This document shows, piece by piece, positions 1-64,000 of a stretch of 64,000 bases of DNA. Location of the stretch: positions 124,001-188,000 of the forward strand of contig NZ_JAFIDJ010000004.1 in NCBI RefSeq assembly GCF_017051705.1, given 5' to 3'. The translations under genes were made by a program, and so were the position numbers. Position 1 is the stretch's first letter, and the number at the start of each line of letters is the position of its first letter. The DNA is from Algoriphagus lutimaris. Lineage in GTDB: Bacteria; Bacteroidota; Bacteroidia; Cytophagales; Cyclobacteriaceae. The notes under the pieces were generated by a model. The model worked only from the letters and a program-made list of their open reading frames with translations, searched no databases and was not told the origin of the DNA.

Positions 1-243
1 GTATTCTCCTTCTACAAGAAGATCATCGTTCGCGTTGACAAGAATGGTGTAGATGTTACGCTCATTCTTTTGAATGTCTGGTGGCGGAACGTTAGGATCC
101 ACTTTTGGAGGGAGTACATTCAAGATACCCTTATCCGATGCAATAGTAGTAGTGACGAGAAAGAAGATCAGGAGCAAGAAAGCTATGTCAGCCATAGAAC
201 CTGCATTGACCTCCTGAGCCATTCTATTTTTCTTTCTAGCCAT
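1..243 (-). CDS. exbD: Biopolymer transport protein ExbD/TolR family (N-terminal part, runs off left edge)
   Basis: Only the first 81 codons are in the window, starting at the ATG complementary to 241-243; the rest lies beyond base 1. The visible part has a short basic cytoplasmic N-terminus (MARKKNRMAQEV), one membrane segment at about residues 16-36 and the start of a periplasmic domain. That is the ExbD/TolR layout, which uses the proton motive force together with ExbB to energise TonB-dependent outer-membrane transport. The family's membrane aspartate is visible at residue 19 (SMADIAFLLL). It follows the small membrane protein gene by one base and exbB before that, so the three are probably co-transcribed. 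Confidence 0.88.
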   Translation of the reverse strand, partial: MARKKNRMAQEVNAGSMADIAFLLLIFFLVTTTIASDKGILNVLPPKVDPNVPPPDIQKNERNIYTILVNANDDLLVEGEY

Positions 244-244
244 A

Positions 245-574
245 TTACTTTATCGCTTTGTTTAGTTCAGTTACTACGATTCCAGCTAATGCTGAGATCG
301 CAAGTATGTACGTAGTGATAAGCATTCCTCCCACTAACTTAGATCCATCTGCGGTTAAGTTGAAAGGTTCTGCTTCAAATTTTGGAAGTACTTCGTCGCT
401 AGAAACAGAGTAAGCGATGAAGAACAACACCAAGATGCCAACGATACCCACTATTGTCTTCAACAAACTCTTAGGATCATTCAAAGAGTTGATTAAAGGC
501 ATTACAATAGAAGCGAAAGCTCCAATCGCAATTAGCAAGTAACTACCGTATAATAAAATGTCATAAGTATCCAT
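245..574 (-). CDS. Small three-helix membrane protein between exbB and exbD
   Basis: A 109-residue protein with three predicted membrane segments, near residues 8-30, 39-58 and 83-103, and a short polar loop between the second and third. It has no signal peptide and no catalytic motif that I can see. It sits 54 bases after exbB and one base before exbD, so co-transcription with the proton channel is likely. From memory, comparable small membrane proteins occur at this position in other Bacteroidota, but I cannot name a characterised family. An accessory subunit of the ExbB-ExbD complex is inferred from position alone. Confidence 0.8.
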   Translation of the reverse strand: MDTYDILLYGSYLLIAIGAFASIVMPLINSLNDPKSLLKTIVGIVGILVLFFIAYSVSSDEVLPKFEAEPFNLTADGSKLVGGMLITTYILAISALAGIVVTELNKAIK

Positions 575-628
575 AATGTAGCTTTCTTCGGGGTTAACTT
601 AAATAATTGAAACTCAAATTTTGACGGC

Positions 629-1438
629 TTACTTACCAGTCAATTTGTGCTTCACCAAGATGTCCACCAAAGTGATAGAAGCATCTTCCATATCGTTAAC
701 CAAAGAGTCAATTTTAGCGACACAGTAGTTGTAGAACAACTGAAGGATAATCGCTACGATCAAACCCGCTACTGTAGTCAAAAGGGCAATTTTAATACCA
801 CCTGCCACAAGAGATGGAGAGATATCACCAGCTGCCTCGATAGAGTCGAATGCACCGATCATACCAATTACAGTACCCATGAAACCCAACATTGGAGCAA
901 GAGAGATGAAAAGAGAGATCCAAACTAGACCTTTTTCCAATCTACCCATTTCAACGGATCCATAAGCAATGATGGACTTCTCAACCATTTCGATACCCTC
1001 AGAGTATCTCATAAGTCCTTGAGTAAAGATTGAAGCTACAGGGCCTTTGGTGTTTCTAGTAACATCCTTAGCTGCTTCAACTCCACCTGAAGACAAAGCA
1101 TCTTCAACTTTTGCCAACAATTTCTTGGTGTTGGTCGTAGAAAGGTTCAAAGTAATGATTCTTTCGATAGCTACAGCAAGACCTAAGATCAAACAGATCA
1201 ATACTGGAGTCATATACAAAGGATCACCTTCGATAAACTTGTCTTTAACTACTTGGTGGAAGCTTTGCTCCTCAACGATGATCTCGTCATCAATGATTGT
1301 TGGTGATGCAGCAGGTTCTTCTGCTACAGGAGCCATTTCTTCTTGAGCTGCAGAATCAGCTGCTGCTTCTTGTGCGTTTGCGAAAACAGGAACAAACATG
1401 ATACCTGCAAGCATGAACAAAGCGATTAACTTTCTCAT
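629..1438 (-). CDS. exbB: MotA/TolQ/ExbB proton channel family protein
   Basis: A 269-residue ExbB-type channel subunit. It begins with a cleavable-looking signal peptide (residues 1-22, ending ANAQ), followed by an Ala/Glu/Pro-rich linker (about 23-50) and the three-helix channel core (about 75-265). The conserved polytopic core is recognisable from LEKGLVWISLFISLAPMLGF and GMIGAFDSIE. ExbB and ExbD form the proton-driven motor for TonB. The signal peptide plus acidic linker makes it longer than the enterobacterial protein (about 240 residues), a common form in Bacteroidota. First gene of the exbB, small membrane protein, exbD set. Confidence 0.92.
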   Translation of the reverse strand: MRKLIALFMLAGIMFVPVFANAQEAAADSAAQEEMAPVAEEPAASPTIIDDEIIVEEQSFHQVVKDKFIEGDPLYMTPVLICLILGLAVAIERIITLNLSTTNTKKLLAKVEDALSSGGVEAAKDVTRNTKGPVASIFTQGLMRYSEGIEMVEKSIIAYGSVEMGRLEKGLVWISLFISLAPMLGFMGTVIGMIGAFDSIEAAGDISPSLVAGGIKIALLTTVAGLIVAIILQLFYNYCVAKIDSLVNDMEDASITLVDILVKHKLTGK

Positions 1439-2091
1439 AATTTGATTTTTAAATAGACTTTTGATAAAGGTTAAATGGTTTCTACACTAAAATCGAGTTT
1501 TAAAGTTATCATTTTTTAATTTCAAAAAACAATGGACTCTTTTAGATTTTTTGGAAAAATCCTGCTTTTAAAGCGGAATTGGGGCAATTATTACACGAGC
1601 GGAAAATATTCCTTTGAACTGTCATAGGCTTCTAATTCGCCATTTAAAGGTCAGAATAGTCCATTTTCAAGTGTTAATTCATTCCAAAACAATCTCTTAA
1701 GCCCTTTGCGTCAGTCAGATAGACAAAGAAAAATTTCTTTGAATATTTTTCCCTTTCCGACATAACTTAACTGATTTCGCAACTAAGTTACAAAAAATGC
1801 AATTCTATCCTTCCCATTATCAGACTTTCCTAAATCTTTTAACGTTAAATATTTTTAAAATAAACCAAGGAATAAAACTTTTCATTGCCATCTCTGTAAC
1901 AATCCCGTCGAAAAATTAGACTAATAGCCTTTTCAAAGCAATTAACTATTGAATCAGGAATTTTTGAGATTCTCAGATAAATAGACTTCAATCCATGGCT
2001 CTAGAAAAATCAATTTCATTTTTGTTTACGATCAGAATGGCTTTGCTAATTAGCTCGTTTGATTATTTCTTAATTACACCAAGCCCCAGTT
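1439..2091. other. Gene-free upstream region of exbB
   Basis: About 650 AT-rich bases with no open frame of gene-like composition on either strand. The part next to exbB presumably holds its promoter. A -7-like box TAACTTTA (complement of 1501-1508) with an ATTG about 21 bases upstream (complement of 1530-1533) is the best candidate but does not match the Bacteroidota consensus fully. Nothing else identifiable was seen before the repeat array begins near 2092. Confidence 0.5.
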
Positions 2092-2189
2092 CCCCTCGCC
2101 AATCTCCTTGCAGTCGATTTCGAACCCGGTTTTTTAATTTATCGAGGGCTCTCATCCCTTCTTTATAATCTATTGCTAATTTTCATGGA

Positions 2190-2224
2190 AATAAAAAAAG
2201 CCAAACTATTGCTAGCTTGGCTTT
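2190..2224 (-). terminator. Repeat copy of the tRNA-Ser terminator (fourth)
   Basis: Last copy of the hairpin and T-run, in the outermost and most diverged repeat unit. Confidence 0.55.
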
Positions 2225-2366
2225 GCAGAGCCAAAGGGATTGCTCATACCCGAAGCCATGCCGCACCTCCCTTCGCCAATCTCCTTGCAGTCGATTTCGA
2301 ACCCGGTCTTTTAATTTATCGAGGGCTCTCATCCCTTCTTTATAATCTTTTGCTACTTTTCATGGA

Positions 2367-2401
2367 AATAAAAAAAGCCAAACTATTGCTAGCTTGGCTT
2401 T
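2367..2401 (-). terminator. Repeat copy of the tRNA-Ser terminator (third)
   Basis: Same hairpin and T-run, shifted another 177 bases along the minus strand. Confidence 0.6.
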
Positions 2402-2543
2402 GCAGAGAGGAAGGGATTGCTCATACCCGAAGCCATGCCGCACCTCCCCTCGCCAATCTCCTTGCAGTCGATTTCGAACCCGGTCTTTTAATTTATCGAG
2501 GGCTCTCATCCCTTCTTTATAATCTTTTGCTACTTTTCATGGA

Positions 2544-2578
2544 AATAAAAAAAGCCAAACTATTGCTAGCTTGGCTTT
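2544..2578 (-). terminator. Repeat copy of the tRNA-Ser terminator (second)
   Basis: Identical hairpin and T-run to the terminator after tRNA-Ser, 177 bases further downstream on the minus strand. It would catch read-through transcripts. Confidence 0.65.
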
Positions 2579-2720
2579 GCAGAGAGGAAGGGATTGCTCA
2601 TACCCGAAGCCATGCCGCACCTCCCCTCGCCAATCTCCTTGCAGTCGATTTCGAACCCGGTCTTTTAATTTATCGAGGGCTCTCATCCCTTCTTTATAAT
2701 CTATTGCTACTTTTCATGGA

Positions 2721-2755
2721 AATAAAAAAAGCCAAACTATTGCTAGCTTGGCTTT
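2721..2755 (-). terminator. Intrinsic terminator directly after tRNA-Ser (first of four copies)
   Basis: On the minus strand, AAAGCCAAGCTAGC...TTGGCTTT forms a stem of at least 8 base pairs (arms at 2728-2735 and 2748-2755) followed by a run of seven T. It begins one base past the tRNA 3' end, so it should end the tRNA-Ser transcript. The same hairpin is repeated every 177 bases in the array. Confidence 0.85.
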
Positions 2756-2756
2756 G

Positions 2757-2844
2757 CAGAGAGGAAGGGATTCGAACCCTCGATACCCTTTAGGGGTATA
2801 CACGCTTTCCAGGCGTGCTCCTTCAACCACTCGGACACCTCTCT
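2757..2844 (-). tRNA. tRNA-Ser (anticodon GGA)
   Basis: An 88-base class II tRNA on the minus strand. The acceptor stem AGAGAGG (complement of 2838-2844) pairs with CCTCTCT (complement of 2758-2764), and the discriminator base G is the complement of 2757. The anticodon stem-loop CACGC CTGGAAA GCGTG gives GGA, reading UCC/UCU. The variable arm is long (TACCCCTAAAGGGTA) and the T arm is GAGGGTTCGAATCCCTT. CCA is not encoded. It is followed at once by an intrinsic terminator and a tandem array built from its own 3' end. Confidence 0.95.
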
Positions 2845-2939
2845 AGATTGAATTTTGACTTGCTATTGCAAATCGGAGTGCAAAGAAAAATATTATTCCT
2901 CCGCTTTCCAAATCAAACTCTAAAATATCCTGAATTTCT

Positions 2940-4007
2940 CTAGGTAGTCATCTCTCCAGCGAGTGGAACCATCAACTGTTTCTTCACTTCCTCAGCTGAA
3001 GAATACTGTCCTAACAAGAACATTAATTTTGTAACTGCAGCTTCTGTGGTAATATCTGCCCCACTAATGACCCCTACATTCAAAAGTTCTTTACTAGTCT
3101 CATACCTTCCCTGAATTACTCTACCCCCATTGCACTGAGACACGTTTAAGAGGATTAATCCCTTTTTTACCGCCCTTGCCAAGGAATTCATAAACCATAT
3201 TTCACTTGGAGAGTTTCCAGAACCATAGGTTTCTAAAACCACTCCTCGTAAACCTGGGATATCAAAACAAGCATCCATGATTTGGGAGGTGATCCCAGGG
3301 AATAGTTTTAATATCATGACTCGATTGTCCAACAGATTTTTATAAACCAGCTCCTTCTTGGGTTCATAAGGTCTAATGGAAGCCGTATTATAATCAATTA
3401 CAATCCCAGCTTCCGCCAAGGATGGATAATTCTCTGATTCAAATGCGTCAAAGTGGACAGACTGTACCTTTTTGGAACGGTTTCCTCTCAATAACACATG
3501 ATTAAAAAATATACAGACTTCTGGCACAATTGGATTCCCATTGATTTTCGCGGTCGCAATTTCCAATGAAGTCATCAAATTCTCCCGTGCATCTGAACGC
3601 ATCGCCGAAATAGGCAATTGTGCTCCCGTAAAAATCACGGGTTTATTGAGCCCTTGAAGCATATAACTCATCATGGAAGCAGAATAGGCCATCGTATCAG
3701 TCCCATGAAGCACAACAAAACCATCGTAACTATCATAGTTCTCATAAATAATATATGCCATATCAGTCCAATGCTTCATAGAAACATTAGAAGAGTCAAT
3801 GGGCTCTGGAAATGAAATTACCGTGATCGCAATATTCATATTGGAGAGAATAGGAATCTTTTCCAGAATCTTTCCAAAATTAAATGGTACTAAAGACCCT
3901 GAATCATCGTAAGCCATACCCAAGGTTCCACCAGTATATATAATCAACACTGATGATGTCTTACTGGTACGTAGGCCTGTATTTAGTCTTACTATTTTAT
4001 AATTCAT
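2940..4007 (-). CDS. ansA: Type I (cytoplasmic) L-asparaginase
   Basis: A 355-residue asparaginase I that hydrolyses L-asparagine to aspartate and ammonia. The first threonine motif TGGT is at residues 25-28 with the catalytic Thr, the DSSN segment at about 71-74 binds substrate, and HGTDTM at 101-106 carries the second Thr-Asp pair. There is no signal peptide, which fits the cytoplasmic enzyme. Its ATG overlaps the stop of the TatD gene by four bases (ATGA), so it is translationally coupled as the last gene of a seven-gene operon. Confidence 0.93.
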   Translation of the reverse strand: MNYKIVRLNTGLRTSKTSSVLIIYTGGTLGMAYDDSGSLVPFNFGKILEKIPILSNMNIAITVISFPEPIDSSNVSMKHWTDMAYIIYENYDSYDGFVVLHGTDTMAYSASMMSYMLQGLNKPVIFTGAQLPISAMRSDARENLMTSLEIATAKINGNPIVPEVCIFFNHVLLRGNRSKKVQSVHFDAFESENYPSLAEAGIVIDYNTASIRPYEPKKELVYKNLLDNRVMILKLFPGITSQIMDACFDIPGLRGVVLETYGSGNSPSEIWFMNSLARAVKKGLILLNVSQCNGGRVIQGRYETSKELLNVGVISGADITTEAAVTKLMFLLGQYSSAEEVKKQLMVPLAGEMTT

Positions 4008-4780
4008 AGCTCAAACTCCCTGAATAGGTTCAATGCATTCTCTTTGGTTTTCTTAGCAACCTCCTCTTTAGAAATTGCTAAAAAGTCTCCAATTCTCTCT
4101 GCTATTATAGGTAAATAAACTGGAGAATTCCTTTTACCTCGATAAGGAACAGGCGCTAGATAAGGCGAATCAGTCTCTAAAACCAAATTCCCTAAATCTA
4201 AATGTGGAATTACTTGATCCAAACCTCCGTTTTTAAAAGTGGAAACCCCACCTATTCCCAAGAAAAATCCCAACTCAATAATATCTTGTGCTTGTTGCAA
4301 AGTACCCGTAAAACAATGAAAAACACCTGTCAAGCTACCATCTTGCTCGTGCCTGATGAGTTCGATCGTTTCATCCATGGATTCTCTACAGTGGATCACT
4401 ACAGGCAGTTTCTTTTTCTTCGCCCAATCTACCTGGATTTTCAAAGCTTCTTTTTGTTGCTCGAAAAAAGTCTTATCCCAGTACAAGTCCAACCCTATTT
4501 CTCCAACCGCTGCAAATGGTCTCTTTTCCAACCATTCTTCCATCACATAAAGTTGTGTCTGAAAATCCTCCTTCACATCACAAGGATGTAGCCCCATCAT
4601 CGGAATGCAAAGATCAGGGTATTTCTCCTCGCAGGCCAACATGGCATCAATGGTTTCAACATCAACATTGGGCATGTATACACGCTCAATTCCGGCTTCA
4701 CGGATTTGATCCATTACCTCGTCTCGGTCAGAATCGAATTTGGAAGAGTAAATATGTGCGTGGGTTTCAATCAGGTTCAT
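4004..4780 (-). CDS. TatD family metal-dependent hydrolase
   Basis: A 258-residue TIM-barrel deoxyribonuclease of the TatD family. The metal-binding set is complete: H7 and H9 (THAH), E94 (GEIGLD), H130 (VVIHCRES), H155 (FHCFTG) and D204 (ETDSPYLAP). Members are 3'-5' exonucleases or general metallohydrolases in DNA or RNA turnover; the exact substrate cannot be read from sequence. It overlaps genes on both sides by four bases (ATGA), so it belongs to the glycosyltransferase/asparaginase operon. Confidence 0.92.
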   Translation of the reverse strand: MNLIETHAHIYSSKFDSDRDEVMDQIREAGIERVYMPNVDVETIDAMLACEEKYPDLCIPMMGLHPCDVKEDFQTQLYVMEEWLEKRPFAAVGEIGLDLYWDKTFFEQQKEALKIQVDWAKKKKLPVVIHCRESMDETIELIRHEQDGSLTGVFHCFTGTLQQAQDIIELGFFLGIGGVSTFKNGGLDQVIPHLDLGNLVLETDSPYLAPVPYRGKRNSPVYLPIIAERIGDFLAISKEEVAKKTKENALNLFREFEL

Positions 4781-5904
4781 AAGTAATTTCTAGACTTCCA
4801 AGTGATTTTGGAAGGCCAAAAATAATAAAGAATAGTAAGGGAGGAGGCAAGCAGGTAATAAAAATCATAGATTGCCAGTATCATCCAAGAAAGTTTTCTG
4901 CCCGCTTTGTTGGAAACCACTATTAAAAAATAGGATTGTAAAAGGATTTTTAACCCCCAAATTCCAAATCCTAGGCTTACATTACTTGCTAAAATCCAAG
5001 CTATAGCCGGGAAAAAGAGCAGGTGAAAACCTAAGGACACCTTCCATTTCCAAGGCAAAGAAACAACCCCTTTGAGCCACCGTTTTCGTTGTTTCAACAA
5101 TTCCGACCAGCTTCTTTCCGCTTTGGTCTTTAATAGCATGCCAGGACTGACTTGTTGATGTATCTGAAAACCTAGACGATTTATGGATCTGGAAATCTCT
5201 AAATCTTCGGTCCAGGAAAATTCCGTATTTTCAAACCCACCTGACTCCAGATAAGCTTTCCTTGAAATCACCATATTATTTCCCAACCCAGTGGTATGAG
5301 CTCCCATATCTGAGACGATTTTGGTGATCGCTAAAATATTCCACCAATCTATTTTTTGAAATTCTGCGAAAAGAGTATGAGATTCTAACTCAGTTACGCC
5401 ATTCAAAAGACCTATTTTTTCCGAAAAGCTGTTAACTCCCTCTTTTACCCAGTTTTCACCCACCACACAATCTGCATCCGTAAAAAATAAAAATTCTCCA
5501 TTTGCCTCTTTAGCCATGATGGCTAAGGCATTTGCTTTTCCATTGATTGGGTACTTCCTCAGTTGCTGTCCTTTAATAGGAAAAATCTTGCAATTAGTAG
5601 TTCTTTCCTTCCATTCTTTCAATATTCTGAGGGTATCATCTTCACTTTGGTCGTCCGCCATTAAAAATTCAAGTTGCTCAGAAGGATAGTCCAACCCATG
5701 AAGTGAAGCCAGTAAGTAAGGAAGATCTTTTTCCTCATTTCTAGAAGCTACCAAAACAGACACTTTGGGAAAGTAATTTGGGTTCGGTTTGCAAAAATCC
5801 ATCCAAGAGAATATTGCCCGAAAGATGAGAACAAGGTATTGAACAAGCAGAATGCTTACTGCAAAAAATGCCAAATTTAAAATTATAGTGTTGCCGTTGT
5901 CCAA
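4777..5904 (-). CDS. Family 2 glycosyltransferase, membrane-anchored
   Basis: A 375-residue processive-type GT2. It has an N-terminal membrane helix (about 8-30), a GT-A domain with the nucleotide-sugar aspartates at DDQSEDD (84-90), TDADC at 142-146, the acid EDLE at 233-236 and QRKRW at 272-276, then two or three C-terminal helices. The QxxRW motif is typical of enzymes making or extending polysaccharide chains. The only early start is a TTG (5904) inside the end of the preceding deacetylase gene, so the exact start is uncertain. It resembles the GT2 at 7997-9109 in architecture and may act on the same glycan. Confidence 0.85.
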   Translation of the reverse strand: MDNGNTIILNLAFFAVSILLVQYLVLIFRAIFSWMDFCKPNPNYFPKVSVLVASRNEEKDLPYLLASLHGLDYPSEQLEFLMADDQSEDDTLRILKEWKERTTNCKIFPIKGQQLRKYPINGKANALAIMAKEANGEFLFFTDADCVVGENWVKEGVNSFSEKIGLLNGVTELESHTLFAEFQKIDWWNILAITKIVSDMGAHTTGLGNNMVISRKAYLESGGFENTEFSWTEDLEISRSINRLGFQIHQQVSPGMLLKTKAERSWSELLKQRKRWLKGVVSLPWKWKVSLGFHLLFFPAIAWILASNVSLGFGIWGLKILLQSYFLIVVSNKAGRKLSWMILAIYDFYYLLASSLTILYYFWPSKITWKSRNYL

Positions 5905-6509
5905 CCTTTGTCTTGAAGTTTATCTAAGTAAGTTGGTAAAATTCTGGGTAAAACTGAACTGGTCTTTTGTTGATCATGAAATAGCACGATTGATCCTGGT
6001 CCTGTATTTTCAACAGACTTTCTCAGTACCTCTTTGTGATCTAGTTTTAGGTCATAATCTCCACTCAACATATTCCACATTACAATGGAATGCGTTTTCG
6101 AAATTTCCCTGGCTTCAGCTGAAGTCATCAGTCCATAAGGAGGACGAAATAATTTTGTCTGAACGCCCAGCTGATCCTCTATTATTTGATTACAAGCCAG
6201 AAAGTCTTGGAGGTATTTTTCTCTATTGGTTTTCCAGCCATTAAGATGATGAAAGGTATGGTTAGCTAATTGGTGTCCTTGAGAAAGCACCTCTTTGGCT
6301 AAAGAACTGTGCTTCCGAACATTATCCCCTACCATGAAAAACGTAGCTTTCATAGTTCGTTTAGAAAGTTCCTGAAGGACAAAGTCGGTCACTCCTGGTA
6401 CTGGACCATCATCAAAGGTCAAAAAGACTTGGTTTCCTTCTGAATTTTTTGACCAAATTCTTTTCGGGAACAATCTCTGAATAAAGAATGGAACGGTATG
6501 AAATACCAT
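5883..6509 (-). CDS. Polysaccharide deacetylase (NodB/CE4 family)
   Basis: A 208-residue CE4 de-N-acetylase. The catalytic and metal motif TFDDGP is at residues 31-36, the zinc histidines are H84 and H88 (NHTFHH), and RPPYG is at 122-126. The short form has no clear signal peptide, so it may act at the inner membrane face or leave by an unseen route. It lies two bases after the SpoIIE-type phosphatase gene and overlaps the following GT2 gene. The pairing points to synthesis and N-deacetylation of an amino-sugar polymer, which is inference. Confidence 0.9.
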   Translation of the reverse strand: MVFHTVPFFIQRLFPKRIWSKNSEGNQVFLTFDDGPVPGVTDFVLQELSKRTMKATFFMVGDNVRKHSSLAKEVLSQGHQLANHTFHHLNGWKTNREKYLQDFLACNQIIEDQLGVQTKLFRPPYGLMTSAEAREISKTHSIVMWNMLSGDYDLKLDHKEVLRKSVENTGPGSIVLFHDQQKTSSVLPRILPTYLDKLQDKGWTTATL

Positions 6510-6511
6510 GA

Positions 6512-7723
6512 TTAACGGAACCTAAGACTCAATAATGTCAAATCATCTCTCAAAGGAATATCCTTAGAAAAATCATTCATTTCCTTAAAAAATTCTCTGT
6601 GAAAATCATCAGGATCTACACATAAGTGCTTTAATACAAAATCTTCCAATCTATCTTCACCGTATTCTTCCCCCTCTTCATTGGTTGCTTCAGTTACCCC
6701 ATCTGTATAGAGATGGATTGTAAAGTCCTTCAGATTCTCTTTTTCATCAATTTCCAAAAAAGGAAGTTTTTCAAAAGCCCCTAATATGGTGGTCCCTGCA
6801 TTTAACAATTCGATCTTCCCTGGAATATTCCCGCACAAGATGGGCGCATTATGTCCAGCATTTACATAATGAAACTTATTTGTTTTAAAATTATAGTAAC
6901 CCAGAAAAAAAGTAATGAATCGCTCTCCTTTTGTGTTTTCAAAAAGTGTAAAATTCAGCTGGTTCACAATCATTTTCAGATCCGCATCACTCCTTAATAA
7001 AGTGCGAAGGGTTGCCTGAAAATTTGACATTAGTAACGCTGCCGCAAAGCCTTTGCCTGAAACATCCGCAATACAAAAGAACACTTCATCTTTCGACCGC
7101 TGAATCAGATCATAATAATCTCCCCCTACCATGCTATGTGGGAAATAAGTCACCTTAGCTTTCAGCTTATCAGTAAAAGGCAATTCCGCAGGAAACAACA
7201 TTTGCTGAACCTGACTCGCGATGGCAATTTCCCTGTTCAACACCTCCTGCTGCAATTGTTTCCTAGCAAAACGTTTATTTTCCAGGGCTACTACCAAAAT
7301 GTTGGTCAAGGCCTGCGTGAAATCCAGGTCTAAATCCTGAGACAGGTCTTTCCTTTTGAGGAATAAAATCGCAAGCATTTTATCCTTATGATAAACCGGC
7401 AAATAAGTCTCCAAATCCTGAAACGAATACCCATCTGGAAGTTCTATCCTGAGTTGATCAGAATCTTTTTCAGAGATAATATCATCTAAAGGAATCAGTT
7501 GGGGCACTTTTGATTTAACTCCATGTGCAATGATTTTTTCAAATGCTCCTTCTTTAGCCACATACAATACCATTGCTTTGATGTTTAAATGCACCAAGCA
7601 AGTAAACTTGAAGATATTTGCTAGAACCACCTCAGACTGATTTTCATTGATCGCCTGAGTGATTTCGAGCAATGCTTTTAGCTCTAATTCTTTACGTTGA
7701 TATTTTATTGTCTCTGTAGTCAA
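6512..7723 (-). CDS. SpoIIE-type PP2C serine/threonine phosphatase with N-terminal GAF-like domain
   Basis: A 403-residue regulator. Residues about 15-155 look like a GAF-type sensor. A short coiled linker follows, ending ASQVQQMLFP, then a PP2C/SpoIIE catalytic domain with GGDYYD at 200-205, ADVSGKG at 219-225, DGVTEA and a C-terminal RDDLTLL. Such proteins dephosphorylate anti-sigma-factor antagonists in partner-switching pathways; no STAS or anti-sigma gene is adjacent. No ATG exists near the N-terminus. Translation probably begins at the TTG two bases after the stop of the upstream small gene, implying coupling. Confidence 0.9.
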   Translation of the reverse strand: MTTETIKYQRKELELKALLEITQAINENQSEVVLANIFKFTCLVHLNIKAMVLYVAKEGAFEKIIAHGVKSKVPQLIPLDDIISEKDSDQLRIELPDGYSFQDLETYLPVYHKDKMLAILFLKRKDLSQDLDLDFTQALTNILVVALENKRFARKQLQQEVLNREIAIASQVQQMLFPAELPFTDKLKAKVTYFPHSMVGGDYYDLIQRSKDEVFFCIADVSGKGFAAALLMSNFQATLRTLLRSDADLKMIVNQLNFTLFENTKGERFITFFLGYYNFKTNKFHYVNAGHNAPILCGNIPGKIELLNAGTTILGAFEKLPFLEIDEKENLKDFTIHLYTDGVTEATNEEGEEYGEDRLEDFVLKHLCVDPDDFHREFFKEMNDFSKDIPLRDDLTLLSLRFR

Positions 7724-7725
7724 TG

Positions 7726-7977
7726 CTAAATCGTATTATGGGCCATTAGACCTTTTTTGGTAGCAAGGAAAAATAATTTCTCACCCTCCTCCAAAACATT
7801 CACAATATAAAAACACTCTTCATCAGGAGCAGTCAAACATTTGATAAAACCTTGTTTGTATAAAGAGTCCAAGGCGGTCAATATTTCTTTAGTCCCTAAA
7901 TCAAGTGTCTCTTTTAAGTATTCAAATGACTGGACGAAATACAGTTCATCCATTACATCAAATTCTTCCTCACTCAT
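7726..7977 (-). CDS. Small acidic protein, possible winged-helix fold, unknown function
   Basis: An 83-residue acidic protein I do not recognise by name. Residues about 10-50 (EYLKETLDLGTKEILTALDS, then LYKQGFIKCL) look like the helix-turn-helix part of a winged-helix domain, followed by a beta-hairpin (CFYIVNV) and a helix. It sits 19 bases after a GT2 gene and two bases before the phosphatase gene, whose TTG start probably depends on its translation. A regulatory role with the phosphatase is possible but rests on position only. Confidence 0.75.
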   Translation of the reverse strand: MSEEEFDVMDELYFVQSFEYLKETLDLGTKEILTALDSLYKQGFIKCLTAPDEECFYIVNVLEEGEKLFFLATKKGLMAHNTI

Positions 7978-7996
7978 AACTTATTAAATAGCTAAA

Positions 7997-9109
7997 TTAA
8001 TCAGATCTTTTGGTTACCCGGTCCTTCCAAACGTATTTCCCTCGAATCACTCCCAACACAACCAAAATAACATAAAAAGGATGGATGAAGGAAGTCCCCA
8101 TCAAAACGGGCAATTTGAAAGGTTTTCCCAAACTTCTTAAAATTCTTACAAAGGCTACGATTTCCGCTAGGATTTTGAAGATCCAAATTGAACAAAAGCC
8201 CAAAAATTCGATCTTCCCCCAAAAAAGCATTACCAGACTTGAAAGCCAAATTACTTGGAACAGTGCTGGAATAGCTGCTACCAAGGAATGTAATAGAGAA
8301 GAGTGACTTTTCCACTTTCCCGCCCATCTAATTTTTTGATGGATCAATGCACTCCAACTGGATTCAGGAACTGTCTGAATAAGGGTTTCCTTAATAGGCA
8401 GGTATTTTACTGCAGTTTCCCCATATTCCCTTTTTATCTTTTTAAGCAAGAACTCATCATCTCCAGATGGATTAATTTCATTCCCTTCAAAACCATGTAC
8501 CTGATGGAATGCAGACTTCCTAAACGCCATATTAGCAGCACTACATGTCAAGGCTTTTCCTATTGCAAAACTATAATTGGTCACCAGCAAGGTACTCACC
8601 CACTCCATTAATTGAAATCCTGTCAAAAAACCTGATCGGTTCTGGGGTAAAATCGGCCCAGTCACCAATTGAATTTGTGGGTTTTCAAAGGAAGTTAAGA
8701 TTACCTCAGGCCATGTTTTCTCCCATACACAATCAGCATCGGAGGTAAGGACTATCTCTCCACTAGCTAACGATATGGCATGGTTAATTGCTGCTTTCTT
8801 CCCAATTCTCGGGCTAGCGACCACCTTCACAAGCTCAGAATTAAAAAACTGTTGCTCAAGTTTCAAGAAAGTCCCATCCTCACTATGATCGTCTACCAAA
8901 ATCACCTCTTTCAAGGAAGATAAACTCCTTTTAATCGACAAAATCAAAGAAGGTAAATTCCTCGCTTCATTCCTTAAAGCAATCACCAAAGTAGCAGGTA
9001 ATAGCTGGTTAGGATGTTTCACTTCTCCTCTTTCCTTTGGCCATGTCAAGCTCATTCTCCAAAGCAGGAAGAAGTAGAAGAGATTACAAATCAGGTAAAA
9101 ACTTAGCAT
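7997..9109 (-). CDS. Family 2 glycosyltransferase, membrane-anchored (first gene of operon)
   Basis: A 370-residue GT2 with the same plan as the enzyme at 4777-5904: one N-terminal helix, DDHSED at 73-78, SDADC at 123-127, GDDEFL at 216-221 and QKIRW at 258-262, then C-terminal helices. The QxxRW motif suggests transfer to a growing glycan at the cytoplasmic membrane. Its ATG is only 21 bases from the GTG of the divergent ruvC, so both promoters must lie in or very near the opposite coding region. It heads a seven-gene minus-strand operon ending with ansA. Confidence 0.88.
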   Translation of the reverse strand: MLSFYLICNLFYFFLLWRMSLTWPKERGEVKHPNQLLPATLVIALRNEARNLPSLILSIKRSLSSLKEVILVDDHSEDGTFLKLEQQFFNSELVKVVASPRIGKKAAINHAISLASGEIVLTSDADCVWEKTWPEVILTSFENPQIQLVTGPILPQNRSGFLTGFQLMEWVSTLLVTNYSFAIGKALTCSAANMAFRKSAFHQVHGFEGNEINPSGDDEFLLKKIKREYGETAVKYLPIKETLIQTVPESSWSALIHQKIRWAGKWKSHSSLLHSLVAAIPALFQVIWLSSLVMLFWGKIEFLGFCSIWIFKILAEIVAFVRILRSLGKPFKLPVLMGTSFIHPFYVILVVLGVIRGKYVWKDRVTKRSD

Positions 9110-9130
9110 CTTTTGGGCTAACTTGCGAGG

Positions 9131-9706
9131 GTGAGTAAAGAAGTGAAAAATACGGCTAAGGAAAAAATCATTTTAGGCATAGATCCAGGGACTACGGTCA
9201 TGGGTTATGGATTGATCAAAACGGAGGGCAAGAAATATGAATTGCTTCAATATGGAGTCATCCATTTGAAGAAATACAATTCTCACGAATTAAAACTCAA
9301 GAAAATTTTTGAAAGAATCACAGGGATCATTGAGGAGTATTTACCGGATAGTGTTGCACTGGAAGCCCCATTTTATGGAGTTAATGTACAATCTATGTTG
9401 AAATTAGGCAGAGCTCAAGGAGTGGCCATGGCTGCCGCACTGGCAAGGGAAATTCCAATCACGGAGTATTCTCCCAAAAAAGTGAAGCAGTCTGTAACCG
9501 GAAATGGAAATGCCTCCAAGGAACAAGTAGCAGCTATGCTACAGACACTTTTCAAATTGACAGAAATCCCCAAAATGCTAGATGCAACCGATGCATTAGC
9601 AGTGGCTTTATGTCATCATTTCCATGAGGGGAGGACGCAAACCAGAGGCAGAAGTCAAGGTTGGAAATCCTTTATTGAGGAAAACCCAAATCGAGTAAAA
9701 AAATAA
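9131..9706 (+). CDS. ruvC: Crossover junction endodeoxyribonuclease RuvC
   Basis: A 191-residue Holliday-junction resolvase, which cuts four-way DNA junctions in homologous recombination. The acidic catalytic set is present: D18 (GIDPGT), E78 (ALEAPFYG), and D151 with D154 (MLDATDALAVALCHH). Length is normal with a short basic C-terminal tail. The only suitable start is the GTG at 9131, preceded by the weakly Shine-Dalgarno-like GCGAGGG. A terminator hairpin follows the stop immediately. Confidence 0.95.
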   Translation: MSKEVKNTAKEKIILGIDPGTTVMGYGLIKTEGKKYELLQYGVIHLKKYNSHELKLKKIFERITGIIEEYLPDSVALEAPFYGVNVQSMLKLGRAQGVAMAAALAREIPITEYSPKKVKQSVTGNGNASKEQVAAMLQTLFKLTEIPKMLDATDALAVALCHHFHEGRTQTRGRSQGWKSFIEENPNRVKK

Positions 9707-9735
9707 ACCCGGCCAAACCGGGTTTCAATTTTATT
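9705..9735. terminator. Bidirectional terminator between ruvC and a beta-barrel gene
   Basis: Perfect 8-base-pair stem AAACCCGG/CCGGGTTT (9705-9712 and 9718-9725) with a 5-base loop, followed by TCAATTTT on the plus strand and an A/T-rich tract on the other side. It serves the convergent ends of ruvC and the downstream minus-strand gene. Confidence 0.8.
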
Positions 9736-9736
9736 G

Positions 9737-10285
9737 TCAAAGGTCAATTCCAAGAGACAACTTGAGCAGTCTGTTCTTGACGTTAGTATCAAAATAATTC
9801 AAACTGGTCAATCCAAAATCATAACTCGCCTGAACATTAAATCCTAAAGGCAGATTGACTCCTACGCCTACTACACCTCCTATGTCATATCCTCTAATCA
9901 CATCCGTACTAGTAGAGGTATTTCCTCCTAAGGAATATTTTCGGGAAGCTAAGATAGAAGCCTGAGGTCCAGCAAATACATTGACGATTGGAAGAAAATC
10001 AAACCTTACTAAGACCGGAACATCGATGTAATTTAATTTTTCATTGATCTTATTACCTGATGAACTTTCTACGCCTTCATATCCTTTTTGGGAATACTGA
10101 ATACCCGGCTCCACTGCAAATACCCCTAAATCAAATTTATAATACCCTCCAACATGGAAAGCAATCTTGGCATCATAGTTTGTATTTGAGAAGTTAGCGG
10201 AACTTAACCCCGCTCTTAATCCAAATTGAGCCTGTGCGGCACCAATAAACCCTATGGTCAATATTAAAAACAAGATTTTTTTCAT
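9737..10285 (-). CDS. PorT-like outer-membrane beta-barrel protein
   Basis: A 182-residue secreted protein: signal peptide 1-19 (ending AQAQ), then alternating amphipathic strands such as FGLRAGLSSANFS, YYKFDLGVFAVEPGIQYSQKG and VFAGPQASILAS. It ends in a hydrophobic strand (LLKLSLGIDL) typical of BAM-assembled barrels. The pattern matches the small outer-membrane beta-barrel (PorT/OMP_b-brl) group common in Bacteroidota; cargo or role is unknown. It is a close relative of the next gene (10399-10950), with about 110 bases between them, suggesting tandem duplication. Confidence 0.85.
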   Translation of the reverse strand: MKKILFLILTIGFIGAAQAQFGLRAGLSSANFSNTNYDAKIAFHVGGYYKFDLGVFAVEPGIQYSQKGYEGVESSSGNKINEKLNYIDVPVLVRFDFLPIVNVFAGPQASILASRKYSLGGNTSTSTDVIRGYDIGGVVGVGVNLPLGFNVQASYDFGLTSLNYFDTNVKNRLLKLSLGIDL

Positions 10286-10398
10286 TTGATCAATTAAATA
10301 ATTATTGGAAATTTTTCTGTTTACTAAAGGTTAGATTCTACAAATATTTGACCAAGGATGTTGAGATCAAAACTTAATAGACTTCTTACCTCAATCAA

Positions 10399-10950
10399 TT
10401 AAAAGAAATCAAAGCCTAAAGAAAGCTTCAACCCTTTATTTTTTCTATTTGGATAATATTCTCCTAGGTCATTTTTTGCAATATCAAAGCTGGCTTGAAC
10501 ATTCAATCCATATGGCAAATGAATTCCTATACCTCCAACTCCACCAAATTCAGTCTTTGGAAATGTATCCATATTTGTATCCACGACTCCCTCCAGCTCA
10601 TATTTTCTAGACATCAACCAGGACATCTGAGGCCCTAGGAACAAATGTATGTCTGGAAAAAAGTTGATTCTTATTAACAAAGGGGCATCCACATAATTGA
10701 ATCGCTCGTAGATAATTTTTCCTGTATTTCTATCATTTCCCCGAAAGCCTTTTTGGGAAAATTGAACACCGGGCTCAATAGCAAAAAAGCCCAATTCAAG
10801 ACGGTAATACACCCCTCCATGTGCGCCAAGCCTGGCATTGACATTGGAATTGGTAATATTGCTGGAACTTAACCCTGCTCTAACTCCTGCCTGTCCATGT
10901 ACTAGACCTATTAGACCAAAAGATAAAAGGAGTAGAAAAAGAACCCTCAT
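10399..10950 (-). CDS. PorT-like outer-membrane beta-barrel protein (tandem paralogue)
   Basis: A 183-residue barrel starting at the ATG complementary to 10948-10950, which gives a proper signal peptide (MRVLFLLLLSFGLIGLVHGQ); a TTG 30 bases upstream would spoil it. It shares with its neighbour the order AGVRAGLSSSN, FFAIEPGVQFSQKGF, FLGPQMSWLMSRKYELEG and a C-terminal strand ending FDFF. It is upstream of the neighbour in the same direction, and the two may be co-transcribed. Function is unknown. Confidence 0.85.
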   Translation of the reverse strand: MRVLFLLLLSFGLIGLVHGQAGVRAGLSSSNITNSNVNARLGAHGGVYYRLELGFFAIEPGVQFSQKGFRGNDRNTGKIIYERFNYVDAPLLIRINFFPDIHLFLGPQMSWLMSRKYELEGVVDTNMDTFPKTEFGGVGGIGIHLPYGLNVQASFDIAKNDLGEYYPNRKNKGLKLSLGFDFF

Positions 10951-11123
10951 AAGTCGTTGATTAAATGTCTTTTTAAACAATTTTATTAATGAAGAAGAGA
11001 GTATTTTTAAATGTTTTCCAAAGAAAAATCGCTCATCTAATCTAGATTATTTAATTTACTTCCTAAAACTAGCAGAAGCTTTTCATTTTAAAATCAATCG
11101 ATTAGACTTTTTCTACAGAATAC

Positions 11124-11687
11124 ATGGAAAAGATTCTTGGCATTTTTGACAAATTCCCATTTTTGAGCGACAGCGCAAAGACAGGTTTTTTGAGCAATCT
11201 CGAGGAGGTAGAGTTCAACAAGGGGGATTTGCTTGCTAAAGAAGGCGAAGTGAGCCAATACTTGTATTACTTTTCAGAAGGAGCTGCCAGAAGTTATTAC
11301 AGTAGAAACAATAGAGACATTACTGTTTCTTTCACTCTGGCTGGTGAGTTTGTGACTGCGATGCATTCCTTTATCACTAGAAAGCCTTCGTATGAAAACA
11401 TCGAAACCTTAGAAAAAAGTAAGGCTTATCGAATTTCACATGATACGCTTGAGAACATGTTTGTGAATTACCCTGAAACAGAACGGGCTTATCGGTTGAT
11501 TTTAGAGGAATATTACATCGTACTGGAGGAGCGGCAAATATTTTCCAAATTCAAGACAGCAAAAGAAAGATATTTAGAACTCATGGAGTATCGCCCCAAA
11601 GTAATTCAGAAAGCTTCTGTTGGGCATATCGCATCCTATTTGGACATGAGTATTGAAACCCTGAGTAGGATCAGAAGTAAAATCTAA
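11124..11687 (+). CDS. Crp/Fnr family transcriptional regulator
   Basis: A 187-residue regulator. Residues about 5-120 form a cyclic-nucleotide-binding-like beta-roll (DLLAKEGEVSQYLYYFSEG, then GEFVTAM), followed by a long dimer helix and a short C-terminal helix-turn-helix (VGHIASYLDMSIETLSRIRS). The form with compact HTH and no strict cAMP-contact arginine is common in Bacteroidota, so the ligand is unknown. It starts 173 bases from the divergent beta-barrel gene and ends 79 bases before the beta-helix lipoprotein gene, either of which may be a target. Confidence 0.9.
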   Translation: MEKILGIFDKFPFLSDSAKTGFLSNLEEVEFNKGDLLAKEGEVSQYLYYFSEGAARSYYSRNNRDITVSFTLAGEFVTAMHSFITRKPSYENIETLEKSKAYRISHDTLENMFVNYPETERAYRLILEEYYIVLEERQIFSKFKTAKERYLELMEYRPKVIQKASVGHIASYLDMSIETLSRIRSKI

Positions 11688-11766
11688 TTAATTGATTTTT
11701 GTCAATAGTATTTTTTGCAAAGCATGTCAATCTTTGCAGAAGTATATTTATTTCAACCAAAACGCC

Positions 11767-13059
11767 ATGAATCATTCTATTCAACTTCCAATCCTTGCAC
11801 TTTTTTTGATCCTGGCAGCTTGTAGTAGCCGATCCAATGAGCAGACATTCGACTCTTCTAAATTACCTAGAGCCACAGAAACACAAGTGGAAAAATTGGT
11901 GGAAGATTTCATTTTGGTGGAAGATGGTGGCACCATTACTATAGAACCTCTTTTTTACGATCTGAAAACCCAGTTGATTTTAGATAATAAAAAGAATATC
12001 AAAATCATTGGAGCAGGAATGGATCAATCTGTCCTTTCATTCAGGAATTTGAAAACCGGAGGGGAAGGGGTCAAAATTGTAGGGGAGAACATTTTGTTGG
12101 AAAACTTCAGTGTCGAAGATGCTCCTGGAGATGGTATAAAATCCCAACACACCGATGGAATTACCTTTCGGAAATTGAATGTCACCTGGACGAACGGTGA
12201 CAAATCAAAAAATGGGACATATGCCATTTATCCAGTACAATGTAAAAATGTAGTGATTGATGGCTGCATCGCCTCTCATTCCAAAGATGCTGGAATTTAT
12301 GTGGGGCAATCTGAAAATATTATAGTCAAAAATTCACTTGCCTTTGGGAATGTTGCTGGTATAGAGATAGAAAATTGTGACAATGCCGAGGTATTTGACA
12401 ATGTAGCCAGAGATAATTCCGGCGGTATATTGGTTTTCAACCTTCCTGGACTTCCAAAATCGGATGGCAGGGGAACCAAAATTTACAATAATGAAATCAT
12501 TGACAACAACCATGAAAACTTTGCTACTCCCCTTGGAGATGGTCCCAATGGAAATACCGTCACCATGATCCCTCCAGGTTCGGGTATCATCTTATTGGCT
12601 GCAAAAGAAGTAGAGATTTTCAACAATAAGATCCACAGAAATAAAACTACTGGTCTGGCTATTGCCAGCTATCAGATTACTGGCTTTCCATCAGAAGCTC
12701 CAAATTGGTCTCCTTATTCCCATGATATTTATATTCACGACAATAGCTATAAGCGCACGCTTAAAATCCCTGATTTGACCCGGGAACTAGGACAATTGAT
12801 TTCGGTGTATAATGCCCATGGAAAAGCAAAAACCCAAGATATCATATATGATGGAATCTGGGATACAGAAATAAGCGATAATATAGAAACCAACCCCATG
12901 CGGATTTGCTTGCAGGAAGAGGGAATGGATAAACTCCACTTTACCATGTTTTATCTAATGGATGGAGAAGACAATATTAAATCTTTCAAAGATTACGACC
13001 CATTTCAAGGATGCAATGTGAATGTATCTACAGACGTATCCAACTTGGCCTCTCTTTAA
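11767..13059 (+). CDS. Parallel beta-helix repeat lipoprotein (TIGR03805-like)
   Basis: A 430-residue protein starting at the ATG at 11767, which gives a lipoprotein signal with Cys at residue 19 (LILAACSS); a longer frame from a TTG at 11692 would bury it. Residues about 60-330 are right-handed beta-helix rungs rich in the NN/DN ladder (ENIIVKNSLAFGNVAGIEIEN and VFDNVARDNSGGILVF). The fold is typical of polysaccharide lyases and binding proteins, but no lyase motif is clear. It ends two bases before a di-haem cytochrome gene, a pairing I recall as the TIGR03805/TIGR03806 families. Confidence 0.88.
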   Translation: MNHSIQLPILALFLILAACSSRSNEQTFDSSKLPRATETQVEKLVEDFILVEDGGTITIEPLFYDLKTQLILDNKKNIKIIGAGMDQSVLSFRNLKTGGEGVKIVGENILLENFSVEDAPGDGIKSQHTDGITFRKLNVTWTNGDKSKNGTYAIYPVQCKNVVIDGCIASHSKDAGIYVGQSENIIVKNSLAFGNVAGIEIENCDNAEVFDNVARDNSGGILVFNLPGLPKSDGRGTKIYNNEIIDNNHENFATPLGDGPNGNTVTMIPPGSGIILLAAKEVEIFNNKIHRNKTTGLAIASYQITGFPSEAPNWSPYSHDIYIHDNSYKRTLKIPDLTRELGQLISVYNAHGKAKTQDIIYDGIWDTEISDNIETNPMRICLQEEGMDKLHFTMFYLMDGEDNIKSFKDYDPFQGCNVNVSTDVSNLASL

Positions 13060-13061
13060 TC

Positions 13062-14150
13062 ATGCTAAAAAATACTTCTAGAATAATTGGACTGGTAGGT
13101 ATCTGCTTGTTAATTTCTTGCAAAGAGTCTACGAAGGAAGTTCAGCCACTCCCACAAGAACCTCTTAAAGAAGAGCTTGCAGATGGAGATTATCCTTATC
13201 AAAGATTATCTACCTATGGGTTCTTCGAAGGAGAAATGAAAGAGCTCCAACCATCATCTTCTATTTTGCCTTATGAACCCGCATCCTCCCTTTTTACGGA
13301 TTATGCCCTAAAAAGCAGATTTATTGCTATTCCTGCCTCCGAAAAAGTGAAGATTCAAGAAGGAGACTTCCTGTTTCCAACAGGTACAATTCTTATCAAA
13401 AACTTTTACTATCCTACTGATTTTAATAAGCCAGAAGAGAATAAGAAGATTATTGAAACCCGGTTATTGATCCATTCAGAAAAAGGGTGGGAAGCTTTCC
13501 CATATATCTGGAATGAGGAACAGACGGATGCAGTTTTGAAAGTCGTTGGGGGAGAAAAAGAGGTAAAATTCATTCATGAAAATGGTGAAGAGCAAGTGAT
13601 TAATTATTTGATCCCAAACAAAAACCAATGCAAAACCTGCCATAACAGTTCAGAGCAATTAGCCCCAATTGGAGTAAAAATCAAACACCTGAATCATGAA
13701 ATGAAAATAGGTCAAAAAATTCAAAACCAATTGACCTATTGGAAGGAGAAGGGAGTTCTTGAAGGATTCGATGGCCCTGACAACCATCCTTCCTTGGTAA
13801 ATTACGCAGATGAGACGCAAGCCCTATCGGATCGAGCTATGGCTTACTTGGATATCAATTGCTCACACTGCCATCAATCCGAAGGTCCTGCTAGCACTTC
13901 TGGACTGTTTTTACAATTTGATCAAAAAGATCCTATGAAACTTGGTGTCATGAAAACCCCTGTAGCTGCTGGAAATGGAGCAGGTGCTTTTGATTATGAC
14001 ATAGTGCCAGGAAAAGCTGATGAATCAATTATTACCTACCGAATGAATTCCACGGAAGTTGGGATAGCTATGCCTGAATTGGGAAGGACGACCATCCATC
14101 AGGAAGGAGTGGCATTGATCCGGGAATGGATTAACTCTATGGATAAATAG
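13062..14150 (+). CDS. Di-haem c-type cytochrome lipoprotein (SO2930/TIGR03806-like)
   Basis: A 362-residue protein starting at the ATG at 13062 (two bases after the preceding stop), with a lipobox ending LLISC20. Two CxxCH haem sites are present, CKTCH at 190-194 and CSHCH at 267-271, both in the C-terminal half. The N-terminal half is a non-haem domain with a conserved-looking segment SSLFTDYALKSRFIAIP. It should be an envelope redox protein. The fixed partnership with the beta-helix protein suggests they act together, perhaps on a sugar-like substrate, but no reaction is known to me. A terminator follows. Confidence 0.88.
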   Translation: MLKNTSRIIGLVGICLLISCKESTKEVQPLPQEPLKEELADGDYPYQRLSTYGFFEGEMKELQPSSSILPYEPASSLFTDYALKSRFIAIPASEKVKIQEGDFLFPTGTILIKNFYYPTDFNKPEENKKIIETRLLIHSEKGWEAFPYIWNEEQTDAVLKVVGGEKEVKFIHENGEEQVINYLIPNKNQCKTCHNSSEQLAPIGVKIKHLNHEMKIGQKIQNQLTYWKEKGVLEGFDGPDNHPSLVNYADETQALSDRAMAYLDINCSHCHQSEGPASTSGLFLQFDQKDPMKLGVMKTPVAAGNGAGAFDYDIVPGKADESIITYRMNSTEVGIAMPELGRTTIHQEGVALIREWINSMDK

Positions 14151-14152
14151 AA

Positions 14153-14190
14153 AAAGAGGGGTTCGGTGATTCGGTCCCCTCTTTCTTATT
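14153..14190. terminator. Bidirectional terminator after the cytochrome gene
   Basis: Stem AAAGAGGGG/CCCCTCTTT (arms about 14153-14161 and 14176-14184) with a 14-base loop, then CTTATTTTAT. It separates convergent genes. Confidence 0.75.
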
Positions 14191-14196
14191 TTATAA

Positions 14197-14787
14197 TTAA
14201 AAGGTATACCCTAGGGAAACTTTAAATCCTCGATTATACACATCCGCATCACTGTTTTTAAAGATCGGAGTCATTCCATAATCGTAAGACCCCTGTACAT
14301 TGAAGCCTTGCGGAAGATTATAGCCCACTCCAAAGACTAGGCCCAAATCAGTTTCTTTGGCATTATCTCCTTCAAAGTAAATGGTAGAGCCAAAGAAATC
14401 TCCTTCATATTTCGAGCTGGCTAGAAACGAAATCTGTGGACCAGCAAAGACATTCAATCCTTTGGAAGGATAAAGCCTGAACAATACAGGCACATCCACA
14501 TAATTGAAGATGGCTCGACTATCCACTGCATCATTATTTTGGGTTCCTTTTACAGAGTAATAGATCCCTGGCTCTATGGCAAAACGATCGGTGGCAAACA
14601 TCATCGTATAAATACCAGCATGAAATCCTACTCGGTTGGTATAGTCATTTTCTTCTCCATCCGAACCACCAAAATTGAATAGATTGGCACCCCCTCTAAT
14701 TCCAAAACCTCCCAAGTTTTTTGTTTGGGCTTGAGTGGCTGAAATCCCAATAAATCCGAAGGCAATTACTAGCAATAACTTTTTCAT
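14197..14787 (-). CDS. PorT-like outer-membrane beta-barrel protein
   Basis: A 196-residue protein with signal peptide 1-20 (ending TQAQ) and the same barrel pattern as the pair at 9737-10950 (GFGIRGGANLFN, RFAIEPGIYYSVKGTQ, VFAGPQISFLASSKYEGD), finishing with GFKVSLGYTF. It is the third member of this family in a 5-kb stretch. The acidic loop after residue 40 (GSDGEENDY) differs from the others. Function unknown. Confidence 0.85.
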   Translation of the reverse strand: MKKLLLVIAFGFIGISATQAQTKNLGGFGIRGGANLFNFGGSDGEENDYTNRVGFHAGIYTMMFATDRFAIEPGIYYSVKGTQNNDAVDSRAIFNYVDVPVLFRLYPSKGLNVFAGPQISFLASSKYEGDFFGSTIYFEGDNAKETDLGLVFGVGYNLPQGFNVQGSYDYGMTPIFKNSDADVYNRGFKVSLGYTF

Positions 14788-14858
14788 TTGTTTTAATAGT
14801 TGGTTTCCCTTCTATTATCCCAGAGTTATGCCAAAGTGGAAATACAGATAAAACGCTA

Positions 14859-15932
14859 TTAGCTGATGACTTTTTTATCTACATAATCGGAGTTCAACAA
14901 ACCTAGTGCTCCCATGTACTTCAATTCAAAATTCAAGGTGTCCCCTACTTTATATTCTGCAGGGTTTTCTCCCAGGTTGATGATGATCATATCCGAACTT
15001 GCACCTAAGATTTCAAAGCTCTGGTCTTTTGGGATCAGGTATTTTGGATCCACATCCAAAAGCCCAATATCCAAGATTGCTCGGAAAGAGCTTTTCCCAT
15101 AGAGTTCAGTATCAATCTCCGCCACCTCTCCCTGAGGGTTAGCTGCCAGATTCCCAACGGGTAACAAGGGCTTTTCCTGCATTTCAATAATCTCTGCATG
15201 CAGTTCAAACACATCTGCTTTCATCCCCTCAATTAGTTTTTCCTCGAATAAGTCCAAGCCAAAATAAAGGGTTTCTCCAACTCTGAAATGATTAATCCCC
15301 AATGGTAATTGATGGTTTAAAATCAAGGGAATAGTCACAGAAGTCCCTGCAGAAACCCAAGGGATTTTCTTATTGAATTTTAATTCGATGATTTGCTTGT
15401 AAAGCGAAAGTTGGATCAACTTATCAGTAGAAGGCATGACCCCATTTAAGCAATTTAAATTGGTGCCTAACCCGATCACTTCAATGTTGGGCAATTGAAA
15501 AATCTGGGAATAAAATTCCACTAATTGTTCACCCATTACTCCTTCACGAAGGTCTCCGGTCTCAACCATGATGATAATTTTGTGCTTCTTTTTTTGAAGC
15601 ACTGCTTCTTCACTGATCCAGTGAATCGTATCTAGCTCACTGTTCAAACTCACATCAGCAAATTCCACCATCTTTCCCACATTCCTTTTGGAAACAGGTT
15701 TAATGTATACGGTTTGAACATCAGGATTAATAGTTTTAACCATGGCTAAATTGCTAATCCTGCTATCGTGAATTTCTCGTACGCCCAGATTGATTAGTTC
15801 CTCAAGAAAAGTTCTGTTTCCACAAAGAAGTTTGGAAACCACTCCCCAGGAAATGGATTTCTCATCAAAAAGTTTTTTGAGAAACTCAAAATTTGTCTTG
15901 AGCTTGGTCTTATTTAAAGTCAGATAAGCCAT
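14859..15932 (-). CDS. Alanine/ornithine-racemase-type PLP enzyme
   Basis: A 357-residue fold-type III PLP enzyme. The candidate PLP lysine is K34 in VVSKLLCG. A barrel with VGLGTNLNC-like and VSAGTSVTIPLIL strands follows, then HFRVGETLYFGLD and a C-terminal beta domain. This matches the amino-acid racemase branch that includes ornithine racemase rather than cell-wall alanine racemase. Substrate cannot be read from sequence. It is the last gene of a symporter, GNAT, racemase set, with its ATG immediately after the GNAT stop, suggesting uptake, epimerisation and N-acetylation of one amino-acid-like compound. Confidence 0.85.
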   Translation of the reverse strand: MAYLTLNKTKLKTNFEFLKKLFDEKSISWGVVSKLLCGNRTFLEELINLGVREIHDSRISNLAMVKTINPDVQTVYIKPVSKRNVGKMVEFADVSLNSELDTIHWISEEAVLQKKKHKIIIMVETGDLREGVMGEQLVEFYSQIFQLPNIEVIGLGTNLNCLNGVMPSTDKLIQLSLYKQIIELKFNKKIPWVSAGTSVTIPLILNHQLPLGINHFRVGETLYFGLDLFEEKLIEGMKADVFELHAEIIEMQEKPLLPVGNLAANPQGEVAEIDTELYGKSSFRAILDIGLLDVDPKYLIPKDQSFEILGASSDMIIINLGENPAEYKVGDTLNFELKYMGALGLLNSDYVDKKVIS

Positions 15933-16373
15933 TTATTTTGTTAATCTCATTTCGAGATATTTGTTGGTAAAGCCTAGTCTTTCATACAGCTTTTTAGCTG
16001 GATTATCAGGTTCAACGTGGAGGGCAATGGCTCCATTGGCCATTTTAATTGCCATTTCCATCAATTTCCCCCCAATACCTTTTCCTCTTTGGGACTCGTC
16101 TACAGCTATATAAACTAATATATTCTCGGGAATATATCCAGACATTCCAGTTTTGTTCATTACTAGAGCCCCTAAAATTTTCCCTTTTTCTCTCGCCATT
16201 ACGACAAATCCACCTGCATGGAGCCCTTGATCTAAAGCATAGTCAAGGCATTTCATGATATCATCTTTTGGATCTCCATACTTATCCAGATGATGGAATA
16301 GGAAATCTGCAATTTCATTTTTTTGCAGGAAAGTAGCGGAATCAATCGCTGAAAGTGTTTCTAGCTTGATCAT
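15933..16373 (-). CDS. GNAT family N-acetyltransferase
   Basis: A 146-residue GNAT. The acetyl-CoA pyrophosphate loop is RGKGIGGKLM (about residues 95-104), preceded by the beta-4 strand NILVYIAVDES and followed by ALHVEPDNPAKKLYERLGF, the usual C-terminal signature. The acceptor is unknown. It overlaps the symporter gene by four bases and abuts the racemase gene, so tight co-expression is expected. Acting on an amino acid or its D-form is an inference from these neighbours. Confidence 0.9.
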   Translation of the reverse strand: MIKLETLSAIDSATFLQKNEIADFLFHHLDKYGDPKDDIMKCLDYALDQGLHAGGFVVMAREKGKILGALVMNKTGMSGYIPENILVYIAVDESQRGKGIGGKLMEMAIKMANGAIALHVEPDNPAKKLYERLGFTNKYLEMRLTK

Positions 16374-17806
16374 ATAGATTTTAACTTTGAACTATTTAGT
16401 TTTTGAAAATAAGTTACTGACAAAAATGCCAGCAATGAGATTAGGAGGCCAAATAAATTGGCATCCAAATCGAAAGGTAGAGCTACTTCTGCAATCGTCA
16501 GGCCAGCTGTAACCGACCCACCTGCAATCATAGAAACTACTGCAGCAGTCCCATTGTTTTGATTAAAAAACAATCCTCCAATGACCGGGATTAACAGGCC
16601 CGAAACCATAAATGCATAACTATATAACATCAGGCTAAGCACTTCTGTCATTTGCCATGCAATTAGAATAGCTACTCCACCAATGATTAAGGTAAGGATT
16701 TGACTCAAACGAATTTCTTGCTTGTGTGTCTTCCCTTTCATAAATCTACCCAATAAATCTGTGGTAAGATTACCCGATGCGGCCATCAAACAGGAATCTG
16801 CAGTAGAAAGCACCGCTGAGAAATAAGCGGACATCATTAATCCTAAAATCCCTGCCGGTAAGATCTGGCTCAATAAGACAGGTAATCCCATCTCTGGGTC
16901 CATCCCCAAACCAAAGCCTTCCAATACTCCCTGCTCTACCGCCACTCTGGAAAGTAGACCTAATGAAACTCCAAGGAAAGCCATGATCGGCCATTCAAAT
17001 AAGCCTGCAATAAACCAGGCCTTTTTTGCGGATCGCACGTCCCTCGCTGCAAAGATCCGTTGATAGAGCGTCATACCTACAAACCAAATTGGGACAATAG
17101 TAATTCCCCAATTGGCTAAATCTTGCCAACTTAGGTTTGAAAAGGAAAAGAAAGATGCTGGAAGTGTGCTTGAAATTCCTTCCCATCCACCTACAAAATG
17201 ATAAGCCATTGGTACGCCGATAAACATCAACCCTAGCATCAAAATGATCCATTGAATGGTGTCGGTATAGATCACTGCTTTTAATCCGCCCATCACGGTA
17301 TATACAACTGCAATACCACCCATAATGAGTAAGGCATAATGTAAGTCTAATGCTTCAAATGTCCCTGAAGCCAATTTCGCTCCTGCCAACAATTGTGAAG
17401 AAGTAAATCCCAAGTAGCCCAAAAAACAGATGATTGCAGCGACTCTTGCTGCATTGGAATTATAGAGATGCCCTATAATCTGTGGAAATGTAAAAAAATT
17501 TGAAAAAGCAGGATCTGATTTAACTCTTGGTATCAATAAGACGGCTGCTAACCAAGCCCCCAATAATCCGGTGAAAAGCATCCAGGAGCCTGAAATCCCC
17601 ATGGCAAAACCCAATCCGCCCAAACCTATTGAAAATCCTCCTCCTACATCAGTAGCTACGACGGAAAGTCCAATATGCCAGCTACCTATATTCCTCCCCC
17701 CTACGTAATAATCCTCCTGATCTGTGTTTTTCTTCATGTAAAAAAATCCCACACCTAGCATTGCCAGCATGTAGGCCAAAAAGATCCCCAGATCTATCCA
17801 ACTCAT
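16370..17806 (-). CDS. Sodium:solute symporter (SSS family)
   Basis: A 478-residue membrane protein with about 13 helices. Typical SSS features are the N-terminal YYVGGRNIGSWHIGLSVVATDVGGG segment split around the first substrate helix, GGLKAVIYTDTIQWIIL, and SAYFSAVLSTADSCLMAASG near residue 325-345, which carries the Na+-site serine and threonine. It takes up a small organic solute with Na+. The solute is likely an amino acid or peptide derivative, given the acetyltransferase and racemase downstream, but that is inference. First gene of its operon. Confidence 0.92.
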   Translation of the reverse strand: MSWIDLGIFLAYMLAMLGVGFFYMKKNTDQEDYYVGGRNIGSWHIGLSVVATDVGGGFSIGLGGLGFAMGISGSWMLFTGLLGAWLAAVLLIPRVKSDPAFSNFFTFPQIIGHLYNSNAARVAAIICFLGYLGFTSSQLLAGAKLASGTFEALDLHYALLIMGGIAVVYTVMGGLKAVIYTDTIQWIILMLGLMFIGVPMAYHFVGGWEGISSTLPASFFSFSNLSWQDLANWGITIVPIWFVGMTLYQRIFAARDVRSAKKAWFIAGLFEWPIMAFLGVSLGLLSRVAVEQGVLEGFGLGMDPEMGLPVLLSQILPAGILGLMMSAYFSAVLSTADSCLMAASGNLTTDLLGRFMKGKTHKQEIRLSQILTLIIGGVAILIAWQMTEVLSLMLYSYAFMVSGLLIPVIGGLFFNQNNGTAAVVSMIAGGSVTAGLTIAEVALPFDLDANLFGLLISLLAFLSVTYFQKLNSSKLKSI

Positions 17807-18185
17807 ACCCTATTTTGATTTGTAATAAATTCATTCTAAATTATAACTTTTCAAAGTTATGCTTTTATGCTCAATTAATCGAATTTTGAGCTTTTTAATA
17901 TTGATTTTTTATTATTAGTATAATTAATTATTGGAATAGTTTAATTTTTAAGCTTTCAAGAAAATTGGCTTTTTATTCCTGAAAAAATGGTTGAAGTCTA
18001 TTACTTTATGTTCCCCAACTAATTCCTTATGGGCAAGGAGCGCTAAAAATTCAATGAAGTCTTTAATTCTCTTTATACTATTTATAAAATAAAACAATGC
18101 TATCTATTTAATTAGCGCCATTCTATTTCTTTTTAGATTGGAGGTCTATGGTTTATCTAAAGATTTTTTTTGTAATCATACACGA
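17807..18185. other. AT-rich intergenic region upstream of the symporter
   Basis: About 380 bases, markedly AT-rich, without a gene. It holds a perfect 8-base-pair hairpin ATAACTTT/AAAGTTAT at 17843-17860, which contains the candidate symporter -7 box. It also holds a wider inverted repeat GCGCTAA (18040-18046) and TTAGCGC (18112-18118) 65 bases apart. The region marks the left border of a stretch that looks less conserved than its flanks. Confidence 0.5.
17852..17859 (-). promoter_or_regulatory. Candidate -7 promoter box of the symporter operon
   Basis: The complement reads TAACTTTG, a perfect match to the Bacteroidota -7 element TAnnTTTG, about 46 bases before the ATG. No good TTTG lies at the -33 position, so the assignment is tentative. 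Confidence 0.35.
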
Positions 18186-19058
18186 TCATTCAAAGCTGTC
18201 AAACTCTACAAAATCATATTCAGGGGAAGCCTCCAAAAGTTGTCGTAAAATTGGCACATGACCATTACCAAAAATGACAAGGATACGATCATTTTTACTT
18301 TCTGTTATTTTCTGAATATTTCGAAAAATTCGCATATTTCTGTTATACCACCACATTGAAACAATATCAGCGCCTCTATAATCATCAAGTTTAAAATCAC
18401 CAACCAAATAAGCACCATATCCATAATTGTGAGATTCACGAGAGTTCATCCATTTAAATACATCTAGGAGATTCGTAGTTGAAATAAGTTTCTTTTCTTC
18501 TTCATACCAATCTCTCATATATTCATCGTATGGATCATTACTTTGAAAATCATAATCTTTGAATAACTCTTTGTAAGAAATAGAATCCTTTTTCTCCATA
18601 TCATCTGCATAGCTCCAAGCATTTATTGCATAGATTGTGTCAAGATCAAGCTCAGTAGCTAGGCGAATTCCTAACTGAAAACTTTCACTACGTTCCTCAC
18701 GAAATTCACCATTTTTATATCTACGAAGTTTGTCTGTAGCCTTCCATTTATCCGATGCTTCAATTGCAACCTTGTTAGGTTTAAATCTTTTTATGTACTC
18801 CACCAATTCTGTGACTTCAGATTTTTTGGGCTCAATCAAAACATCAATCTTTAACTTGTCTTCCGTTTTCAACACATCAAGACCTGGATAGTCAAAGTGG
18901 AAAGTCCCAACAACCAAGACTTGAGTTTTACTCTTGGGAAAGAACTCAGATGGTAGTTTCAATTGTGAATCTTTTGGAGTTTGTTGATCAGTGCATGATG
19001 AAAAAAGCAATAGAATCAAGCCTATAAGTAAATTACTAAAAGAGGGGAGAAGCTTCAT
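18186..19058 (-). CDS. DUF5694-like lipoprotein (TIKI/TraB-type fold)
   Basis: A 290-residue protein with a lipoprotein signal (LILLLFSSC22). The segment VLVVGTFHFDYPG (about 47-59), the strand KVAIEAS and the C-terminal RILVIFGNGHVPILRQLL resemble the TraB/TIKI metal-dependent fold, and the overall order fits what I recall of DUF5694. No substrate is known. It is a single gene flanked by AT-rich non-coding DNA with unusual inverted repeats. Its codon use looks more A/T-rich than the housekeeping neighbours, consistent with an acquired accessory gene. Confidence 0.72.
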   Translation of the reverse strand: MKLLPSFSNLLIGLILLLFSSCTDQQTPKDSQLKLPSEFFPKSKTQVLVVGTFHFDYPGLDVLKTEDKLKIDVLIEPKKSEVTELVEYIKRFKPNKVAIEASDKWKATDKLRRYKNGEFREERSESFQLGIRLATELDLDTIYAINAWSYADDMEKKDSISYKELFKDYDFQSNDPYDEYMRDWYEEEKKLISTTNLLDVFKWMNSRESHNYGYGAYLVGDFKLDDYRGADIVSMWWYNRNMRIFRNIQKITESKNDRILVIFGNGHVPILRQLLEASPEYDFVEFDSFE

Positions 19059-19121
19059 GATTAAATAGTAGTGTTTCCTAGGTAGATGCTGTTTAGCTGC
19101 TAAAGGTTGCTTCCGGATTTC

Positions 19122-19232
19122 CGCTAACGATCTTGTATATGAAAAGTAGAGGATTTAAACTACCAACTTTTCAGTTTCACATTGACCTTTATTTTTTTGT
19201 GTTTATACTTTTTTGGATTACCATTTACACCG
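19122..19232. repeat. Candidate repeated intergenic element with inverted repeat
   Basis: The stretch starts CGCTAACG (19122-19129) and contains TGAAAAG (19140-19146) matched by CTTTTCA (19167-19173), a perfect 7-base inverted repeat. It ends near ACACCGCTATTTTTT, which overlaps the 3' end of the CPBP gene. The same word order appears to me in intergenic gaps of other Bacteroidota accessory regions, but that is recollection and only one copy is present here. Confidence 0.35.
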
Positions 19233-20006
19233 CTATTTTTTAATTACTTTGTTATAGCCTTTTACTAAATCTTTTCTTCTGACATAAAAAACAATCATCA
19301 TCATAATTGACATATAGAGTATAAAAATCCAAAAGGTAATCATGCTTCCAGTAAACTCCGGTAAAATAAGGAGGTAATTAAAAGCTGCATTGGCACCGAT
19401 ATGAGCCAGTATAGATGTTAGTACGCTTTTTGTGTAGTAATAAATCCAACTAATAAAAAGTGTCCCCAGAATAACCCATAATAAAAAAACCATAAAGTTC
19501 ATTTGTAATGGAACCCCTGCTCCAATCAGATATGCCGGAAAATGCCAGAAACCCCATATTAGACCAAGTATTATACTTGAATAGAACAGATTGAATTTAT
19601 TCATCAATCTTGGAAGTAAAAATCCTCTCCAGCCATATTCCTCTCCAAGTGCTATTAATATGATAACAACAATTTGAGGCATCAGTTGATAAGTTCTTAA
19701 GCTAAACTTTGAAACATCAAAATTCAAGAATGTGAGCATCGCTAAAGAACCAACCAGAGGAATTCCTATCAAGGAAAGAATAAGCCATTTGATTCTCGTT
19801 TTCTTAATTGTTTGTTTAACAAATAATTCATAAACACCTTTCTTTCCTTTATTGATCGCTGTATATACAAGAGCAAGAATTGATGGTGTAAAAACAGATA
19901 ATATGGATAAGTTGGAATTATTTGTTTCGTAAGAGATATAACAAATTAATGAACTTAAGCCTAAAGCAAATGTGGAGAATAGGATGATTTCCTTTTTTTC
20001 TTGCAT
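19233..20006 (-). CDS. CPBP family intramembrane metalloprotease
   Basis: A 257-residue membrane protein with about seven helices. The CPBP catalytic motifs are present: EExxxR at 122-127 (GEEYGWRGFLL), then FWH with H155 (GFWHFPAYL), and a third histidine in ILAHIGANAAFN. Family members process prenylated or membrane proteins and often give self-immunity to bacteriocins; the local substrate is unknown. I chose the ATG complementary to 20004-20006 over a TTG six bases upstream. It stands alone between non-coding stretches next to the DUF5694 gene. Confidence 0.9.
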   Translation of the reverse strand: MQEKKEIILFSTFALGLSSLICYISYETNNSNLSILSVFTPSILALVYTAINKGKKGVYELFVKQTIKKTRIKWLILSLIGIPLVGSLAMLTFLNFDVSKFSLRTYQLMPQIVVIILIALGEEYGWRGFLLPRLMNKFNLFYSSIILGLIWGFWHFPAYLIGAGVPLQMNFMVFLLWVILGTLFISWIYYYTKSVLTSILAHIGANAAFNYLLILPEFTGSMITFWIFILYMSIMMMIVFYVRRKDLVKGYNKVIKK

Positions 20007-20200
20007 ACTCAAAGTTTATAATTTTGACAGATCTGAAAATAGTCTTCTTTTTTCTGTAATCTAATTTTATCTACTTATCAACTAACTCATTCAGTCTTTC
20101 AAAACAGGAAATAATCTTCTCAAAAAATCACACCTATCCCTGCTCCGAACCTAATCCCCTGAAAAATACTTAAATACTAACTCACACCCTCCAAAAAACC

Positions 20201-20246
20201 AAGAGTTGCGCATATATCCCAAAAAATGAATATATACGCAACTCTT
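20201..20246. repeat. Long inverted repeat (16 of 17 paired bases)
   Basis: AAGAGTTGCGCATATAT at 20201-20217 is matched by ATATATACGCAACTCTT at 20230-20246 with one mismatch and a 12-base loop. No T-run follows on either strand, so it is not an intrinsic terminator. It lies just downstream of the sdh terminator and belongs to no recognisable gene. Confidence 0.8.
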
Positions 20247-20276
20247 ACTTCATCTAATACAATCTACCCAAAACCA

Positions 20277-20304
20277 AAAAAAGCCGACTAATGTCGGCTT
20301 TTCT
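20277..20304 (-). terminator. Terminator of the sdhCAB operon
   Basis: On the minus strand AAGCCGACATTAGTCGGCTTTTTTT forms an 8-base-pair stem with a 4-base loop and a run of seven T, about 20 bases after the sdhB stop. Confidence 0.88.
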
Positions 20305-20322
20305 CAATGATTAAGTTGTTAT

Positions 20323-21072
20323 TTAAACATTATCGCTACTGATGACTGCAGAGAAATACTCTCTATTCATTCTCGCAATGTTTGTCAAACTGATTTCTTT
20401 TGGACATTCTGCCGCACAAGCTCCGGTATTAGTACATGCTCCAAAACCTTCCGCATCCATTTGAGCGATCATTTTTTCTGCTCTGGTTTTTTTCTCTACC
20501 TGACCCTGTGGCAACAAAGCCAACTGAGAGATTTTGGCGGAAGTAAATAGCATCGCAGAAGCATTCTTACACGCCGCTACACAAGCTCCACATCCAATAC
20601 AAGTCGCTGCGTCAAATGCTTCATCTGCAATGACCTTGGGAATTGGAATCTCATTTGCATCTGGAACACCACCTGTGTTGACGGAAACGTACCCTCCAGC
20701 CTGGATAATTCTATCGAATGCTGATCTGTCTACCACCAAATCTTTTACCACTGGAAATGCTTTCGCTCTCCAAGGTTCAATGGTAATGGTATCTCCATCT
20801 GAGAAAGATCTCATGTGTAGCTGACAAGTAGTAGTCTGCTGAGGTCCATGAGGCTTTCCATTGATGTACAAGGAACACATCCCGCAAATACCTTCACGGC
20901 AATCGTGGTCAAAGTGTACCGGGTCTTCTCCTTTTTCGGAAAGTTCCTCATTCAGTACATCCAACATTTCTAAAAAGGACATATCCTTGGAAATTCCATC
21001 CAATGGATAATTGACAAAACCTCCTTGATCAGAAGCGTTCTTTTGTCTCCATACTTTCAATGTCAATTTCAT
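20323..21072 (-). CDS. sdhB: Succinate dehydrogenase/fumarate reductase iron-sulfur subunit
   Basis: A 249-residue electron-transfer subunit. The 2Fe-2S cluster cysteines are C58, C63, C66 and C83 (CREGICGMC...C). The C-terminal ferredoxin domain carries [12 protein letters not shown] (158-169) and [12 protein letters not shown] (213-224) for the 4Fe-4S and 3Fe-4S clusters. It passes electrons from the flavoprotein to the membrane cytochrome b and quinone. Last gene of the sdhCAB operon, 25 bases after sdhA, followed by a clear terminator. Confidence 0.97.
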
Positions 21073-21097
21073 ATAGCTATGAATTTTAGTCTAGCGA

Positions 21098-23032
<1,935 letters not shown>

Positions 23033-23045
23033 ACGGGACTATGGA

Positions 23046-23729
23046 TTAGCTCTGTGTAAAATAGATGTACAGCGGCATACTTGCGAAAAGCGCAGGTACC
23101 ACAATGCAATAAAGTTTGCCTAAGCCTTCGATGGCTGGCGTGTATTTTTTATGGTTCAAACCCAACGTCTGGAAGGCACTGGCGAATCCATGGGAAAGGT
23201 GAATACCCAAAAAGATCATCGCGATGACATAAAGTGCAACCATCCATTCAATCTGGAATGCAGCCTTCACAATGGTGTATAAATCCTTGTACTCTTCACC
23301 ACCATAAGTGACAGTTGGGATTGAACCCCAATGCATCTGAGCCCAAAAGCTCTGCATATGCACCACAATAAATAATAGGATGATAGTTCCTAATACCCCC
23401 ATGTTTCTGGAAGCAGCGCTTGAATTGGTAGACGCCTTAGAAACAGCATAACCAACAGGCCTTGCCGCTTTATTCTTGCTAGAAAGCATAATCGAATAAA
23501 TGACATGTCCTATGATAGAGATGTAAGTCAAATATGACAACAACTTTACCGCAGGATTGGTAGTCATAAACTTAGCGTAAATATTAAATGCTTCGCCTCC
23601 GTCACTTTTAAATAAAAGTAAGTTTCCGGAAACGTGCCCTGTCAAAAACAGGATGAGGAAAAGTCCGGTCAATGCCATGATCAATTTCCTGCCTAGTGTG
23701 CTACTTAAGGTTTTGGTAACCCAGCTCAT
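23046..23729 (-). CDS. sdhC: Succinate dehydrogenase cytochrome b subunit (type B)
   Basis: A 227-residue membrane anchor with five helices. Haem-ligand histidines sit within helices at TGHVSGN (about 31-37), SIIGHVIYSI, VVHMQSFWAQMHWGS and LGIHLSHGFASAFQTLG. This is the single-subunit di-haem cytochrome b558 type that replaces SdhC plus SdhD. It binds quinone and anchors SdhAB on the inner membrane. First gene of the operon; a candidate Bacteroidota promoter lies about 50 bases upstream. Confidence 0.93.
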   Translation of the reverse strand: MSWVTKTLSSTLGRKLIMALTGLFLILFLTGHVSGNLLLFKSDGGEAFNIYAKFMTTNPAVKLLSYLTYISIIGHVIYSIMLSSKNKAARPVGYAVSKASTNSSAASRNMGVLGTIILLFIVVHMQSFWAQMHWGSIPTVTYGGEEYKDLYTIVKAAFQIEWMVALYVIAMIFLGIHLSHGFASAFQTLGLNHKKYTPAIEGLGKLYCIVVPALFASMPLYIYFTQS

Positions 23730-23776
23730 ACAGTTAGTGCGATTAGATTAGAACGAATTCTTATAATTATTGGAGC

Positions 23777-23808
23777 CAAATTTACATTTGGATGACTTAG
23801 TAAACAAT
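23777..23808 (-). promoter_or_regulatory. Candidate promoter of sdhCAB
   Basis: On the minus strand the -7 box is TAAATTTG (complement of 23777-23784), a perfect TAnnTTTG. An ATTG lies 20 bases upstream (complement of 23805-23808) at the -33 position. The predicted start point gives a leader of roughly 40 bases. Confidence 0.5.
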
Positions 23809-23972
23809 CCAAGTAAATAAGGATTGCTTATTTTAATCGTTTCTAAATAACTAAATTCATTTATGCTATTTTAGTATTTGATTTGGTACTGCAACACTTT
23901 GTTAAATTTTATTGTTTGATTTTAACTGGATTTTCTACTTTCTTCCGTTTATTTCGTATAGGTAGAAAATCA

Positions 23973-23980
23973 TAGTTTTG
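23973..23980 (+). promoter_or_regulatory. Candidate -7 box of the CHU_C protein gene
   Basis: TAGTTTTG is a perfect TAnnTTTG about 65 bases before the ATG. Upstream there is only a partial -33 match (TTTC, 17 bases away), so this is tentative. Confidence 0.35.
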
Positions 23981-24045
23981 AATTACCAACAAACCACGTT
24001 TTCTAGAAAAACGTATCTCAAATTGACCCGATCAAATTGACCAAC

Positions 24046-26826
24046 ATGAAACTGAAACTTTCCTTAGGATTTTTTTTACTATTCTTTCTCTTCGGTTTGT
24101 CCAATGCTTGGGCAACACACATCAGAGCAGGTGAAATCATTGCTGAAAGAATTTCCGTCCAAACTCTTACCTACAGGATTATTGTTGTTGGGTATACAGA
24201 TACCCGATCCAGTGTAGTTTTCGGTCCTGGTAACATCAATTTTGGAGATGGACGCGACGAACAACTTAATACTGAAAGTGATTTTTCTTTGGTGGAAAGT
24301 TTAGGTGATCAAATTGAAAAAAACACGTTTGTCATCACCCACACCTACCAAGGCCCTGGAGTTTATAATATTCGTTTTCAGGAATTTAATAGAAATGACC
24401 GTACTCTAAATATGGACAATTCGGTCGACACTCCTTTTTATGTAGAAACTCAAATTACCATTGACCCATTTATCGGAGTCAACAATTCACCGGTTTTGAC
24501 CATCCCACCTGTAGATAATGGAGCCATCAATTCCAGATATATCCATAATCCTGGTGCATATGACCCGGATGGGGACAGTTTGGCCTATGAAATGGATATC
24601 CCAAAACAGGCTTTTCAACGACCAGTAAATAACTATAGAAGCCCAGCTTCTTCAGAATTTAGCTTTAATCAGCAAGATGGAAGCACTCCAGCTTTCTTAA
24701 CTTTAGACCCCATTTTTGGAGATTTAATATGGGATGCCCCGGGAACAGCGGGGCAGTTTAATGTGGCTTTTAAAATCAAGGAATTTCGGAAACTTGATGG
24801 AGAATGGGTGCAGATTGGCTATGTGATCCGCGATATGCAGATCATTATCGAGAATTCGGATAACCGAAGACCTGAATTAATATTACCTCCAGATATCTGT
24901 GTGGAAGCCGGAACTCTCATTGAAGAAATTATTCAAGGTTCCGATCCGGATGGGGACCCAATCAGAATTGATGTATATGGAGAACCTATAGAAATTACGA
25001 CCTCACCAGCTACCTATTCTCCAGATGATGGCGATTACCAACCTAGCCCGGGCATTGTAAACTTCAGTTGGCAGACAGTCTGCAATCATGTAAGAGCAAG
25101 GGAATATGATGTACGTGTCCGCATTTCGGATCAGCCTGCTTCAGGGCCTAGTTTGGTAGATATCCAGACCTGGAGAATCAAAGTGATCGGTCCACCTCCT
25201 GTATTTGACGACATTGAACAACAAGCAGGCAGGACCGCCGAACTTACTTGGGATCCTTATACTTGCTCAAATTCTGCCAGTGAAATGCAGGTTTGGAGAA
25301 GAATTAATTCTGATCCATACGAACCAGACAGCTGTGAAACGGGCATACGTCCAGGCTATGAATTGGTAGGAATTACTGATATGTCTACCTTCAGCTTCAC
25401 GGATCTTAATGGTTCTGAAGGGTTAGATCCGGGCAATACCTATTGTTACAGATTGGTTGCTGCATTCCCATCTCCTAGATCGGGAGAAAGTGTAGTGTCG
25501 GAAGAAATCTGTATCACGGTGGATGTGGATGTACCCATCATCACCAATGTCAGTGTAGAAAATACCGATCCTTCCGATGGAGAAATCTTTGTAAAATGGA
25601 CACCGCCATATGACATAGACCGAACTGTCTATCCAGGACCATTCACCTATGAATTACTCAGAAACACAGGGTTTGACGGCGACCAAGATCAAATTTCTCT
25701 TGGAGTCACTTCCGATACCTTGTTTACTGACACAGGATTGAATACTGAAAACTTGGTCTATAACTACGAGGTAATCCTATTAGACCGTGACACCAAAATT
25801 GACACCTCCTCTAAAGCATCTTCTGTTTGGTTGCAGCCGACCATCATTAATCAGGCTATTGAATTGAACTGGGAATTCAAAGTTCCATGGAATAATGCAG
25901 TGCAGCAATACACGCATGAAGTGTATAGAAATAGAACGGACGCGGCTTCTCAAGATGAGGACACCTTTGTGAAAATAGCAGAAGTAGATGTCACTCAGGA
26001 TGGTTTTACCTACTTGGATGATGGCAGCTTTAACGGCATTCCACTGGAAAGAGAAATTGAGTATTGCTACTATGTCATTACTAAAGGTTCTTATAATGTA
26101 GATGGTTTGGTATATCCATTAGAAAACAAGTCTCAAATCGTTTGTGCAAAACCTGATGACAACAGATTGCCATGTCCACCAGTATTGACTTTTGAGGGAC
26201 CTCTCTGTGAGGAGTACTTGGCGGAGCAACCATGTAACACGTCCACTTTCTACCACGATTTGAGTTGGGAGCCTGACTTCGGTGGAGAATGCGACGACGA
26301 GTTGAGTGGATTTAGATTGTATTACACCTCAGATGGAGAGGACAGCGAATTTACCCTAATTAAAGAAATTTCGGCACTGGAATTACAAACTCGAATCAGC
26401 CAGTTGACTACCTACAGAGGTTGTTATTACATTACAGCGGTGGATCGATCTGGAAATGAAAGTGAGCCAAGTAATATCGTATGCGTAGAAAATTGTCCTT
26501 CTTATAATCTTCCAAATGCATTTACTCCGAATGGAGATGGTCTGAATGAGACCTTCATGGCATTTGATAATCCATTCTCAGAGTGTCCACGATTCGTGAT
26601 TGGAGTGGAAATATTCATTGTCAACAGATGGGGTGCAGAGGTATTCTCTTACAACAGCCTTGAATCGAATGAAAATGACATTTTCATCAGATGGGACGGA
26701 AGAGACAAGAATGGAAATGAACTTCCAGCGGGTACTTACTATTATTCTGGTACAGTTACTTATGATGTATTAGACCCTAGCCAACAATCTGAAAGTTTAA
26801 AAGGAACAATACAACTAATACGATGA
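24046..26826 (+). CDS. Large secreted protein with gliding-motility/T9SS C-terminal (CHU_C) domain
   Basis: A 926-residue surface or secreted protein starting at the ATG at 24046. It has a signal peptide (1-24, ending AWAT) and a PKD-like N-terminal region with GDGRDE and Ca-binding-like DPDGDSLAY and DPDGDPIRI repeats. Several fibronectin-III-like modules span about residues 370-810. The C-terminal domain begins NAFTPNGDGLNETF and ends GTIQLIR, the type B sorting domain read by the type IX secretion system. Paired cysteines suggest disulfides outside the cell. Likely an adhesin or cell-surface structural protein; ligand unknown. It overlaps the next gene by four bases. Confidence 0.9.
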   Translation: MKLKLSLGFFLLFFLFGLSNAWATHIRAGEIIAERISVQTLTYRIIVVGYTDTRSSVVFGPGNINFGDGRDEQLNTESDFSLVESLGDQIEKNTFVITHTYQGPGVYNIRFQEFNRNDRTLNMDNSVDTPFYVETQITIDPFIGVNNSPVLTIPPVDNGAINSRYIHNPGAYDPDGDSLAYEMDIPKQAFQRPVNNYRSPASSEFSFNQQDGSTPAFLTLDPIFGDLIWDAPGTAGQFNVAFKIKEFRKLDGEWVQIGYVIRDMQIIIENSDNRRPELILPPDICVEAGTLIEEIIQGSDPDGDPIRIDVYGEPIEITTSPATYSPDDGDYQPSPGIVNFSWQTVCNHVRAREYDVRVRISDQPASGPSLVDIQTWRIKVIGPPPVFDDIEQQAGRTAELTWDPYTCSNSASEMQVWRRINSDPYEPDSCETGIRPGYELVGITDMSTFSFTDLNGSEGLDPGNTYCYRLVAAFPSPRSGESVVSEEICITVDVDVPIITNVSVENTDPSDGEIFVKWTPPYDIDRTVYPGPFTYELLRNTGFDGDQDQISLGVTSDTLFTDTGLNTENLVYNYEVILLDRDTKIDTSSKASSVWLQPTIINQAIELNWEFKVPWNNAVQQYTHEVYRNRTDAASQDEDTFVKIAEVDVTQDGFTYLDDGSFNGIPLEREIEYCYYVITKGSYNVDGLVYPLENKSQIVCAKPDDNRLPCPPVLTFEGPLCEEYLAEQPCNTSTFYHDLSWEPDFGGECDDELSGFRLYYTSDGEDSEFTLIKEISALELQTRISQLTTYRGCYYITAVDRSGNESEPSNIVCVENCPSYNLPNAFTPNGDGLNETFMAFDNPFSECPRFVIGVEIFIVNRWGAEVFSYNSLESNENDIFIRWDGRDKNGNELPAGTYYYSGTVTYDVLDPSQQSESLKGTIQLIR

Positions 26827-27263
26827 GTCAAAAGCGATCCATCATATTCTTTGATGGGGTATGCAACTTGTGTAATACTTCTATTGATTTTGTAATCCAA
26901 AGAGACAAAAAGGATCATTTCTTAGTGGGAGCTTTGCAAGATGAAACCAGTAAAAAGGTTCTTGAGGAGTTCGAGGTAGATAAAAACTACCTAGACTCTA
27001 TTTTACTTCTCGAATCAAATCAAATCTATTATAAAAGTACTGCCGCCCTAAAAATCGCAAAAAATCTTTCAGGACTATGGCCTCTTTTACACCCTCTGAT
27101 CATACTTCCAGAAAGTTTTAGAGATTTCTTTTATGACTGGATTGGTAAAAACAGATACAAGTGGTTTGGAAAAAAATCTACCTGTAGACTTCCCACCGAA
27201 AAGGAACGACAGAAATTCTTAACAGAAGAAAATCTTCCTGACTATCTCTCTGCAAAAGTCTAG
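26823..27263 (+). CDS. DCC family thiol-disulfide oxidoreductase-like protein
   Basis: A 146-residue member of the DCC (DUF393) family. The name-giving motif is FFDGVCNLCN (about residues 9-18), a CxxC in a thioredoxin-like setting, followed by IYYKSTAALKIAKNL and a C-terminal RLPTEKER. The family is predicted to be redox-active but the reaction is not established. It overlaps the stop of the large CHU_C gene (ATGA), although a functional link is not obvious. Confidence 0.9.
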   Translation: MSQKRSIIFFDGVCNLCNTSIDFVIQRDKKDHFLVGALQDETSKKVLEEFEVDKNYLDSILLLESNQIYYKSTAALKIAKNLSGLWPLLHPLIILPESFRDFFYDWIGKNRYKWFGKKSTCRLPTEKERQKFLTEENLPDYLSAKV

Positions 27264-27286
27264 ACCATCTGCTGGTCGAAAAGCCT

Positions 27287-27294
27287 TATATTTG
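27287..27294 (+). promoter_or_regulatory. Candidate -7 box of fabD
   Basis: TATATTTG is a perfect TAnnTTTG 22 bases before the ATG. There is no TTTG at the -33 position; instead a short hairpin GACCA/TGGTC (27263-27277) occupies that place, which could be an operator. Confidence 0.35.
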
Positions 27295-27316
27295 CCGAAC
27301 AACAAAATCCAATTGA

Positions 27317-28192
27317 ATGAAAGCATTTGTTTTTCCGGGCCAAGGCGCCCAATTTCCCGGAATGGGAAAAGCCCTTTACGAGGAAAATTCACAAGCAAAA
27401 GCATTGTTTGAGCAAGCCAATGAAATATTAGGCTTTAGAATAACAGACATCATGTTTAACGGAACAGCTGAAGAGCTCAAGCAAACAAAAGTCACCCAAC
27501 CCGCTATTTTTCTTCACTCAGTAGTACTGGCCAAAACCACTCCTGATTTTGCTCCGGATATGGTAGCTGGACATTCCTTAGGAGAGTTTTCTGCCTTGGT
27601 TGCAAATGGGACCTTAGCATTTGAAGATGGCTTGAAATTGGTGTATCAAAGAGCATTGGCGATGCAGGAAGCCTGCGAGATCAATCCATCTACCATGGCT
27701 GCGATTTTGGGCTTGGCTGACGAAAAAGTAGAAGAAATCTGTGCAGGAATTACGGATGAAATCGTGGTGCCTGCCAACTATAACTGTCCTGGTCAATTAG
27801 TGATTTCTGGTTCCAACAAAGGGATTGAAATCGCTTGTGAGAAAATGAAAGAGGCGGGAGCAAAACGAGCATTACCACTACCGGTTGGTGGAGCTTTCCA
27901 TTCTCCATTGATGGAGCCAGCTAGTGAAAAATTGAAAAAGGCAATTGAAGCAACTCAATTCAATACGCCGATCTGCCCTGTATACCAAAATGTATGTACT
28001 ACAGCAGTCAGTGATGTTGCAGACATCAAAGCAAATCTAATTGCTCAACTTACTGCACCTGTTAAATGGACTCAATCTGTACAAAATATGGTGAAAGATG
28101 GAGCTACCGAATTTGTGGAATGTGGCCCAGGAAAAGTACTCCAAGGATTGGTCAAGAAAATTCATGCAGAAGCTGAGGTTTCCGGTCTCTAA
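27317..28192 (+). CDS. fabD: Malonyl-CoA:ACP transacylase
   Basis: A 291-residue enzyme that moves malonyl groups from CoA to acyl carrier protein at the start of fatty-acid chain extension. The nucleophile S87 lies in GHSLGEFSAL, R112 binds the malonyl carboxylate (YQRALAMQ), and H195 is the catalytic histidine (GGAFHSPLM). The N-terminal oxyanion loop FPGQGAQ is at 6-12. Length is normal. It stands alone here, with a bidirectional terminator just after its stop. Confidence 0.96.
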   Translation: MKAFVFPGQGAQFPGMGKALYEENSQAKALFEQANEILGFRITDIMFNGTAEELKQTKVTQPAIFLHSVVLAKTTPDFAPDMVAGHSLGEFSALVANGTLAFEDGLKLVYQRALAMQEACEINPSTMAAILGLADEKVEEICAGITDEIVVPANYNCPGQLVISGSNKGIEIACEKMKEAGAKRALPLPVGGAFHSPLMEPASEKLKKAIEATQFNTPICPVYQNVCTTAVSDVADIKANLIAQLTAPVKWTQSVQNMVKDGATEFVECGPGKVLQGLVKKIHAEAEVSGL

Positions 28193-28196
28193 TAAT

Positions 28197-28226
28197 AAAC
28201 CCCGCTCAGGCGGGGTTATTTTTTAT
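28197..28226. terminator. Bidirectional terminator between fabD and folK
   Basis: AACCCCGC/GCGGGGTT-type stem (about 28198-28205 and 28210-28217) with a small loop, followed by ATTTTTTAT on the plus strand and by TTTATTATT on the minus strand. It overlaps the last codons of folK. Confidence 0.82.
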
Positions 28227-28701
28227 ATAAGTAAACTATTGAATCATCTTCACAAAGACTCAATAATTCCCTCGATGTTTTTTTCCAAATCGGATGGACA
28301 AATTCTGGTAGAATTTCAGCCAGTGGCACCAACACGAACTTCCTTTGGGACATAAAAGGATGAGGTATTTTAAGTTCCGGAGTGTCTATGATCCGGTCGT
28401 TCCAAAATAACACATCAATATCCATGGTGCGGTCTCCCCAATGTTCGGCTCTCCTTCTTCCTAAATCAGTCTCAATTTTCTGAATGAAGCCTAAAAAAGT
28501 CATGGGATCAAAGGAGGATCTAACCTGAATCACCTGATTCAGAAAGGGACCTTCGGCAATTCCTCCCCATGCTTCCGTTTCATAAACAGAAGACTTCAAC
28601 AAAAGTGTATTCCTCTCCGTTATAAATTTTACTGCTTCATTTAACAATAACTCCCGATCCCCTCTGTTTCCTCCTAAAATTAAAGTAACCTTTGACTTCA
28701 T
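28216..28701 (-). CDS. folK: 2-amino-4-hydroxy-6-hydroxymethyldihydropteridine diphosphokinase
   Basis: A 161-residue HPPK of folate synthesis, transferring pyrophosphate from ATP to the pterin. Recognisable parts are LILGGNRGDRE (7-17), SSVYETEAWG (37-46), the ATP/Mg segment RRRAEHWGDRTMDIDVLFW with the DxD pair, and the signature KIPHPFMSQRKFVLVPLAEI. Length is typical. It is divergent from sppA with a 71-base gap that must hold both promoters. Confidence 0.95.
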   Translation of the reverse strand: MKSKVTLILGGNRGDRELLLNEAVKFITERNTLLLKSSVYETEAWGGIAEGPFLNQVIQVRSSFDPMTFLGFIQKIETDLGRRRAEHWGDRTMDIDVLFWNDRIIDTPELKIPHPFMSQRKFVLVPLAEILPEFVHPIWKKTSRELLSLCEDDSIVYLYKK

Positions 28702-28772
28702 GTCATTCGTACGATTCTACTTATTATCATTCGCCAAAATAGGTTATTTTCGCATCTTAACTTAATCTAAAT

Positions 28773-30539
28773 ATGAGATTCTTAGGTAATGTACTCGCAG
28801 TAATTGTGGGTCTAATTATATTCAGTGTATTAAGCATTCTTGTTTGTTTCGGGATTATCGGCATGATTGCCGCCTCAGGAAATGACGAGGTGACAGTGAA
28901 AGAAAACACCATTCTCCATCTTAATCTCAACGGCAGGACCATTGTAGAGCGTACCAGTGAAGACGATTTAGATTTTCCGATTTTTGGATCTGTTTTTGGC
29001 CAACCTAATACGGCAGGTCTGATCAACCTAAAAAAGGCAATTGAAGAAGCTAAAACCAATCCAAACATTAAAGGAATTTACCTCAATACGGGATTTGTGC
29101 TGGCAGGTCAAGCCAACCTATTAGAACTTCGAGAAGCATTTGAAGATTTTAAAACTTCAGGTAAATTCATTTTAGCTTATGACGAGGTATATACAGAGGG
29201 AGGATATTACCTGGCATCTGTAGCAGATGAAATTTACCTAAACCCTATGGGAGAAATTGATTTTAATGGCTATTCCTCTGATGTTTTATTTTTTACGGGC
29301 TTATTTGAAAAAGTAGGGATTAAGCCTGAAGTATTTAGAGTGGGTGAATTCAAGAGTGCTGTGGAACCTTTCATATTGAAGAAAATGTCCGATGAAAACA
29401 GGCTCCAAACTCAGGCATTTTTGTCCGACATCAATGCGAATGCATTAAAAGGAATTGCAGAATCTCGAGGTATCAATTTGGATTCTTTGACCAAAACAAA
29501 CAACCTCATGCTCGTTCGTGAGCCAGAGGACGCCGTTACTTATAACTTGGTCACTGATTTGGCATATGAAGATGAAATCCATACCAAATTAAAAGAGAAG
29601 CTTGGTTTGTCTGAGGATGATAATATTTCCACCATCAACGCCACCAAATTAAACACCACTGTAAAATCTAAAAATATCACTTCCAGAAATAGAATTGCGG
29701 TGATCCTAGCAGAAGGCGAGATTGTCAGCGGAGATGCAGAAGGAGTGATCAGCTCAGATAAATTTGCCAAGGAAATCCGAAAGGCAAGGAAAGATGACAA
29801 TATCAAAGCCATCGTACTGAGAGTAAACTCACCTGGAGGTTCTGTGCTGGCTTCGGAGGTAATTTGGAGAGAAATGGTAGAGGCAAAAAGAGTGAAACCT
29901 GTCTATGTTTCTATGGGTGAGGTAGCTGCCTCAGGAGGCTATTACATTTCGGCTCCTGCCGATACCATTGTGGCTCAACCTAACACCATCACTGGTTCGA
30001 TTGGTATTTTTGGTTTATGGTTCAACACCAAGGAGCTGCTAAATGACAAGCTTGGAATCACTACCGATGTGGTTGAAACCGGGGAGCTTTCTGACTTTAT
30101 GAACCCTACTCGTGATCTGACTGAAGTAGAGCGGAAAATTGTTCAAACAAGTGTAGAAAAAGGATATGAGACTTTTATTTCTAAAGTTGCCGAAGGCAGA
30201 GGAATGAGTGCAGAAGACGTAAAGGAAGTCGCTTCGGGAAGAGTTTGGACAGGAAACCAAGCCATCGAAAGAGGGTTGGTGGATGTCTTAGGAGGCTTAG
30301 ATGACACCATCGAATTAGCTGCACAGCGGATCAATGCAGGTGATGATTACCGAGTGGTCTATTATCCTCAAAAGAAACCTTGGTTTGAGCAATTGATGAG
30401 TGATTTTGGAGATAACGTGAAGCTAAAAATGCTAAAGTCCGAGTTGGGTGAAAACTTTACCTTGTATCAGCAAGCTCAAAAACTGAAAAATTACCAAGGG
30501 ATTCAGGTAAGGATGCCTTTGGAATACATCATCAAATAA
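28773..30539 (+). CDS. sppA: Signal peptide peptidase SppA (67-kDa type)
   Basis: A 588-residue membrane-bound serine protease that degrades leftover signal peptides. It has one N-terminal membrane helix (about 9-35) and two tandem ClpP-like domains. The Ser-Lys dyad is split between them as in the long form: K194 (VGEFKSAVEPF) and S387 (GEVAASGGYYIS). The SPGGS oxyanion segment is at about 353-357. Length matches the E. coli-type enzyme. A terminator hairpin follows the stop. Confidence 0.95.
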   Translation: MRFLGNVLAVIVGLIIFSVLSILVCFGIIGMIAASGNDEVTVKENTILHLNLNGRTIVERTSEDDLDFPIFGSVFGQPNTAGLINLKKAIEEAKTNPNIKGIYLNTGFVLAGQANLLELREAFEDFKTSGKFILAYDEVYTEGGYYLASVADEIYLNPMGEIDFNGYSSDVLFFTGLFEKVGIKPEVFRVGEFKSAVEPFILKKMSDENRLQTQAFLSDINANALKGIAESRGINLDSLTKTNNLMLVREPEDAVTYNLVTDLAYEDEIHTKLKEKLGLSEDDNISTINATKLNTTVKSKNITSRNRIAVILAEGEIVSGDAEGVISSDKFAKEIRKARKDDNIKAIVLRVNSPGGSVLASEVIWREMVEAKRVKPVYVSMGEVAASGGYYISAPADTIVAQPNTITGSIGIFGLWFNTKELLNDKLGITTDVVETGELSDFMNPTRDLTEVERKIVQTSVEKGYETFISKVAEGRGMSAEDVKEVASGRVWTGNQAIERGLVDVLGGLDDTIELAAQRINAGDDYRVVYYPQKKPWFEQLMSDFGDNVKLKMLKSELGENFTLYQQAQKLKNYQGIQVRMPLEYIIK

Positions 30540-30540
30540 A

Positions 30541-30575
30541 GAAAGCGGCTTTTTCAAGCCGCTTTCTTTATCTCT
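30541..30575. terminator. Bidirectional terminator between sppA and flavin reductase
   Basis: GAAAGCGGCTT/AAGCCGCTTTC, an 11-base-pair stem with a short loop (TTTC), then TTTATC on the plus strand and TTTATT on the minus strand. Confidence 0.85.
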
Positions 30576-31461
30576 TCTGAAGTAATATTTTCCAAGCTTC
30601 CTCCATTTCCCCTAGCCTCAACTTTTCCTGAGCCAATAAATGGATATGGTCTAGCCATGATTCTTCATCATTGACAAACCTAACCCGGATTTCCTGGATT
30701 TCAGGACGATAAGAATAGGCTTCCACCTCTTCTTGGGATGGTAAGTGCTCAACATTCCCTAATCTACCTAGGTTATTTCCTGTGAGGATAGAACTATTTT
30801 TTATTTCATCAGGGATTTGATCTATCCCAATTCCTTTAGTTCTCAATGGTTTTGGAATCTGAAATAAGGAATCCCCGCTTGCTCTGGAATACCAGTTCCC
30901 TCCTAATCTCGCCACAGCATCTAATTTATGAGGATCAATTCTTCCTGACTCATCCAGGATATCCTCTGAAATATGAGCGACCATCACTTCACAGATTACC
31001 AGGTTCCCCGATCCCCCTACTTCTCCCAATGGCTTCACCTCATTGACTTTACATTCAAAGGCAATTGGAGCCTCTTTTACCCGAGGTGGCCTTACCTTGG
31101 CAGAAGGCATCTCGGTCAAACCAGCCTTCACAAATTCATTCACACCCTTTTCATACTCTGTACTGGCTAGAGACATTTGCTCCACTAAATTAAACCCCAC
31201 CACATGAATGACTACTTCTGGCACCTCCTTTACATTCTCCAGTGTATGTTTGGTTGTATTATCCCTTACCCTTCTTGAAGGGGAAAAAATCAAAATGGGA
31301 GGATTGGTGCTAAATAGGTTAAAGAAACTAAAGGGACTTAAGTTTACATTTCCTTTTAAATCTACAGTACTTACAAAAGCAATCGGCCTGGGAGCTATAC
31401 TTCCTTGAAGAAGTGCATGAAATTCCACAGGTGCGAGGTCATTGGGATAGATGGTTTTCAT
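30568..31461 (-). CDS. Flavin reductase-like, FMN-binding split-barrel protein
   Basis: A 297-residue protein. Residues about 10-200 form a flavin reductase-like split barrel with SIAPRPIAFVSTVD (16-29), NLSPFSFFNLFSTNPPILIFSP and the later VAHISEDIL strand. This family uses FMN and NAD(P)H or supplies reduced flavin to a partner. About 90 C-terminal residues beyond the core look helical and may be specific to this subgroup. No partner oxygenase is adjacent. Function beyond flavin binding is uncertain. Confidence 0.88.
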   Translation of the reverse strand: MKTIYPNDLAPVEFHALLQGSIAPRPIAFVSTVDLKGNVNLSPFSFFNLFSTNPPILIFSPSRRVRDNTTKHTLENVKEVPEVVIHVVGFNLVEQMSLASTEYEKGVNEFVKAGLTEMPSAKVRPPRVKEAPIAFECKVNEVKPLGEVGGSGNLVICEVMVAHISEDILDESGRIDPHKLDAVARLGGNWYSRASGDSLFQIPKPLRTKGIGIDQIPDEIKNSSILTGNNLGRLGNVEHLPSQEEVEAYSYRPEIQEIRVRFVNDEESWLDHIHLLAQEKLRLGEMEEAWKILLQKR

Positions 31462-31524
31462 ATTCTTAAATTAGAACGCAATTTTAAAACTTAAATATTT
31501 TTCTAAAGATTAAGTTCACCTTTC

Positions 31525-32382
31525 ATGAAATCAACCCTGTTTAAATTTACATTATTTGCCTTAGTACTGGTCAACTGCTCCTTTTTGATTCAAACTACAA
31601 GCCAGGCACAAACTCATAATTTTGCCACGTTTAATATCAGATATGCCAATCAAAATGATTTTGGAAATCTTTGGTCGGACCGATTACCTCCTATCAAAAG
31701 TCTCATCCAATTCCATCAAATCGGACTTGTAGGAATCCAAGAAGGGTTACATCATCAAGTTACAGATTTGGTAGAAAGTCTAGCTTTTTCATACATAGGA
31801 GTAGGCAGGGATGATGGAACCGAAAAAGGTGAATATGCAGCTATTTTGTATAACCCTGAAAAATTCAAACTGTTAGAAAATGGTACATTTTGGTTGTCTC
31901 CCACTCCAGAAAAACCAAGCAAAGGTTGGGATGCGGCACTCAACCGAATTTGTACCTGGGGAAAATTTGAAGACGAAACCGGAAAAGAATTCTACATTTT
32001 CAACATCCATTATGACCATATAGGGCAGCAGGCTAGAGAAGAAAGTAGTAAACTGGTGGTTTCCATGGTGGAAAAAATGAATACTGAAAATCTTCCAGTG
32101 ATTTTAATGGGCGATTTTAATGTAACTCCAGAAAATGCTGCCTATACTACCATCACCAATAAAGAAGGCTGGAAAGATGCGCGATTAATTTCAAAGATTC
32201 CTTCCTACGGCCCAGCAGGGACATTCACTGGATTTGATTGGGAGAAAATGCCAGAAGGAATTATCGATCATATTTTTGTTAAAGGTAATCTCACGGTTCT
32301 TAGACATGGTATTTTATCAGATAATTATGGCAAAAAATATCCTTCAGACCATTTCCCGGTACTAGTTGAAGTGGAATTTTAA
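31525..32382 (+). CDS. Secreted endonuclease/exonuclease/phosphatase (EEP) family hydrolase
   Basis: A 285-residue protein with a signal peptide (about 1-29, ending SQAQ) and the EEP fold: NIRYANQND (Mg-site Asn), GIQEGL (catalytic Glu at about 73), the NIHYDHIG histidine, MGDFNVTP (Asp/Asn) and the final SDHFPVLVEVEF. Such secreted members are usually sugar-phosphate or lipid phosphodiesterases or nucleases; this branch often sits in carbohydrate contexts. The exact substrate is unknown. It stands alone between terminators. Confidence 0.9.
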   Translation: MKSTLFKFTLFALVLVNCSFLIQTTSQAQTHNFATFNIRYANQNDFGNLWSDRLPPIKSLIQFHQIGLVGIQEGLHHQVTDLVESLAFSYIGVGRDDGTEKGEYAAILYNPEKFKLLENGTFWLSPTPEKPSKGWDAALNRICTWGKFEDETGKEFYIFNIHYDHIGQQAREESSKLVVSMVEKMNTENLPVILMGDFNVTPENAAYTTITNKEGWKDARLISKIPSYGPAGTFTGFDWEKMPEGIIDHIFVKGNLTVLRHGILSDNYGKKYPSDHFPVLVEVEF

Positions 32383-32399
32383 GGAATAAGGTATTACCT

Positions 32400-32443
32400 A
32401 AAAATAAAAAAGGGCCGCTTACTTGAGTAAACAGCCCTTTATC
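32400..32443. terminator. Bidirectional terminator between the EEP gene and pgk
   Basis: AAAGGGC (about 32410-32416) and GCCCTTT (about 32434-32440) frame an inner stem TTACT/AGTAA. The minus strand continues with TTTTTATTTT, which suits the end of pgk. Confidence 0.75.
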
Positions 32444-32459
32444 TTTCTAGTAGTATCTA

Positions 32460-33659
32460 TTACGGTTCTAACGCAGCAACTCCAGGAAGAATCTTTCCTT
32501 CCATATGCTCAAGTAAAGCTCCTCCTCCTGTTGACACAAAAGACACCTCGTCTCCATAGCCGAATTTATTGACGGCAGCAGCAGAGTCACCTCCACCAAT
32601 CAGAGAATAGGCACCTGCTTTAGTAGCTTCTACCACGGCTTCAGCAATTGCTTTGGTACCTTTATCGAATGAGTCCATTTCGAATACGCCCATAGGACCA
32701 TTCCATAAAATAGTTTTGGAACCCATAATCACCTCTGCAAATAATTCTCTGGTTTTTGGACCAATATCCAAGCCCATCCATCCATCAGGTATTTCTCCAC
32801 TTACTGCTAAACCTTGCTCTGCATCATTTGCAAATGCTTTGGAAATTACCGTATCCACAGGCAGGTAAAGATTCACGCCTTTAGCTTTGGCTTTATCCAT
32901 CAATTCAAGAACAAAATCCATTTTATCAGGCTCCTGTAAGGAATCACCGATAGAACCACCTTGCGCTTTCGCAAAAGTATAGGACATGCCTCCACCAATA
33001 ATCAGGTTATTTACTTTTTCTAAAAGCTGCTCAATGATCAAAATCTTATCTGCAATTTTGGCTCCTCCCATGATCGCAGTATAAGGTCTTTCAGGGTTAC
33101 CCAATACTTTATCCGCGTTCTTCAACTCAGAAAGCATCAAGTATCCACATACCTTATCAGTAAAAAACTGCGCAATGATAGAAGTAGATGCATGCGCTCT
33201 ATGGGCTGTTCCAAAAGCATCATTTACATAGATATCTCCAAGTCTAGCCAATTTTTTAGCAAAATCCGGATCGCCTTTTTCTTCCTCTTTATAGAATCTC
33301 AAATTCTCCAAAAGAAGGACCTCTCCAGGTTTCAAAGACTCAGAAAGTAATTCTGCTTCCTGACCTATACAATCTACCGCAAATTTCACGGGTCTACCCA
33401 AGGCCTTTTCCAAGGTGAGTACAATGTGTTTCAAAGAAAATCTATCCTCAGGACCAGACTTTGGTCTTCCTAAGTGGGACATTAGAATAGCAGATCCTCC
33501 ATCGTTCAAAATCTTTTCGATGGTAGGTAGTGCCGCTTGAATTCTGGTATCATCAGACACATGAAAATGATCATCCAATGGCACATTAAAATCAACTCGA
33601 ACAAGTGCTTTTTTTCCTTTAAAGCTAAGGTTATCTACATTTTTGATTCTAGGATTCAT
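32460..33659 (-). CDS. pgk: Phosphoglycerate kinase
   Basis: A 399-residue glycolytic enzyme converting 1,3-bisphosphoglycerate and ADP to 3-phosphoglycerate and ATP. The N-terminal substrate motif is VRVDFNVPL (21-29), MSHLGRP follows at about 60-66, the GGAKIADK hinge and [10 protein letters not shown] lie mid-sequence, and the ATP-binding GGGDSAAAV is near 354-362. Length is the standard bacterial size. It stands alone with a terminator downstream and about 130 bases upstream for its promoter. Confidence 0.97.
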
Positions 33660-33791
33660 AAGTAGGTATATATAGGTATCTTGATTTTAAATAATCTATT
33701 ATCTTCAAAAAGAAAGTGAATTTATTAAAGATTAGATCAAATACCGCCTTTCAGGGCATTTGAATTTAATTTGATAAAGAAAAAGTAATAA

Positions 33792-34757
33792 TCAACCCTT
33801 TGCAGCAGCTCTTTTTAGACGATCGTTAATCGCATTTCCAAGTCCCTTAGCTGGCATTTCCTCAGCCAAGATCAGTTCCACATCCAACTCATCTAACTTT
33901 CTCATACTGGCAAACAGGCACTGGGCAGCTTCTTTTAAATCTCCCGACTCACTCAATTGAATCTGGTGCTCAGGCCTTAATTGCTCAATTTCTTGAGACA
34001 AACTCAGCACAGCAAATTCGACATTTTTGGCTTTATAGTGTGGCACTAAAGAAGTCAAGTCACCTAAAATAAAAGGTTTTCTTGGGGAATAATGGCTTTC
34101 TAAAAGTCCAGGAGCTTGAGGATTGGAGGTACTATGACTTTTGATAGATACTGGACCTACCACTTCCTCAATTTCGGCCACGTCCAAGCCTCCCAAACGG
34201 TACACGGTTACCTGATCTCCTTCCATCCCGACAATGGTACTTTCTAAACCTACGTAACAATTTCCACCATCCAATATATACGGAATCTTTGCTCCTAATT
34301 GAGCCTCCACATGCATGGCAGAAGTAGGTGAAATGTATCCAAAAGGATTGGCGCTAGGTGCAGCCAAGGGAAAATCTAATGACGCCAACAATTCTTGAGT
34401 CAAGGGATGCAGAGGCACTCTCACTGCCACTCTTTCCATACCAGAAGTAACCAGATCGGGAATCAGTGGTTTTCTCGGAAGCAATAAGGTCAGCGGTCCC
34501 GGCCAGAAAGTTTGAGCCAATTGATAAAGTGGCTTAGGAATAGACTCCACGAAATCACTTACTCTTTCCAAAGAAGAGGTGTGGATAATCAGAGGATCAA
34601 AACTTGGACGGTTTTTCGTTTCAAAAATCAAAGCTACCGCTGAAGCATTCAACGCATTACCCGCCAGACCATACACTGTTTCTGTAGGTATGGCAACCAA
34701 CTCCCCTTTTTCAAGGAAGCTTTTTGCTTTAGCTATGTTCTGACCAATGATTGCCAT
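33792..34757 (-). CDS. tsaC: L-threonylcarbamoyladenylate synthase (Sua5/YrdC type)
   Basis: A 321-residue enzyme making threonylcarbamoyl-AMP for the t6A37 modification of tRNAs. The YrdC domain fills residues about 5-200 (VAIPTETVYGLAGNA, FDPLIIHTSS, WPGPLTLLLPRK, APSANPFGYISPTS). A Sua5-type C-terminal domain follows (PQAPGLLESHYSPRKPF onward), so this is the long form. I chose the ATG complementary to 34755-34757, one base after the stop of the TPR gene. A TTG or GTG further upstream would only add residues overlapping that gene. Confidence 0.93.
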   Translation of the reverse strand: MAIIGQNIAKAKSFLEKGELVAIPTETVYGLAGNALNASAVALIFETKNRPSFDPLIIHTSSLERVSDFVESIPKPLYQLAQTFWPGPLTLLLPRKPLIPDLVTSGMERVAVRVPLHPLTQELLASLDFPLAAPSANPFGYISPTSAMHVEAQLGAKIPYILDGGNCYVGLESTIVGMEGDQVTVYRLGGLDVAEIEEVVGPVSIKSHSTSNPQAPGLLESHYSPRKPFILGDLTSLVPHYKAKNVEFAVLSLSQEIEQLRPEHQIQLSESGDLKEAAQCLFASMRKLDELDVELILAEEMPAKGLGNAINDRLKRAAAKG

Positions 34758-34758
34758 T

Positions 34759-35466
34759 TTACTCGCAAAAATCGTCAATCCAGGTTTTAGCCTCAGTATA
34801 TCCAAGGCTTAAAGCCATTTTCAAATCGGCACAACCTTCTTCTTTTTCACCGGTGGCACTCATACGAGTTACACCCAACAGATAAAATGCTGCTCCATTT
34901 CTTGGATCCAGGTTCACTGTATTTGTCAAAGACTCCATAGCCCCGGCAGGATCGTTATTACCAATTTGGGCTTTTGCTCGGTTGAAATACACCAAAGGCT
35001 GGTTTGGATTCACTTGCAATGCTGCGTCAAAATCCAGCAAAGCATCTTCATATTGCTCTAAACCTAATAAGGCAAGACCTCGGTTATAATAGATATCTGT
35101 TTGGGATTGGTCTAAGCCATTAGCCATGTTATAATCAGCCAAAGACTCTTTAAATTTACCTAGTTCGAAACTGGCATTAGCACGGTTGAACCAAGGTTTG
35201 TACAGGGAACTATCTGCTTCAATGGAAGCTGTAAATACAGGGATAGACTCTTCGTATTTGCCTTGCTGAAAAAGAGCCACACCTTTTGCATTCAAAGCCG
35301 ATGCATTTTTAGGATTTTGCTCTAAGGTTCGGTCAAAATATTCAATCGCTTCTCCCCAAGCTTGTTGGTCCATTTTCTGAATACCAGCTTGAAACAATTC
35401 TTCTTCACTAGGACTACAACTAGCTATTCCAAATGCCAAAAGGCAAATACTTAAAATTCTTTTCAC
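34759..35466 (-). CDS. Tetratricopeptide-repeat lipoprotein
   Basis: About 235 residues starting from a GTG (complement of 35464-35466), which gives a normal lipoprotein signal (KRILSICLLAFGIASC). A TTG 18 bases upstream is less likely. After the lipid-modified Cys come about five TPR units (for example WGEAIEYFDRTLEQNPKNASALNAKG and YKPWFNRANASFELGKF). TPR lipoproteins act as protein scaffolds in the envelope; no partner can be named. Its stop is one base from the Sua5/TsaC start. Confidence 0.87.
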   Translation of the reverse strand: MKRILSICLLAFGIASCSPSEEELFQAGIQKMDQQAWGEAIEYFDRTLEQNPKNASALNAKGVALFQQGKYEESIPVFTASIEADSSLYKPWFNRANASFELGKFKESLADYNMANGLDQSQTDIYYNRGLALLGLEQYEDALLDFDAALQVNPNQPLVYFNRAKAQIGNNDPAGAMESLTNTVNLDPRNGAAFYLLGVTRMSATGEKEEGCADLKMALSLGYTEAKTWIDDFCE

Positions 35467-35513
35467 GGGTAAATTTTTCGGCAAAGATAGGAAATCTCTG
35501 GGTGGAAAGCTGC

Positions 35514-35945
35514 CTAGCTTTCAAGTTTACTTCGGTAGAAGGACGGGATTGGCACCGGTTTCATCGTTTTCATATCCACTGACACAAGGGTGCACTTACA
35601 TTTGGAAAACACCACCTCTTGATTATCCGAAGTCATCCCAATTAAATATTGCACTAAATCAAAGGAAGTATTGCCAATTTTGACACACTTCACATAGGCT
35701 CTGATTTGATCACTCAAATGGATAGGACGAAAGTAATCAATCCCCACATGGGCGACTACAGTTCCTACCTCCATGATATTCCAACCGCAGGAATCCATCA
35801 AAAAAGCAGCTCTGGAATGTTCAAAGTAATTGAAATAAACCCCATTATTTACATGCTGATACCCATCAATATCAGAGAAACGAATTTGAATAGGAATGGA
35901 GAAATGAAATTCCCCAATAATGTCTGAAACTTCTACTTTAGACAT
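35514..35945 (-). CDS. Acyl-CoA thioesterase, 4HBT hotdog fold
   Basis: A 143-residue hotdog-fold thioesterase. The 4-hydroxybenzoyl-CoA-type active-site stretch is IRFSDIDGYQHVNNGVYFNY (about 22-41), with the catalytic Asp in DIDGYQHVNN. YbgC/FadM-like enzymes of this form hydrolyse short or medium acyl-CoAs. Its ATG shares a base with the TAA of the NUDIX gene (TAATG), so it is translated with the upstream run from recQ. Confidence 0.9.
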   Translation of the reverse strand: MSKVEVSDIIGEFHFSIPIQIRFSDIDGYQHVNNGVYFNYFEHSRAAFLMDSCGWNIMEVGTVVAHVGIDYFRPIHLSDQIRAYVKCVKIGNTSFDLVQYLIGMTSDNQEVVFSKCKCTLVSVDMKTMKPVPIPSFYRSKLES

Positions 35946-36496
35946 TAAAGTACAATTTCAGATTTACTGGTTTTTTCCAACATTCTGAGGATAGAAGGGT
36001 TGTACCCAATCATATCAACTACAGAATCAAACGTAATCCATGCAAGGGAGATACTTTCATCACTGATCTGTAGAGGTTCATTGATATCTGCCTCCAAAAT
36101 ATACCGAACATCATAATGGAAATGTTCAGGAACATGGGGACGCTCGGGAATGATATGCTTATCCAAATCAAAAATAGTAGAATCAACAAGCTCCAGGGAT
36201 TTCAATCCACTTTCTTCTTTAGCTTCTTTTAAGGCTACTTCTATTAAATTTTCATCTCCGTCTGCATGACCTCCCAATTGGAGCCATCTTCCCAGTTTTC
36301 GATGCAAAGTCAACAAGGTATGCGTTCTTCTTCTATTGACCACCCAAGCAGAGGCTGTGAAATGCCCTTCCAACCTTTCTCTCTTATAGGCCAAAGGATC
36401 CTCGGTCAATTCAATAAATGAATTGATGAATGCCGATTCCTCCTCATAAGGAGTTCTATACTTTTCCAGCTGACTTTTTAATAACGTTCTATCCAT
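35945..36496 (-). CDS. NUDIX hydrolase
   Basis: A 183-residue NUDIX protein. The box is GHADGDENLIEVALKEAKEE followed by SGL (about residues 77-99), with the usual Arg of REUxEE replaced by Lys, a tolerated change. It begins with a helical N-terminal extension of about 40 residues. Substrate, presumably a nucleoside diphosphate derivative, is unknown. It overlaps the unknown gene upstream by eight bases and the thioesterase gene downstream by one, in the same operon as recQ. Confidence 0.9.
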   Translation of the reverse strand: MDRTLLKSQLEKYRTPYEEESAFINSFIELTEDPLAYKRERLEGHFTASAWVVNRRRTHTLLTLHRKLGRWLQLGGHADGDENLIEVALKEAKEESGLKSLELVDSTIFDLDKHIIPERPHVPEHFHYDVRYILEADINEPLQISDESISLAWITFDSVVDMIGYNPSILRMLEKTSKSEIVL

Positions 36497-37091
36497 TGTA
36501 GTCTACCTCAAATAGTAAATCCAGAAATTGATCAAAAGGTTTTGGGTTTTTGTAAAGTCGATCTGAATAAATGGTCACCAAGAGCTTAATGAAACTTGGT
36601 GTATTGTCGATACTTATTTTTTCTAGGGTAATGTTACCAAATAACTGAGAGATTAACTCTCCATCATCCGATGATTTTAAAGGTGGTTTGAAATAAAACT
36701 TCTCTGTGATCTTCACTTGGTCTTTTATTTCTTCAAATTTCCGGTCTAAACTCACCCGCCGGTAACCCAAAGCTAAAACACGTTGGCTAAAAGCCAAGAA
36801 AAGCAGCGAAAAAGATTTTGTATCAAAAGGCAAATCATAGCTCACAGCAATTCCATTTGCATAAGGTGACTCCAATATATGAACTTGAGGATTCTTATTA
36901 ATCTGAGCCTTTTTAAAATGGTAATTCTTATTGATTAACTCCATGAACTTCTTCCCATCCTCACGCTGAGACCATTCTAAAGCTTCTTGAAGTTCATTTT
37001 CCTTTATGCTGAAATTCTCTTTATGGTTAACCGGCATTTCTTCAGAAGACTGAAAAACCTTTTTTAACAAATCGTCGAAGAAATTACCCAT
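36489..37091 (-). CDS. Uncharacterised protein in the recQ operon
   Basis: A 200-residue protein I do not recognise. It has no signal peptide or membrane segment. The first third is polar and helical (EMPVNHKENFSIKENELQEALEW), and the rest alternates strands and helices (QVHILESPYANGIAVSYDLPF, FSLLFLAFSQRVLALGYRRVSLDR, FIKLLVTIYSD). It overlaps the recQ end by eight bases and the NUDIX start by eight, so it is firmly in the operon. No motif supports an enzymatic role. It could be a Bacteroidota-specific protein. Confidence 0.8.
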   Translation of the reverse strand: MGNFFDDLLKKVFQSSEEMPVNHKENFSIKENELQEALEWSQREDGKKFMELINKNYHFKKAQINKNPQVHILESPYANGIAVSYDLPFDTKSFSLLFLAFSQRVLALGYRRVSLDRKFEEIKDQVKITEKFYFKPPLKSSDDGELISQLFGNITLEKISIDNTPSFIKLLVTIYSDRLYKNPKPFDQFLDLLFEVDYNG

Positions 37092-39006
37092 AGTTTGAAA
37101 TTACGTATTTACCTGAGGAAGTTGAAGAGATCTTTCCTGAATCTTCTAATTTTCGAATGATTGAAAACAATTCTTTGGAAGCAGGAAGCTGAAGCTTAGC
37201 CAATAACTGACTCTCACTTAACCCTCCGGACTCTATAATAGTTTCAATGACCTTTCTTTCTAGTTTCTCTTCATTAGAGGCTAAATCTTTTGATTTTCGA
37301 TTTTTGATACACCAATCGCAGATTCCGCATTCCCGATCTGTGTGCTCTCCAAAATACTCCTGTATAAACTGGCTTCTACAAAGCGTCTCTTGGTGGGCAT
37401 AGGCAATGATCTGTTGTGCATGATTCAAGGTCAACGCTCTTCTATCTTCAATACGTTTGATGTTTAGCGGTAACTTTCCAGCATCGTACCTAGGAGTCAA
37501 AAAAGTCAGTTGAGGTTTGTCCTTTCGCTGATCATAATCCATCACCTCCAATTCAGCCAATTTCCTTAAGCGACTGATGACATCAATTTCCCGTATTTCA
37601 AGCGTTTTAGCCAGTTTTGTCTCCTGAATAGACAGGTATTCCGAAAATAGATTCCCCCCATAAGTTCTGAGTAGCACCTTTACTACCGGATCCAAATTTG
37701 CATATGCTATTTGAACTTCATAAAGCCTGGCCGGATCTACCATGAAATGGATTCTGGAAGGGGCATAAAAACTTTCATTCAGGGAAATCAAGCCTTCCTC
37801 CTCTAATACTTTGAGTGCATAAAATGTCTCTAAAACACCCAAATCATAATTTTGGGCAAATTCATGGTAAACGAAATCAAAACTGCTGAACATATTGCTC
37901 CCTACCGCCAGCTTGTAATAATTTGCCAGACATTGGTAAACCCTTTTAATAAAATCTATGGGAGGATAGACTAAAGCCGCTCTATCCATAAGTGTTTCAA
38001 AATCCTGCTCATTACTTACCAATACTGCAAAAGATTTTTCTCCATCCCTTCCAGCTCTGCCTGCTTCCTGATAATAATTCTCAATATTTTCAGGGAGGTC
38101 AGTATGAATTACCACTCGAACATTAGGTTTATCAATTCCCATCCCAAAGGCATTTGTACTTACCATCACCCGTGTCTTGTCTGCCATCCAAGAAGCTTGT
38201 ACAGCATTACGATCAGCCATGGTCATCCCAGCATGATAGGGTGATGCGGAAATGCCCATTTTTAATAATGAATTGGATATCTGATGTGTGGCCTGCCTAT
38301 TTCTAACATACCAAATCGCCGATCCTGCTACTCGTTGGAGGACTTCAACCCCTTTTTCAAATTTATTTTCAACAAGGCGAACGCTAAAACTTAGATTTTC
38401 ACGAGCAAAACTTTGATGAAATTCCTGCTCGTTTTTCATCAATAATTTGTCCTTGATATCCTCACACACTTTGGGCGTTGCCGATGCCGTCAAGGCTAAA
38501 ATCGGAACCTCAGGATGATATTTCCTTATTTCTCCAATTTCCAGGTACTGGGGTCTGAAATCATAGCCCCATTGAGATATACAGTGCGCCTCATCTACGG
38601 CAATAAGATTGACTGGCATTTGCTTGAACCGCTCAATAAATAAATCCACCTTGAGCCGTTCCGGAGAAACATATAAAAATTTATAATCCCCATAAATGCA
38701 GTTATCCAAAGTAGTGTCAATCTCTCGGTAACTCATACCCGAAAATATTGCTGCTGCTTTGACACCTTTGGCTTTCAAGGCATCTACCTGATCTTTCATC
38801 AAAGCAATCAGAGGACTGATCACCAGACAAATCCCTTCATTTACTAAGCCAGGTATTTGATAACACAGGGATTTACCTCCCCCAGTTGGCAGTAAAGCCA
38901 AAGTATCATGTTGGGACAACACTGAATTGATAACGTCCTTCTGAACGGGTCGAAAATCTTCGAATCCAAAGATCTTGTGAAGTATTTCCTTGCTACGTTT
39001 TTCCAA
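37084..39006 (-). CDS. recQ: ATP-dependent DNA helicase RecQ
   Basis: A 640-residue 3'-5' DNA helicase. Motif 0/I is FRPVQKDVI and LPTGGGKSLCYQ (about 39-50), motif II is VDEAHCISQWG, and motif VI is QEAGRAGRDG. The RQC zinc site is C...CGICDWC near residues 540-565. The C-terminus ends in a short winged-helix-like segment (GGLSESQLLAKLQLPASKELF) rather than a classic HRDC domain. No ATG is available. The TTG directly after the enoyl-CoA hydratase TAA is the likely start, implying translational coupling. Confidence 0.94.
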   Translation of the reverse strand: MEKRSKEILHKIFGFEDFRPVQKDVINSVLSQHDTLALLPTGGGKSLCYQIPGLVNEGICLVISPLIALMKDQVDALKAKGVKAAAIFSGMSYREIDTTLDNCIYGDYKFLYVSPERLKVDLFIERFKQMPVNLIAVDEAHCISQWGYDFRPQYLEIGEIRKYHPEVPILALTASATPKVCEDIKDKLLMKNEQEFHQSFARENLSFSVRLVENKFEKGVEVLQRVAGSAIWYVRNRQATHQISNSLLKMGISASPYHAGMTMADRNAVQASWMADKTRVMVSTNAFGMGIDKPNVRVVIHTDLPENIENYYQEAGRAGRDGEKSFAVLVSNEQDFETLMDRAALVYPPIDFIKRVYQCLANYYKLAVGSNMFSSFDFVYHEFAQNYDLGVLETFYALKVLEEEGLISLNESFYAPSRIHFMVDPARLYEVQIAYANLDPVVKVLLRTYGGNLFSEYLSIQETKLAKTLEIREIDVISRLRKLAELEVMDYDQRKDKPQLTFLTPRYDAGKLPLNIKRIEDRRALTLNHAQQIIAYAHQETLCRSQFIQEYFGEHTDRECGICDWCIKNRKSKDLASNEEKLERKVIETIIESGGLSESQLLAKLQLPASKELFSIIRKLEDSGKISSTSSGKYVISNYG

Positions 39007-39783
39007 TTACCAGTCTGGGTTGTTCTTATTCAAAAAGGATGAAATCCCTTTGATGCAATCCTCATGGGATCTTGCTTTTGCATTGACTTCGGAGGCGTTT
39101 AACAAGGCTTTCTCTCGCTTATCCCGATTGATGGATCGGAGTAAGGTTTTGGTTGCAGCCATGGAAAAGCCCGAATTTTGGTCAATGAGTTTGTTGGCAA
39201 AATCCATCACTCCTTTTTGCAAAAATTCATCATGACAAACTTCCGTAATTAAACCCAATTCAGCTGCTTTTGCAGCCGAAATAAGTTCGCCGGAAAGCAA
39301 GAGCTCCTGGGTTTTAGCCATGCCAATCTGTTCAGCAAGAAATACCGAAACCAAAGCAGGAACGAAGCCTATTCTTACCTCTGTATAACCAAAAAGTGCA
39401 TTGGGAACGGAAAAAGCAAAATCACATACGGTCACCAATCCACAACCACCTGCCAATGCATGCCCTTGGATATTGGCGATAACAATTTTTGGCATGGTAT
39501 AAATCAAGGTCAGTAGTTCCTTTAAATGATTGCTATCCTCCAAGTTTTTCGCATAGGAATAGCTTTGCAAATCCTGAAGATAGGCTAAATCAGCTCCAGC
39601 GCAGAATGCTTTCCCCTCTGCTTCCAGAATTATTACTTTGACATCTTCCCGCTGATCCATCTCCACAAAGGCCTGATGCAAGCCAGAAATCAATTCAGGG
39701 CTTAATGCATTCCGCTTTTCGGGTCTATTAAGTTTTATAAAACCGATCCGATTCTCGACTCGGGTTAATACAGCATGGGTCAT
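39007..39783 (-). CDS. Enoyl-CoA hydratase/isomerase family protein
   Basis: A 258-residue crotonase-fold enzyme starting at the ATG complementary to 39781-39783; an upstream TTG adds 18 unconserved residues. Signature parts are LNRPEKRNALSPELI, EAEGKAFCAGADLAYLQ and the oxyanion segment IQGHALAGGCGLV, with the Glu of FGYTEVRIGFVPA in the second catalytic position. The exact acyl-CoA substrate is open; methylglutaconyl-CoA hydratase-like enzymes have similar length. Its stop abuts the TTG of recQ. Confidence 0.9.
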   Translation of the reverse strand: MTHAVLTRVENRIGFIKLNRPEKRNALSPELISGLHQAFVEMDQREDVKVIILEAEGKAFCAGADLAYLQDLQSYSYAKNLEDSNHLKELLTLIYTMPKIVIANIQGHALAGGCGLVTVCDFAFSVPNALFGYTEVRIGFVPALVSVFLAEQIGMAKTQELLLSGELISAAKAAELGLITEVCHDEFLQKGVMDFANKLIDQNSGFSMAATKTLLRSINRDKREKALLNASEVNAKARSHEDCIKGISSFLNKNNPDW

Positions 39784-39846
39784 GTAGCAACTTGATTTAG
39801 GAGTAATCAATTTACTTTCATAAATAGTCTTTCCCAAAAATAAGGT

Positions 39847-41778
39847 CTAGAAAAGAACCCGAAATGCAGCACCTTCGAAGGAAATCTGATTGGATGAAGG
39901 CAATTCTACCCATTTATCATTCTCCCACTTTTGAATGGCTATGGAAAGGGGATCATTTAAATAGAGCTTTTTTTCTTGAGAGTCAATCTTGAATTTATTT
40001 GAAGGAAACCTTAGAACACCTCCTATTTCCTTTATGAAAAACAAAGAATCAGGGATAACATCCCAGTTTTTTTGTACTCGATAGGGATCAATCTGGTAGC
40101 TAATATCTTGAGGATTTATGCCTTCATTCCAGCTTTGCACCTTCCCTGAATAAGCGTAATCAAGCATCATCCCTTGCGTGGTATGATAGATTATAAGCTC
40201 CTCCTGGGGACTTTTGAAATAGGAATACACCTCAAACCCTGCCCAAGAAAAACACAATATCAAGGATAGCCAAACCAGCTTTCGTTTAGGGTAATAATCC
40301 CAGGATACCCAAATCAAGAGAGCCAACCAAACCCCAAGCAAGGTGTATAAAGAAATGGTCAATCTTGCAAAATTTGAAAAGGGCAACCCTTGAATGGAAA
40401 CTACTAAAAAGTTTTGAATCGTAACTAATTTACCGACCAAATACCCCATCATATCGCCTAGTAATGGAATCCAACCAAAAAACAAAAGCGGCACCCCAAT
40501 TTGTAAAATCAAAAAGGTAATCGGGATGATTAATAAATTTCCGATCAGGAAATAAGTAGGAAAGGAATGAAAATAAGAAATAGTCAATGGGAAAGTAGCA
40601 AGCTGAGCTGCCATACTGACTGTCAATAGTTGCCATAAGTATTCTTGCCATTGATGATCAGGCTGCCATAATCTGAGAAGTTTAGGTTGTAACAAAGCAA
40701 TTCCTGCTACAGCCAGATAGGACAATTGAAACCCCACTTCAAAAATCACTTGGGGATTAAAGGTAATCATCAGCATGGCTGAAAAGGCCAGCACATTAAA
40801 AATGGAAGGCTTTCTTTCCCGCATTTGTCCCATAGTTAGCAAAGAAAACATAATCGCCGCCCTTACCACGGAAGGAGACATCCCTGTTAACACCGCATAA
40901 ACCCAAATCAACACAATCACCCACCATAAATATGTTTTTAGTGCTACTTTCTTTAATCCGAATGGTTTGATGACTACCATCAATAATGCATAAATAATCC
41001 CTACATGTAACCCAGACACTGCTAATAAATGCATGACTCCTGTCTGACTATATGCCTGCTTAAGGTCCTTTTCTAAAAATTGTTTTTGCCCCAGCAAAAT
41101 TGCTTGTGCAATTTGATTGGAAGCTCTGTCTGGGATTTTGGATTCCAAGAATTTACTTAGCCTATTTCTAAGATGTTTAAAAAAATAGAGGCTAAAGTAG
41201 GGGGAGCTATTATTTATAACAACAACTTCCTTCTTCAGAAATTGTCGATATAAAATCCCTCTTCTTTCCAAATAGCCGGAGTAATTAAACTCATAAGGAT
41301 TAGAAGGAGATGGAATGGTTTCAGGATTGGACGGGATCCAAACCATATTTCCCGGCAGTAAAGGAATCTTCGACTGATGATAAATCACTACTTGTCCCGA
41401 CTTATTTTCCCAGATTCCACCCTTAAGAATGGACTTGATTTTTAAGACATTTTCAAATGAATTAGGTTTCTCCTCATCATAATTAATCACTTCGGCCAAA
41501 TATCCATCCACCCCATTCCAGTTTATCTTCTCGGAGGAATTGATTCCATTTTGAGATATCCAATTTCCAAAAAGGAATAACATCGAATATGCCAACACTG
41601 CATTTTTTAACTTCCTGAATTGATGCGGAGAGTATATCAATAAGCCTGCATAGAGGATCCAAGTACCGATTAAAGCAATCAGGATTACAGTTGGATCATT
41701 GGCCCAAGCTTTTCCCGTAAAAATCCCAGCGATAAAAAATGGGAGGTATCTCAAAAATGGAAAATCCGAAAACCGCAT
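39847..41778 (-). CDS. comEC: ComEC/Rec2-type DNA uptake channel protein
   Basis: A 643-residue polytopic membrane protein. Residues about 1-190 carry two helices and a DUF4131-like soluble domain. The Competence domain follows (about 215-500) with GVMHLLAVSGLHVGIIYALL and FQLSYLAVAGIALLQP. The C-terminal metallo-beta-lactamase domain of the Bacillus protein is absent; the last 100 residues are a short soluble tail, as is common in Bacteroidota. It is expected to form the inner-membrane pore for single-stranded DNA in natural transformation. The gene lies upstream of the enoyl-CoA hydratase and recQ, with about 60 bases between. Confidence 0.9.
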   Translation of the reverse strand: MRFSDFPFLRYLPFFIAGIFTGKAWANDPTVILIALIGTWILYAGLLIYSPHQFRKLKNAVLAYSMLFLFGNWISQNGINSSEKINWNGVDGYLAEVINYDEEKPNSFENVLKIKSILKGGIWENKSGQVVIYHQSKIPLLPGNMVWIPSNPETIPSPSNPYEFNYSGYLERRGILYRQFLKKEVVVINNSSPYFSLYFFKHLRNRLSKFLESKIPDRASNQIAQAILLGQKQFLEKDLKQAYSQTGVMHLLAVSGLHVGIIYALLMVVIKPFGLKKVALKTYLWWVIVLIWVYAVLTGMSPSVVRAAIMFSLLTMGQMRERKPSIFNVLAFSAMLMITFNPQVIFEVGFQLSYLAVAGIALLQPKLLRLWQPDHQWQEYLWQLLTVSMAAQLATFPLTISYFHSFPTYFLIGNLLIIPITFLILQIGVPLLFFGWIPLLGDMMGYLVGKLVTIQNFLVVSIQGLPFSNFARLTISLYTLLGVWLALLIWVSWDYYPKRKLVWLSLILCFSWAGFEVYSYFKSPQEELIIYHTTQGMMLDYAYSGKVQSWNEGINPQDISYQIDPYRVQKNWDVIPDSLFFIKEIGGVLRFPSNKFKIDSQEKKLYLNDPLSIAIQKWENDKWVELPSSNQISFEGAAFRVLF

Positions 41779-41817
41779 TTTTTAATTGAATTAATTATTA
41801 AGTTAATGATTTTCGGA

Positions 41818-41850
41818 CAAAAAAAAGAGCCCTAATCAAGAGCTCTTCAG
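41818..41850 (-). terminator. Terminator after the 41867 gene
   Basis: On the minus strand AAGAGC (41842-41847) pairs with GCTCTT (41825-41830), followed by a run of T. It lies between the beta-barrel gene and comEC. Confidence 0.7.
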
Positions 41851-41866
41851 TTTATTGATAGGATTA

Positions 41867-42439
41867 TTAAAAACGATAGCCTAGGTTAAATCCTGCATTA
41901 AATTCAATTCCTGTAAATCGATCTATTACATCGTCACTAAAATTTCTCCCAATGCTGGCATAAGGACCAAAAGCAAAGTGCTCAGAAACTTCCCATTTAT
42001 ATCCGGCTCCTGCCCCTAAAATAAAGGCTGTCATATCAGTCGTTTCTATGCCACCGGATTCGGAAGGTTCTTCAAAGTCTCCAAACCTGATTTTTGCCAA
42101 GGGAAAGAGATAAAAACGACCACTTCCATTACTATTCAGATAAAAATTCATAGCAGCTTGTAGGGAATTGGTCTTATATTTCTTCCCTTTCTTTTCATTA
42201 TTAAATCCAAATCGGTCATTAAAAAACCCTTTGAACTCAAGGGAATGGTCTTCACTCAAATAACGTTCGTACGCTACTTCAAACGATCCAAACATGATTA
42301 GGGTGAGAAAGTTAACTTTTATTTCATTGTTGAAATCTCCATAATAATTACTTCCTGTGCTACTAGAAACGACTTCCTGTGCAGCTAATGATCCAATCAC
42401 TCCGAAGATCAATGCAATGGTTACAATGGATTTTCTCAT
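41867..42439 (-). CDS. Outer-membrane beta-barrel protein (DUF3575-like)
   Basis: A 190-residue protein with signal peptide (1-20, ending AAQE) and barrel strands (EIKVNFLTLIMFGSFEVAYERYL, AFILGAGAGYKWEVSEHFAFGPYASIGRNF), ending in the typical FNLGYRF. The pattern NLLTLxxxGxxxxxYE is like DUF3575 proteins of Bacteroidota. It differs from the PorT-like group at 9737-14787. Function is unknown. A terminator follows it and it starts 31 bases after the GNAT gene, so it may end the phoH-GNAT transcript. Confidence 0.8.
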   Translation of the reverse strand: MRKSIVTIALIFGVIGSLAAQEVVSSSTGSNYYGDFNNEIKVNFLTLIMFGSFEVAYERYLSEDHSLEFKGFFNDRFGFNNEKKGKKYKTNSLQAAMNFYLNSNGSGRFYLFPLAKIRFGDFEEPSESGGIETTDMTAFILGAGAGYKWEVSEHFAFGPYASIGRNFSDDVIDRFTGIEFNAGFNLGYRF

Positions 42440-42469
42440 ATTTTATTTTTTTAAATAGAATTACAATTC

Positions 42470-42910
42470 TTACGCCAACTGCATTTTATAGTGAAGAATA
42501 TTACATTCCTCAAAAACATCTCCTACCTTCTCAAACTTAAATTTGGTATATAAAGGCACCGCATCCAATTGCGCATTTAAATATTTTACCTTGCCTTTTG
42601 ACTTTGGATCTGACTGAATATCAAGCAAAACCGCTTTTACCATACTTTGACCAACTCCTTGTCCCCTGGCTTCTTTTAAAACTGCAAAACGCTCTAATTT
42701 GACTCCCTTTTCTGTAAACCTCCATCTTGCTGCACCAACCGGTTCGCCATCTAAGGTAGCCAAAAAGTGGGTAGAATTTTCCTCAAATTCATCGTATTCT
42801 GCTTCTGCTGGCACTTTTTGTTCGACCACGAAAACCTGTTTCCGTATAGCATAGACCTTCTTCAACCGCTCTTGGTCATCAGCTGCTACTTTTTCTACTA
42901 CCAATTTCAT
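42470..42910 (-). CDS. GNAT family N-acetyltransferase
   Basis: A 146-residue GNAT. The N-terminal part VYAIRKQVFVVEQKVPAEAEYDEFE is the usual ElaA-like opening, GAARWRF is the strand before the acetyl-CoA loop, and the loop itself is ARGQGVGQSM at about residues 82-91. The end LYTKFKFEKVGDVFEECNILHYKM resembles ElaA/YjcF-type proteins. The acceptor is unknown. It overlaps the phoH end by 32 bases, so co-expression with phoH is likely. Confidence 0.9.
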   Translation of the reverse strand: MKLVVEKVAADDQERLKKVYAIRKQVFVVEQKVPAEAEYDEFEENSTHFLATLDGEPVGAARWRFTEKGVKLERFAVLKEARGQGVGQSMVKAVLLDIQSDPKSKGKVKYLNAQLDAVPLYTKFKFEKVGDVFEECNILHYKMQLA

Positions 42911-43868
42911 TTTTCATTCGGTCTTTTTCAGCTTGATCTTTTTCGTAAGCCTCTATGATAGATTTGACTAGTTTATGTCGGATCACATCTTTTCCACTCA
43001 AATTCACCACTCCGATTCCTTTCACATTTTTAAGGATTTTCAATGCTTCAGAAAGACCAGATTTCTGACGAACAGGTAAATCTACCTGGGTTTGGTCCCC
43101 CGTGATAATCACCTTGGAATTTGGCCCCATACGAGTAAGGAACATTTTTATCTGTTCGTTGGTCGTGTTCTGGGCCTCATCCAATAATACAAAGGCATCA
43201 TGTAGTGTTCTACCTCTCATATATGCCAAAGGTGCGATTTCTATGACTCTTGTCTCTTGATAAAACTTCAACTTTTCAGAAGGAACCATGTCAGAAAGGG
43301 CATCATAGATCGGCCTTAAATAGGGATCTAATTTCTCCTGAAGATCTCCAGGAAGAAATCCAAGATTTTCTCCTGCCTCCACAGCTGGACGGGTAATGAT
43401 GATTCGTTTCACCTCACGGTTCTTAAGGGCTCTCACTGCCAGCGCCACTGCGATATAAGTCTTCCCTGTACCAGCTGGACCTAATGCAAAAACCAAATCA
43501 TTATTCATCGCAGATTCGACCAATTTTCTTTGGTTTGGAGATTTAGGCTTGATCACCAAACCTTTATTACCAAAAACGATTACTTGATCTCTACTTGCTT
43601 CTTCGAAAGGGACTCCTTCCACATCTAAATAATCCTTGACATTTTCTGGTGTGAGATGACCAAAGCGCTCCAAATGTTCCAACAATAAATTGAGCACATC
43701 ATTTATTCGCAAAATCTCTGGCGCTCCACCCTTGATTCGGATTTCATTTCCCCTGGATATAATCTTACTCTGAGGGAAAGCAAGTGCGATTTGCTTGATA
43801 TTTTCATTGGCCTGACCTAAAAATTCGGCCAAAGGCACGTTTTCTAAAGTGATTACTTTTTCTACCAA
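42879..43868 (-). CDS. phoH: PhoH family ATPase
   Basis: A 329-residue protein. An N-terminal KH-like region (about 1-95) precedes the PhoH P-loop ATPase domain, with Walker A LGPAGTGKTYIA at about 129-140 and Walker B FVLLDEAQN, plus the sensor VIITGDQTQVDLP. PhoH2/YbeZ proteins act with YbeY in RNA handling. The C-terminus is a basic tail (QAEKDRMKNEIGS). The only early start is a TTG (complement of 43866-43868), which keeps the family length. Confidence 0.9.
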   Translation of the reverse strand: MVEKVITLENVPLAEFLGQANENIKQIALAFPQSKIISRGNEIRIKGGAPEILRINDVLNLLLEHLERFGHLTPENVKDYLDVEGVPFEEASRDQVIVFGNKGLVIKPKSPNQRKLVESAMNNDLVFALGPAGTGKTYIAVALAVRALKNREVKRIIITRPAVEAGENLGFLPGDLQEKLDPYLRPIYDALSDMVPSEKLKFYQETRVIEIAPLAYMRGRTLHDAFVLLDEAQNTTNEQIKMFLTRMGPNSKVIITGDQTQVDLPVRQKSGLSEALKILKNVKGIGVVNLSGKDVIRHKLVKSIIEAYEKDQAEKDRMKNEIGSRKSSS

Positions 43869-43970
43869 TCTGTTTTCTTTGATTAGATTATCCTTAGGCG
43901 AACAAATAAATTTCTATTTTTGTCCGCAGCTCCTCTAACAAAAGTACACAATTTTAATTGACATGCTCCT

Positions 43971-44741
43971 ATGGCTTTGGTGACATTCCTCTCAGATTTT
44001 GGGGACAAAGATTATTACGTTCCTGCAGTAAAAGCCAAAATGCTTGCAGTGAACCCACAATTGAACATTATAGATATTTCACATTCTATAGACACGTTTG
44101 ACTTAGCTCACGCGGCGTTTGTCTTACGTTCTACTTTTCGTGATTTCCCGAAGGGTACCGTGCATCTGGTGGCCATCAATAGCACTGGATCCTATACGCA
44201 TGGTTACATAGGGATCAAACTGGAAGAACACATTTTCTTGGGTCCCAACAATGGTATTTTGAGTTTATTGGCAGATCATGACCCCGGCATCATGGTTCAG
44301 TTTGCAGACATCCATTTGAAAGACACTTCCTTTCCAGCCAAAGATATTTTAGCTCCCATCGCGGCAAAAGTAGCTAGTGGTGCCGCCATCCATGATTTTG
44401 GAGGACCATTGACCAATTTCCGGAAATTGATGGGCCGGCAAGCCAAGGCTACCCGTGAACAAATTCTCGGCCATGTAGTCCGTGTGGATCGATATGGTAA
44501 TTTGATTACCAACATCCAGAAAGAGGTCTTTGAGAAACTAAACCCCGGAAAATTTACCATAGCATTCGGAAGAGAGGAAGTTACCCGACTGGATAAAGGT
44601 TATGATCAAGTGGAACCAGGGGATTGCTTTGCTTTTTTCAACAGCTTGAATTTATTGGAAATCGGTATTAACCATGGACATGGGGCAGATCTGTTGGGCT
44701 TGAAATATGATAGTGTTGTCTTCGTGAATTTCAACCCTTAA
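43971..44741 (+). CDS. SAM hydroxide adenosyltransferase (DUF62 family)
   Basis: A 256-residue member of the chlorinase/fluorinase-like family. The N-terminal strand TFLSDFGDKDYYVPAVK (4-20) carries the SAM-binding aspartates, and the C-terminal domain carries VRVDRYGNLITNI. Most bacterial members hydrolyse S-adenosylmethionine to adenosine and methionine, without halogenation. It is four bases before the ABM gene, so the two share a transcript. A perfect -7-like TATTTTTG lies at about 43912, but without a -33 partner. Confidence 0.9.
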   Translation: MALVTFLSDFGDKDYYVPAVKAKMLAVNPQLNIIDISHSIDTFDLAHAAFVLRSTFRDFPKGTVHLVAINSTGSYTHGYIGIKLEEHIFLGPNNGILSLLADHDPGIMVQFADIHLKDTSFPAKDILAPIAAKVASGAAIHDFGGPLTNFRKLMGRQAKATREQILGHVVRVDRYGNLITNIQKEVFEKLNPGKFTIAFGREEVTRLDKGYDQVEPGDCFAFFNSLNLLEIGINHGHGADLLGLKYDSVVFVNFNP

Positions 44742-44745
44742 AGCC

Positions 44746-45045
44746 ATGTTGATTCGGATTGTACGTATGACATTTCATGAAGAAAAAGTGGCTGCTTTTT
44801 TAGAGAATTTTGAGATTCATAAGAAATCCATCCGGAATTTTCCTGGTTGCCATCATTTAGAGCTTTGGCAGGATGAAAATGAAAAAAATATTTTCATGAC
44901 ATATAGCCATTGGGAAAGCGAAGAAGACCTGAATCAATATCGTGATTCTGAGCTATTTAAAAACGTCTGGGCTTATACGAAGACCTTGTTTTCAGAAAAA
45001 CCCCAAGCTTTCAGTTCAAAAAAATTACAGAAAGTGGAAAAATGA
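44746..45045 (+). CDS. Antibiotic biosynthesis monooxygenase (ABM) domain protein
   Basis: A 99-residue ferredoxin-like fold protein: IRIVRMTFHEEKVAAFLENF at the start, then FPGCHHLELWQDENE and IFMTYSHWESEEDLNQYRDS, the typical ABM pattern. Such proteins include quinol monooxygenases and haem-degrading enzymes, but many are structural. It follows the SAM hydroxide adenosyltransferase gene by four bases. No cofactor motif allows a firmer call. A basic tail of about 15 residues follows the fold. Confidence 0.85.
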   Translation: MLIRIVRMTFHEEKVAAFLENFEIHKKSIRNFPGCHHLELWQDENEKNIFMTYSHWESEEDLNQYRDSELFKNVWAYTKTLFSEKPQAFSSKKLQKVEK

Positions 45046-45133
45046 GTTTGTAGAAAAAAAATTCTTTACTCATATTTGCATCCCGTTACGAAAGCAACGG
45101 ACAGAGATTCTGAGAAATCAGAATTTACCAAAA

Positions 45134-45215
45134 GCCCAGGTGGCGGAATTGGTAGACGCGTTGGTCTCAAACACCAATGCCTTCGGGCGTGCCGGTTCGA
45201 CTCCGGCCCTGGGTA
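45134..45215 (+). tRNA. tRNA-Leu (anticodon CAA)
   Basis: An 82-base class II tRNA. The acceptor GCCCAGG (45134-45140) pairs with CCTGGGT (45208-45214), with one G-T pair; the discriminator is A215. The anticodon stem-loop TTGGT CTCAAAC ACCAA gives CAA, for codon UUG. A long variable arm (TGCCTTCGGGCGT) and a T arm GCCGG TTCGACT CCGGC are present. CCA is not encoded. A terminator follows immediately. Confidence 0.95.
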
Positions 45216-45216
45216 C

Positions 45217-45250
45217 AAAAGCTCGCTGAAAAGCGGGCTTTTTCTTTTTA
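45217..45250 (+). terminator. Terminator after tRNA-Leu
   Basis: AAAGCTCGCT/AGCGGGCTTT stem with a GAAA-type loop followed by TTCTTTTT; begins one base after the tRNA. It also stands at the convergent end of the ABC permease gene. Confidence 0.8.
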
Positions 45251-45327
45251 GATCCAATAATAAACCTCAAAAACAAAGGCATGCATTCTTGCAGGCCTTT
45301 TATACTTCAAAATTCTTATTTCAGAGT

Positions 45328-47850
45328 TTAATTCCCTCTCAATATTTCCATTGGAGGCTGATTGATGATTTTCCTTCCATTCAACCATCCCAAGACGATG
45401 GTCAAAGCAGTTATCCCTAAATAAAGGATCAATGCCGAACCCCAAGCTCCACGGAATTGGATATTGAATACAAATTCACTCAGTAACCAGGTAGCTCCAA
45501 AGGACAATATGATTCCTGACAATGAGGCTAAACTTCCTAAAAAGAAATATTCCAAAGTGTTGATTTTACTCACTATGCCAGAATTGGCCCCTAAGGTTCT
45601 CAACAAAATACTTTCACGCATCCGCTGATACTTGGAAATAATCAAGGAACTGATCAACACCAAAATCCCTGTCGCAATACTAAAGAAGGCCATAAACTGA
45701 ATCACAAAGCTGATTTTACTCAAAATTTCCTCCAAAGTCGCCACAATCGTCCCCAGATTAATAATGGAAATATTAGGGAATTGTCTTACGATATCCGCCT
45801 GCACCGAACCTGCCTCTCGATCATTCTTAGTTTTGGTAATCAGCACATGAAACTTAGGTGCTTGCTCTAATACTCCATTAGGAAATAGAACCAGAAAATT
45901 GGTAGAAACTTGATTAAACTTCACATCGCGGAAACTCCCAATATAGGTTTTGATTGGACGTCCCTGCACATTAAACTCAATCTCATCTCCTATTTTTAAG
46001 CGATTCCCTTCCGCAAATCCTTTTTCAAAACTGACAAAAATACTATCCCCACGAGCACCAACAGGAATTAACTCTCCCGAAGTCAAGGTCTCTGAGGAGA
46101 TCAGGGTATCCCGATAAGTAACCCTAAATTCCCGATTATAAATCCAGCGGGAATAATCTTCCTCTTCTGGCAGTTCTTCATTTGCCTGCTTATCAATCCC
46201 ATTGATCGCATCCAGTTGCATGGTTACGATGGGTACTTCTTGCATGATAGGCAAATCGTAAGATTTTATTTTATCCTTTACCTCCTGTAATTGGGCTGTT
46301 TGGATATCAAACATCAGCATATTGGGCTGATCTTCTTTATCCGCAAACCGCGCTTCTTCCAACAGTTGATTTTGTAAGAAAAAGAGGGTCGAAATCATCG
46401 CCGTACCTAATCCAATGGTCGCAATCAGTGAAACTGTTTGGTTGTTTGGACGGTACAAGTTGGCTAAAGACTGCCTTAAGGGATAGGAAAAAGAGATGGG
46501 TAGAAATTTTCTGACTGCCCAAATGATGGACTGCGCTATACCCCATAGAATCCCAAATGCAAAAACCACGAAAGCAGTAAAACCAAAGGCAAAATCCACC
46601 CGATCCAGTAGGTAAAAACTAAATGCCCATATAAACAATAATATCCCTGCAATTACCATCCATCGAAGTGGATCTTTCAACAAGGTAGTATCAGCCGTTT
46701 CAGGTCTTAATGTGGCCATTGGCGACACATTTCGAACCTTCAACAATGGCAATAAAGCAAACAATACTGAAACAAAGAGACCGGTGATGATTCCAAAACC
46801 AACAGAAAGCCAAGAAACGCCAAAACTCACCTCCACAGGTAAGAAATCTGCGAAGACCGCTGGGAGTACAAATTGCAACAAGGTGCCTAAAAAGGCTCCT
46901 AATAGTGCTCCCACTAAGCCCATGATCTTGATTTCTGCCAAATAGATCAAAAGAACATCTCTTGAAGAGACTCCCAAGCATCTTAGAACTGCCACAGAGG
47001 CAAGCTTTTCTTTCACAAATACATTCACCGCACTTGCCACGCCAACACAGCCTAATAGTAGGGCGATAAATGCCACCAAACTTAGAAAGTTAGACATATT
47101 GGAGAATGACCTTCCTGTGGATCGCTTTTGATCTTCTACAGTATCTGCATCCACACGGTCAATTTCCCATTGCTCATCATAAGGTTGAATCAGCTCATCT
47201 ACATTGGTTCCGGGCTCGAACAAATAATACCGATTGTAATTTACCCGGCTTCCATATTGAACCAGCCCGGTTTCCTCTAGGTATTCCATGGGAATATAAA
47301 CCGCAGGAGCTACTGTCGCAGTGATCCCTGTTTGACCTGGGACCGATTGTAACTCTCCAGAAACTACAAATTCCACATTCCCTACCTTGATCACATCTCC
47401 TACTTCAGCACCAAATTGAGCCATCAAAGTCTTTTCTACTAAGGCCTTTTTCCCTCCTGCTCTAAAATCGGCTTCCCCTGTAACAGGAATAGTTTCTAAA
47501 ACACCATAAAAAGGGAAAGCTCCCTCCAACGCTCGAACTTGTGTAAGTCTACTGGCTCCAGTCCGAGGATAGGCTACCATGGAGGCAAAATTAACTTCAG
47601 CTGCAGTTTCAATAGCTAAAGAATCTACAGACTGATCCCCTAAAGGTTGATTGTTTTCCAATCTCAAATCTGCCCCCAAAAGCTCTTTGGCCTGGTTGTC
47701 AATATCTTTTGTCAGATTTTCACCAAAACTACTAATCGCGACCAAAGCAGCTATTCCTACTACAATGGAGCTGACAAATAATAAAAGTCTAGAGATGTTT
47801 TTTCGGAAATCCCGAAAAGCCATCTTCATAATCCATCTAAAATCAGGCAT
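45328..47850 (-). CDS. ABC transporter permease, YbbP/FtsX-type (840 residues)
   Basis: A large permease with an N-terminal helix (about 15-40), a periplasmic MacB_PCD-like domain, three helices around 255-380, two central helices, a second periplasmic domain and three final helices, i.e. two FtsX modules. The start I chose (complement of 47848-47850) has AGGAGG six bases before it and overlaps the ATPase stop by eight bases. With the ATPase it forms a transporter of the YbbAP/LolCDE-like type; the cargo is unknown. Confidence 0.88.
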   Translation of the reverse strand: MPDFRWIMKMAFRDFRKNISRLLLFVSSIVVGIAALVAISSFGENLTKDIDNQAKELLGADLRLENNQPLGDQSVDSLAIETAAEVNFASMVAYPRTGASRLTQVRALEGAFPFYGVLETIPVTGEADFRAGGKKALVEKTLMAQFGAEVGDVIKVGNVEFVVSGELQSVPGQTGITATVAPAVYIPMEYLEETGLVQYGSRVNYNRYYLFEPGTNVDELIQPYDEQWEIDRVDADTVEDQKRSTGRSFSNMSNFLSLVAFIALLLGCVGVASAVNVFVKEKLASVAVLRCLGVSSRDVLLIYLAEIKIMGLVGALLGAFLGTLLQFVLPAVFADFLPVEVSFGVSWLSVGFGIITGLFVSVLFALLPLLKVRNVSPMATLRPETADTTLLKDPLRWMVIAGILLFIWAFSFYLLDRVDFAFGFTAFVVFAFGILWGIAQSIIWAVRKFLPISFSYPLRQSLANLYRPNNQTVSLIATIGLGTAMISTLFFLQNQLLEEARFADKEDQPNMLMFDIQTAQLQEVKDKIKSYDLPIMQEVPIVTMQLDAINGIDKQANEELPEEEDYSRWIYNREFRVTYRDTLISSETLTSGELIPVGARGDSIFVSFEKGFAEGNRLKIGDEIEFNVQGRPIKTYIGSFRDVKFNQVSTNFLVLFPNGVLEQAPKFHVLITKTKNDREAGSVQADIVRQFPNISIINLGTIVATLEEILSKISFVIQFMAFFSIATGILVLISSLIISKYQRMRESILLRTLGANSGIVSKINTLEYFFLGSLASLSGIILSFGATWLLSEFVFNIQFRGAWGSALILYLGITALTIVLGWLNGRKIINQPPMEILRGN

Positions 47851-48520
47851 GGGCATCCTCCTGTATTTTACCACCTTTGATATGAATAATACGCTGGGTC
47901 TTTGCTGCTAAATCCAAATCATGAGTCACCAAAACCAAGGTGGTTCCTTGCTCTTTATTTAGATCGAAGATCAACTTTTCAATCATTTCTCCTGTTTCCG
48001 TATCTAGGTTACCTGTAGGTTCATCTGCAAATAAAATCTTAGGCTCATTTGCAAATGCCCTTGCAATGGAAACCCGCTGCTGTTCCCCTCCTGAAAGTTG
48101 TGTTGGGTAATGAGTCGCCCTATCTCCTAGTCCTACCTTTTCTAACAATTCCTGCGCCTTCACGCGGGCATCTTTCCTTTTTTTCAGTTCCAAAGGAACC
48201 ATGACATTTTCCAAGGCAGTCAAAGTAGGTAAAAGCTGAAAATTTTGGAAGATGAACCCAACATGCTGATTTCTTACCGCTGCGCGTTGATCTTCATTCA
48301 TAGTCTGAAGATTTTCTCCATTTAGGCTCACACTTCCTTTGGAAGCGGAGTCCAATCCGGCACAAAGTCCCAAAAGAGTGGTTTTCCCGCTACCTGAAGG
48401 ACCTACAATGGATATAATCTCTCCAGACTCGATATCAAATGACACTTCATCCAGCACAGTAAGTTTTCTACTGCCACTTTGATAGACCTTGCTTAGGTCA
48501 GATACTGATAAAATATTCAT
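47843..48520 (-). CDS. ABC transporter ATP-binding protein (YbbA/LolD-like)
   Basis: A 225-residue ATPase with Walker A VGPSGSGKTTLLG (39-51), the Q-loop FQNFQLLPTLTALENV, signature LSGGEQQRVSIARAF (about 142-156), Walker B ILFADEPTGNLDTETG and the switch histidine THD. The extended ATGN-type insertion pattern places it in the LolD/MacB/YbbA group. It overlaps the permease gene and is divergent from a TesA-like esterase, an arrangement also found for ybbA-tesA in Proteobacteria. Confidence 0.92.
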   Translation of the reverse strand: MNILSVSDLSKVYQSGSRKLTVLDEVSFDIESGEIISIVGPSGSGKTTLLGLCAGLDSASKGSVSLNGENLQTMNEDQRAAVRNQHVGFIFQNFQLLPTLTALENVMVPLELKKRKDARVKAQELLEKVGLGDRATHYPTQLSGGEQQRVSIARAFANEPKILFADEPTGNLDTETGEMIEKLIFDLNKEQGTTLVLVTHDLDLAAKTQRIIHIKGGKIQEDAHA

Positions 48521-48750
48521 GGGGTGGTAAAAGAAGTAGGTAAAAGGTTTGGCTATGACTTAACGATAAACCTTCAATTTAGTTTGTGGAAGATAGTAAT
48601 CAAGCCATAAACCAACAAATTAGACCAGATCCACTAGGAAAAAGGGTTCAATTTCAACTCCATAGTCCCATTTTTCACAAGACTAATCAGAATAATCGAA
48701 CCTTTTGGCACGAAATTCCTTTTGGGTATATAGTTTTACATGTTAAACTA

Positions 48751-49446
48751 ATGAACTCTATGAACCTTCAATTCAAACTTCTTCCAATATTCCTTCTTAG
48801 CCTTGCTCTTAGTCTTTCCCTTGTCTCTTGCTCAGAGAAAAAAGAGGAGGTTATTCAAAATCAGACCAAAGAAGAAGTTATAGAAGAAAAAAGTAACGAG
48901 AAGATCATTTTGTTTTTTGGCAATAGCCTTACTGCTGGATATGGGATTGAGCAGGATCTCGCGTTCCCGGGTTTAGTCCAAGCACGGTTAGACAGTTTGG
49001 GAGAAAACTATAAAGTAATCAATGGTGGCCTAAGCGGAGAAACTACTGCTGGAGGCGTGGGAAGAATCGACTGGTTTCTGGAAGATGAACCTGCCATATT
49101 TGTCTTAGAACTTGGTGGCAATGATGGCTTGAGAGGAATCCAATTAAGTGAAACAAAAAAGAACCTTTTAACGATCATTGATAAGGTTCAAACCAAATAT
49201 CCCGAAACAAAAATCATTTTGGCAGGAATGCAGATTCCACCTAATATGGGACCCGAATACTCCCAAGAATTCCAATCTATCTACCCTGAAGTAGCAAAAG
49301 AAAAGGGTGTAACCCTCATTCCATTTTTATTACAAAATGTCGGAGGTATTAAAGAACTCAACTTACCAGACGGAATCCATCCCACCGAAGAAGGTCATAA
49401 GCTAGTGTTTGAAAATGTATGGGAATACCTGAAGGAAGAAATTTAG
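48751..49446 (+). CDS. Arylesterase/lysophospholipase, SGNH family (TesA-like), lipoprotein
   Basis: About 231 residues from the ATG at 48751; the open frame extends 55 codons upstream but a signal appears only here. A lipobox LSLVSC precedes the SGNH domain: FFGNSLTAGYG (block I Ser, GNSL), GLSGETTAGG (Gly), LELGGNDGLRG (Asn) and DGIHPTEEGH (Asp and His). TesA-like enzymes hydrolyse thioesters and esters in the periplasm. It is divergent from the ABC ATPase, about 230 bases apart, so joint regulation is possible. Confidence 0.92.
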   Translation: MNSMNLQFKLLPIFLLSLALSLSLVSCSEKKEEVIQNQTKEEVIEEKSNEKIILFFGNSLTAGYGIEQDLAFPGLVQARLDSLGENYKVINGGLSGETTAGGVGRIDWFLEDEPAIFVLELGGNDGLRGIQLSETKKNLLTIIDKVQTKYPETKIILAGMQIPPNMGPEYSQEFQSIYPEVAKEKGVTLIPFLLQNVGGIKELNLPDGIHPTEEGHKLVFENVWEYLKEEI

Positions 49447-49574
49447 TCGATCAGATTCTCCAAAAATTCTAACTTTTCCGCCATTTATTGAAAATATACC
49501 TACTCAGAGCTATTGTTAATTTCATTTTCGAAAAAATTGAAGTAATTTTTAAACTTCATTAAAAATTTTCAAAA

Positions 49575-51317
49575 ATGAGTTTTCAGATAAAATCATCCGG
49601 AGACAGCTATGATGTAATCATTGTGGGATCTGGAGCTGGAGGCGGGATGGCCTCAAAAATCCTTTCTGAGGCCGGGTTGTCAGTTGCAGTAGTAGAAGCT
49701 GGTGGTGATTTTGACCCAGCAAAAGACGAAGATAGAACTCAGCTTCGTCCACCATGGGAATCACCAAGAAGAGGCGCAGGTACAAGAATTCGCCCATTTG
49801 GTGATTTTGATGCAGCTATAGGTGGCTGGGATATAGAAGGAGAGCCATATACCCGAGCCAATGGAACTAAATTTGATTGGTTCAGATCAAGAATGGTGGG
49901 CGGACGTACCAATCACTGGGGAAGAATTTCACTAAGATTCGGACCAAATGATTTTAAAAGAGCAAGTATTGACGGATTGGGTGATGATTGGCCTATTGGT
50001 TATGACGATCTGAAACCATATTACGATAAAGTAGATAAGTTAATCGGTGTATTTGGTTCAAAAGAAGGTATTTATAATGAACCAGATGGATTTTTCCTTC
50101 CTCCTCCAAAGCCAAGATTACACGAACTTTTCTTGAAAAAAGGAGCTGATAAAGCAGGAATGCCGATGATCCCGGGAAGACTTTCCATGTTGACCCGTCC
50201 GATCAATAATGAAAGAGGTGTTTGCTTCTTCTGTAGCCAGTGTAATAGAGCTTGTCAAGTATATGCCGATTTCTCTGCTGGTACCTGTTTGGTACATCCG
50301 GCTATGAAAAAGGGCAAAGTTGACTTGTACACACACTCCATGGTAAGGAAAGTGACCACGGATGATACCGGTAAAGCATCTGGGGTGTCTTTTGTAAGCA
50401 AAGTCGACATGAAAGAATACAAGCTAAAATCCAGAGTGGTAGTACTTGGTGCTTCCGCTTGTGAGTCAGCTCGTATCATGATGAACTCCAAATCCAAAAC
50501 CCATCCGAATGGTATAGGTGGTGATTCTGGAGCCTTGGGACGTTACCTTCATGACTCTACCGGTGCAGATAGAATGGGAATTCTCCCTGATCTGATTGAC
50601 AGAGATAGATACAATGAGGACGGTGTAGGCGGGATGCACATGTATACTCCTTGGTGGTTGGACAACAAAAAACTAGACTTTGCCAGAGGATACCACATTG
50701 AGTATTGGGGTGGAATGGGCCAACCTTCCTATGGAGCTGGCGGTGGCATGGATACCATGCGTAAATTCATCAAAGATGAGTTTGGTAACCCAAGCCCTAA
50801 TGGAGGATATGGAGAAGGATTGAAAAAAGACGTGAGGAGAATCTACGGATCCACCCTCGGCATGTCAGGAAGAGGAGAAAGTATTCCTCGTTATGAAAAC
50901 TACTGCGAAATCGATCCAAACACTGTAGATAAATATGGTATCCCTGTATTGAAGTTCAATTACAACTGGACTGATCAGGAGTTGAAGCAAGCCAAGCACA
51001 TGCACGATACCTTTGAGGAAATATTAACCAATGCGGGAGCGATCCTATTGGGTGAAAAGCCAGGGCCAGAATCTCAGTATGGATTGCATGCTCCAGGTAG
51101 AATCATCCACGAAGTAGGCACTACCAGAATGGGAAATAGCCCTAAAGGTTCTGTGGTCAACTCAAATTGCCAGGCACATGATTGTGATAATTTGTTCGTG
51201 GTAGATGCAGGGCCTTTTGTATCTCAAGCAGATAAGAATCCAACTTGGACCATTTTAGCCCTAAGCTGGAGAACTTCAGAATATATTGTGGATCAACTGA
51301 AACAAAAAAATATCTAA
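49575..51317 (+). CDS. GMC family oxidoreductase
   Basis: A 580-residue flavoenzyme. The FAD fold opens with DVIIVGSGAGGGMASKIL (13-30), SRMVGGRTNHWGR is at 105-117, and the C-terminal part has HEVGTTRMG and LFVVDAGPFV. In the middle, four cysteines C217, C220, C223 and C227 (CFFCSQCNRAC) form a CxxCxxCxxxC pattern like a ferredoxin cluster motif. It probably oxidises an alcohol or sugar with a membrane acceptor. The subunit 3 partner follows after three bases. No signal peptide is visible; it may travel with its partner. Confidence 0.9.
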   Translation: MSFQIKSSGDSYDVIIVGSGAGGGMASKILSEAGLSVAVVEAGGDFDPAKDEDRTQLRPPWESPRRGAGTRIRPFGDFDAAIGGWDIEGEPYTRANGTKFDWFRSRMVGGRTNHWGRISLRFGPNDFKRASIDGLGDDWPIGYDDLKPYYDKVDKLIGVFGSKEGIYNEPDGFFLPPPKPRLHELFLKKGADKAGMPMIPGRLSMLTRPINNERGVCFFCSQCNRACQVYADFSAGTCLVHPAMKKGKVDLYTHSMVRKVTTDDTGKASGVSFVSKVDMKEYKLKSRVVVLGASACESARIMMNSKSKTHPNGIGGDSGALGRYLHDSTGADRMGILPDLIDRDRYNEDGVGGMHMYTPWWLDNKKLDFARGYHIEYWGGMGQPSYGAGGGMDTMRKFIKDEFGNPSPNGGYGEGLKKDVRRIYGSTLGMSGRGESIPRYENYCEIDPNTVDKYGIPVLKFNYNWTDQELKQAKHMHDTFEEILTNAGAILLGEKPGPESQYGLHAPGRIIHEVGTTRMGNSPKGSVVNSNCQAHDCDNLFVVDAGPFVSQADKNPTWTILALSWRTSEYIVDQLKQKNI

Positions 51318-51320
51318 GCC

Positions 51321-52028
51321 ATGAACAGAAGAGAAAACCTAAAATTACTCTTTACCGGTTCGGTAGGAACAGGCTTATTATTAGCAGGATGTTCTCCTGA
51401 GGAGCAGGCACTTCCTAAACAAGCCCTACTTTCTGGAGGAACCATAGGAGGAAGAACCGAAGAAGAGAAATTAAGAGATCAAGAACTTCTTTCAGAAAAC
51501 TTCTTTACAGAAGATGAAATGAAGAAACTCAATATCTTGGTGGATATTATCATCCCAAAGGATGCTGAATCTCCTTCTGCCACGGAAGTAAAAGTTCCAG
51601 AATTCATGGAATTCATCATGAAGGACATGCCCTATAATCAAACCCCAATGAGAGGTGGATTGATGTGGCTGGACTTTGAAGCTGATGAGAAATTCGGAAA
51701 GCCATTCTTGGAGCTAAGCCATGAACAAGTAATTGAAATCGTGGAATTGGTGGCATGGCCAGATAAGGCAACTCCTGAATATGAAGGAGCTGTCAAATGG
51801 TTTAACTTACTTAGAAATCTTACTTGTTCAGGTTATTTCTCTACCGAAGCGGGATGGAAATACATTGATTACAGAGGAAATCAACCTAATGTTTGGGATG
51901 GGGTACCTCAAGAAGTGATGGATAAACATGGCTTTACCTTACCTGAAAAATATGTACCGATTTATCTCAAACCGGAAGACCGTGGTACGGTAGCCCAATG
52001 GGATGACGAAGGAAATCTAATCGGTTAA
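51321..52028 (+). CDS. Gluconate 2-dehydrogenase subunit 3 family protein, Tat-like lipoprotein
   Basis: A 235-residue small subunit. It opens MNRRENLKLLFTG, a twin-arginine-like start, and has a lipobox ending LLAGC24. The mature part (about 55-230) is the helical small-subunit fold (TEDEMKKLNILVDIIIPKDAESPSATEV). It probably anchors the GMC enzyme in the envelope and aids its export; a Tat-exported lipoprotein partner would also explain why the large subunit lacks a signal. Located three bases after the GMC gene and followed by a strong terminator. Confidence 0.9.
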   Translation: MNRRENLKLLFTGSVGTGLLLAGCSPEEQALPKQALLSGGTIGGRTEEEKLRDQELLSENFFTEDEMKKLNILVDIIIPKDAESPSATEVKVPEFMEFIMKDMPYNQTPMRGGLMWLDFEADEKFGKPFLELSHEQVIEIVELVAWPDKATPEYEGAVKWFNLLRNLTCSGYFSTEAGWKYIDYRGNQPNVWDGVPQEVMDKHGFTLPEKYVPIYLKPEDRGTVAQWDDEGNLIG

Positions 52029-52040
52029 ACTTTAGACTTA

Positions 52041-52078
52041 AAGCCCCTGAAAACTAAATTTTCAGGGGCTTTTTTCTT
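52041..52078 (+). terminator. Terminator after the GMC operon
   Basis: AGCCCCTGAAAA/TTTTCAGGGGCT, a 12-base-pair stem with a short loop, then TTTTTTCTTTC. Confidence 0.9.
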
Positions 52079-52130
52079 TCAAATTTTTTCAACAAAATAC
52101 TAATTAGTATTTTTCAAGAAACTAAACCAC

Positions 52131-53318
52131 ATGAAATCCTCACTTAAAATCTACCTCTATCTTTTGATTTTTTCTGCTTTATCTTGCTCCGAGAAATCAG
52201 AGTCAATCATCGAACCCACCATTTATACTTTGGAAATATTGGACTCATTAGACCTAACTATCCTAGGAGATCCTTTAATCGCTGATGTCAAATCTGATGG
52301 ATCGAAATTTCTTTTTTATGATTTTGCGAGCTCAGAACTAATCGTCACGAATTCCGAAGGTGAGATTCAGAGTAAATTCTCAAAGACCGAGGATACCCCT
52401 GATGCTTACGGTTTCATGATGGAAGTTCCCGGTTTTTTTGGCCCAAATCAAATTGCTGTTGTGGGAATGAAGGGCATTTTTCTTTATGACTATGAGGGTA
52501 ATTTGATTCAGAAAATGGATCATCCTGAATCTCTAGGCGGTGCAGGTTTTATGGCATTACCAGGGAAGCATACCGAATCCACTAAGATCAATGGGAATGA
52601 CTATTTAATCACAAAGTCTGTCAGGTCAAGGGATAGTTTTAATGGCGAAATGAAATTCTATAATACTTACAAGGCATTGGAATTAATCAATCCCGAATCT
52701 GAAAGTTTCACTGAAATGGTTCCGTTTGAAGTGGGAAGTATGTTTTTAAACGGCACAGGTTATTATGAAAGCGACTATGCTCCAGCTTTTGAAGTAAAAG
52801 ATGGAAGACTATATGTGGGTCTTGGAGCAGAACAAAAACTTCATGTTTACAGCATTTCCCCTAAAGGAGCCTCACTTGATACTACTATCTCCTTTTCTAT
52901 TCCTGGCTTTGAAACATTAGAACCCAAAGATCTATCGGAGTTTTCTGAGGGTACTATTACAATCAGTGGAAGCACCCCTTCCATTCGGAATATCCATATT
53001 ATTGACAACAAAATTTTATTGCATTACTACCCAGGTATAGATCCTCAAGAGTTGAAAGAAGCAGAACTCCTTTGGGAACAAGGCAAACAAGAAGAAGCTG
53101 GAGAATTATATGAAAAACTAGAAGCAGAACTAAACCAAGGACTTTTGGTTATTGATCAAAAATCTTTAAAACTTGAAGGAATTATCCCACTTCCAGACAA
53201 CTTTAATAAAACTGGATTTACTTCTGCAAATGGATTTCTCTGGATGGAAAAAGTAGCAAATAAAGAACAAGAGGAAGATTTTTTGAGAGTATACAAAGTA
53301 AAGATTCTAGAAAAATGA
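52131..53318 (+). CDS. DUF4221-like lipoprotein, probable beta-propeller
   Basis: A 395-residue lipoprotein (lipobox LIFSALSC) of a kind I place near DUF4221 from its sequence pattern, without certainty. Repeated strand signatures such as SDGSKFLFYDFASSELIVTNSEGEI suggest a beta-propeller. A helical stretch (EAELLWEQGKQEEAGELYEKLEAEL, about 315-345) interrupts the last part. No enzyme motif is visible. It overlaps the following paralogue by four bases. Function unknown. Confidence 0.72.
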   Translation: MKSSLKIYLYLLIFSALSCSEKSESIIEPTIYTLEILDSLDLTILGDPLIADVKSDGSKFLFYDFASSELIVTNSEGEIQSKFSKTEDTPDAYGFMMEVPGFFGPNQIAVVGMKGIFLYDYEGNLIQKMDHPESLGGAGFMALPGKHTESTKINGNDYLITKSVRSRDSFNGEMKFYNTYKALELINPESESFTEMVPFEVGSMFLNGTGYYESDYAPAFEVKDGRLYVGLGAEQKLHVYSISPKGASLDTTISFSIPGFETLEPKDLSEFSEGTITISGSTPSIRNIHIIDNKILLHYYPGIDPQELKEAELLWEQGKQEEAGELYEKLEAELNQGLLVIDQKSLKLEGIIPLPDNFNKTGFTSANGFLWMEKVANKEQEEDFLRVYKVKILEK

Positions 53319-54469
53319 AATTCAAATCCAACTTATTGATAGTCTCTTTAGCTATTTTCTCAATTTCTTGTTCGGAAGAAAAAGCGGCTGAACAGCCCTC
53401 TACTCCTCTCTCTTCTCAGGATTTAGAATTTGAAATATATGATTCACTAGTAGTGGCTCATTTAGGTAATTTGACTTTAATGGACATCAGTCCTGATGGA
53501 AGCACCTTTCTTTTACAAGACCAAGGCTCCAATGATATTATAGTTACCAATGCCCAAGGAGGAATCCTTTACCAATACAACAACTCAGAAGATGGCCCCA
53601 ATTCCTATAAAAACAAAAGTGGAAAAGCCTTATTCATCAACAATGAGGAATACCTCATCCCAACCATGATGAACCTTGTCCAATACAACCTATCTGGAGA
53701 ACTTCTCAAAACCTTTAAACCAGAATTTTCTGGCAGTGCCAATCTGATCGTTTCTTCTTCAAATTCGGTAGCCAAACAAGGCGAAAACTATTTCTTTAAA
53801 ATTCAAGGCAGATATCCAAATCAAAATGATCTGGTTAACAGTAGAAATTTAGAAAAGGTAAATATGAATACTGGAGAATACCAGCCAATTATTCCAACTC
53901 CTAAGTCTTCTAAGTTTGCAAATCCAGAAGTTACTTTTGCTGGCTTTGATTATTATCCTGTTTTTGACGTGGATCAGGATTCTTTGTATTTCATATTTAG
54001 AAATGAGCCCAATCTTTATGTCTATTCCTTATCAAATTTAGATAGCTCTGCTTACACCAAGAAGATTCCATTTGAGGAATTCATAGAGCGCAACAGTAGT
54101 AAAGGATTAGAAAACGGAGGATTCAACATCAGGGATTTATTACTAGGATCAATTAATGGCCTAAAAAAAATAGAGAAAGGTGAGTATTTGATCTTTTATA
54201 CTTCAGGATTGACAGACGAGGAAGCCAATGAGGCAATGTCTGATGTTACCGATGATTTCAATCAAATTTTTGAAAATGCAGATAAAGTTAATACGACGGG
54301 TTATGTGATTTTTGATGGACAGATGGTAAGTAGCCTCATCAAGAAAAATGAGCTACTATCCAATATGGCGAAATTTGTATCCAAAGATGAAATCTGGTTC
54401 AATCTGAATTTTTCAGAAGTAGAAAACGACTATTCTGTCATTTACAAAACACGGATTGTACAGAAATAA
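53315..54469 (+). CDS. DUF4221-like lipoprotein, tandem paralogue
   Basis: A 384-residue lipoprotein (LAIFSISC) that is a paralogue of the preceding gene. It shares ISPDGSTFLLQDQGSNDIIVTNAQGGI and the later segment YYPVFDVDQDSLYFIF, with no strong catalytic motif. The two overlap by four bases (ATGA) and surely share one transcript, suggesting a heteromer or duplicated sensor. A perfect 14-base-pair terminator follows. Function unknown. Confidence 0.72.
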   Translation: MKFKSNLLIVSLAIFSISCSEEKAAEQPSTPLSSQDLEFEIYDSLVVAHLGNLTLMDISPDGSTFLLQDQGSNDIIVTNAQGGILYQYNNSEDGPNSYKNKSGKALFINNEEYLIPTMMNLVQYNLSGELLKTFKPEFSGSANLIVSSSNSVAKQGENYFFKIQGRYPNQNDLVNSRNLEKVNMNTGEYQPIIPTPKSSKFANPEVTFAGFDYYPVFDVDQDSLYFIFRNEPNLYVYSLSNLDSSAYTKKIPFEEFIERNSSKGLENGGFNIRDLLLGSINGLKKIEKGEYLIFYTSGLTDEEANEAMSDVTDDFNQIFENADKVNTTGYVIFDGQMVSSLIKKNELLSNMAKFVSKDEIWFNLNFSEVENDYSVIYKTRIVQK

Positions 54470-54470
54470 A

Positions 54471-54507
54471 AATAGCCTTTTGAATTTTTTTTCAAAAGGC
54501 TATTCAA
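54471..54507. terminator. Bidirectional terminator after the DUF4221-like pair
   Basis: Perfect 14-base-pair stem AATAGCCTTTTGAA (54471-54484) and TTCAAAAGGCTATT (54491-54504) with a 6-base loop of T. It separates convergent genes. Confidence 0.8.
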
Positions 54508-54520
54508 TCTCTTTTTCAGC

Positions 54521-55114
54521 TTAAAACAATCGGAATCCCAAAGATAGAATCCATTGATTCAGTCGATGGTCTGTTTCATATCCTCCCACCGTGTCGGAGA
54601 TATTCCCCAATGAGCTTTCGTATTTGGCATCGATAATCAGGTTTCCTATATCTAGACCAAGTCCGGCCTGGTAACCTAGGGTGGATTTTTTAAAGTCTAC
54701 ATCCCGCACATCTTCTCCCGCATTTTTTAATTCCGAGTTGATATTAAAGCTTGCAATCGGTCCAGCTTGAAGTCTAAGCACCTTAAATAACTTGAACCCT
54801 ACCATGACCGGTACATCCAGTCTATTGTAGCTAGACTCATATTCATTACTTGACTGAGACCCCATCTCCTCAAAGGAGAATCTTGCTTTGGTTTGGGTAT
54901 ATAGTAATTCGGGTTGGACAAAGAAACCACCTAACCCCACTCTTGCAAATAACCCTACATGATATCCAAACTTGGCATTCCCGGATTTTAAATACTCTTT
55001 TGAAAGATCTAATTTGGATTGACTGATTCCCACTTTGGGTCCGATGGTAAAATCCTGAGAGAATGCTGATAAAGCAAAGCTCAAAAAGGCGAACGTAAAA
55101 AGAAGTTTTTTCAT
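54521..55114 (-). CDS. PorT-like outer-membrane beta-barrel protein
   Basis: A 197-residue barrel protein with signal peptide (1-19, ending AFSQ) and strands such as TIGPKVGISQSKLDLS and GLGGFFVQPELLYTQTKARF, ending LSLGFRLF. It belongs to the same broad family as the genes at 9737, 10399 and 14197 but is more distant from them. A shared terminator separates it from the upstream convergent lipoprotein pair. Function unknown. Confidence 0.85.
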   Translation of the reverse strand: MKKLLFTFAFLSFALSAFSQDFTIGPKVGISQSKLDLSKEYLKSGNAKFGYHVGLFARVGLGGFFVQPELLYTQTKARFSFEEMGSQSSNEYESSYNRLDVPVMVGFKLFKVLRLQAGPIASFNINSELKNAGEDVRDVDFKKSTLGYQAGLGLDIGNLIIDAKYESSLGNISDTVGGYETDHRLNQWILSLGFRLF

Positions 55115-55191
55115 GGCTGCTAAATTGGTTTAGTCACCTAATAACGAAGGTTTGTAAAAAAAATTTAGCAATGTTCTTGCCAAGCCAACAA

Positions 55192-55563
55192 TCAATTGAG
55201 CTGAGCGTCCACTTTTAGTTTGGCTAAAGTGTACAAATCATTAAAATCCAAAGGTTTAGAAACCAGCGAATCGAAGGCTACAGAACTCTTTTTCCTGTAA
55301 TATTCCACATCTCCTGCAGTAAAACCGATAACAGGAATTGTTTTAGAAAAATTCTGTTTTTTGAAATTCATTAAAAATTCAATTCCATCCATTTCTGGCA
55401 TGACTATATCGGTAAGGATTACATGAAAACCATGATCGGTTTCCAAAACTTTCAAGGCTTCCAAACCATTATGCGCAGTGACCACCAAGTCATGTGACCT
55501 TTCGAAAATCTTTCGAAGAATCAATAAGTGAATCTCATCATCGTCGACTACTAATACACGCAT
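55192..55563 (-). CDS. Single-domain response regulator (CheY-like)
   Basis: A 123-residue receiver domain without an output domain. The acidic pocket is D7-D9 (VVDDDE), the phosphoacceptor is D52 (ILTDIVMPEMDG), the signalling Thr is T82 (GFTAG) and the Lys is K103 (SKPLDF). Stand-alone receivers serve as phosphorelay intermediates or protein-switching partners. No histidine kinase lies in this window, so the cognate kinase is elsewhere. Confidence 0.95.
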   Translation of the reverse strand: MRVLVVDDDEIHLLILRKIFERSHDLVVTAHNGLEALKVLETDHGFHVILTDIVMPEMDGIEFLMNFKKQNFSKTIPVIGFTAGDVEYYRKKSSVAFDSLVSKPLDFNDLYTLAKLKVDAQLN

Positions 55564-55652
55564 AACTGGTAAGTCATTTCACAAAATACTTTTATAAGTA
55601 TATGAAATTCATCCCATATCAGCATCAATTCCAAAAAGATATTTATTCAAAA

Positions 55653-55684
55653 CAAAAAAAGGGAGCTTAAAAAAAGCCCCCTTG
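55653..55684 (-). terminator. Terminator after the sodium-dependent transporter gene
   Basis: On the minus strand AAGGGGGCTT pairs with AAGCTCCC (one mismatch) through a T-rich loop, followed by TTTTTTTGTTTT. Confidence 0.7.
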
Positions 55685-55705
55685 ATTAATGATGTGGTAT
55701 TGGTT

Positions 55706-57091
55706 TTATGCCGCTTGAGGGTCCCCAAATACTCCAACCATGTTTAATATCAATAAGATGATAACAATAGGACAAACCCATTTGATGAAGAACATCCATC
55801 CAGTTCTAAATAAACCTTTGAATCCTGGAGCTCCTGAAGCCAATTCATCTGCATAGTCTGAGATCTTTTGCCCCCAACCTGTATATAAACTTAACATCAG
55901 ACAAATCACAATCACCGCGAATGTTCCGAATACAAAATCCATGATTCCGAAGAACCCTTCTAGTTGGTTACCGAAGAAATTCAAATGGAAAGAATGGAAA
56001 AAGTTACCAGGAATCTGGGACAAAGCAGAAGGCACAGATAGTAACATCGCTGCGATACCTACTGTCCAAGTTGCTCTTTTTCTTCCCCACTTTTTGTCAT
56101 CAATCAAATAAGCGACTGGAACTTCCAACATAGAAATTGTAGAGGTCAAAGCTGCCACCATCAATAAGATAAAAAACAATCCCCCTATAATATTACCACC
56201 TGGCATGGCATCAAACACCTTTGGAAGTACATCAAAAACCAATGCTGGCCCTGCAGCAGGATCCTTGCCTGGTAATAATGCAAAAAGCGCCGGGAATACC
56301 ATTAAACCACCCAGAAGGGCTACAGAAGTATCCATACCTGCAATCCAACCAGAAGACTGGATGATATTAGCACTTTTAGGCAAATAAGAGCCAAAAGTAA
56401 TCATCAAGCCCCATCCCACAGACATGGAGAAGAATGCTTGACCAAGCGCCTGTAGGATCACAGTTGCATTAATCTTTGAGAAATCTGGAGTCAAGTAATA
56501 CTCAATTCCAGCCTCAGCACCTTCTAGAGTAACTGATCTTCCAGCAATAAAAATGATGATAATGAATAATACAGGCATCAAAAACTTAGATGCTTTTTCA
56601 ATTCCTCCGCTTACGCCTCCCAATACAATCAAGATAGTCATCATGATGAAAATGAAAGTCAATGGAATCACATACATTGGAGTTTCTACAAACACCTCAA
56701 AATCAATAGGAATATTGATGATTTCGGTAAAGATATACCCTACGGTCCATCCAGCGATTACTGAATAGTAGCTAAAAACAAAAAAGCAGACCATCACACA
56801 AAGTACGCCTGCTAGTTGCCAAAATTTATTCCCTCCTGTTTCGCGAATGGCTCCAATTGGGTTTTTACCTGATTTTCTACCTAAAGCAATTTCATTGAAC
56901 AATAGAGGTAAAGCGATTAGGAGTACACAAATAATGTATACAAAAACAAAAGCGCCTCCTCCGTTTTCACCTACTAGATAGGGGAATCTCCAAATATTCC
57001 CCAGACCCACAGCCGAACCAGCTGCGGCCATGATAAATCCGAGGCTTGACCCCCACTGACCTCTTTCTTCGGTGTTTGGACTTGCTGCCAT
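55706..57091 (-). CDS. Sodium-dependent transporter, NSS family
   Basis: A 461-residue transporter with about 11-12 helices. Helix 1 carries the NSS signature (AAGSAVGLGNIWRFPYLVGENGGGAF, about 21-46), which forms the Na+ and amino-acid site. Another family mark is FSMSVGWGLMITFGSYL in helix 6. Bacterial members take up tryptophan, tyrosine, leucine or similar amino acids; the substrate is not readable here. It stands alone with its own terminator. Confidence 0.93.
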   Translation of the reverse strand: MAASPNTEERGQWGSSLGFIMAAAGSAVGLGNIWRFPYLVGENGGGAFVFVYIICVLLIALPLLFNEIALGRKSGKNPIGAIRETGGNKFWQLAGVLCVMVCFFVFSYYSVIAGWTVGYIFTEIINIPIDFEVFVETPMYVIPLTFIFIMMTILIVLGGVSGGIEKASKFLMPVLFIIIIFIAGRSVTLEGAEAGIEYYLTPDFSKINATVILQALGQAFFSMSVGWGLMITFGSYLPKSANIIQSSGWIAGMDTSVALLGGLMVFPALFALLPGKDPAAGPALVFDVLPKVFDAMPGGNIIGGLFFILLMVAALTSTISMLEVPVAYLIDDKKWGRKRATWTVGIAAMLLSVPSALSQIPGNFFHSFHLNFFGNQLEGFFGIMDFVFGTFAVIVICLMLSLYTGWGQKISDYADELASGAPGFKGLFRTGWMFFIKWVCPIVIILLILNMVGVFGDPQAA

Positions 57092-57153
57092 AAATTATTA
57101 CTTAATTAAATTTGAGTGATACTAAAGTTAAATATTGGGTAAGACTAGCTGTT

Positions 57154-58089
57154 TTACGAGCTGGCTAAGATAATTTGTTTTGATAAAATAGCAATTGCCG
57201 TTCGGAAAGTTTTAGGCTCAAAATCAAGGACTTTTCTGGCTTTTTCAATAGAAAATCCTGTTTTGAGGGGTCTTTTTGCCGGCTGAGTAAATGTTTTTGA
57301 ATCAACTCTAGCGATGAGGGATTTATCTAGCCCAAAATAGTCAGCCGTAGTAATAGCCATCTCATATGGGGTAAGAAAATCAGGCCCTGAAATATTAAAT
57401 ATTCCTTCTGCCCCTTTCTCAGCGATTAAAATACATCCTTCCGCAAGATCTTCCGCAAGGGTAGGCGTTCTATATTGATCATCGACTACTTGAATATTTT
57501 TTCCAGATTCCAAAGAGGATTTCACCCAGAGGATAATGTTGCTGCGACTCATGTCATGTGCAATTCCAAATACCAACACGGTTCTAGCAATTGCCCATTT
57601 AGTTGCGGAAGCTTGCACCAATTGCTCTGCCTCTAACTTTGTCTCCCCATAATAATTAACCGGAGAAGGAACTGCCGCTTCATCTAAAGGGCCCTCTTCT
57701 CCCGAAAAAATAAAATCAGTGGAAACAAAAATAAAGTGTGCTCCCACACTTTCTGCAGCCCGCAACAAATATTCTGTGGCCTTCACATTGACCTCATAAG
57801 CTACCTCTTGGTGAAGTTCACATTCATCCACATTGGTCATTGCCGCCCCATGAATAATGATATCTGGATGAATCCTTTCAATCTCTGACTGAACTTTTGA
57901 TTCTTCAGTAATGTCAAGAGATACATATTCAAATTCCTGATTAGGAATTCGGCATACCCCTTTTCCAAAACCAATTACTTCGAAGGTTCCCCGATCGATT
58001 AATTGGCTTACTAGCTTTTGACCAAGCAATCCATTTACCCCAGTGATCGCTATTTTCTGCTTATTTATTTTTTGGGTAGACGAACCCAT
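57154..58089 (-). CDS. RmlD-like sugar-nucleotide reductase (SDR fold)
   Basis: A 311-residue extended short-chain dehydrogenase starting at the ATG complementary to 58087-58089; a TTG twelve bases upstream is less likely. The dinucleotide loop is ITGVNGLLGQKL (about 15-26), the catalytic YxxxK is YYGETK (about 150), and HGAAMTNVDECE follows the family pattern for dTDP-4-dehydrorhamnose reductases. The substrate is probably a sugar nucleotide or a similar carbonyl compound. It overlaps the upstream cyclophilin gene by 29 bases. Confidence 0.85.
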   Translation of the reverse strand: MGSSTQKINKQKIAITGVNGLLGQKLVSQLIDRGTFEVIGFGKGVCRIPNQEFEYVSLDITEESKVQSEIERIHPDIIIHGAAMTNVDECELHQEVAYEVNVKATEYLLRAAESVGAHFIFVSTDFIFSGEEGPLDEAAVPSPVNYYGETKLEAEQLVQASATKWAIARTVLVFGIAHDMSRSNIILWVKSSLESGKNIQVVDDQYRTPTLAEDLAEGCILIAEKGAEGIFNISGPDFLTPYEMAITTADYFGLDKSLIARVDSKTFTQPAKRPLKTGFSIEKARKVLDFEPKTFRTAIAILSKQIILASS

Positions 58090-58909
58090 ATTCTTTTTCA
58101 ATTTTATCCTTTGACATTTTTTCCACAGTCACAGACATCCACACTGGGCTGGTAGGTTTATCTCGAAAATCTGTTGGTTCCTCTGCAATCCTATCTACCA
58201 CATCCATTCCCTGAACCACTTGACCAAAAACAGTGTACTCTCCATCCAAATGAGGAGTTCCTCCTACCGTAGTATAGGCTTCAATTTGGGCAGGAGAAAA
58301 GTTTTTCGTCACGTTAATATTCAGCGACTCTTCGATTTCCTTGCTCTTAGATATTAGCAATGAAGTCAAACTGTCAAATTCCTGAGCCTCATATAACCTT
58401 ACATATTCATTTTTCAACTCCTCCTGACTTCCCAATTGAATGTATTTCATAAATGCTGGCTGTAGTAAACTCAAATCCACCATTAACTCATCTTCAGAAT
58501 ATACTTTACCCAACACAATATAAAACTGGGATCCATTAGATCGTTTTTCTGGATTAATTCTATCAGGTTGGCGTGCTGCGGCAATCATCCCACGTTGATG
58601 AAAATGATTCGGGGTGATTTCGGCTGGTAAAGTAGGCCAGGTGGTTGGATCCAATCCTTCTTTTGTGAAGACATCCCCTCCTTGGGCCATGAAACCTTTC
58701 ATCACACGGTGAAATTCTGTGGAATCAAATCTCCCATCTTCTGCAAGGGAAATAAAATTGGATTTATGAACTGGGGTATCTTCAAAAAATACAGCTACTA
58801 TCTCTCCATACTCAGTATGAATCGTAGCCACATAATCCTGATCCCCTCCACAAGCAAAAGAGCTGATCAATAGAACAGCCCAAAGGACTAATTTAATTGG
58901 GTTCTTCAC
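58061..58909 (-). CDS. Peptidyl-prolyl cis-trans isomerase, cyclophilin type, lipoprotein
   Basis: A 282-residue periplasmic foldase. It starts at a GTG that overlaps the hemC stop by four bases (GTGA) and has a lipobox LLISSFAC. The cyclophilin domain spans about 28-270, with FHRVMKGFMAQGGDV (catalytic Arg and Gln), NGSQFYIVLG and GEYTVFGQVVQGMDVVDRI. An insertion of about 70 residues (about 135-200) sits between core strands. It is probably a helper for secreted protein folding. Confidence 0.93.
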   Translation of the reverse strand: MKNPIKLVLWAVLLISSFACGGDQDYVATIHTEYGEIVAVFFEDTPVHKSNFISLAEDGRFDSTEFHRVMKGFMAQGGDVFTKEGLDPTTWPTLPAEITPNHFHQRGMIAAARQPDRINPEKRSNGSQFYIVLGKVYSEDELMVDLSLLQPAFMKYIQLGSQEELKNEYVRLYEAQEFDSLTSLLISKSKEIEESLNINVTKNFSPAQIEAYTTVGGTPHLDGEYTVFGQVVQGMDVVDRIAEEPTDFRDKPTSPVWMSVTVEKMSKDKIEKEYGFVYPKNK

Positions 58910-59844
58910 TTGTTCAATGTTGTTTTTATCTGATCTAAAATCTTTTTCCCTCCTCGTGCAAAAACTTCCTCTGCCAATTTCTCCCCCAATGCTTCCGGTT
59001 GATCTGCATTTCCGCTTACAGAAACACTAATTCTTTCCTTCCCATCTAAACTGACTATTCCACCTTTCAGAGTAATGGCATCTCCTTGAATATGGGCCAA
59101 AGCAAAGACCGGAATACTACACCCTCCTTCCAAGACTCTCAAGTAACCTCGCTCCGCCCTCAATTTGATTTCTGTTTCACGGTGATTACATGCTGAAATG
59201 ATGAGTTCTTTTACAGTAGAATCTAAAGTATGGGAAACCTCAATGGCAACTGACCCTTGTCCTACAGCTGGAGTAAATTCCTCCAAGCTCAATTTTTCTA
59301 CAATCATCTCATCATAGCCCATTCTATGCACTCCTGCGTAAGCAAGCAAAAGCGCATCACAAAGTCCCTCCTCCATTTTTCGAATTCTGGTTTGTAAGTT
59401 CCCTCTTACCTCCACCGTTTTGACATGTGGGTAAAAATGTTTGAGGGTTGCTACTCTTCTGGTGGAAGAAGTACCCAATACCAAGGGTTGGGAGCTATCA
59501 GAAAGAGAGATTCCTTTTTTATGAGAGGCAATCACATCATTTTCAGTTTCCCTCTCTGTAAATGCAATAATTTCAAAACCTTCCGGAAGGTTAGACTGCA
59601 TATCCTTGGCACTGTGAACCGCTATGTCAATTCTACCATCCAGTAATTGGTCTTCCAGTTCTTGGGTAAAAACACCTTTGCTGCCAATTTTGGAAATGGA
59701 TACATCCAAGACTTGGTCTCCCTTTGTATCAATGATGACAATTTTGGTTGCTAACCCGGACTTTTGAAGAAGTTGCTCTACATGGTAGGCTTGCCACAAG
59801 GCTAGTTTACTTCCTCTTGTTCCTATTTTGATCAATCTACTCAT
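58906..59844 (-). CDS. hemC: Hydroxymethylbilane synthase (porphobilinogen deaminase)
   Basis: A 312-residue haem-pathway enzyme that joins four porphobilinogens. Motifs are [13 protein letters not shown] (7-19), [22 protein letters not shown] (123-130) and the dipyrromethane-bearing C242 in LEGGCSIPV. Length is standard. It overlaps rimK upstream and the cyclophilin gene downstream by four bases each (ATGA and GTGA), so it lies in the middle of a tightly packed run although haem synthesis has no obvious link to the neighbours. Confidence 0.96.
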
Positions 59845-60752
59845 TGATTAGTGACTCTACTGGAGCTTCTTTTTCTCTTGACTCCGCCTTCAATAAATTT
59901 GATAATTTCACCTGCGATGTCTATGCCAGTAGCTTTTTCGATTCCCTCCAGTCCTGGTGAACTGTTTACTTCGAGAATTAAGGGGCCTCTCGCCGACTGC
60001 AACATATCAACACCAGCAACATCCAAACCTAAGGCCTTTGCTGCCCCTAAAGCAGCAGCTTTCTCAGCTCTCGAAAGTTTTATGACTGTAGCCATTCCTC
60101 CGCGGTGGAGATTAGACCTGAATTCGCCTTCAGCACCTTGTCGTTTCATGGCCCCTACTACCTTCCCATTGACAACGAAAGCGCGAATATCGGCTCCTTT
60201 TGCCTCTTTTATAAATTCTTGGACAATTATTCTTGCCTTTAATCCATGAAAGGCTTCAATTACTGATTGTCCTGCTTTTTTTGTTTCGGCCAAAACCACT
60301 CCTAATCCTTGGGTTCCTTCCAATAACTTGATGATCAGTGGAGCTCCACCTACCTGCTCGATCAATTGCTTCTCTCCACCTTTAGAAAAATTAGTAAAGG
60401 CAGTCTTAGGCATGCCCAAACCTGCTGTTGACAAAATCTGCAAGCTTCTCAGTTTATCCCTACTTCTCACAATCGCCTGGGAATTCACTACAGAAAAAGC
60501 ACCCATTAATTCAAATTGTCTAACTACTGCTGTTCCGTAAAAAGTAACTGAAGCCCCAATCCTCGGAATAATGGCATCTACGTCAGTAATTTTTTCTCCT
60601 TTATAGATAATGGAAGGTCCTTCCTGCTCAATGATGATATCACAAATACTATGATTAATCACCATACCTTCGTGTCCTGCAGCATGAATCGCTTCCAAAA
60701 GCCTCTTGGTGGAATATAAATTTGGGTTCCTCGAAAGGATTGCAATTTTCAT
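59841..60752 (-). CDS. rimK: RimK-type ATP-grasp ligase
   Basis: A 303-residue ATP-grasp enzyme. The N-terminal domain starts [17 protein letters not shown], and the ATP-grasp core has [35 protein letters not shown] and the Mg-binding [15 protein letters not shown]. RimK adds glutamate to the C-terminus of ribosomal protein S6 or makes related peptides. Three in-frame ATGs in a repeated ATGAAAATC pattern precede the body; I chose the last (complement of 60750-60752). It follows the DTGA-protease gene by 37 bases, a frequent partner. Confidence 0.92.
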
Positions 60753-60789
60753 GGTTTTCATGATTTTCATGTTTTCAAAAAGAAACAGT

Positions 60790-61239
60790 CTATTTTCTTT
60801 CTGTTTTTTGGCGGTAAACTTTGGCTAGATTATAGTCCGATACGTCTACTAGGAACTTATCTTTTAAGATCTTTCTCCCCAGCAATATAGGATTCCTCAT
60901 TTTGGATCGATCCGAAAGCGTAAATTCAGCAGGATATTCTTCCCCTGCAAGTTGAAAAGTCACTTGGATTAAATACCTGGTCTCTGCTTGTCCAAATGAA
61001 TTTTTCACACTTTTCTCCCGAAACCGATCCACTTTTATTTCTTTACCAGTATACGATTTATGTCCGGGCATCAACACCTGAAAGGTAAGTACCTTTTTCC
61101 CATCCTCTTCTTTTACCTGAATATTTTCAGCATGGATACTGCTGGTATAAGCCCCTGTATCTACTTTCGCCCAAACCAAATAAAGATCAAACTCCGGTAT
61201 GGAAACTTTCTCTTTTCTACCAATAACTTTCTTTTCCAT
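60790..61239 (-). CDS. RimK-associated retropepsin-like protease (ATP-dependent zinc protease family)
   Basis: A 149-residue protein with the aspartic-type motif VDTGAYTSS (D27) near its N-terminus and [20 protein letters not shown] near its end, the hallmark of the RimB/DUF785 retropepsin-like group. Members are usually next to rimK and are thought to remove or process the residues RimK adds. It begins one base after the holB stop and precedes rimK by 37 bases. The family name zinc protease is historical; the visible site is aspartic. Confidence 0.9.
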
Positions 61240-61240
61240 C

Positions 61241-62371
61241 TTAATTGGTTTTTGCCATTGAAAGCAAAACTTTCATGGAAAGATCAGTAAAGATCATTTT
61301 GGCATTCCCATTTCGCTCTAAATGATAGTGGGCTTCATTGAAAGATTCGTACAACTCCATCACATGGGTTTCCTTAAGTACTCTTCCGGAAATTTTTTCA
61401 ATAAAACCACGATCTTCTCCTGTTGTTCTCAACAGTTCCTCCAAACTAAAGTTCTTGAGCATAATTTCTCTTAGCACATTCAGTCCAGTCAGGATCATGG
61501 ATTTCTGAGCTTCTTTGTCAATTTTATGGAAGTTGTCCGCCAAGTCAAACAAGTCCTTTAGCTTCTTACTGTAGCATAATAAAAACCACTCTCTTATTTT
61601 ACTTACCTGTTCATCCTCCACCTCATTAACCAGTCGGTAGGCAGCCCGTAAGTCACCGTCGGCCAACATAGAAATTTGCTCTGCCAATTTACTTTCACAT
61701 TGCCCGGATTCCACTAAATGATTTTTTACTTCTTCGTCAGAAAAGGCTCTTACCATAACTTTTTGAGTTCTGGAAAGGATCGTGGTCAGCAATTGGTCTG
61801 GTTGAGAAGTAACCAGCATAAACACAGTTTTAGCAGGCGGTTCCTCTATAATTTTCAATAAGGAATTGGCAGCTGAAGGGTGTAAATACTCTACTCCCCA
61901 GATTAACATCACTTTATATCCTCCTTCAAAAGACATCAAAGACAAAGACTGAATGATCTTTCTAGCTGCTCCTTTCGATATATTTAATTGTTTCTTCTCA
62001 AAGCCATTGAAGTAAATAAAGTCATGCATGTTGCCATAAGGCTGTTCCAAAGCAAAAGTTCTCCAATTAGCCAGCTCATTGTTTTTCTCATCCTCCTCTC
62101 CTTCTTTATCTTTGGAAATAGAAGGAAAAGCAAAGTTTAAGTCCGGAACAATTAATTTTTCCATTCTTTTGCAAAATGAGCATTCCCCACAGGAATCTTT
62201 TTCACCTGGATTCTGACAAAATAAATAAGTAGATAGCGCCAATGCCATGGTCAAGCTTGCAGAGCCTTCAGGCCCATGAAAAAGTAATGCATGTGCCAAA
62301 TGATTATTTTTGACAGCATTGATCAGATTTTCTTTGGTCTCGGGTAAACCCGGAATATCAGCAAATAGCAT
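61241..62371 (-). CDS. holB: DNA polymerase III subunit delta'
   Basis: A 376-residue clamp-loader subunit. The AAA+ domain starts LLFHGPEGSASLTMALALS, where the usual P-loop GxxGxGKT has lost its Lys and Thr, as expected for delta'. The zinc module has C52 and the CGECSFCKRM cluster near 60-69. Further marks are LLKIIEEPPAKTVFMLVTSQPDQLLTTILSRTQ (sensor and SRC-like motif). It helps load the beta clamp on DNA. Its stop lies one base from the following protease gene. Confidence 0.92.
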   Translation of the reverse strand: MLFADIPGLPETKENLINAVKNNHLAHALLFHGPEGSASLTMALALSTYLFCQNPGEKDSCGECSFCKRMEKLIVPDLNFAFPSISKDKEGEEDEKNNELANWRTFALEQPYGNMHDFIYFNGFEKKQLNISKGAARKIIQSLSLMSFEGGYKVMLIWGVEYLHPSAANSLLKIIEEPPAKTVFMLVTSQPDQLLTTILSRTQKVMVRAFSDEEVKNHLVESGQCESKLAEQISMLADGDLRAAYRLVNEVEDEQVSKIREWFLLCYSKKLKDLFDLADNFHKIDKEAQKSMILTGLNVLREIMLKNFSLEELLRTTGEDRGFIEKISGRVLKETHVMELYESFNEAHYHLERNGNAKMIFTDLSMKVLLSMAKTN

Positions 62372-62383
62372 GGTTTAATTTAT

Positions 62384-63580
62384 TCAGGAAGAAGTCTCCC
62401 AAATTCTATAGGTTTTGGTTAATTCAAAAATCCAATGGAGAATTTCTTCATCTTTTTTTGTCCATTCTACCTTTCTTCTTGCCATCACAGCAATCGTAGT
62501 CTCTTTAAATTTATGGAACTGGTAAGTAGACATGCCCTCTCTTCCTCCCCATGAAAAGGAAGGGATAAAGTTTCTGGGATACCCTCCACCGAAAACATTG
62601 GCTCCAACCCCTACTACAGTTCCTGTGTTAAACATGGTGTTAATCCCAGATTTGGAATGATCCCCCATCATCAGCCCACAAAACTGCAAACCTGTATCGG
62701 AGAAGCTACCTTTGGTATAATCCCAAATCTTGACTGATGCATAATTATTTTTTAGGTTACTGGTATTGGTATCTGCTCCTAAATTACACCATTCTCCAAT
62801 AACAGAATTACCTAAAAACCCTTCATGACCTTTATTACTGTAGCCAAAGATCACAGAATTAGAGATTTCACCTCCTACCTTAGAAAAGGGACCCACGGTA
62901 GTATCTCCTCTCAATTTTGCCCCCATATTTATTGTGGAACCTTCGCAAAGAGCAAACGGACCACGAATCAAAGAACCTTCCTGGATCTCTGTGTTTTTAC
63001 CAATATAAATCGGACCATTTTCTGCATTTAAAACTGCAGCTCTTATTACTGCACCAGGTTCAATAAATATATTTTCAGGAGCATACACTTTAGTATGAGG
63101 GTCAGTAATCAAAGCTGATTCCCTCCCTTTGGTAATTAGCTTAAAATCCGAGACAATTTCTGCCCCATTCAACTGAAAGATATTACTGCTCTTCTGAATC
63201 AGGACAGGATCAAAATCCAGCTGGACCCCCTCTTTCCCCTTGGCTGAGTCTAGGTTCTTCTCAGTTTCACCGATATAAGACGCCAATAGAGTTTTCCCAA
63301 AGTACAACGCCTGATTTTCTTTCAATTGTTTCAAACAAGTTATCGCTTGCTCATTAGGGAGCCAAGCTCCATTAATGGCAAGTTTCGCTCCTGGCTTTCT
63401 TTGAAACCTGTCTTTAAGGTATTTCTGGGTAAGGTAAGATATCTCAGCATCTAAATAGATACTCCATTTTTCTGAGATTTTTAATATCCCCACTCGGATA
63501 TCTGCCACCGGCCTGGTAAAAGTAAAAGGGAGTAGTGATCCCCGAATCGCCGGATCATCAAATAATAACAAGTTATCCAT
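62384..63580 (-). CDS. GlmU-like sugar-nucleotidyltransferase/acyltransferase
   Basis: A 398-residue protein starting at the ATG complementary to 63578-63580. The N-terminal part (DDPAIRGSLLPFTFTRPVADIRVGIL) is a nucleotidyltransferase-like domain of the Bacteroidota GlmU-like family. The C-terminal half is left-handed beta-helix repeats (IYIGKNTEIQEGSLIRGPFAL, GGEISNSVIFGYSNKGHEG, GANVFGGGYPRNFIPSF). The predicted role is sugar-phosphate activation or transfer in cell-wall or polysaccharide synthesis. It starts 12 bases before holB ends, so the two may be co-transcribed. Confidence 0.88.
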   Translation of the reverse strand: MDNLLLFDDPAIRGSLLPFTFTRPVADIRVGILKISEKWSIYLDAEISYLTQKYLKDRFQRKPGAKLAINGAWLPNEQAITCLKQLKENQALYFGKTLLASYIGETEKNLDSAKGKEGVQLDFDPVLIQKSSNIFQLNGAEIVSDFKLITKGRESALITDPHTKVYAPENIFIEPGAVIRAAVLNAENGPIYIGKNTEIQEGSLIRGPFALCEGSTINMGAKLRGDTTVGPFSKVGGEISNSVIFGYSNKGHEGFLGNSVIGEWCNLGADTNTSNLKNNYASVKIWDYTKGSFSDTGLQFCGLMMGDHSKSGINTMFNTGTVVGVGANVFGGGYPRNFIPSFSWGGREGMSTYQFHKFKETTIAVMARRKVEWTKKDEEILHWIFELTKTYRIWETSS

Positions 63581-63589
63581 GGGGCAAAA

Positions 63590-63632
63590 ATAAAAAAGTC
63601 TCCCGGAATCCATGCTCCGGAAGACTTTTTAG
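63590..63632 (-). terminator. Terminator after rpmE2
   Basis: On the minus strand AAAAAGTCTTCCGGA pairs with TCCGGGAGACTTTTT (one mismatch), followed by TTATTTTT. It closes the ribosomal-protein gene and stands just upstream of the GlmU-like gene. Confidence 0.85.
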
Positions 63633-63649
63633 AATGTTTCGCAGGAGAA

Positions 63650-63898
63650 TTACTTCTTCTGAGCGTATCTTCTGTTGAATTTCTCAACTCTACCAGCTGT
63701 ATCAAGCATCATTTTCTTACCAGTATAGAAAGGATGAGACTGAGAACTCACTTCAATTTTATATACAGGGTATTCATTACCATCTTCCCAAACGATGGTT
63801 TCGTTAGTTTCGATAGTTGACTTGGTCAAAAACTTGAACTCGCTAGAAGTGTCGTAGAAAACCACGTCTCTGTAGTTTGGATGAATATCGGCTTTCAT
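63650..63898 (-). CDS. rpmE2: 50S ribosomal protein L31, type B
   Basis: An 82-residue L31 of the type B (cysteine-free) class. It starts [16 protein letters not shown] and carries the core [24 protein letters not shown]. The absence of the zinc CxxC makes it the zinc-independent form, which often replaces L31 under zinc limitation, although here it may be the only copy. It is followed by a strong terminator and preceded by a textbook Bacteroidota promoter. Confidence 0.97.
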
Positions 63899-63937
63899 TG
63901 TATCGTTAGTTTTATTGTACCTTTTTCAAATGAGGCA

Positions 63938-63968
63938 CAAAGTTACCCTTTTTCAGAAATTCCACAAA
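63938..63968 (-). promoter_or_regulatory. Promoter of rpmE2 (Bacteroidota consensus)
   Basis: On the minus strand TTTG (complement of 63965-63968), 19 bases, then TAACTTTG (complement of 63938-63945). This matches the -33 TTTG and -7 TAnnTTTG elements of Bacteroidota exactly. The predicted start gives a leader of about 30-40 bases before the ATG. Confidence 0.75.
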
Positions 63969-64000
63969 ATCTTTCTCAAGTATTTCTAAATGAATTATTA

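Follow-up and report, generated by a model that had tools for sequence, protein, structure and literature searches.

A tandem array behind tRNA-Ser(GGA) in Algoriphagus lutimaris as a probable Bacteroidota variant of the TLR/RtT family

The tandem array located directly 3' of a tRNA-Ser(GGA) gene in Algoriphagus lutimaris is best explained as a Bacteroidota member of the family of tRNA-linked repeats (TLR; RtT in Rfam) that was amplified by recombination and is probably transcribed by read-through, a reading to which we assign a probability of roughly 0.75. TLR/RtT modules are non-coding, structured elements that lie 3' of an RNA gene and terminate in a duplicate of the last bases of that gene. 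Descriptions from E. coli go back to 1978, and 22 TLRs are found there at ten loci, with 18-19 bp at the 3' end that are identical to the upstream tRNA or rRNA (PMC8144298). The array shares this anatomy and its units are nearly identical; models built from Bacteroidota and from proteobacterial sequences recognize each other's repeats, the stems covary, and the tails of related elements follow their hosts behind many different tRNAs. Here, "the window" denotes the whole stretch of DNA that was analysed (64,000 nucleotides of contig NZ_JAFIDJ010000004.1), to which all positions refer.

The host RNA gene of the array, tRNA-Ser(GGA), was placed by ARAGORN and Rfam on the minus strand at 2756-2844 (with the lower boundary at 2756 or 2757). 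On the same strand, the array occupies 2091-2755 and consists of three complete 177-bp units and an incomplete one, as delimited by TRF and sequence comparison. Units 1 (2579-2755) and 2 (2402-2578) carry an exact tRNA tail, unit 3 (2225-2401) carries a mutated tail, and unit 4 (2091-2224) is broken off before its tail. TRF reports a period of 177 with 3.9 copies, 98% matches, and no indels over 2091-2772. Pairwise identity amounts to 176/177 for units 1 and 2, 172/177 for units 1 and 3, and 173/177 for units 2 and 3, while unit 4 is about 134 bases long, 132 of which are as in unit 1. The exact 17-nt 3' end of the tRNA recurs at 2595-2579 (unit 1) and 2418-2402 (unit 2), with an expectation of 4e-6 exact copies of this 17-mer given the base composition, 64 kb, and both strands. 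Each of the four units starts with a terminator-like hairpin (12 pairs, loop of 4) and a T-run, the first being located directly 3' of the tRNA (2728-2755, minus strand) and the further copies at 2551-2578, 2374-2401, and 2197-2224; in the window, a terminator thereby stands between the tRNA and every module. A promoter-like site was sought at the array and none was found. The array falls within the range of TLRs, which occur in tRNA or rRNA operons with 1 to 5 copies per locus, and its 17 exact tail nucleotides in units 1 and 2 correspond to the 18-19 bp of the TLR tail.

An initial annotation of this DNA had described a tandem array with a period of 177 bases beside tRNA-Ser(GGA) and a terminator in each unit, both of which are borne out, with coordinates, period, and tail length all correct. 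It had also stated that each unit contains about 17 bases of the tRNA, which is exact for two of the four units only, because the tail is mutated in unit 3 and absent from unit 4. The description of the array as copied from the tRNA's own 3' end applies to about 17 of the 177 bases plus pieces of the T-arm; the remainder is a module, whose relatives adjoin many different tRNAs.

This RtT/TLR-like structured module was delimited with covariance models on the minus strand at 2579-2699 in unit 1, 2402-2522 in unit 2, and 2225-2345 in unit 3, and a weaker match for unit 4 covers 2048-2168. Read along the minus strand, a unit is ordered as terminator, spacer, arm A, arm B, insert, and arm C. In unit 1, arm A (2675-2692) is an inverted copy of the tRNA T-arm plus tail with an altered T-loop (GGGATGAGAGCCC vs GGGATTCGAACCC), followed by arm B (2651-2658), which repeats the 5' strand of the T-arm, GGGTTCGA, in direct orientation. 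The insert of about 55 bases (2596-2650) lies within the copied T-loop and is kept in relatives. Arm C (2579-2595) is the exact copy of the tRNA 3' end and, in the structure that was tested, forms pairs with arm A.

The sole long reading frame in the units is a 206-codon frame on the plus strand (2173-2793), which is antisense and spans the array. It remains open through the array because 177 is a multiple of 3. Bacteroidota loci among the matches listed by our scan (see below) have periods of 147-173, mostly not multiples of 3, and the frame was rejected as coding since the period does not keep the frame in relatives. No recombinase or transposase gene, as would mark an integrative element, was found inside the units. 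Elsewhere in the window, TRF reports a 9-bp tandem repeat (TTTTCATGG, 3.7 copies) at 60746-60777.

Kinship of the array with the E. coli RtT/TLR family is well supported at the level of sequence and models. Two covariance models were used, namely R1, which was built from 27 Bacteroidota sequences only (window unit 1 among them), and R2, built from 36 proteobacterial sequences (35 from Gammaproteobacteria and one zetaproteobacterial by title), two of which come from E. coli MG1655. R1 matched all four repeats of the tyrT/tyrV region of MG1655 at 27.9-31.5 bits (E 1.2e-6 to 1.3e-5 in 205,645 bases) and gave a match at E<=1 in 30/30 loci presented to it, the weakest having an E of 0.58. Its score of about 100 bits on the window units arises by construction because unit 1 belongs to R1. 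Conversely, R2 matched units 1, 2, and 3 weakly, at 20.3, 20.3, and 19.3 bits (E 0.0037-0.0064 in 179,942 bases), and also matched each of the 21 other Bacteroidota loci presented to it, all four alphaproteobacterial loci, and, at 23.4 bits, the TLR behind the E. coli rrnB 5S rRNA (RrB), which lies outside the R2 sequences and shows a visible copy of the 5S tail. The two independent models thus agree on common sequence and structure, the R2 matches in the window being weak. It should be noted that the cross-phylum signal is in part tRNA-derived and that many model sequences were chosen by the two scan motifs, both of which help the scores. The comparison with rtT made by the initial annotation was right and proves to be more than an analogy, since the model from each phylum recognizes repeats of the other, and both sides have the inverted T-arm, the insert in the T-loop, and the tail.

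The Rfam RtT alignments share GGATGAGAACC and ACGAG.AATCC with the module, and E. coli MG1655 has the corresponding parts GGGGAAGGATGAGAAGCTTCG, GGTTCGA.TCGA, CCGAAGGG.GA, and GAGTAATCC followed by the tail. A search of the A. lutimaris genome with the Rfam model RF00391 at E<=10 gave no match, and the window array stays outside RF00391 as defined by a score of at least 45 bits. At E<=5, three of the seven genus loci given were matched with 21.8-27.2 bits as compared with the gathering score of 45. That threshold was reached by 4/12 other loci, all four of them gammaproteobacterial, and by none of four Bacteroidota and none of two Alphaproteobacteria loci.

Support for the proposed structure comes from an alignment (A3) of 27 Bacteroidota modules including window unit 1. 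The pairings A-C and A-B as well as the first insert hairpin are kept in 93.3% of its cells. Both sides have changed in 8 of 18 pairs, a count that 1 of 500 shuffles equalled, and the covariation score was 0.208 vs 0.080, with none of 500 shuffles as high. The structure also outscores slid versions of itself, a control that leans towards the tested structure because these very sequences had served to derive it. Against shuffles, four Bacteroidota units have folding energies that are not unusual (z -0.09 to -1.40), in contrast to those of two E. coli units (z -2.88 and -3.09); the structural support in Bacteroidota is therefore comparative and not energetic. When slack in the register was allowed, hairpin hp1 scored 15/36 vs 39/1104 cross pairs (its 6-bp version 13/36 vs 12/1104), the Bacteroidota hp1 18/29 vs 71/704, and hairpin hp3 29/52 vs 283/2522 (its 5-bp version 4/52 vs 32/2522). 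In RtT RNA, a covarying base pair identifies a tandem GA motif (PMC7657543).

One genome per species was scanned with the pattern GATGAGAACC-N(55-85)-CGAGYAATCC, which returned at least 117 stretches. For 79 of the 117 matches listed, a tRNA on the same strand precedes the element by less than 700 nt, and in 75 of these 79 the distance is 17-71 nt. The motif GTTYG, which is not part of the pattern, follows soon after arm A in 75/79 of these tRNA-adjacent loci and is missing in 26/38 others; hence 12 of the listed stretches have the motif only, four the tRNA only, and 26 have neither and look like chance matches. By record label, the 79 listed tRNA-adjacent loci comprise 50 from Gammaproteobacteria, 20 from Bacteroidota, 5 from Alphaproteobacteria, one from Mariprofundaceae, one from unspecified Proteobacteria, and two from MAGs labelled Rickettsia typhi and Halobacteria archaeon, whose labels are not relied on. 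Tandem copies with a period of 147-177 occur in 14/117 of the listed loci, including a four-unit array in the chromosome record CP030886, an independent genome. Neither the viral contig collection scanned with the pattern (0 matches) nor the plasmids searched with the window unit yielded a match. A survey of the phylum with R1 matched at least 16 of 296 genomes, which is a lower bound because 12 candidates per genome were scored. These matches comprise the A. lutimaris genome itself, one congener, 13 genomes of one further Bacteroidota family (f17), where the modules lie beside tRNA-Ser genes and several are in tandem, and a locus without a tRNA (L186) that is probably a chance match.

The tails of these elements follow their hosts closely. 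When the tail (ATCC plus 12 bases) was compared with the neighbouring tRNA, 73 of the 93 tRNA-adjacent elements among the matches listed (59 loci, at least 15 anticodons) were identical at 16/16 positions, 81 agreed at 13 or more, and 12 at 8-11; against tRNAs of other anticodons, 2/930 comparisons were identical and 44/930 reached 13 or more. The inverted arm follows the host to a lesser degree, as arm A of the listed elements forms on average 6.24 of 9 pairs with its own host tail vs 4.83 with other anticodons, and reaches 8 or more pairs in 14/90 vs 13/900 cases. Tails that match their host in this way suggest that the element either moves into the ends of RNA genes or acquires its tail by templated copying. 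It is conceivable, if rather doubtful, that TLR/RtT is a single element, widespread in bacteria, whose tail tracks the 3' end of the RNA gene before it, either because it inserts into a copy of that end or because the end is copied as a template. The same view would take in tRNAs of at least 15 anticodons, 5S rRNA, and even CRISPR-like repeats as hosts of a previously unrecognized class of mobile repeats that track RNA genes, and it stays a bold reading because the inverted arm follows the host only in part.

Within the genus, a query including the tRNA was matched in 59 of 60 genomes (that of A. lutimaris included). An R1 match lies beside the tRNA in 13 of 32 tRNA-Ser(GGA) loci, again with its own locus included; the 32 are the best matches of the 60-genome search plus two and are not a random sample. 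The other 19 have no model match beside the tRNA, one of them (L032) ending 60 nt after it, and the module is thus absent or decayed at many congeneric loci. Among the 13 loci with a module, most have an exact or slightly altered tail copy, one tail is interrupted by an insertion, and a few are decayed, so that sister genomes holding the sequence once and without a tail, which the initial annotation had set against its reading, are not the rule. The patchy presence speaks for a dispensable element, subject to gain, amplification, and loss, and against an essential regulator.

Several congeneric loci deserve a description of their own. In G050 (L017, L052), the module tail appears by eye to be divided over two contigs by an insertion-sequence-like element that has inverted ends (GGATCAGTC) and has duplicated 8 bp of its target (GCAATCCC). 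In L029 and L030, tRNA-Ser(GGA) is separated from an exact copy of its tail by a different unit of 161-162 bp with other internal sequence. A CRISPR-like array with 15 perfect repeats is present in G019 (L211:1-2150), the halves of its repeat pairing with each other over 5 bp (TCAAT/ATTGA, by eye). There, an RtT-like insert interrupts further copies of the CRISPR-like repeat nine times, before the ATTGAAAT end, and four of the spacings are 137-138 bp. The inverted arm in this array is not significant, as 232 of 2000 shuffles were as good and one of the 15 real spacers scored higher. In an empty-site comparison, CTAACTAT-type terminators were considered as the native flank of the tRNA and dropped, as they are also present where an island follows the tRNA.

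How the array may have arisen and what it may produce can be outlined in part from E. coli. From the near-identity of the units, tandem growth by recombination follows as the ordinary conclusion, and the copies would multiply by unequal recombination between the 177-bp repeats; the unequal exchange considered in the initial annotation is a fair account of them. RNA polymerase may then read through the first terminator, as it does in E. coli, and transcribe a unit. Arm A of that transcript would pair with arm C, and cleavage at the tail copy would resemble that at the 3' end of the tRNA itself, on the pattern of the E. coli order 5S-T1-TLR-tail-T2. A small RNA from the array is plausible by analogy with E. 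coli.

Whether such an RNA would matter to the cell is where the alternatives diverge. The main purpose of the unit could be a processed RNA, a functional small RNA of the trailer kind that has been proposed for E. coli RrA/B/F, with a copy number selected for dosage. In its favour, three E. coli TLRs (RrA/B/F), which lie between dual terminators after 5S rRNA, were found as RNAs binding Hfq and CsrA, and RrB is transcribed by read-through of T1 and processed (PMC8144298); Northern signals were obtained for two RtT relatives in A. pleuropneumoniae (PMC4986893), and the stems covary in A3. However, many congeneric loci lack the module or hold a decayed one, a terminator stands ahead of each module, deletion of rrA/B/F had modest effects only, the claim of a starvation phenotype for the tyrT repeat has been retracted, and according to the 2021 paper "no known function" could be given for TLRs (PMC8144298), so that we regard this proposal as unlikely. 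A DNA-level selfish element that enters RNA-gene 3' ends and duplicates or re-templates them, any RNA being incidental, is a tentative possibility. It would be in keeping with related inserts and host-matched tails at no fewer than 15 tRNA anticodons and behind 5S rRNA, with the inserts in the CRISPR-like repeats of G019, and with presence and absence varying at one tRNA among congeners. Against it speak the lack of a transposase or recombinase in the units, the absence of the pattern from viral contigs and of a plasmid match to the window unit, and a CRISPR-like case whose inverted arm does not stand out from shuffles.

Repeated island integration at a tRNA attachment site, of which the array would be the scar, is disfavoured and improbable. 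Two congeners, G047 and G046 (L209, L210), do have the module about 14 kb and 12 kb, respectively, from tRNA-Ser(GGA) with an island in between, and near each displaced module lies an ORF whose C-terminal motifs we take to be tyrosine-recombinase-like. These islands account for the displaced modules and not for the conserved insert; a covarying insert that is conserved in several classes and two phyla is unexpected for attR scars, and the window units are near-identical and in tandem with nothing between them. The pure integration scar entertained in the initial annotation is accordingly unsupported in spite of the islands at the same tRNA. The gross layout of tRNA, terminator, unit, and broken tRNA 3' copy is also seen in tRNA/GIY-YIG tandem units elsewhere in the same genome, of which the array might be a form that lost its GIY-YIG gene. 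This origin was rejected: the module belongs with RtT by the R1 and R2 matches, and tblastn with six GIY-YIG domains of the genome hit 0/32 tRNA-Ser(GGA) loci while finding two control loci. Outside the window, five of the nine PF01541 matches in the genome are small GIY-YIG genes directly 3' of tRNAs (L001, L003, L004, L007, and L009, at tRNA-Leu(TAA), tRNA-Met, and tRNA-Thr(TGT), in tandem at Met and Thr), which are followed by copies of the tRNA 3' part that are broken by short palindromes (by eye). Of 30 GIY-YIG loci examined across the genus, roughly one best match from each genome, 14 lie no more than 700 nt downstream of a tRNA. Finally, short near-identical tandem repeats assemble poorly and the assembly consists of 61 contigs, but an assembly artefact is highly improbable given the similar arrays in independent genomes, including CP030886 with four units and E. 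coli MG1655, and the private differences in units 3 and 4.

The array, read as a Bacteroidota variant of TLR/RtT, is of a kind that is already known. The variant itself may be new, as a literature search with thin coverage of subscription journals, including the original TLR papers, found no report of TLR/RtT in Bacteroidota, and the string "Bacteroid" does not occur in PMC8144298. The array extends the TLR/RtT family to another phylum, and the related loci take it to the Alphaproteobacteria as well. With many host tRNAs and host-following tails, an enterobacterial curiosity becomes a family that is diverse enough for testing which positions are conserved, whether the elements move between RNA genes, and whether they produce RNA. 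Annotators gain a pattern for unlabelled repeats behind tRNA genes.

Four known systems can be set beside the array. Segmental amplification of tRNAs driven by phage SegB also yields a tandem array adjoining a tRNA gene, but there a GIY-YIG nuclease gene within the repeat drives the process (PMC13096335), while the window units are without one. Xanthomonas sX4 (RF02223), which is named in papers on Oleidesulfovibrio and Herbaspirillum, has an Rfam consensus that begins tRNA-Ser-like and closes with GGGGGGUGAGA, which resembles the beginning of arm A; its matches (L015, L010) stay below the threshold (21.4-31.4 vs 70 bits) and fall mostly on the tRNA part. E. coli RrA/RrB/RrF share the order of RNA gene, terminator, module, tail copy, and terminator, and R2 finds RrB, but they have a 5S rRNA host, occur as one copy per operon, and are expressed and bound by Hfq and CsrA (PMC8144298), whereas a transcript is predicted for the window array. 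The closest counterpart is the tyrT/tyrV TLR of E. coli (RF00391 RtT). The window array differs from it in having a tRNA-Ser instead of a tRNA-Tyr host, an insert that is shorter and lacks a hairpin of the GGCCCGAAGGGC type, intrinsic terminators in all units, a tail without encoded CCA, and scores below the Rfam threshold. Both have a unit of nearly the same length (177 bp in the window and 178 bp in E. coli, repeated 3.14 times according to the title of Egan and Landy 1978 as cited in PMC8144298), a tail of tRNA bases (18-19 in E. coli), the inverted T-arm GGATGAGAA, an insert in the T-loop, and the GAGTAATCC junction, and each is matched by the model built from the other's relatives.
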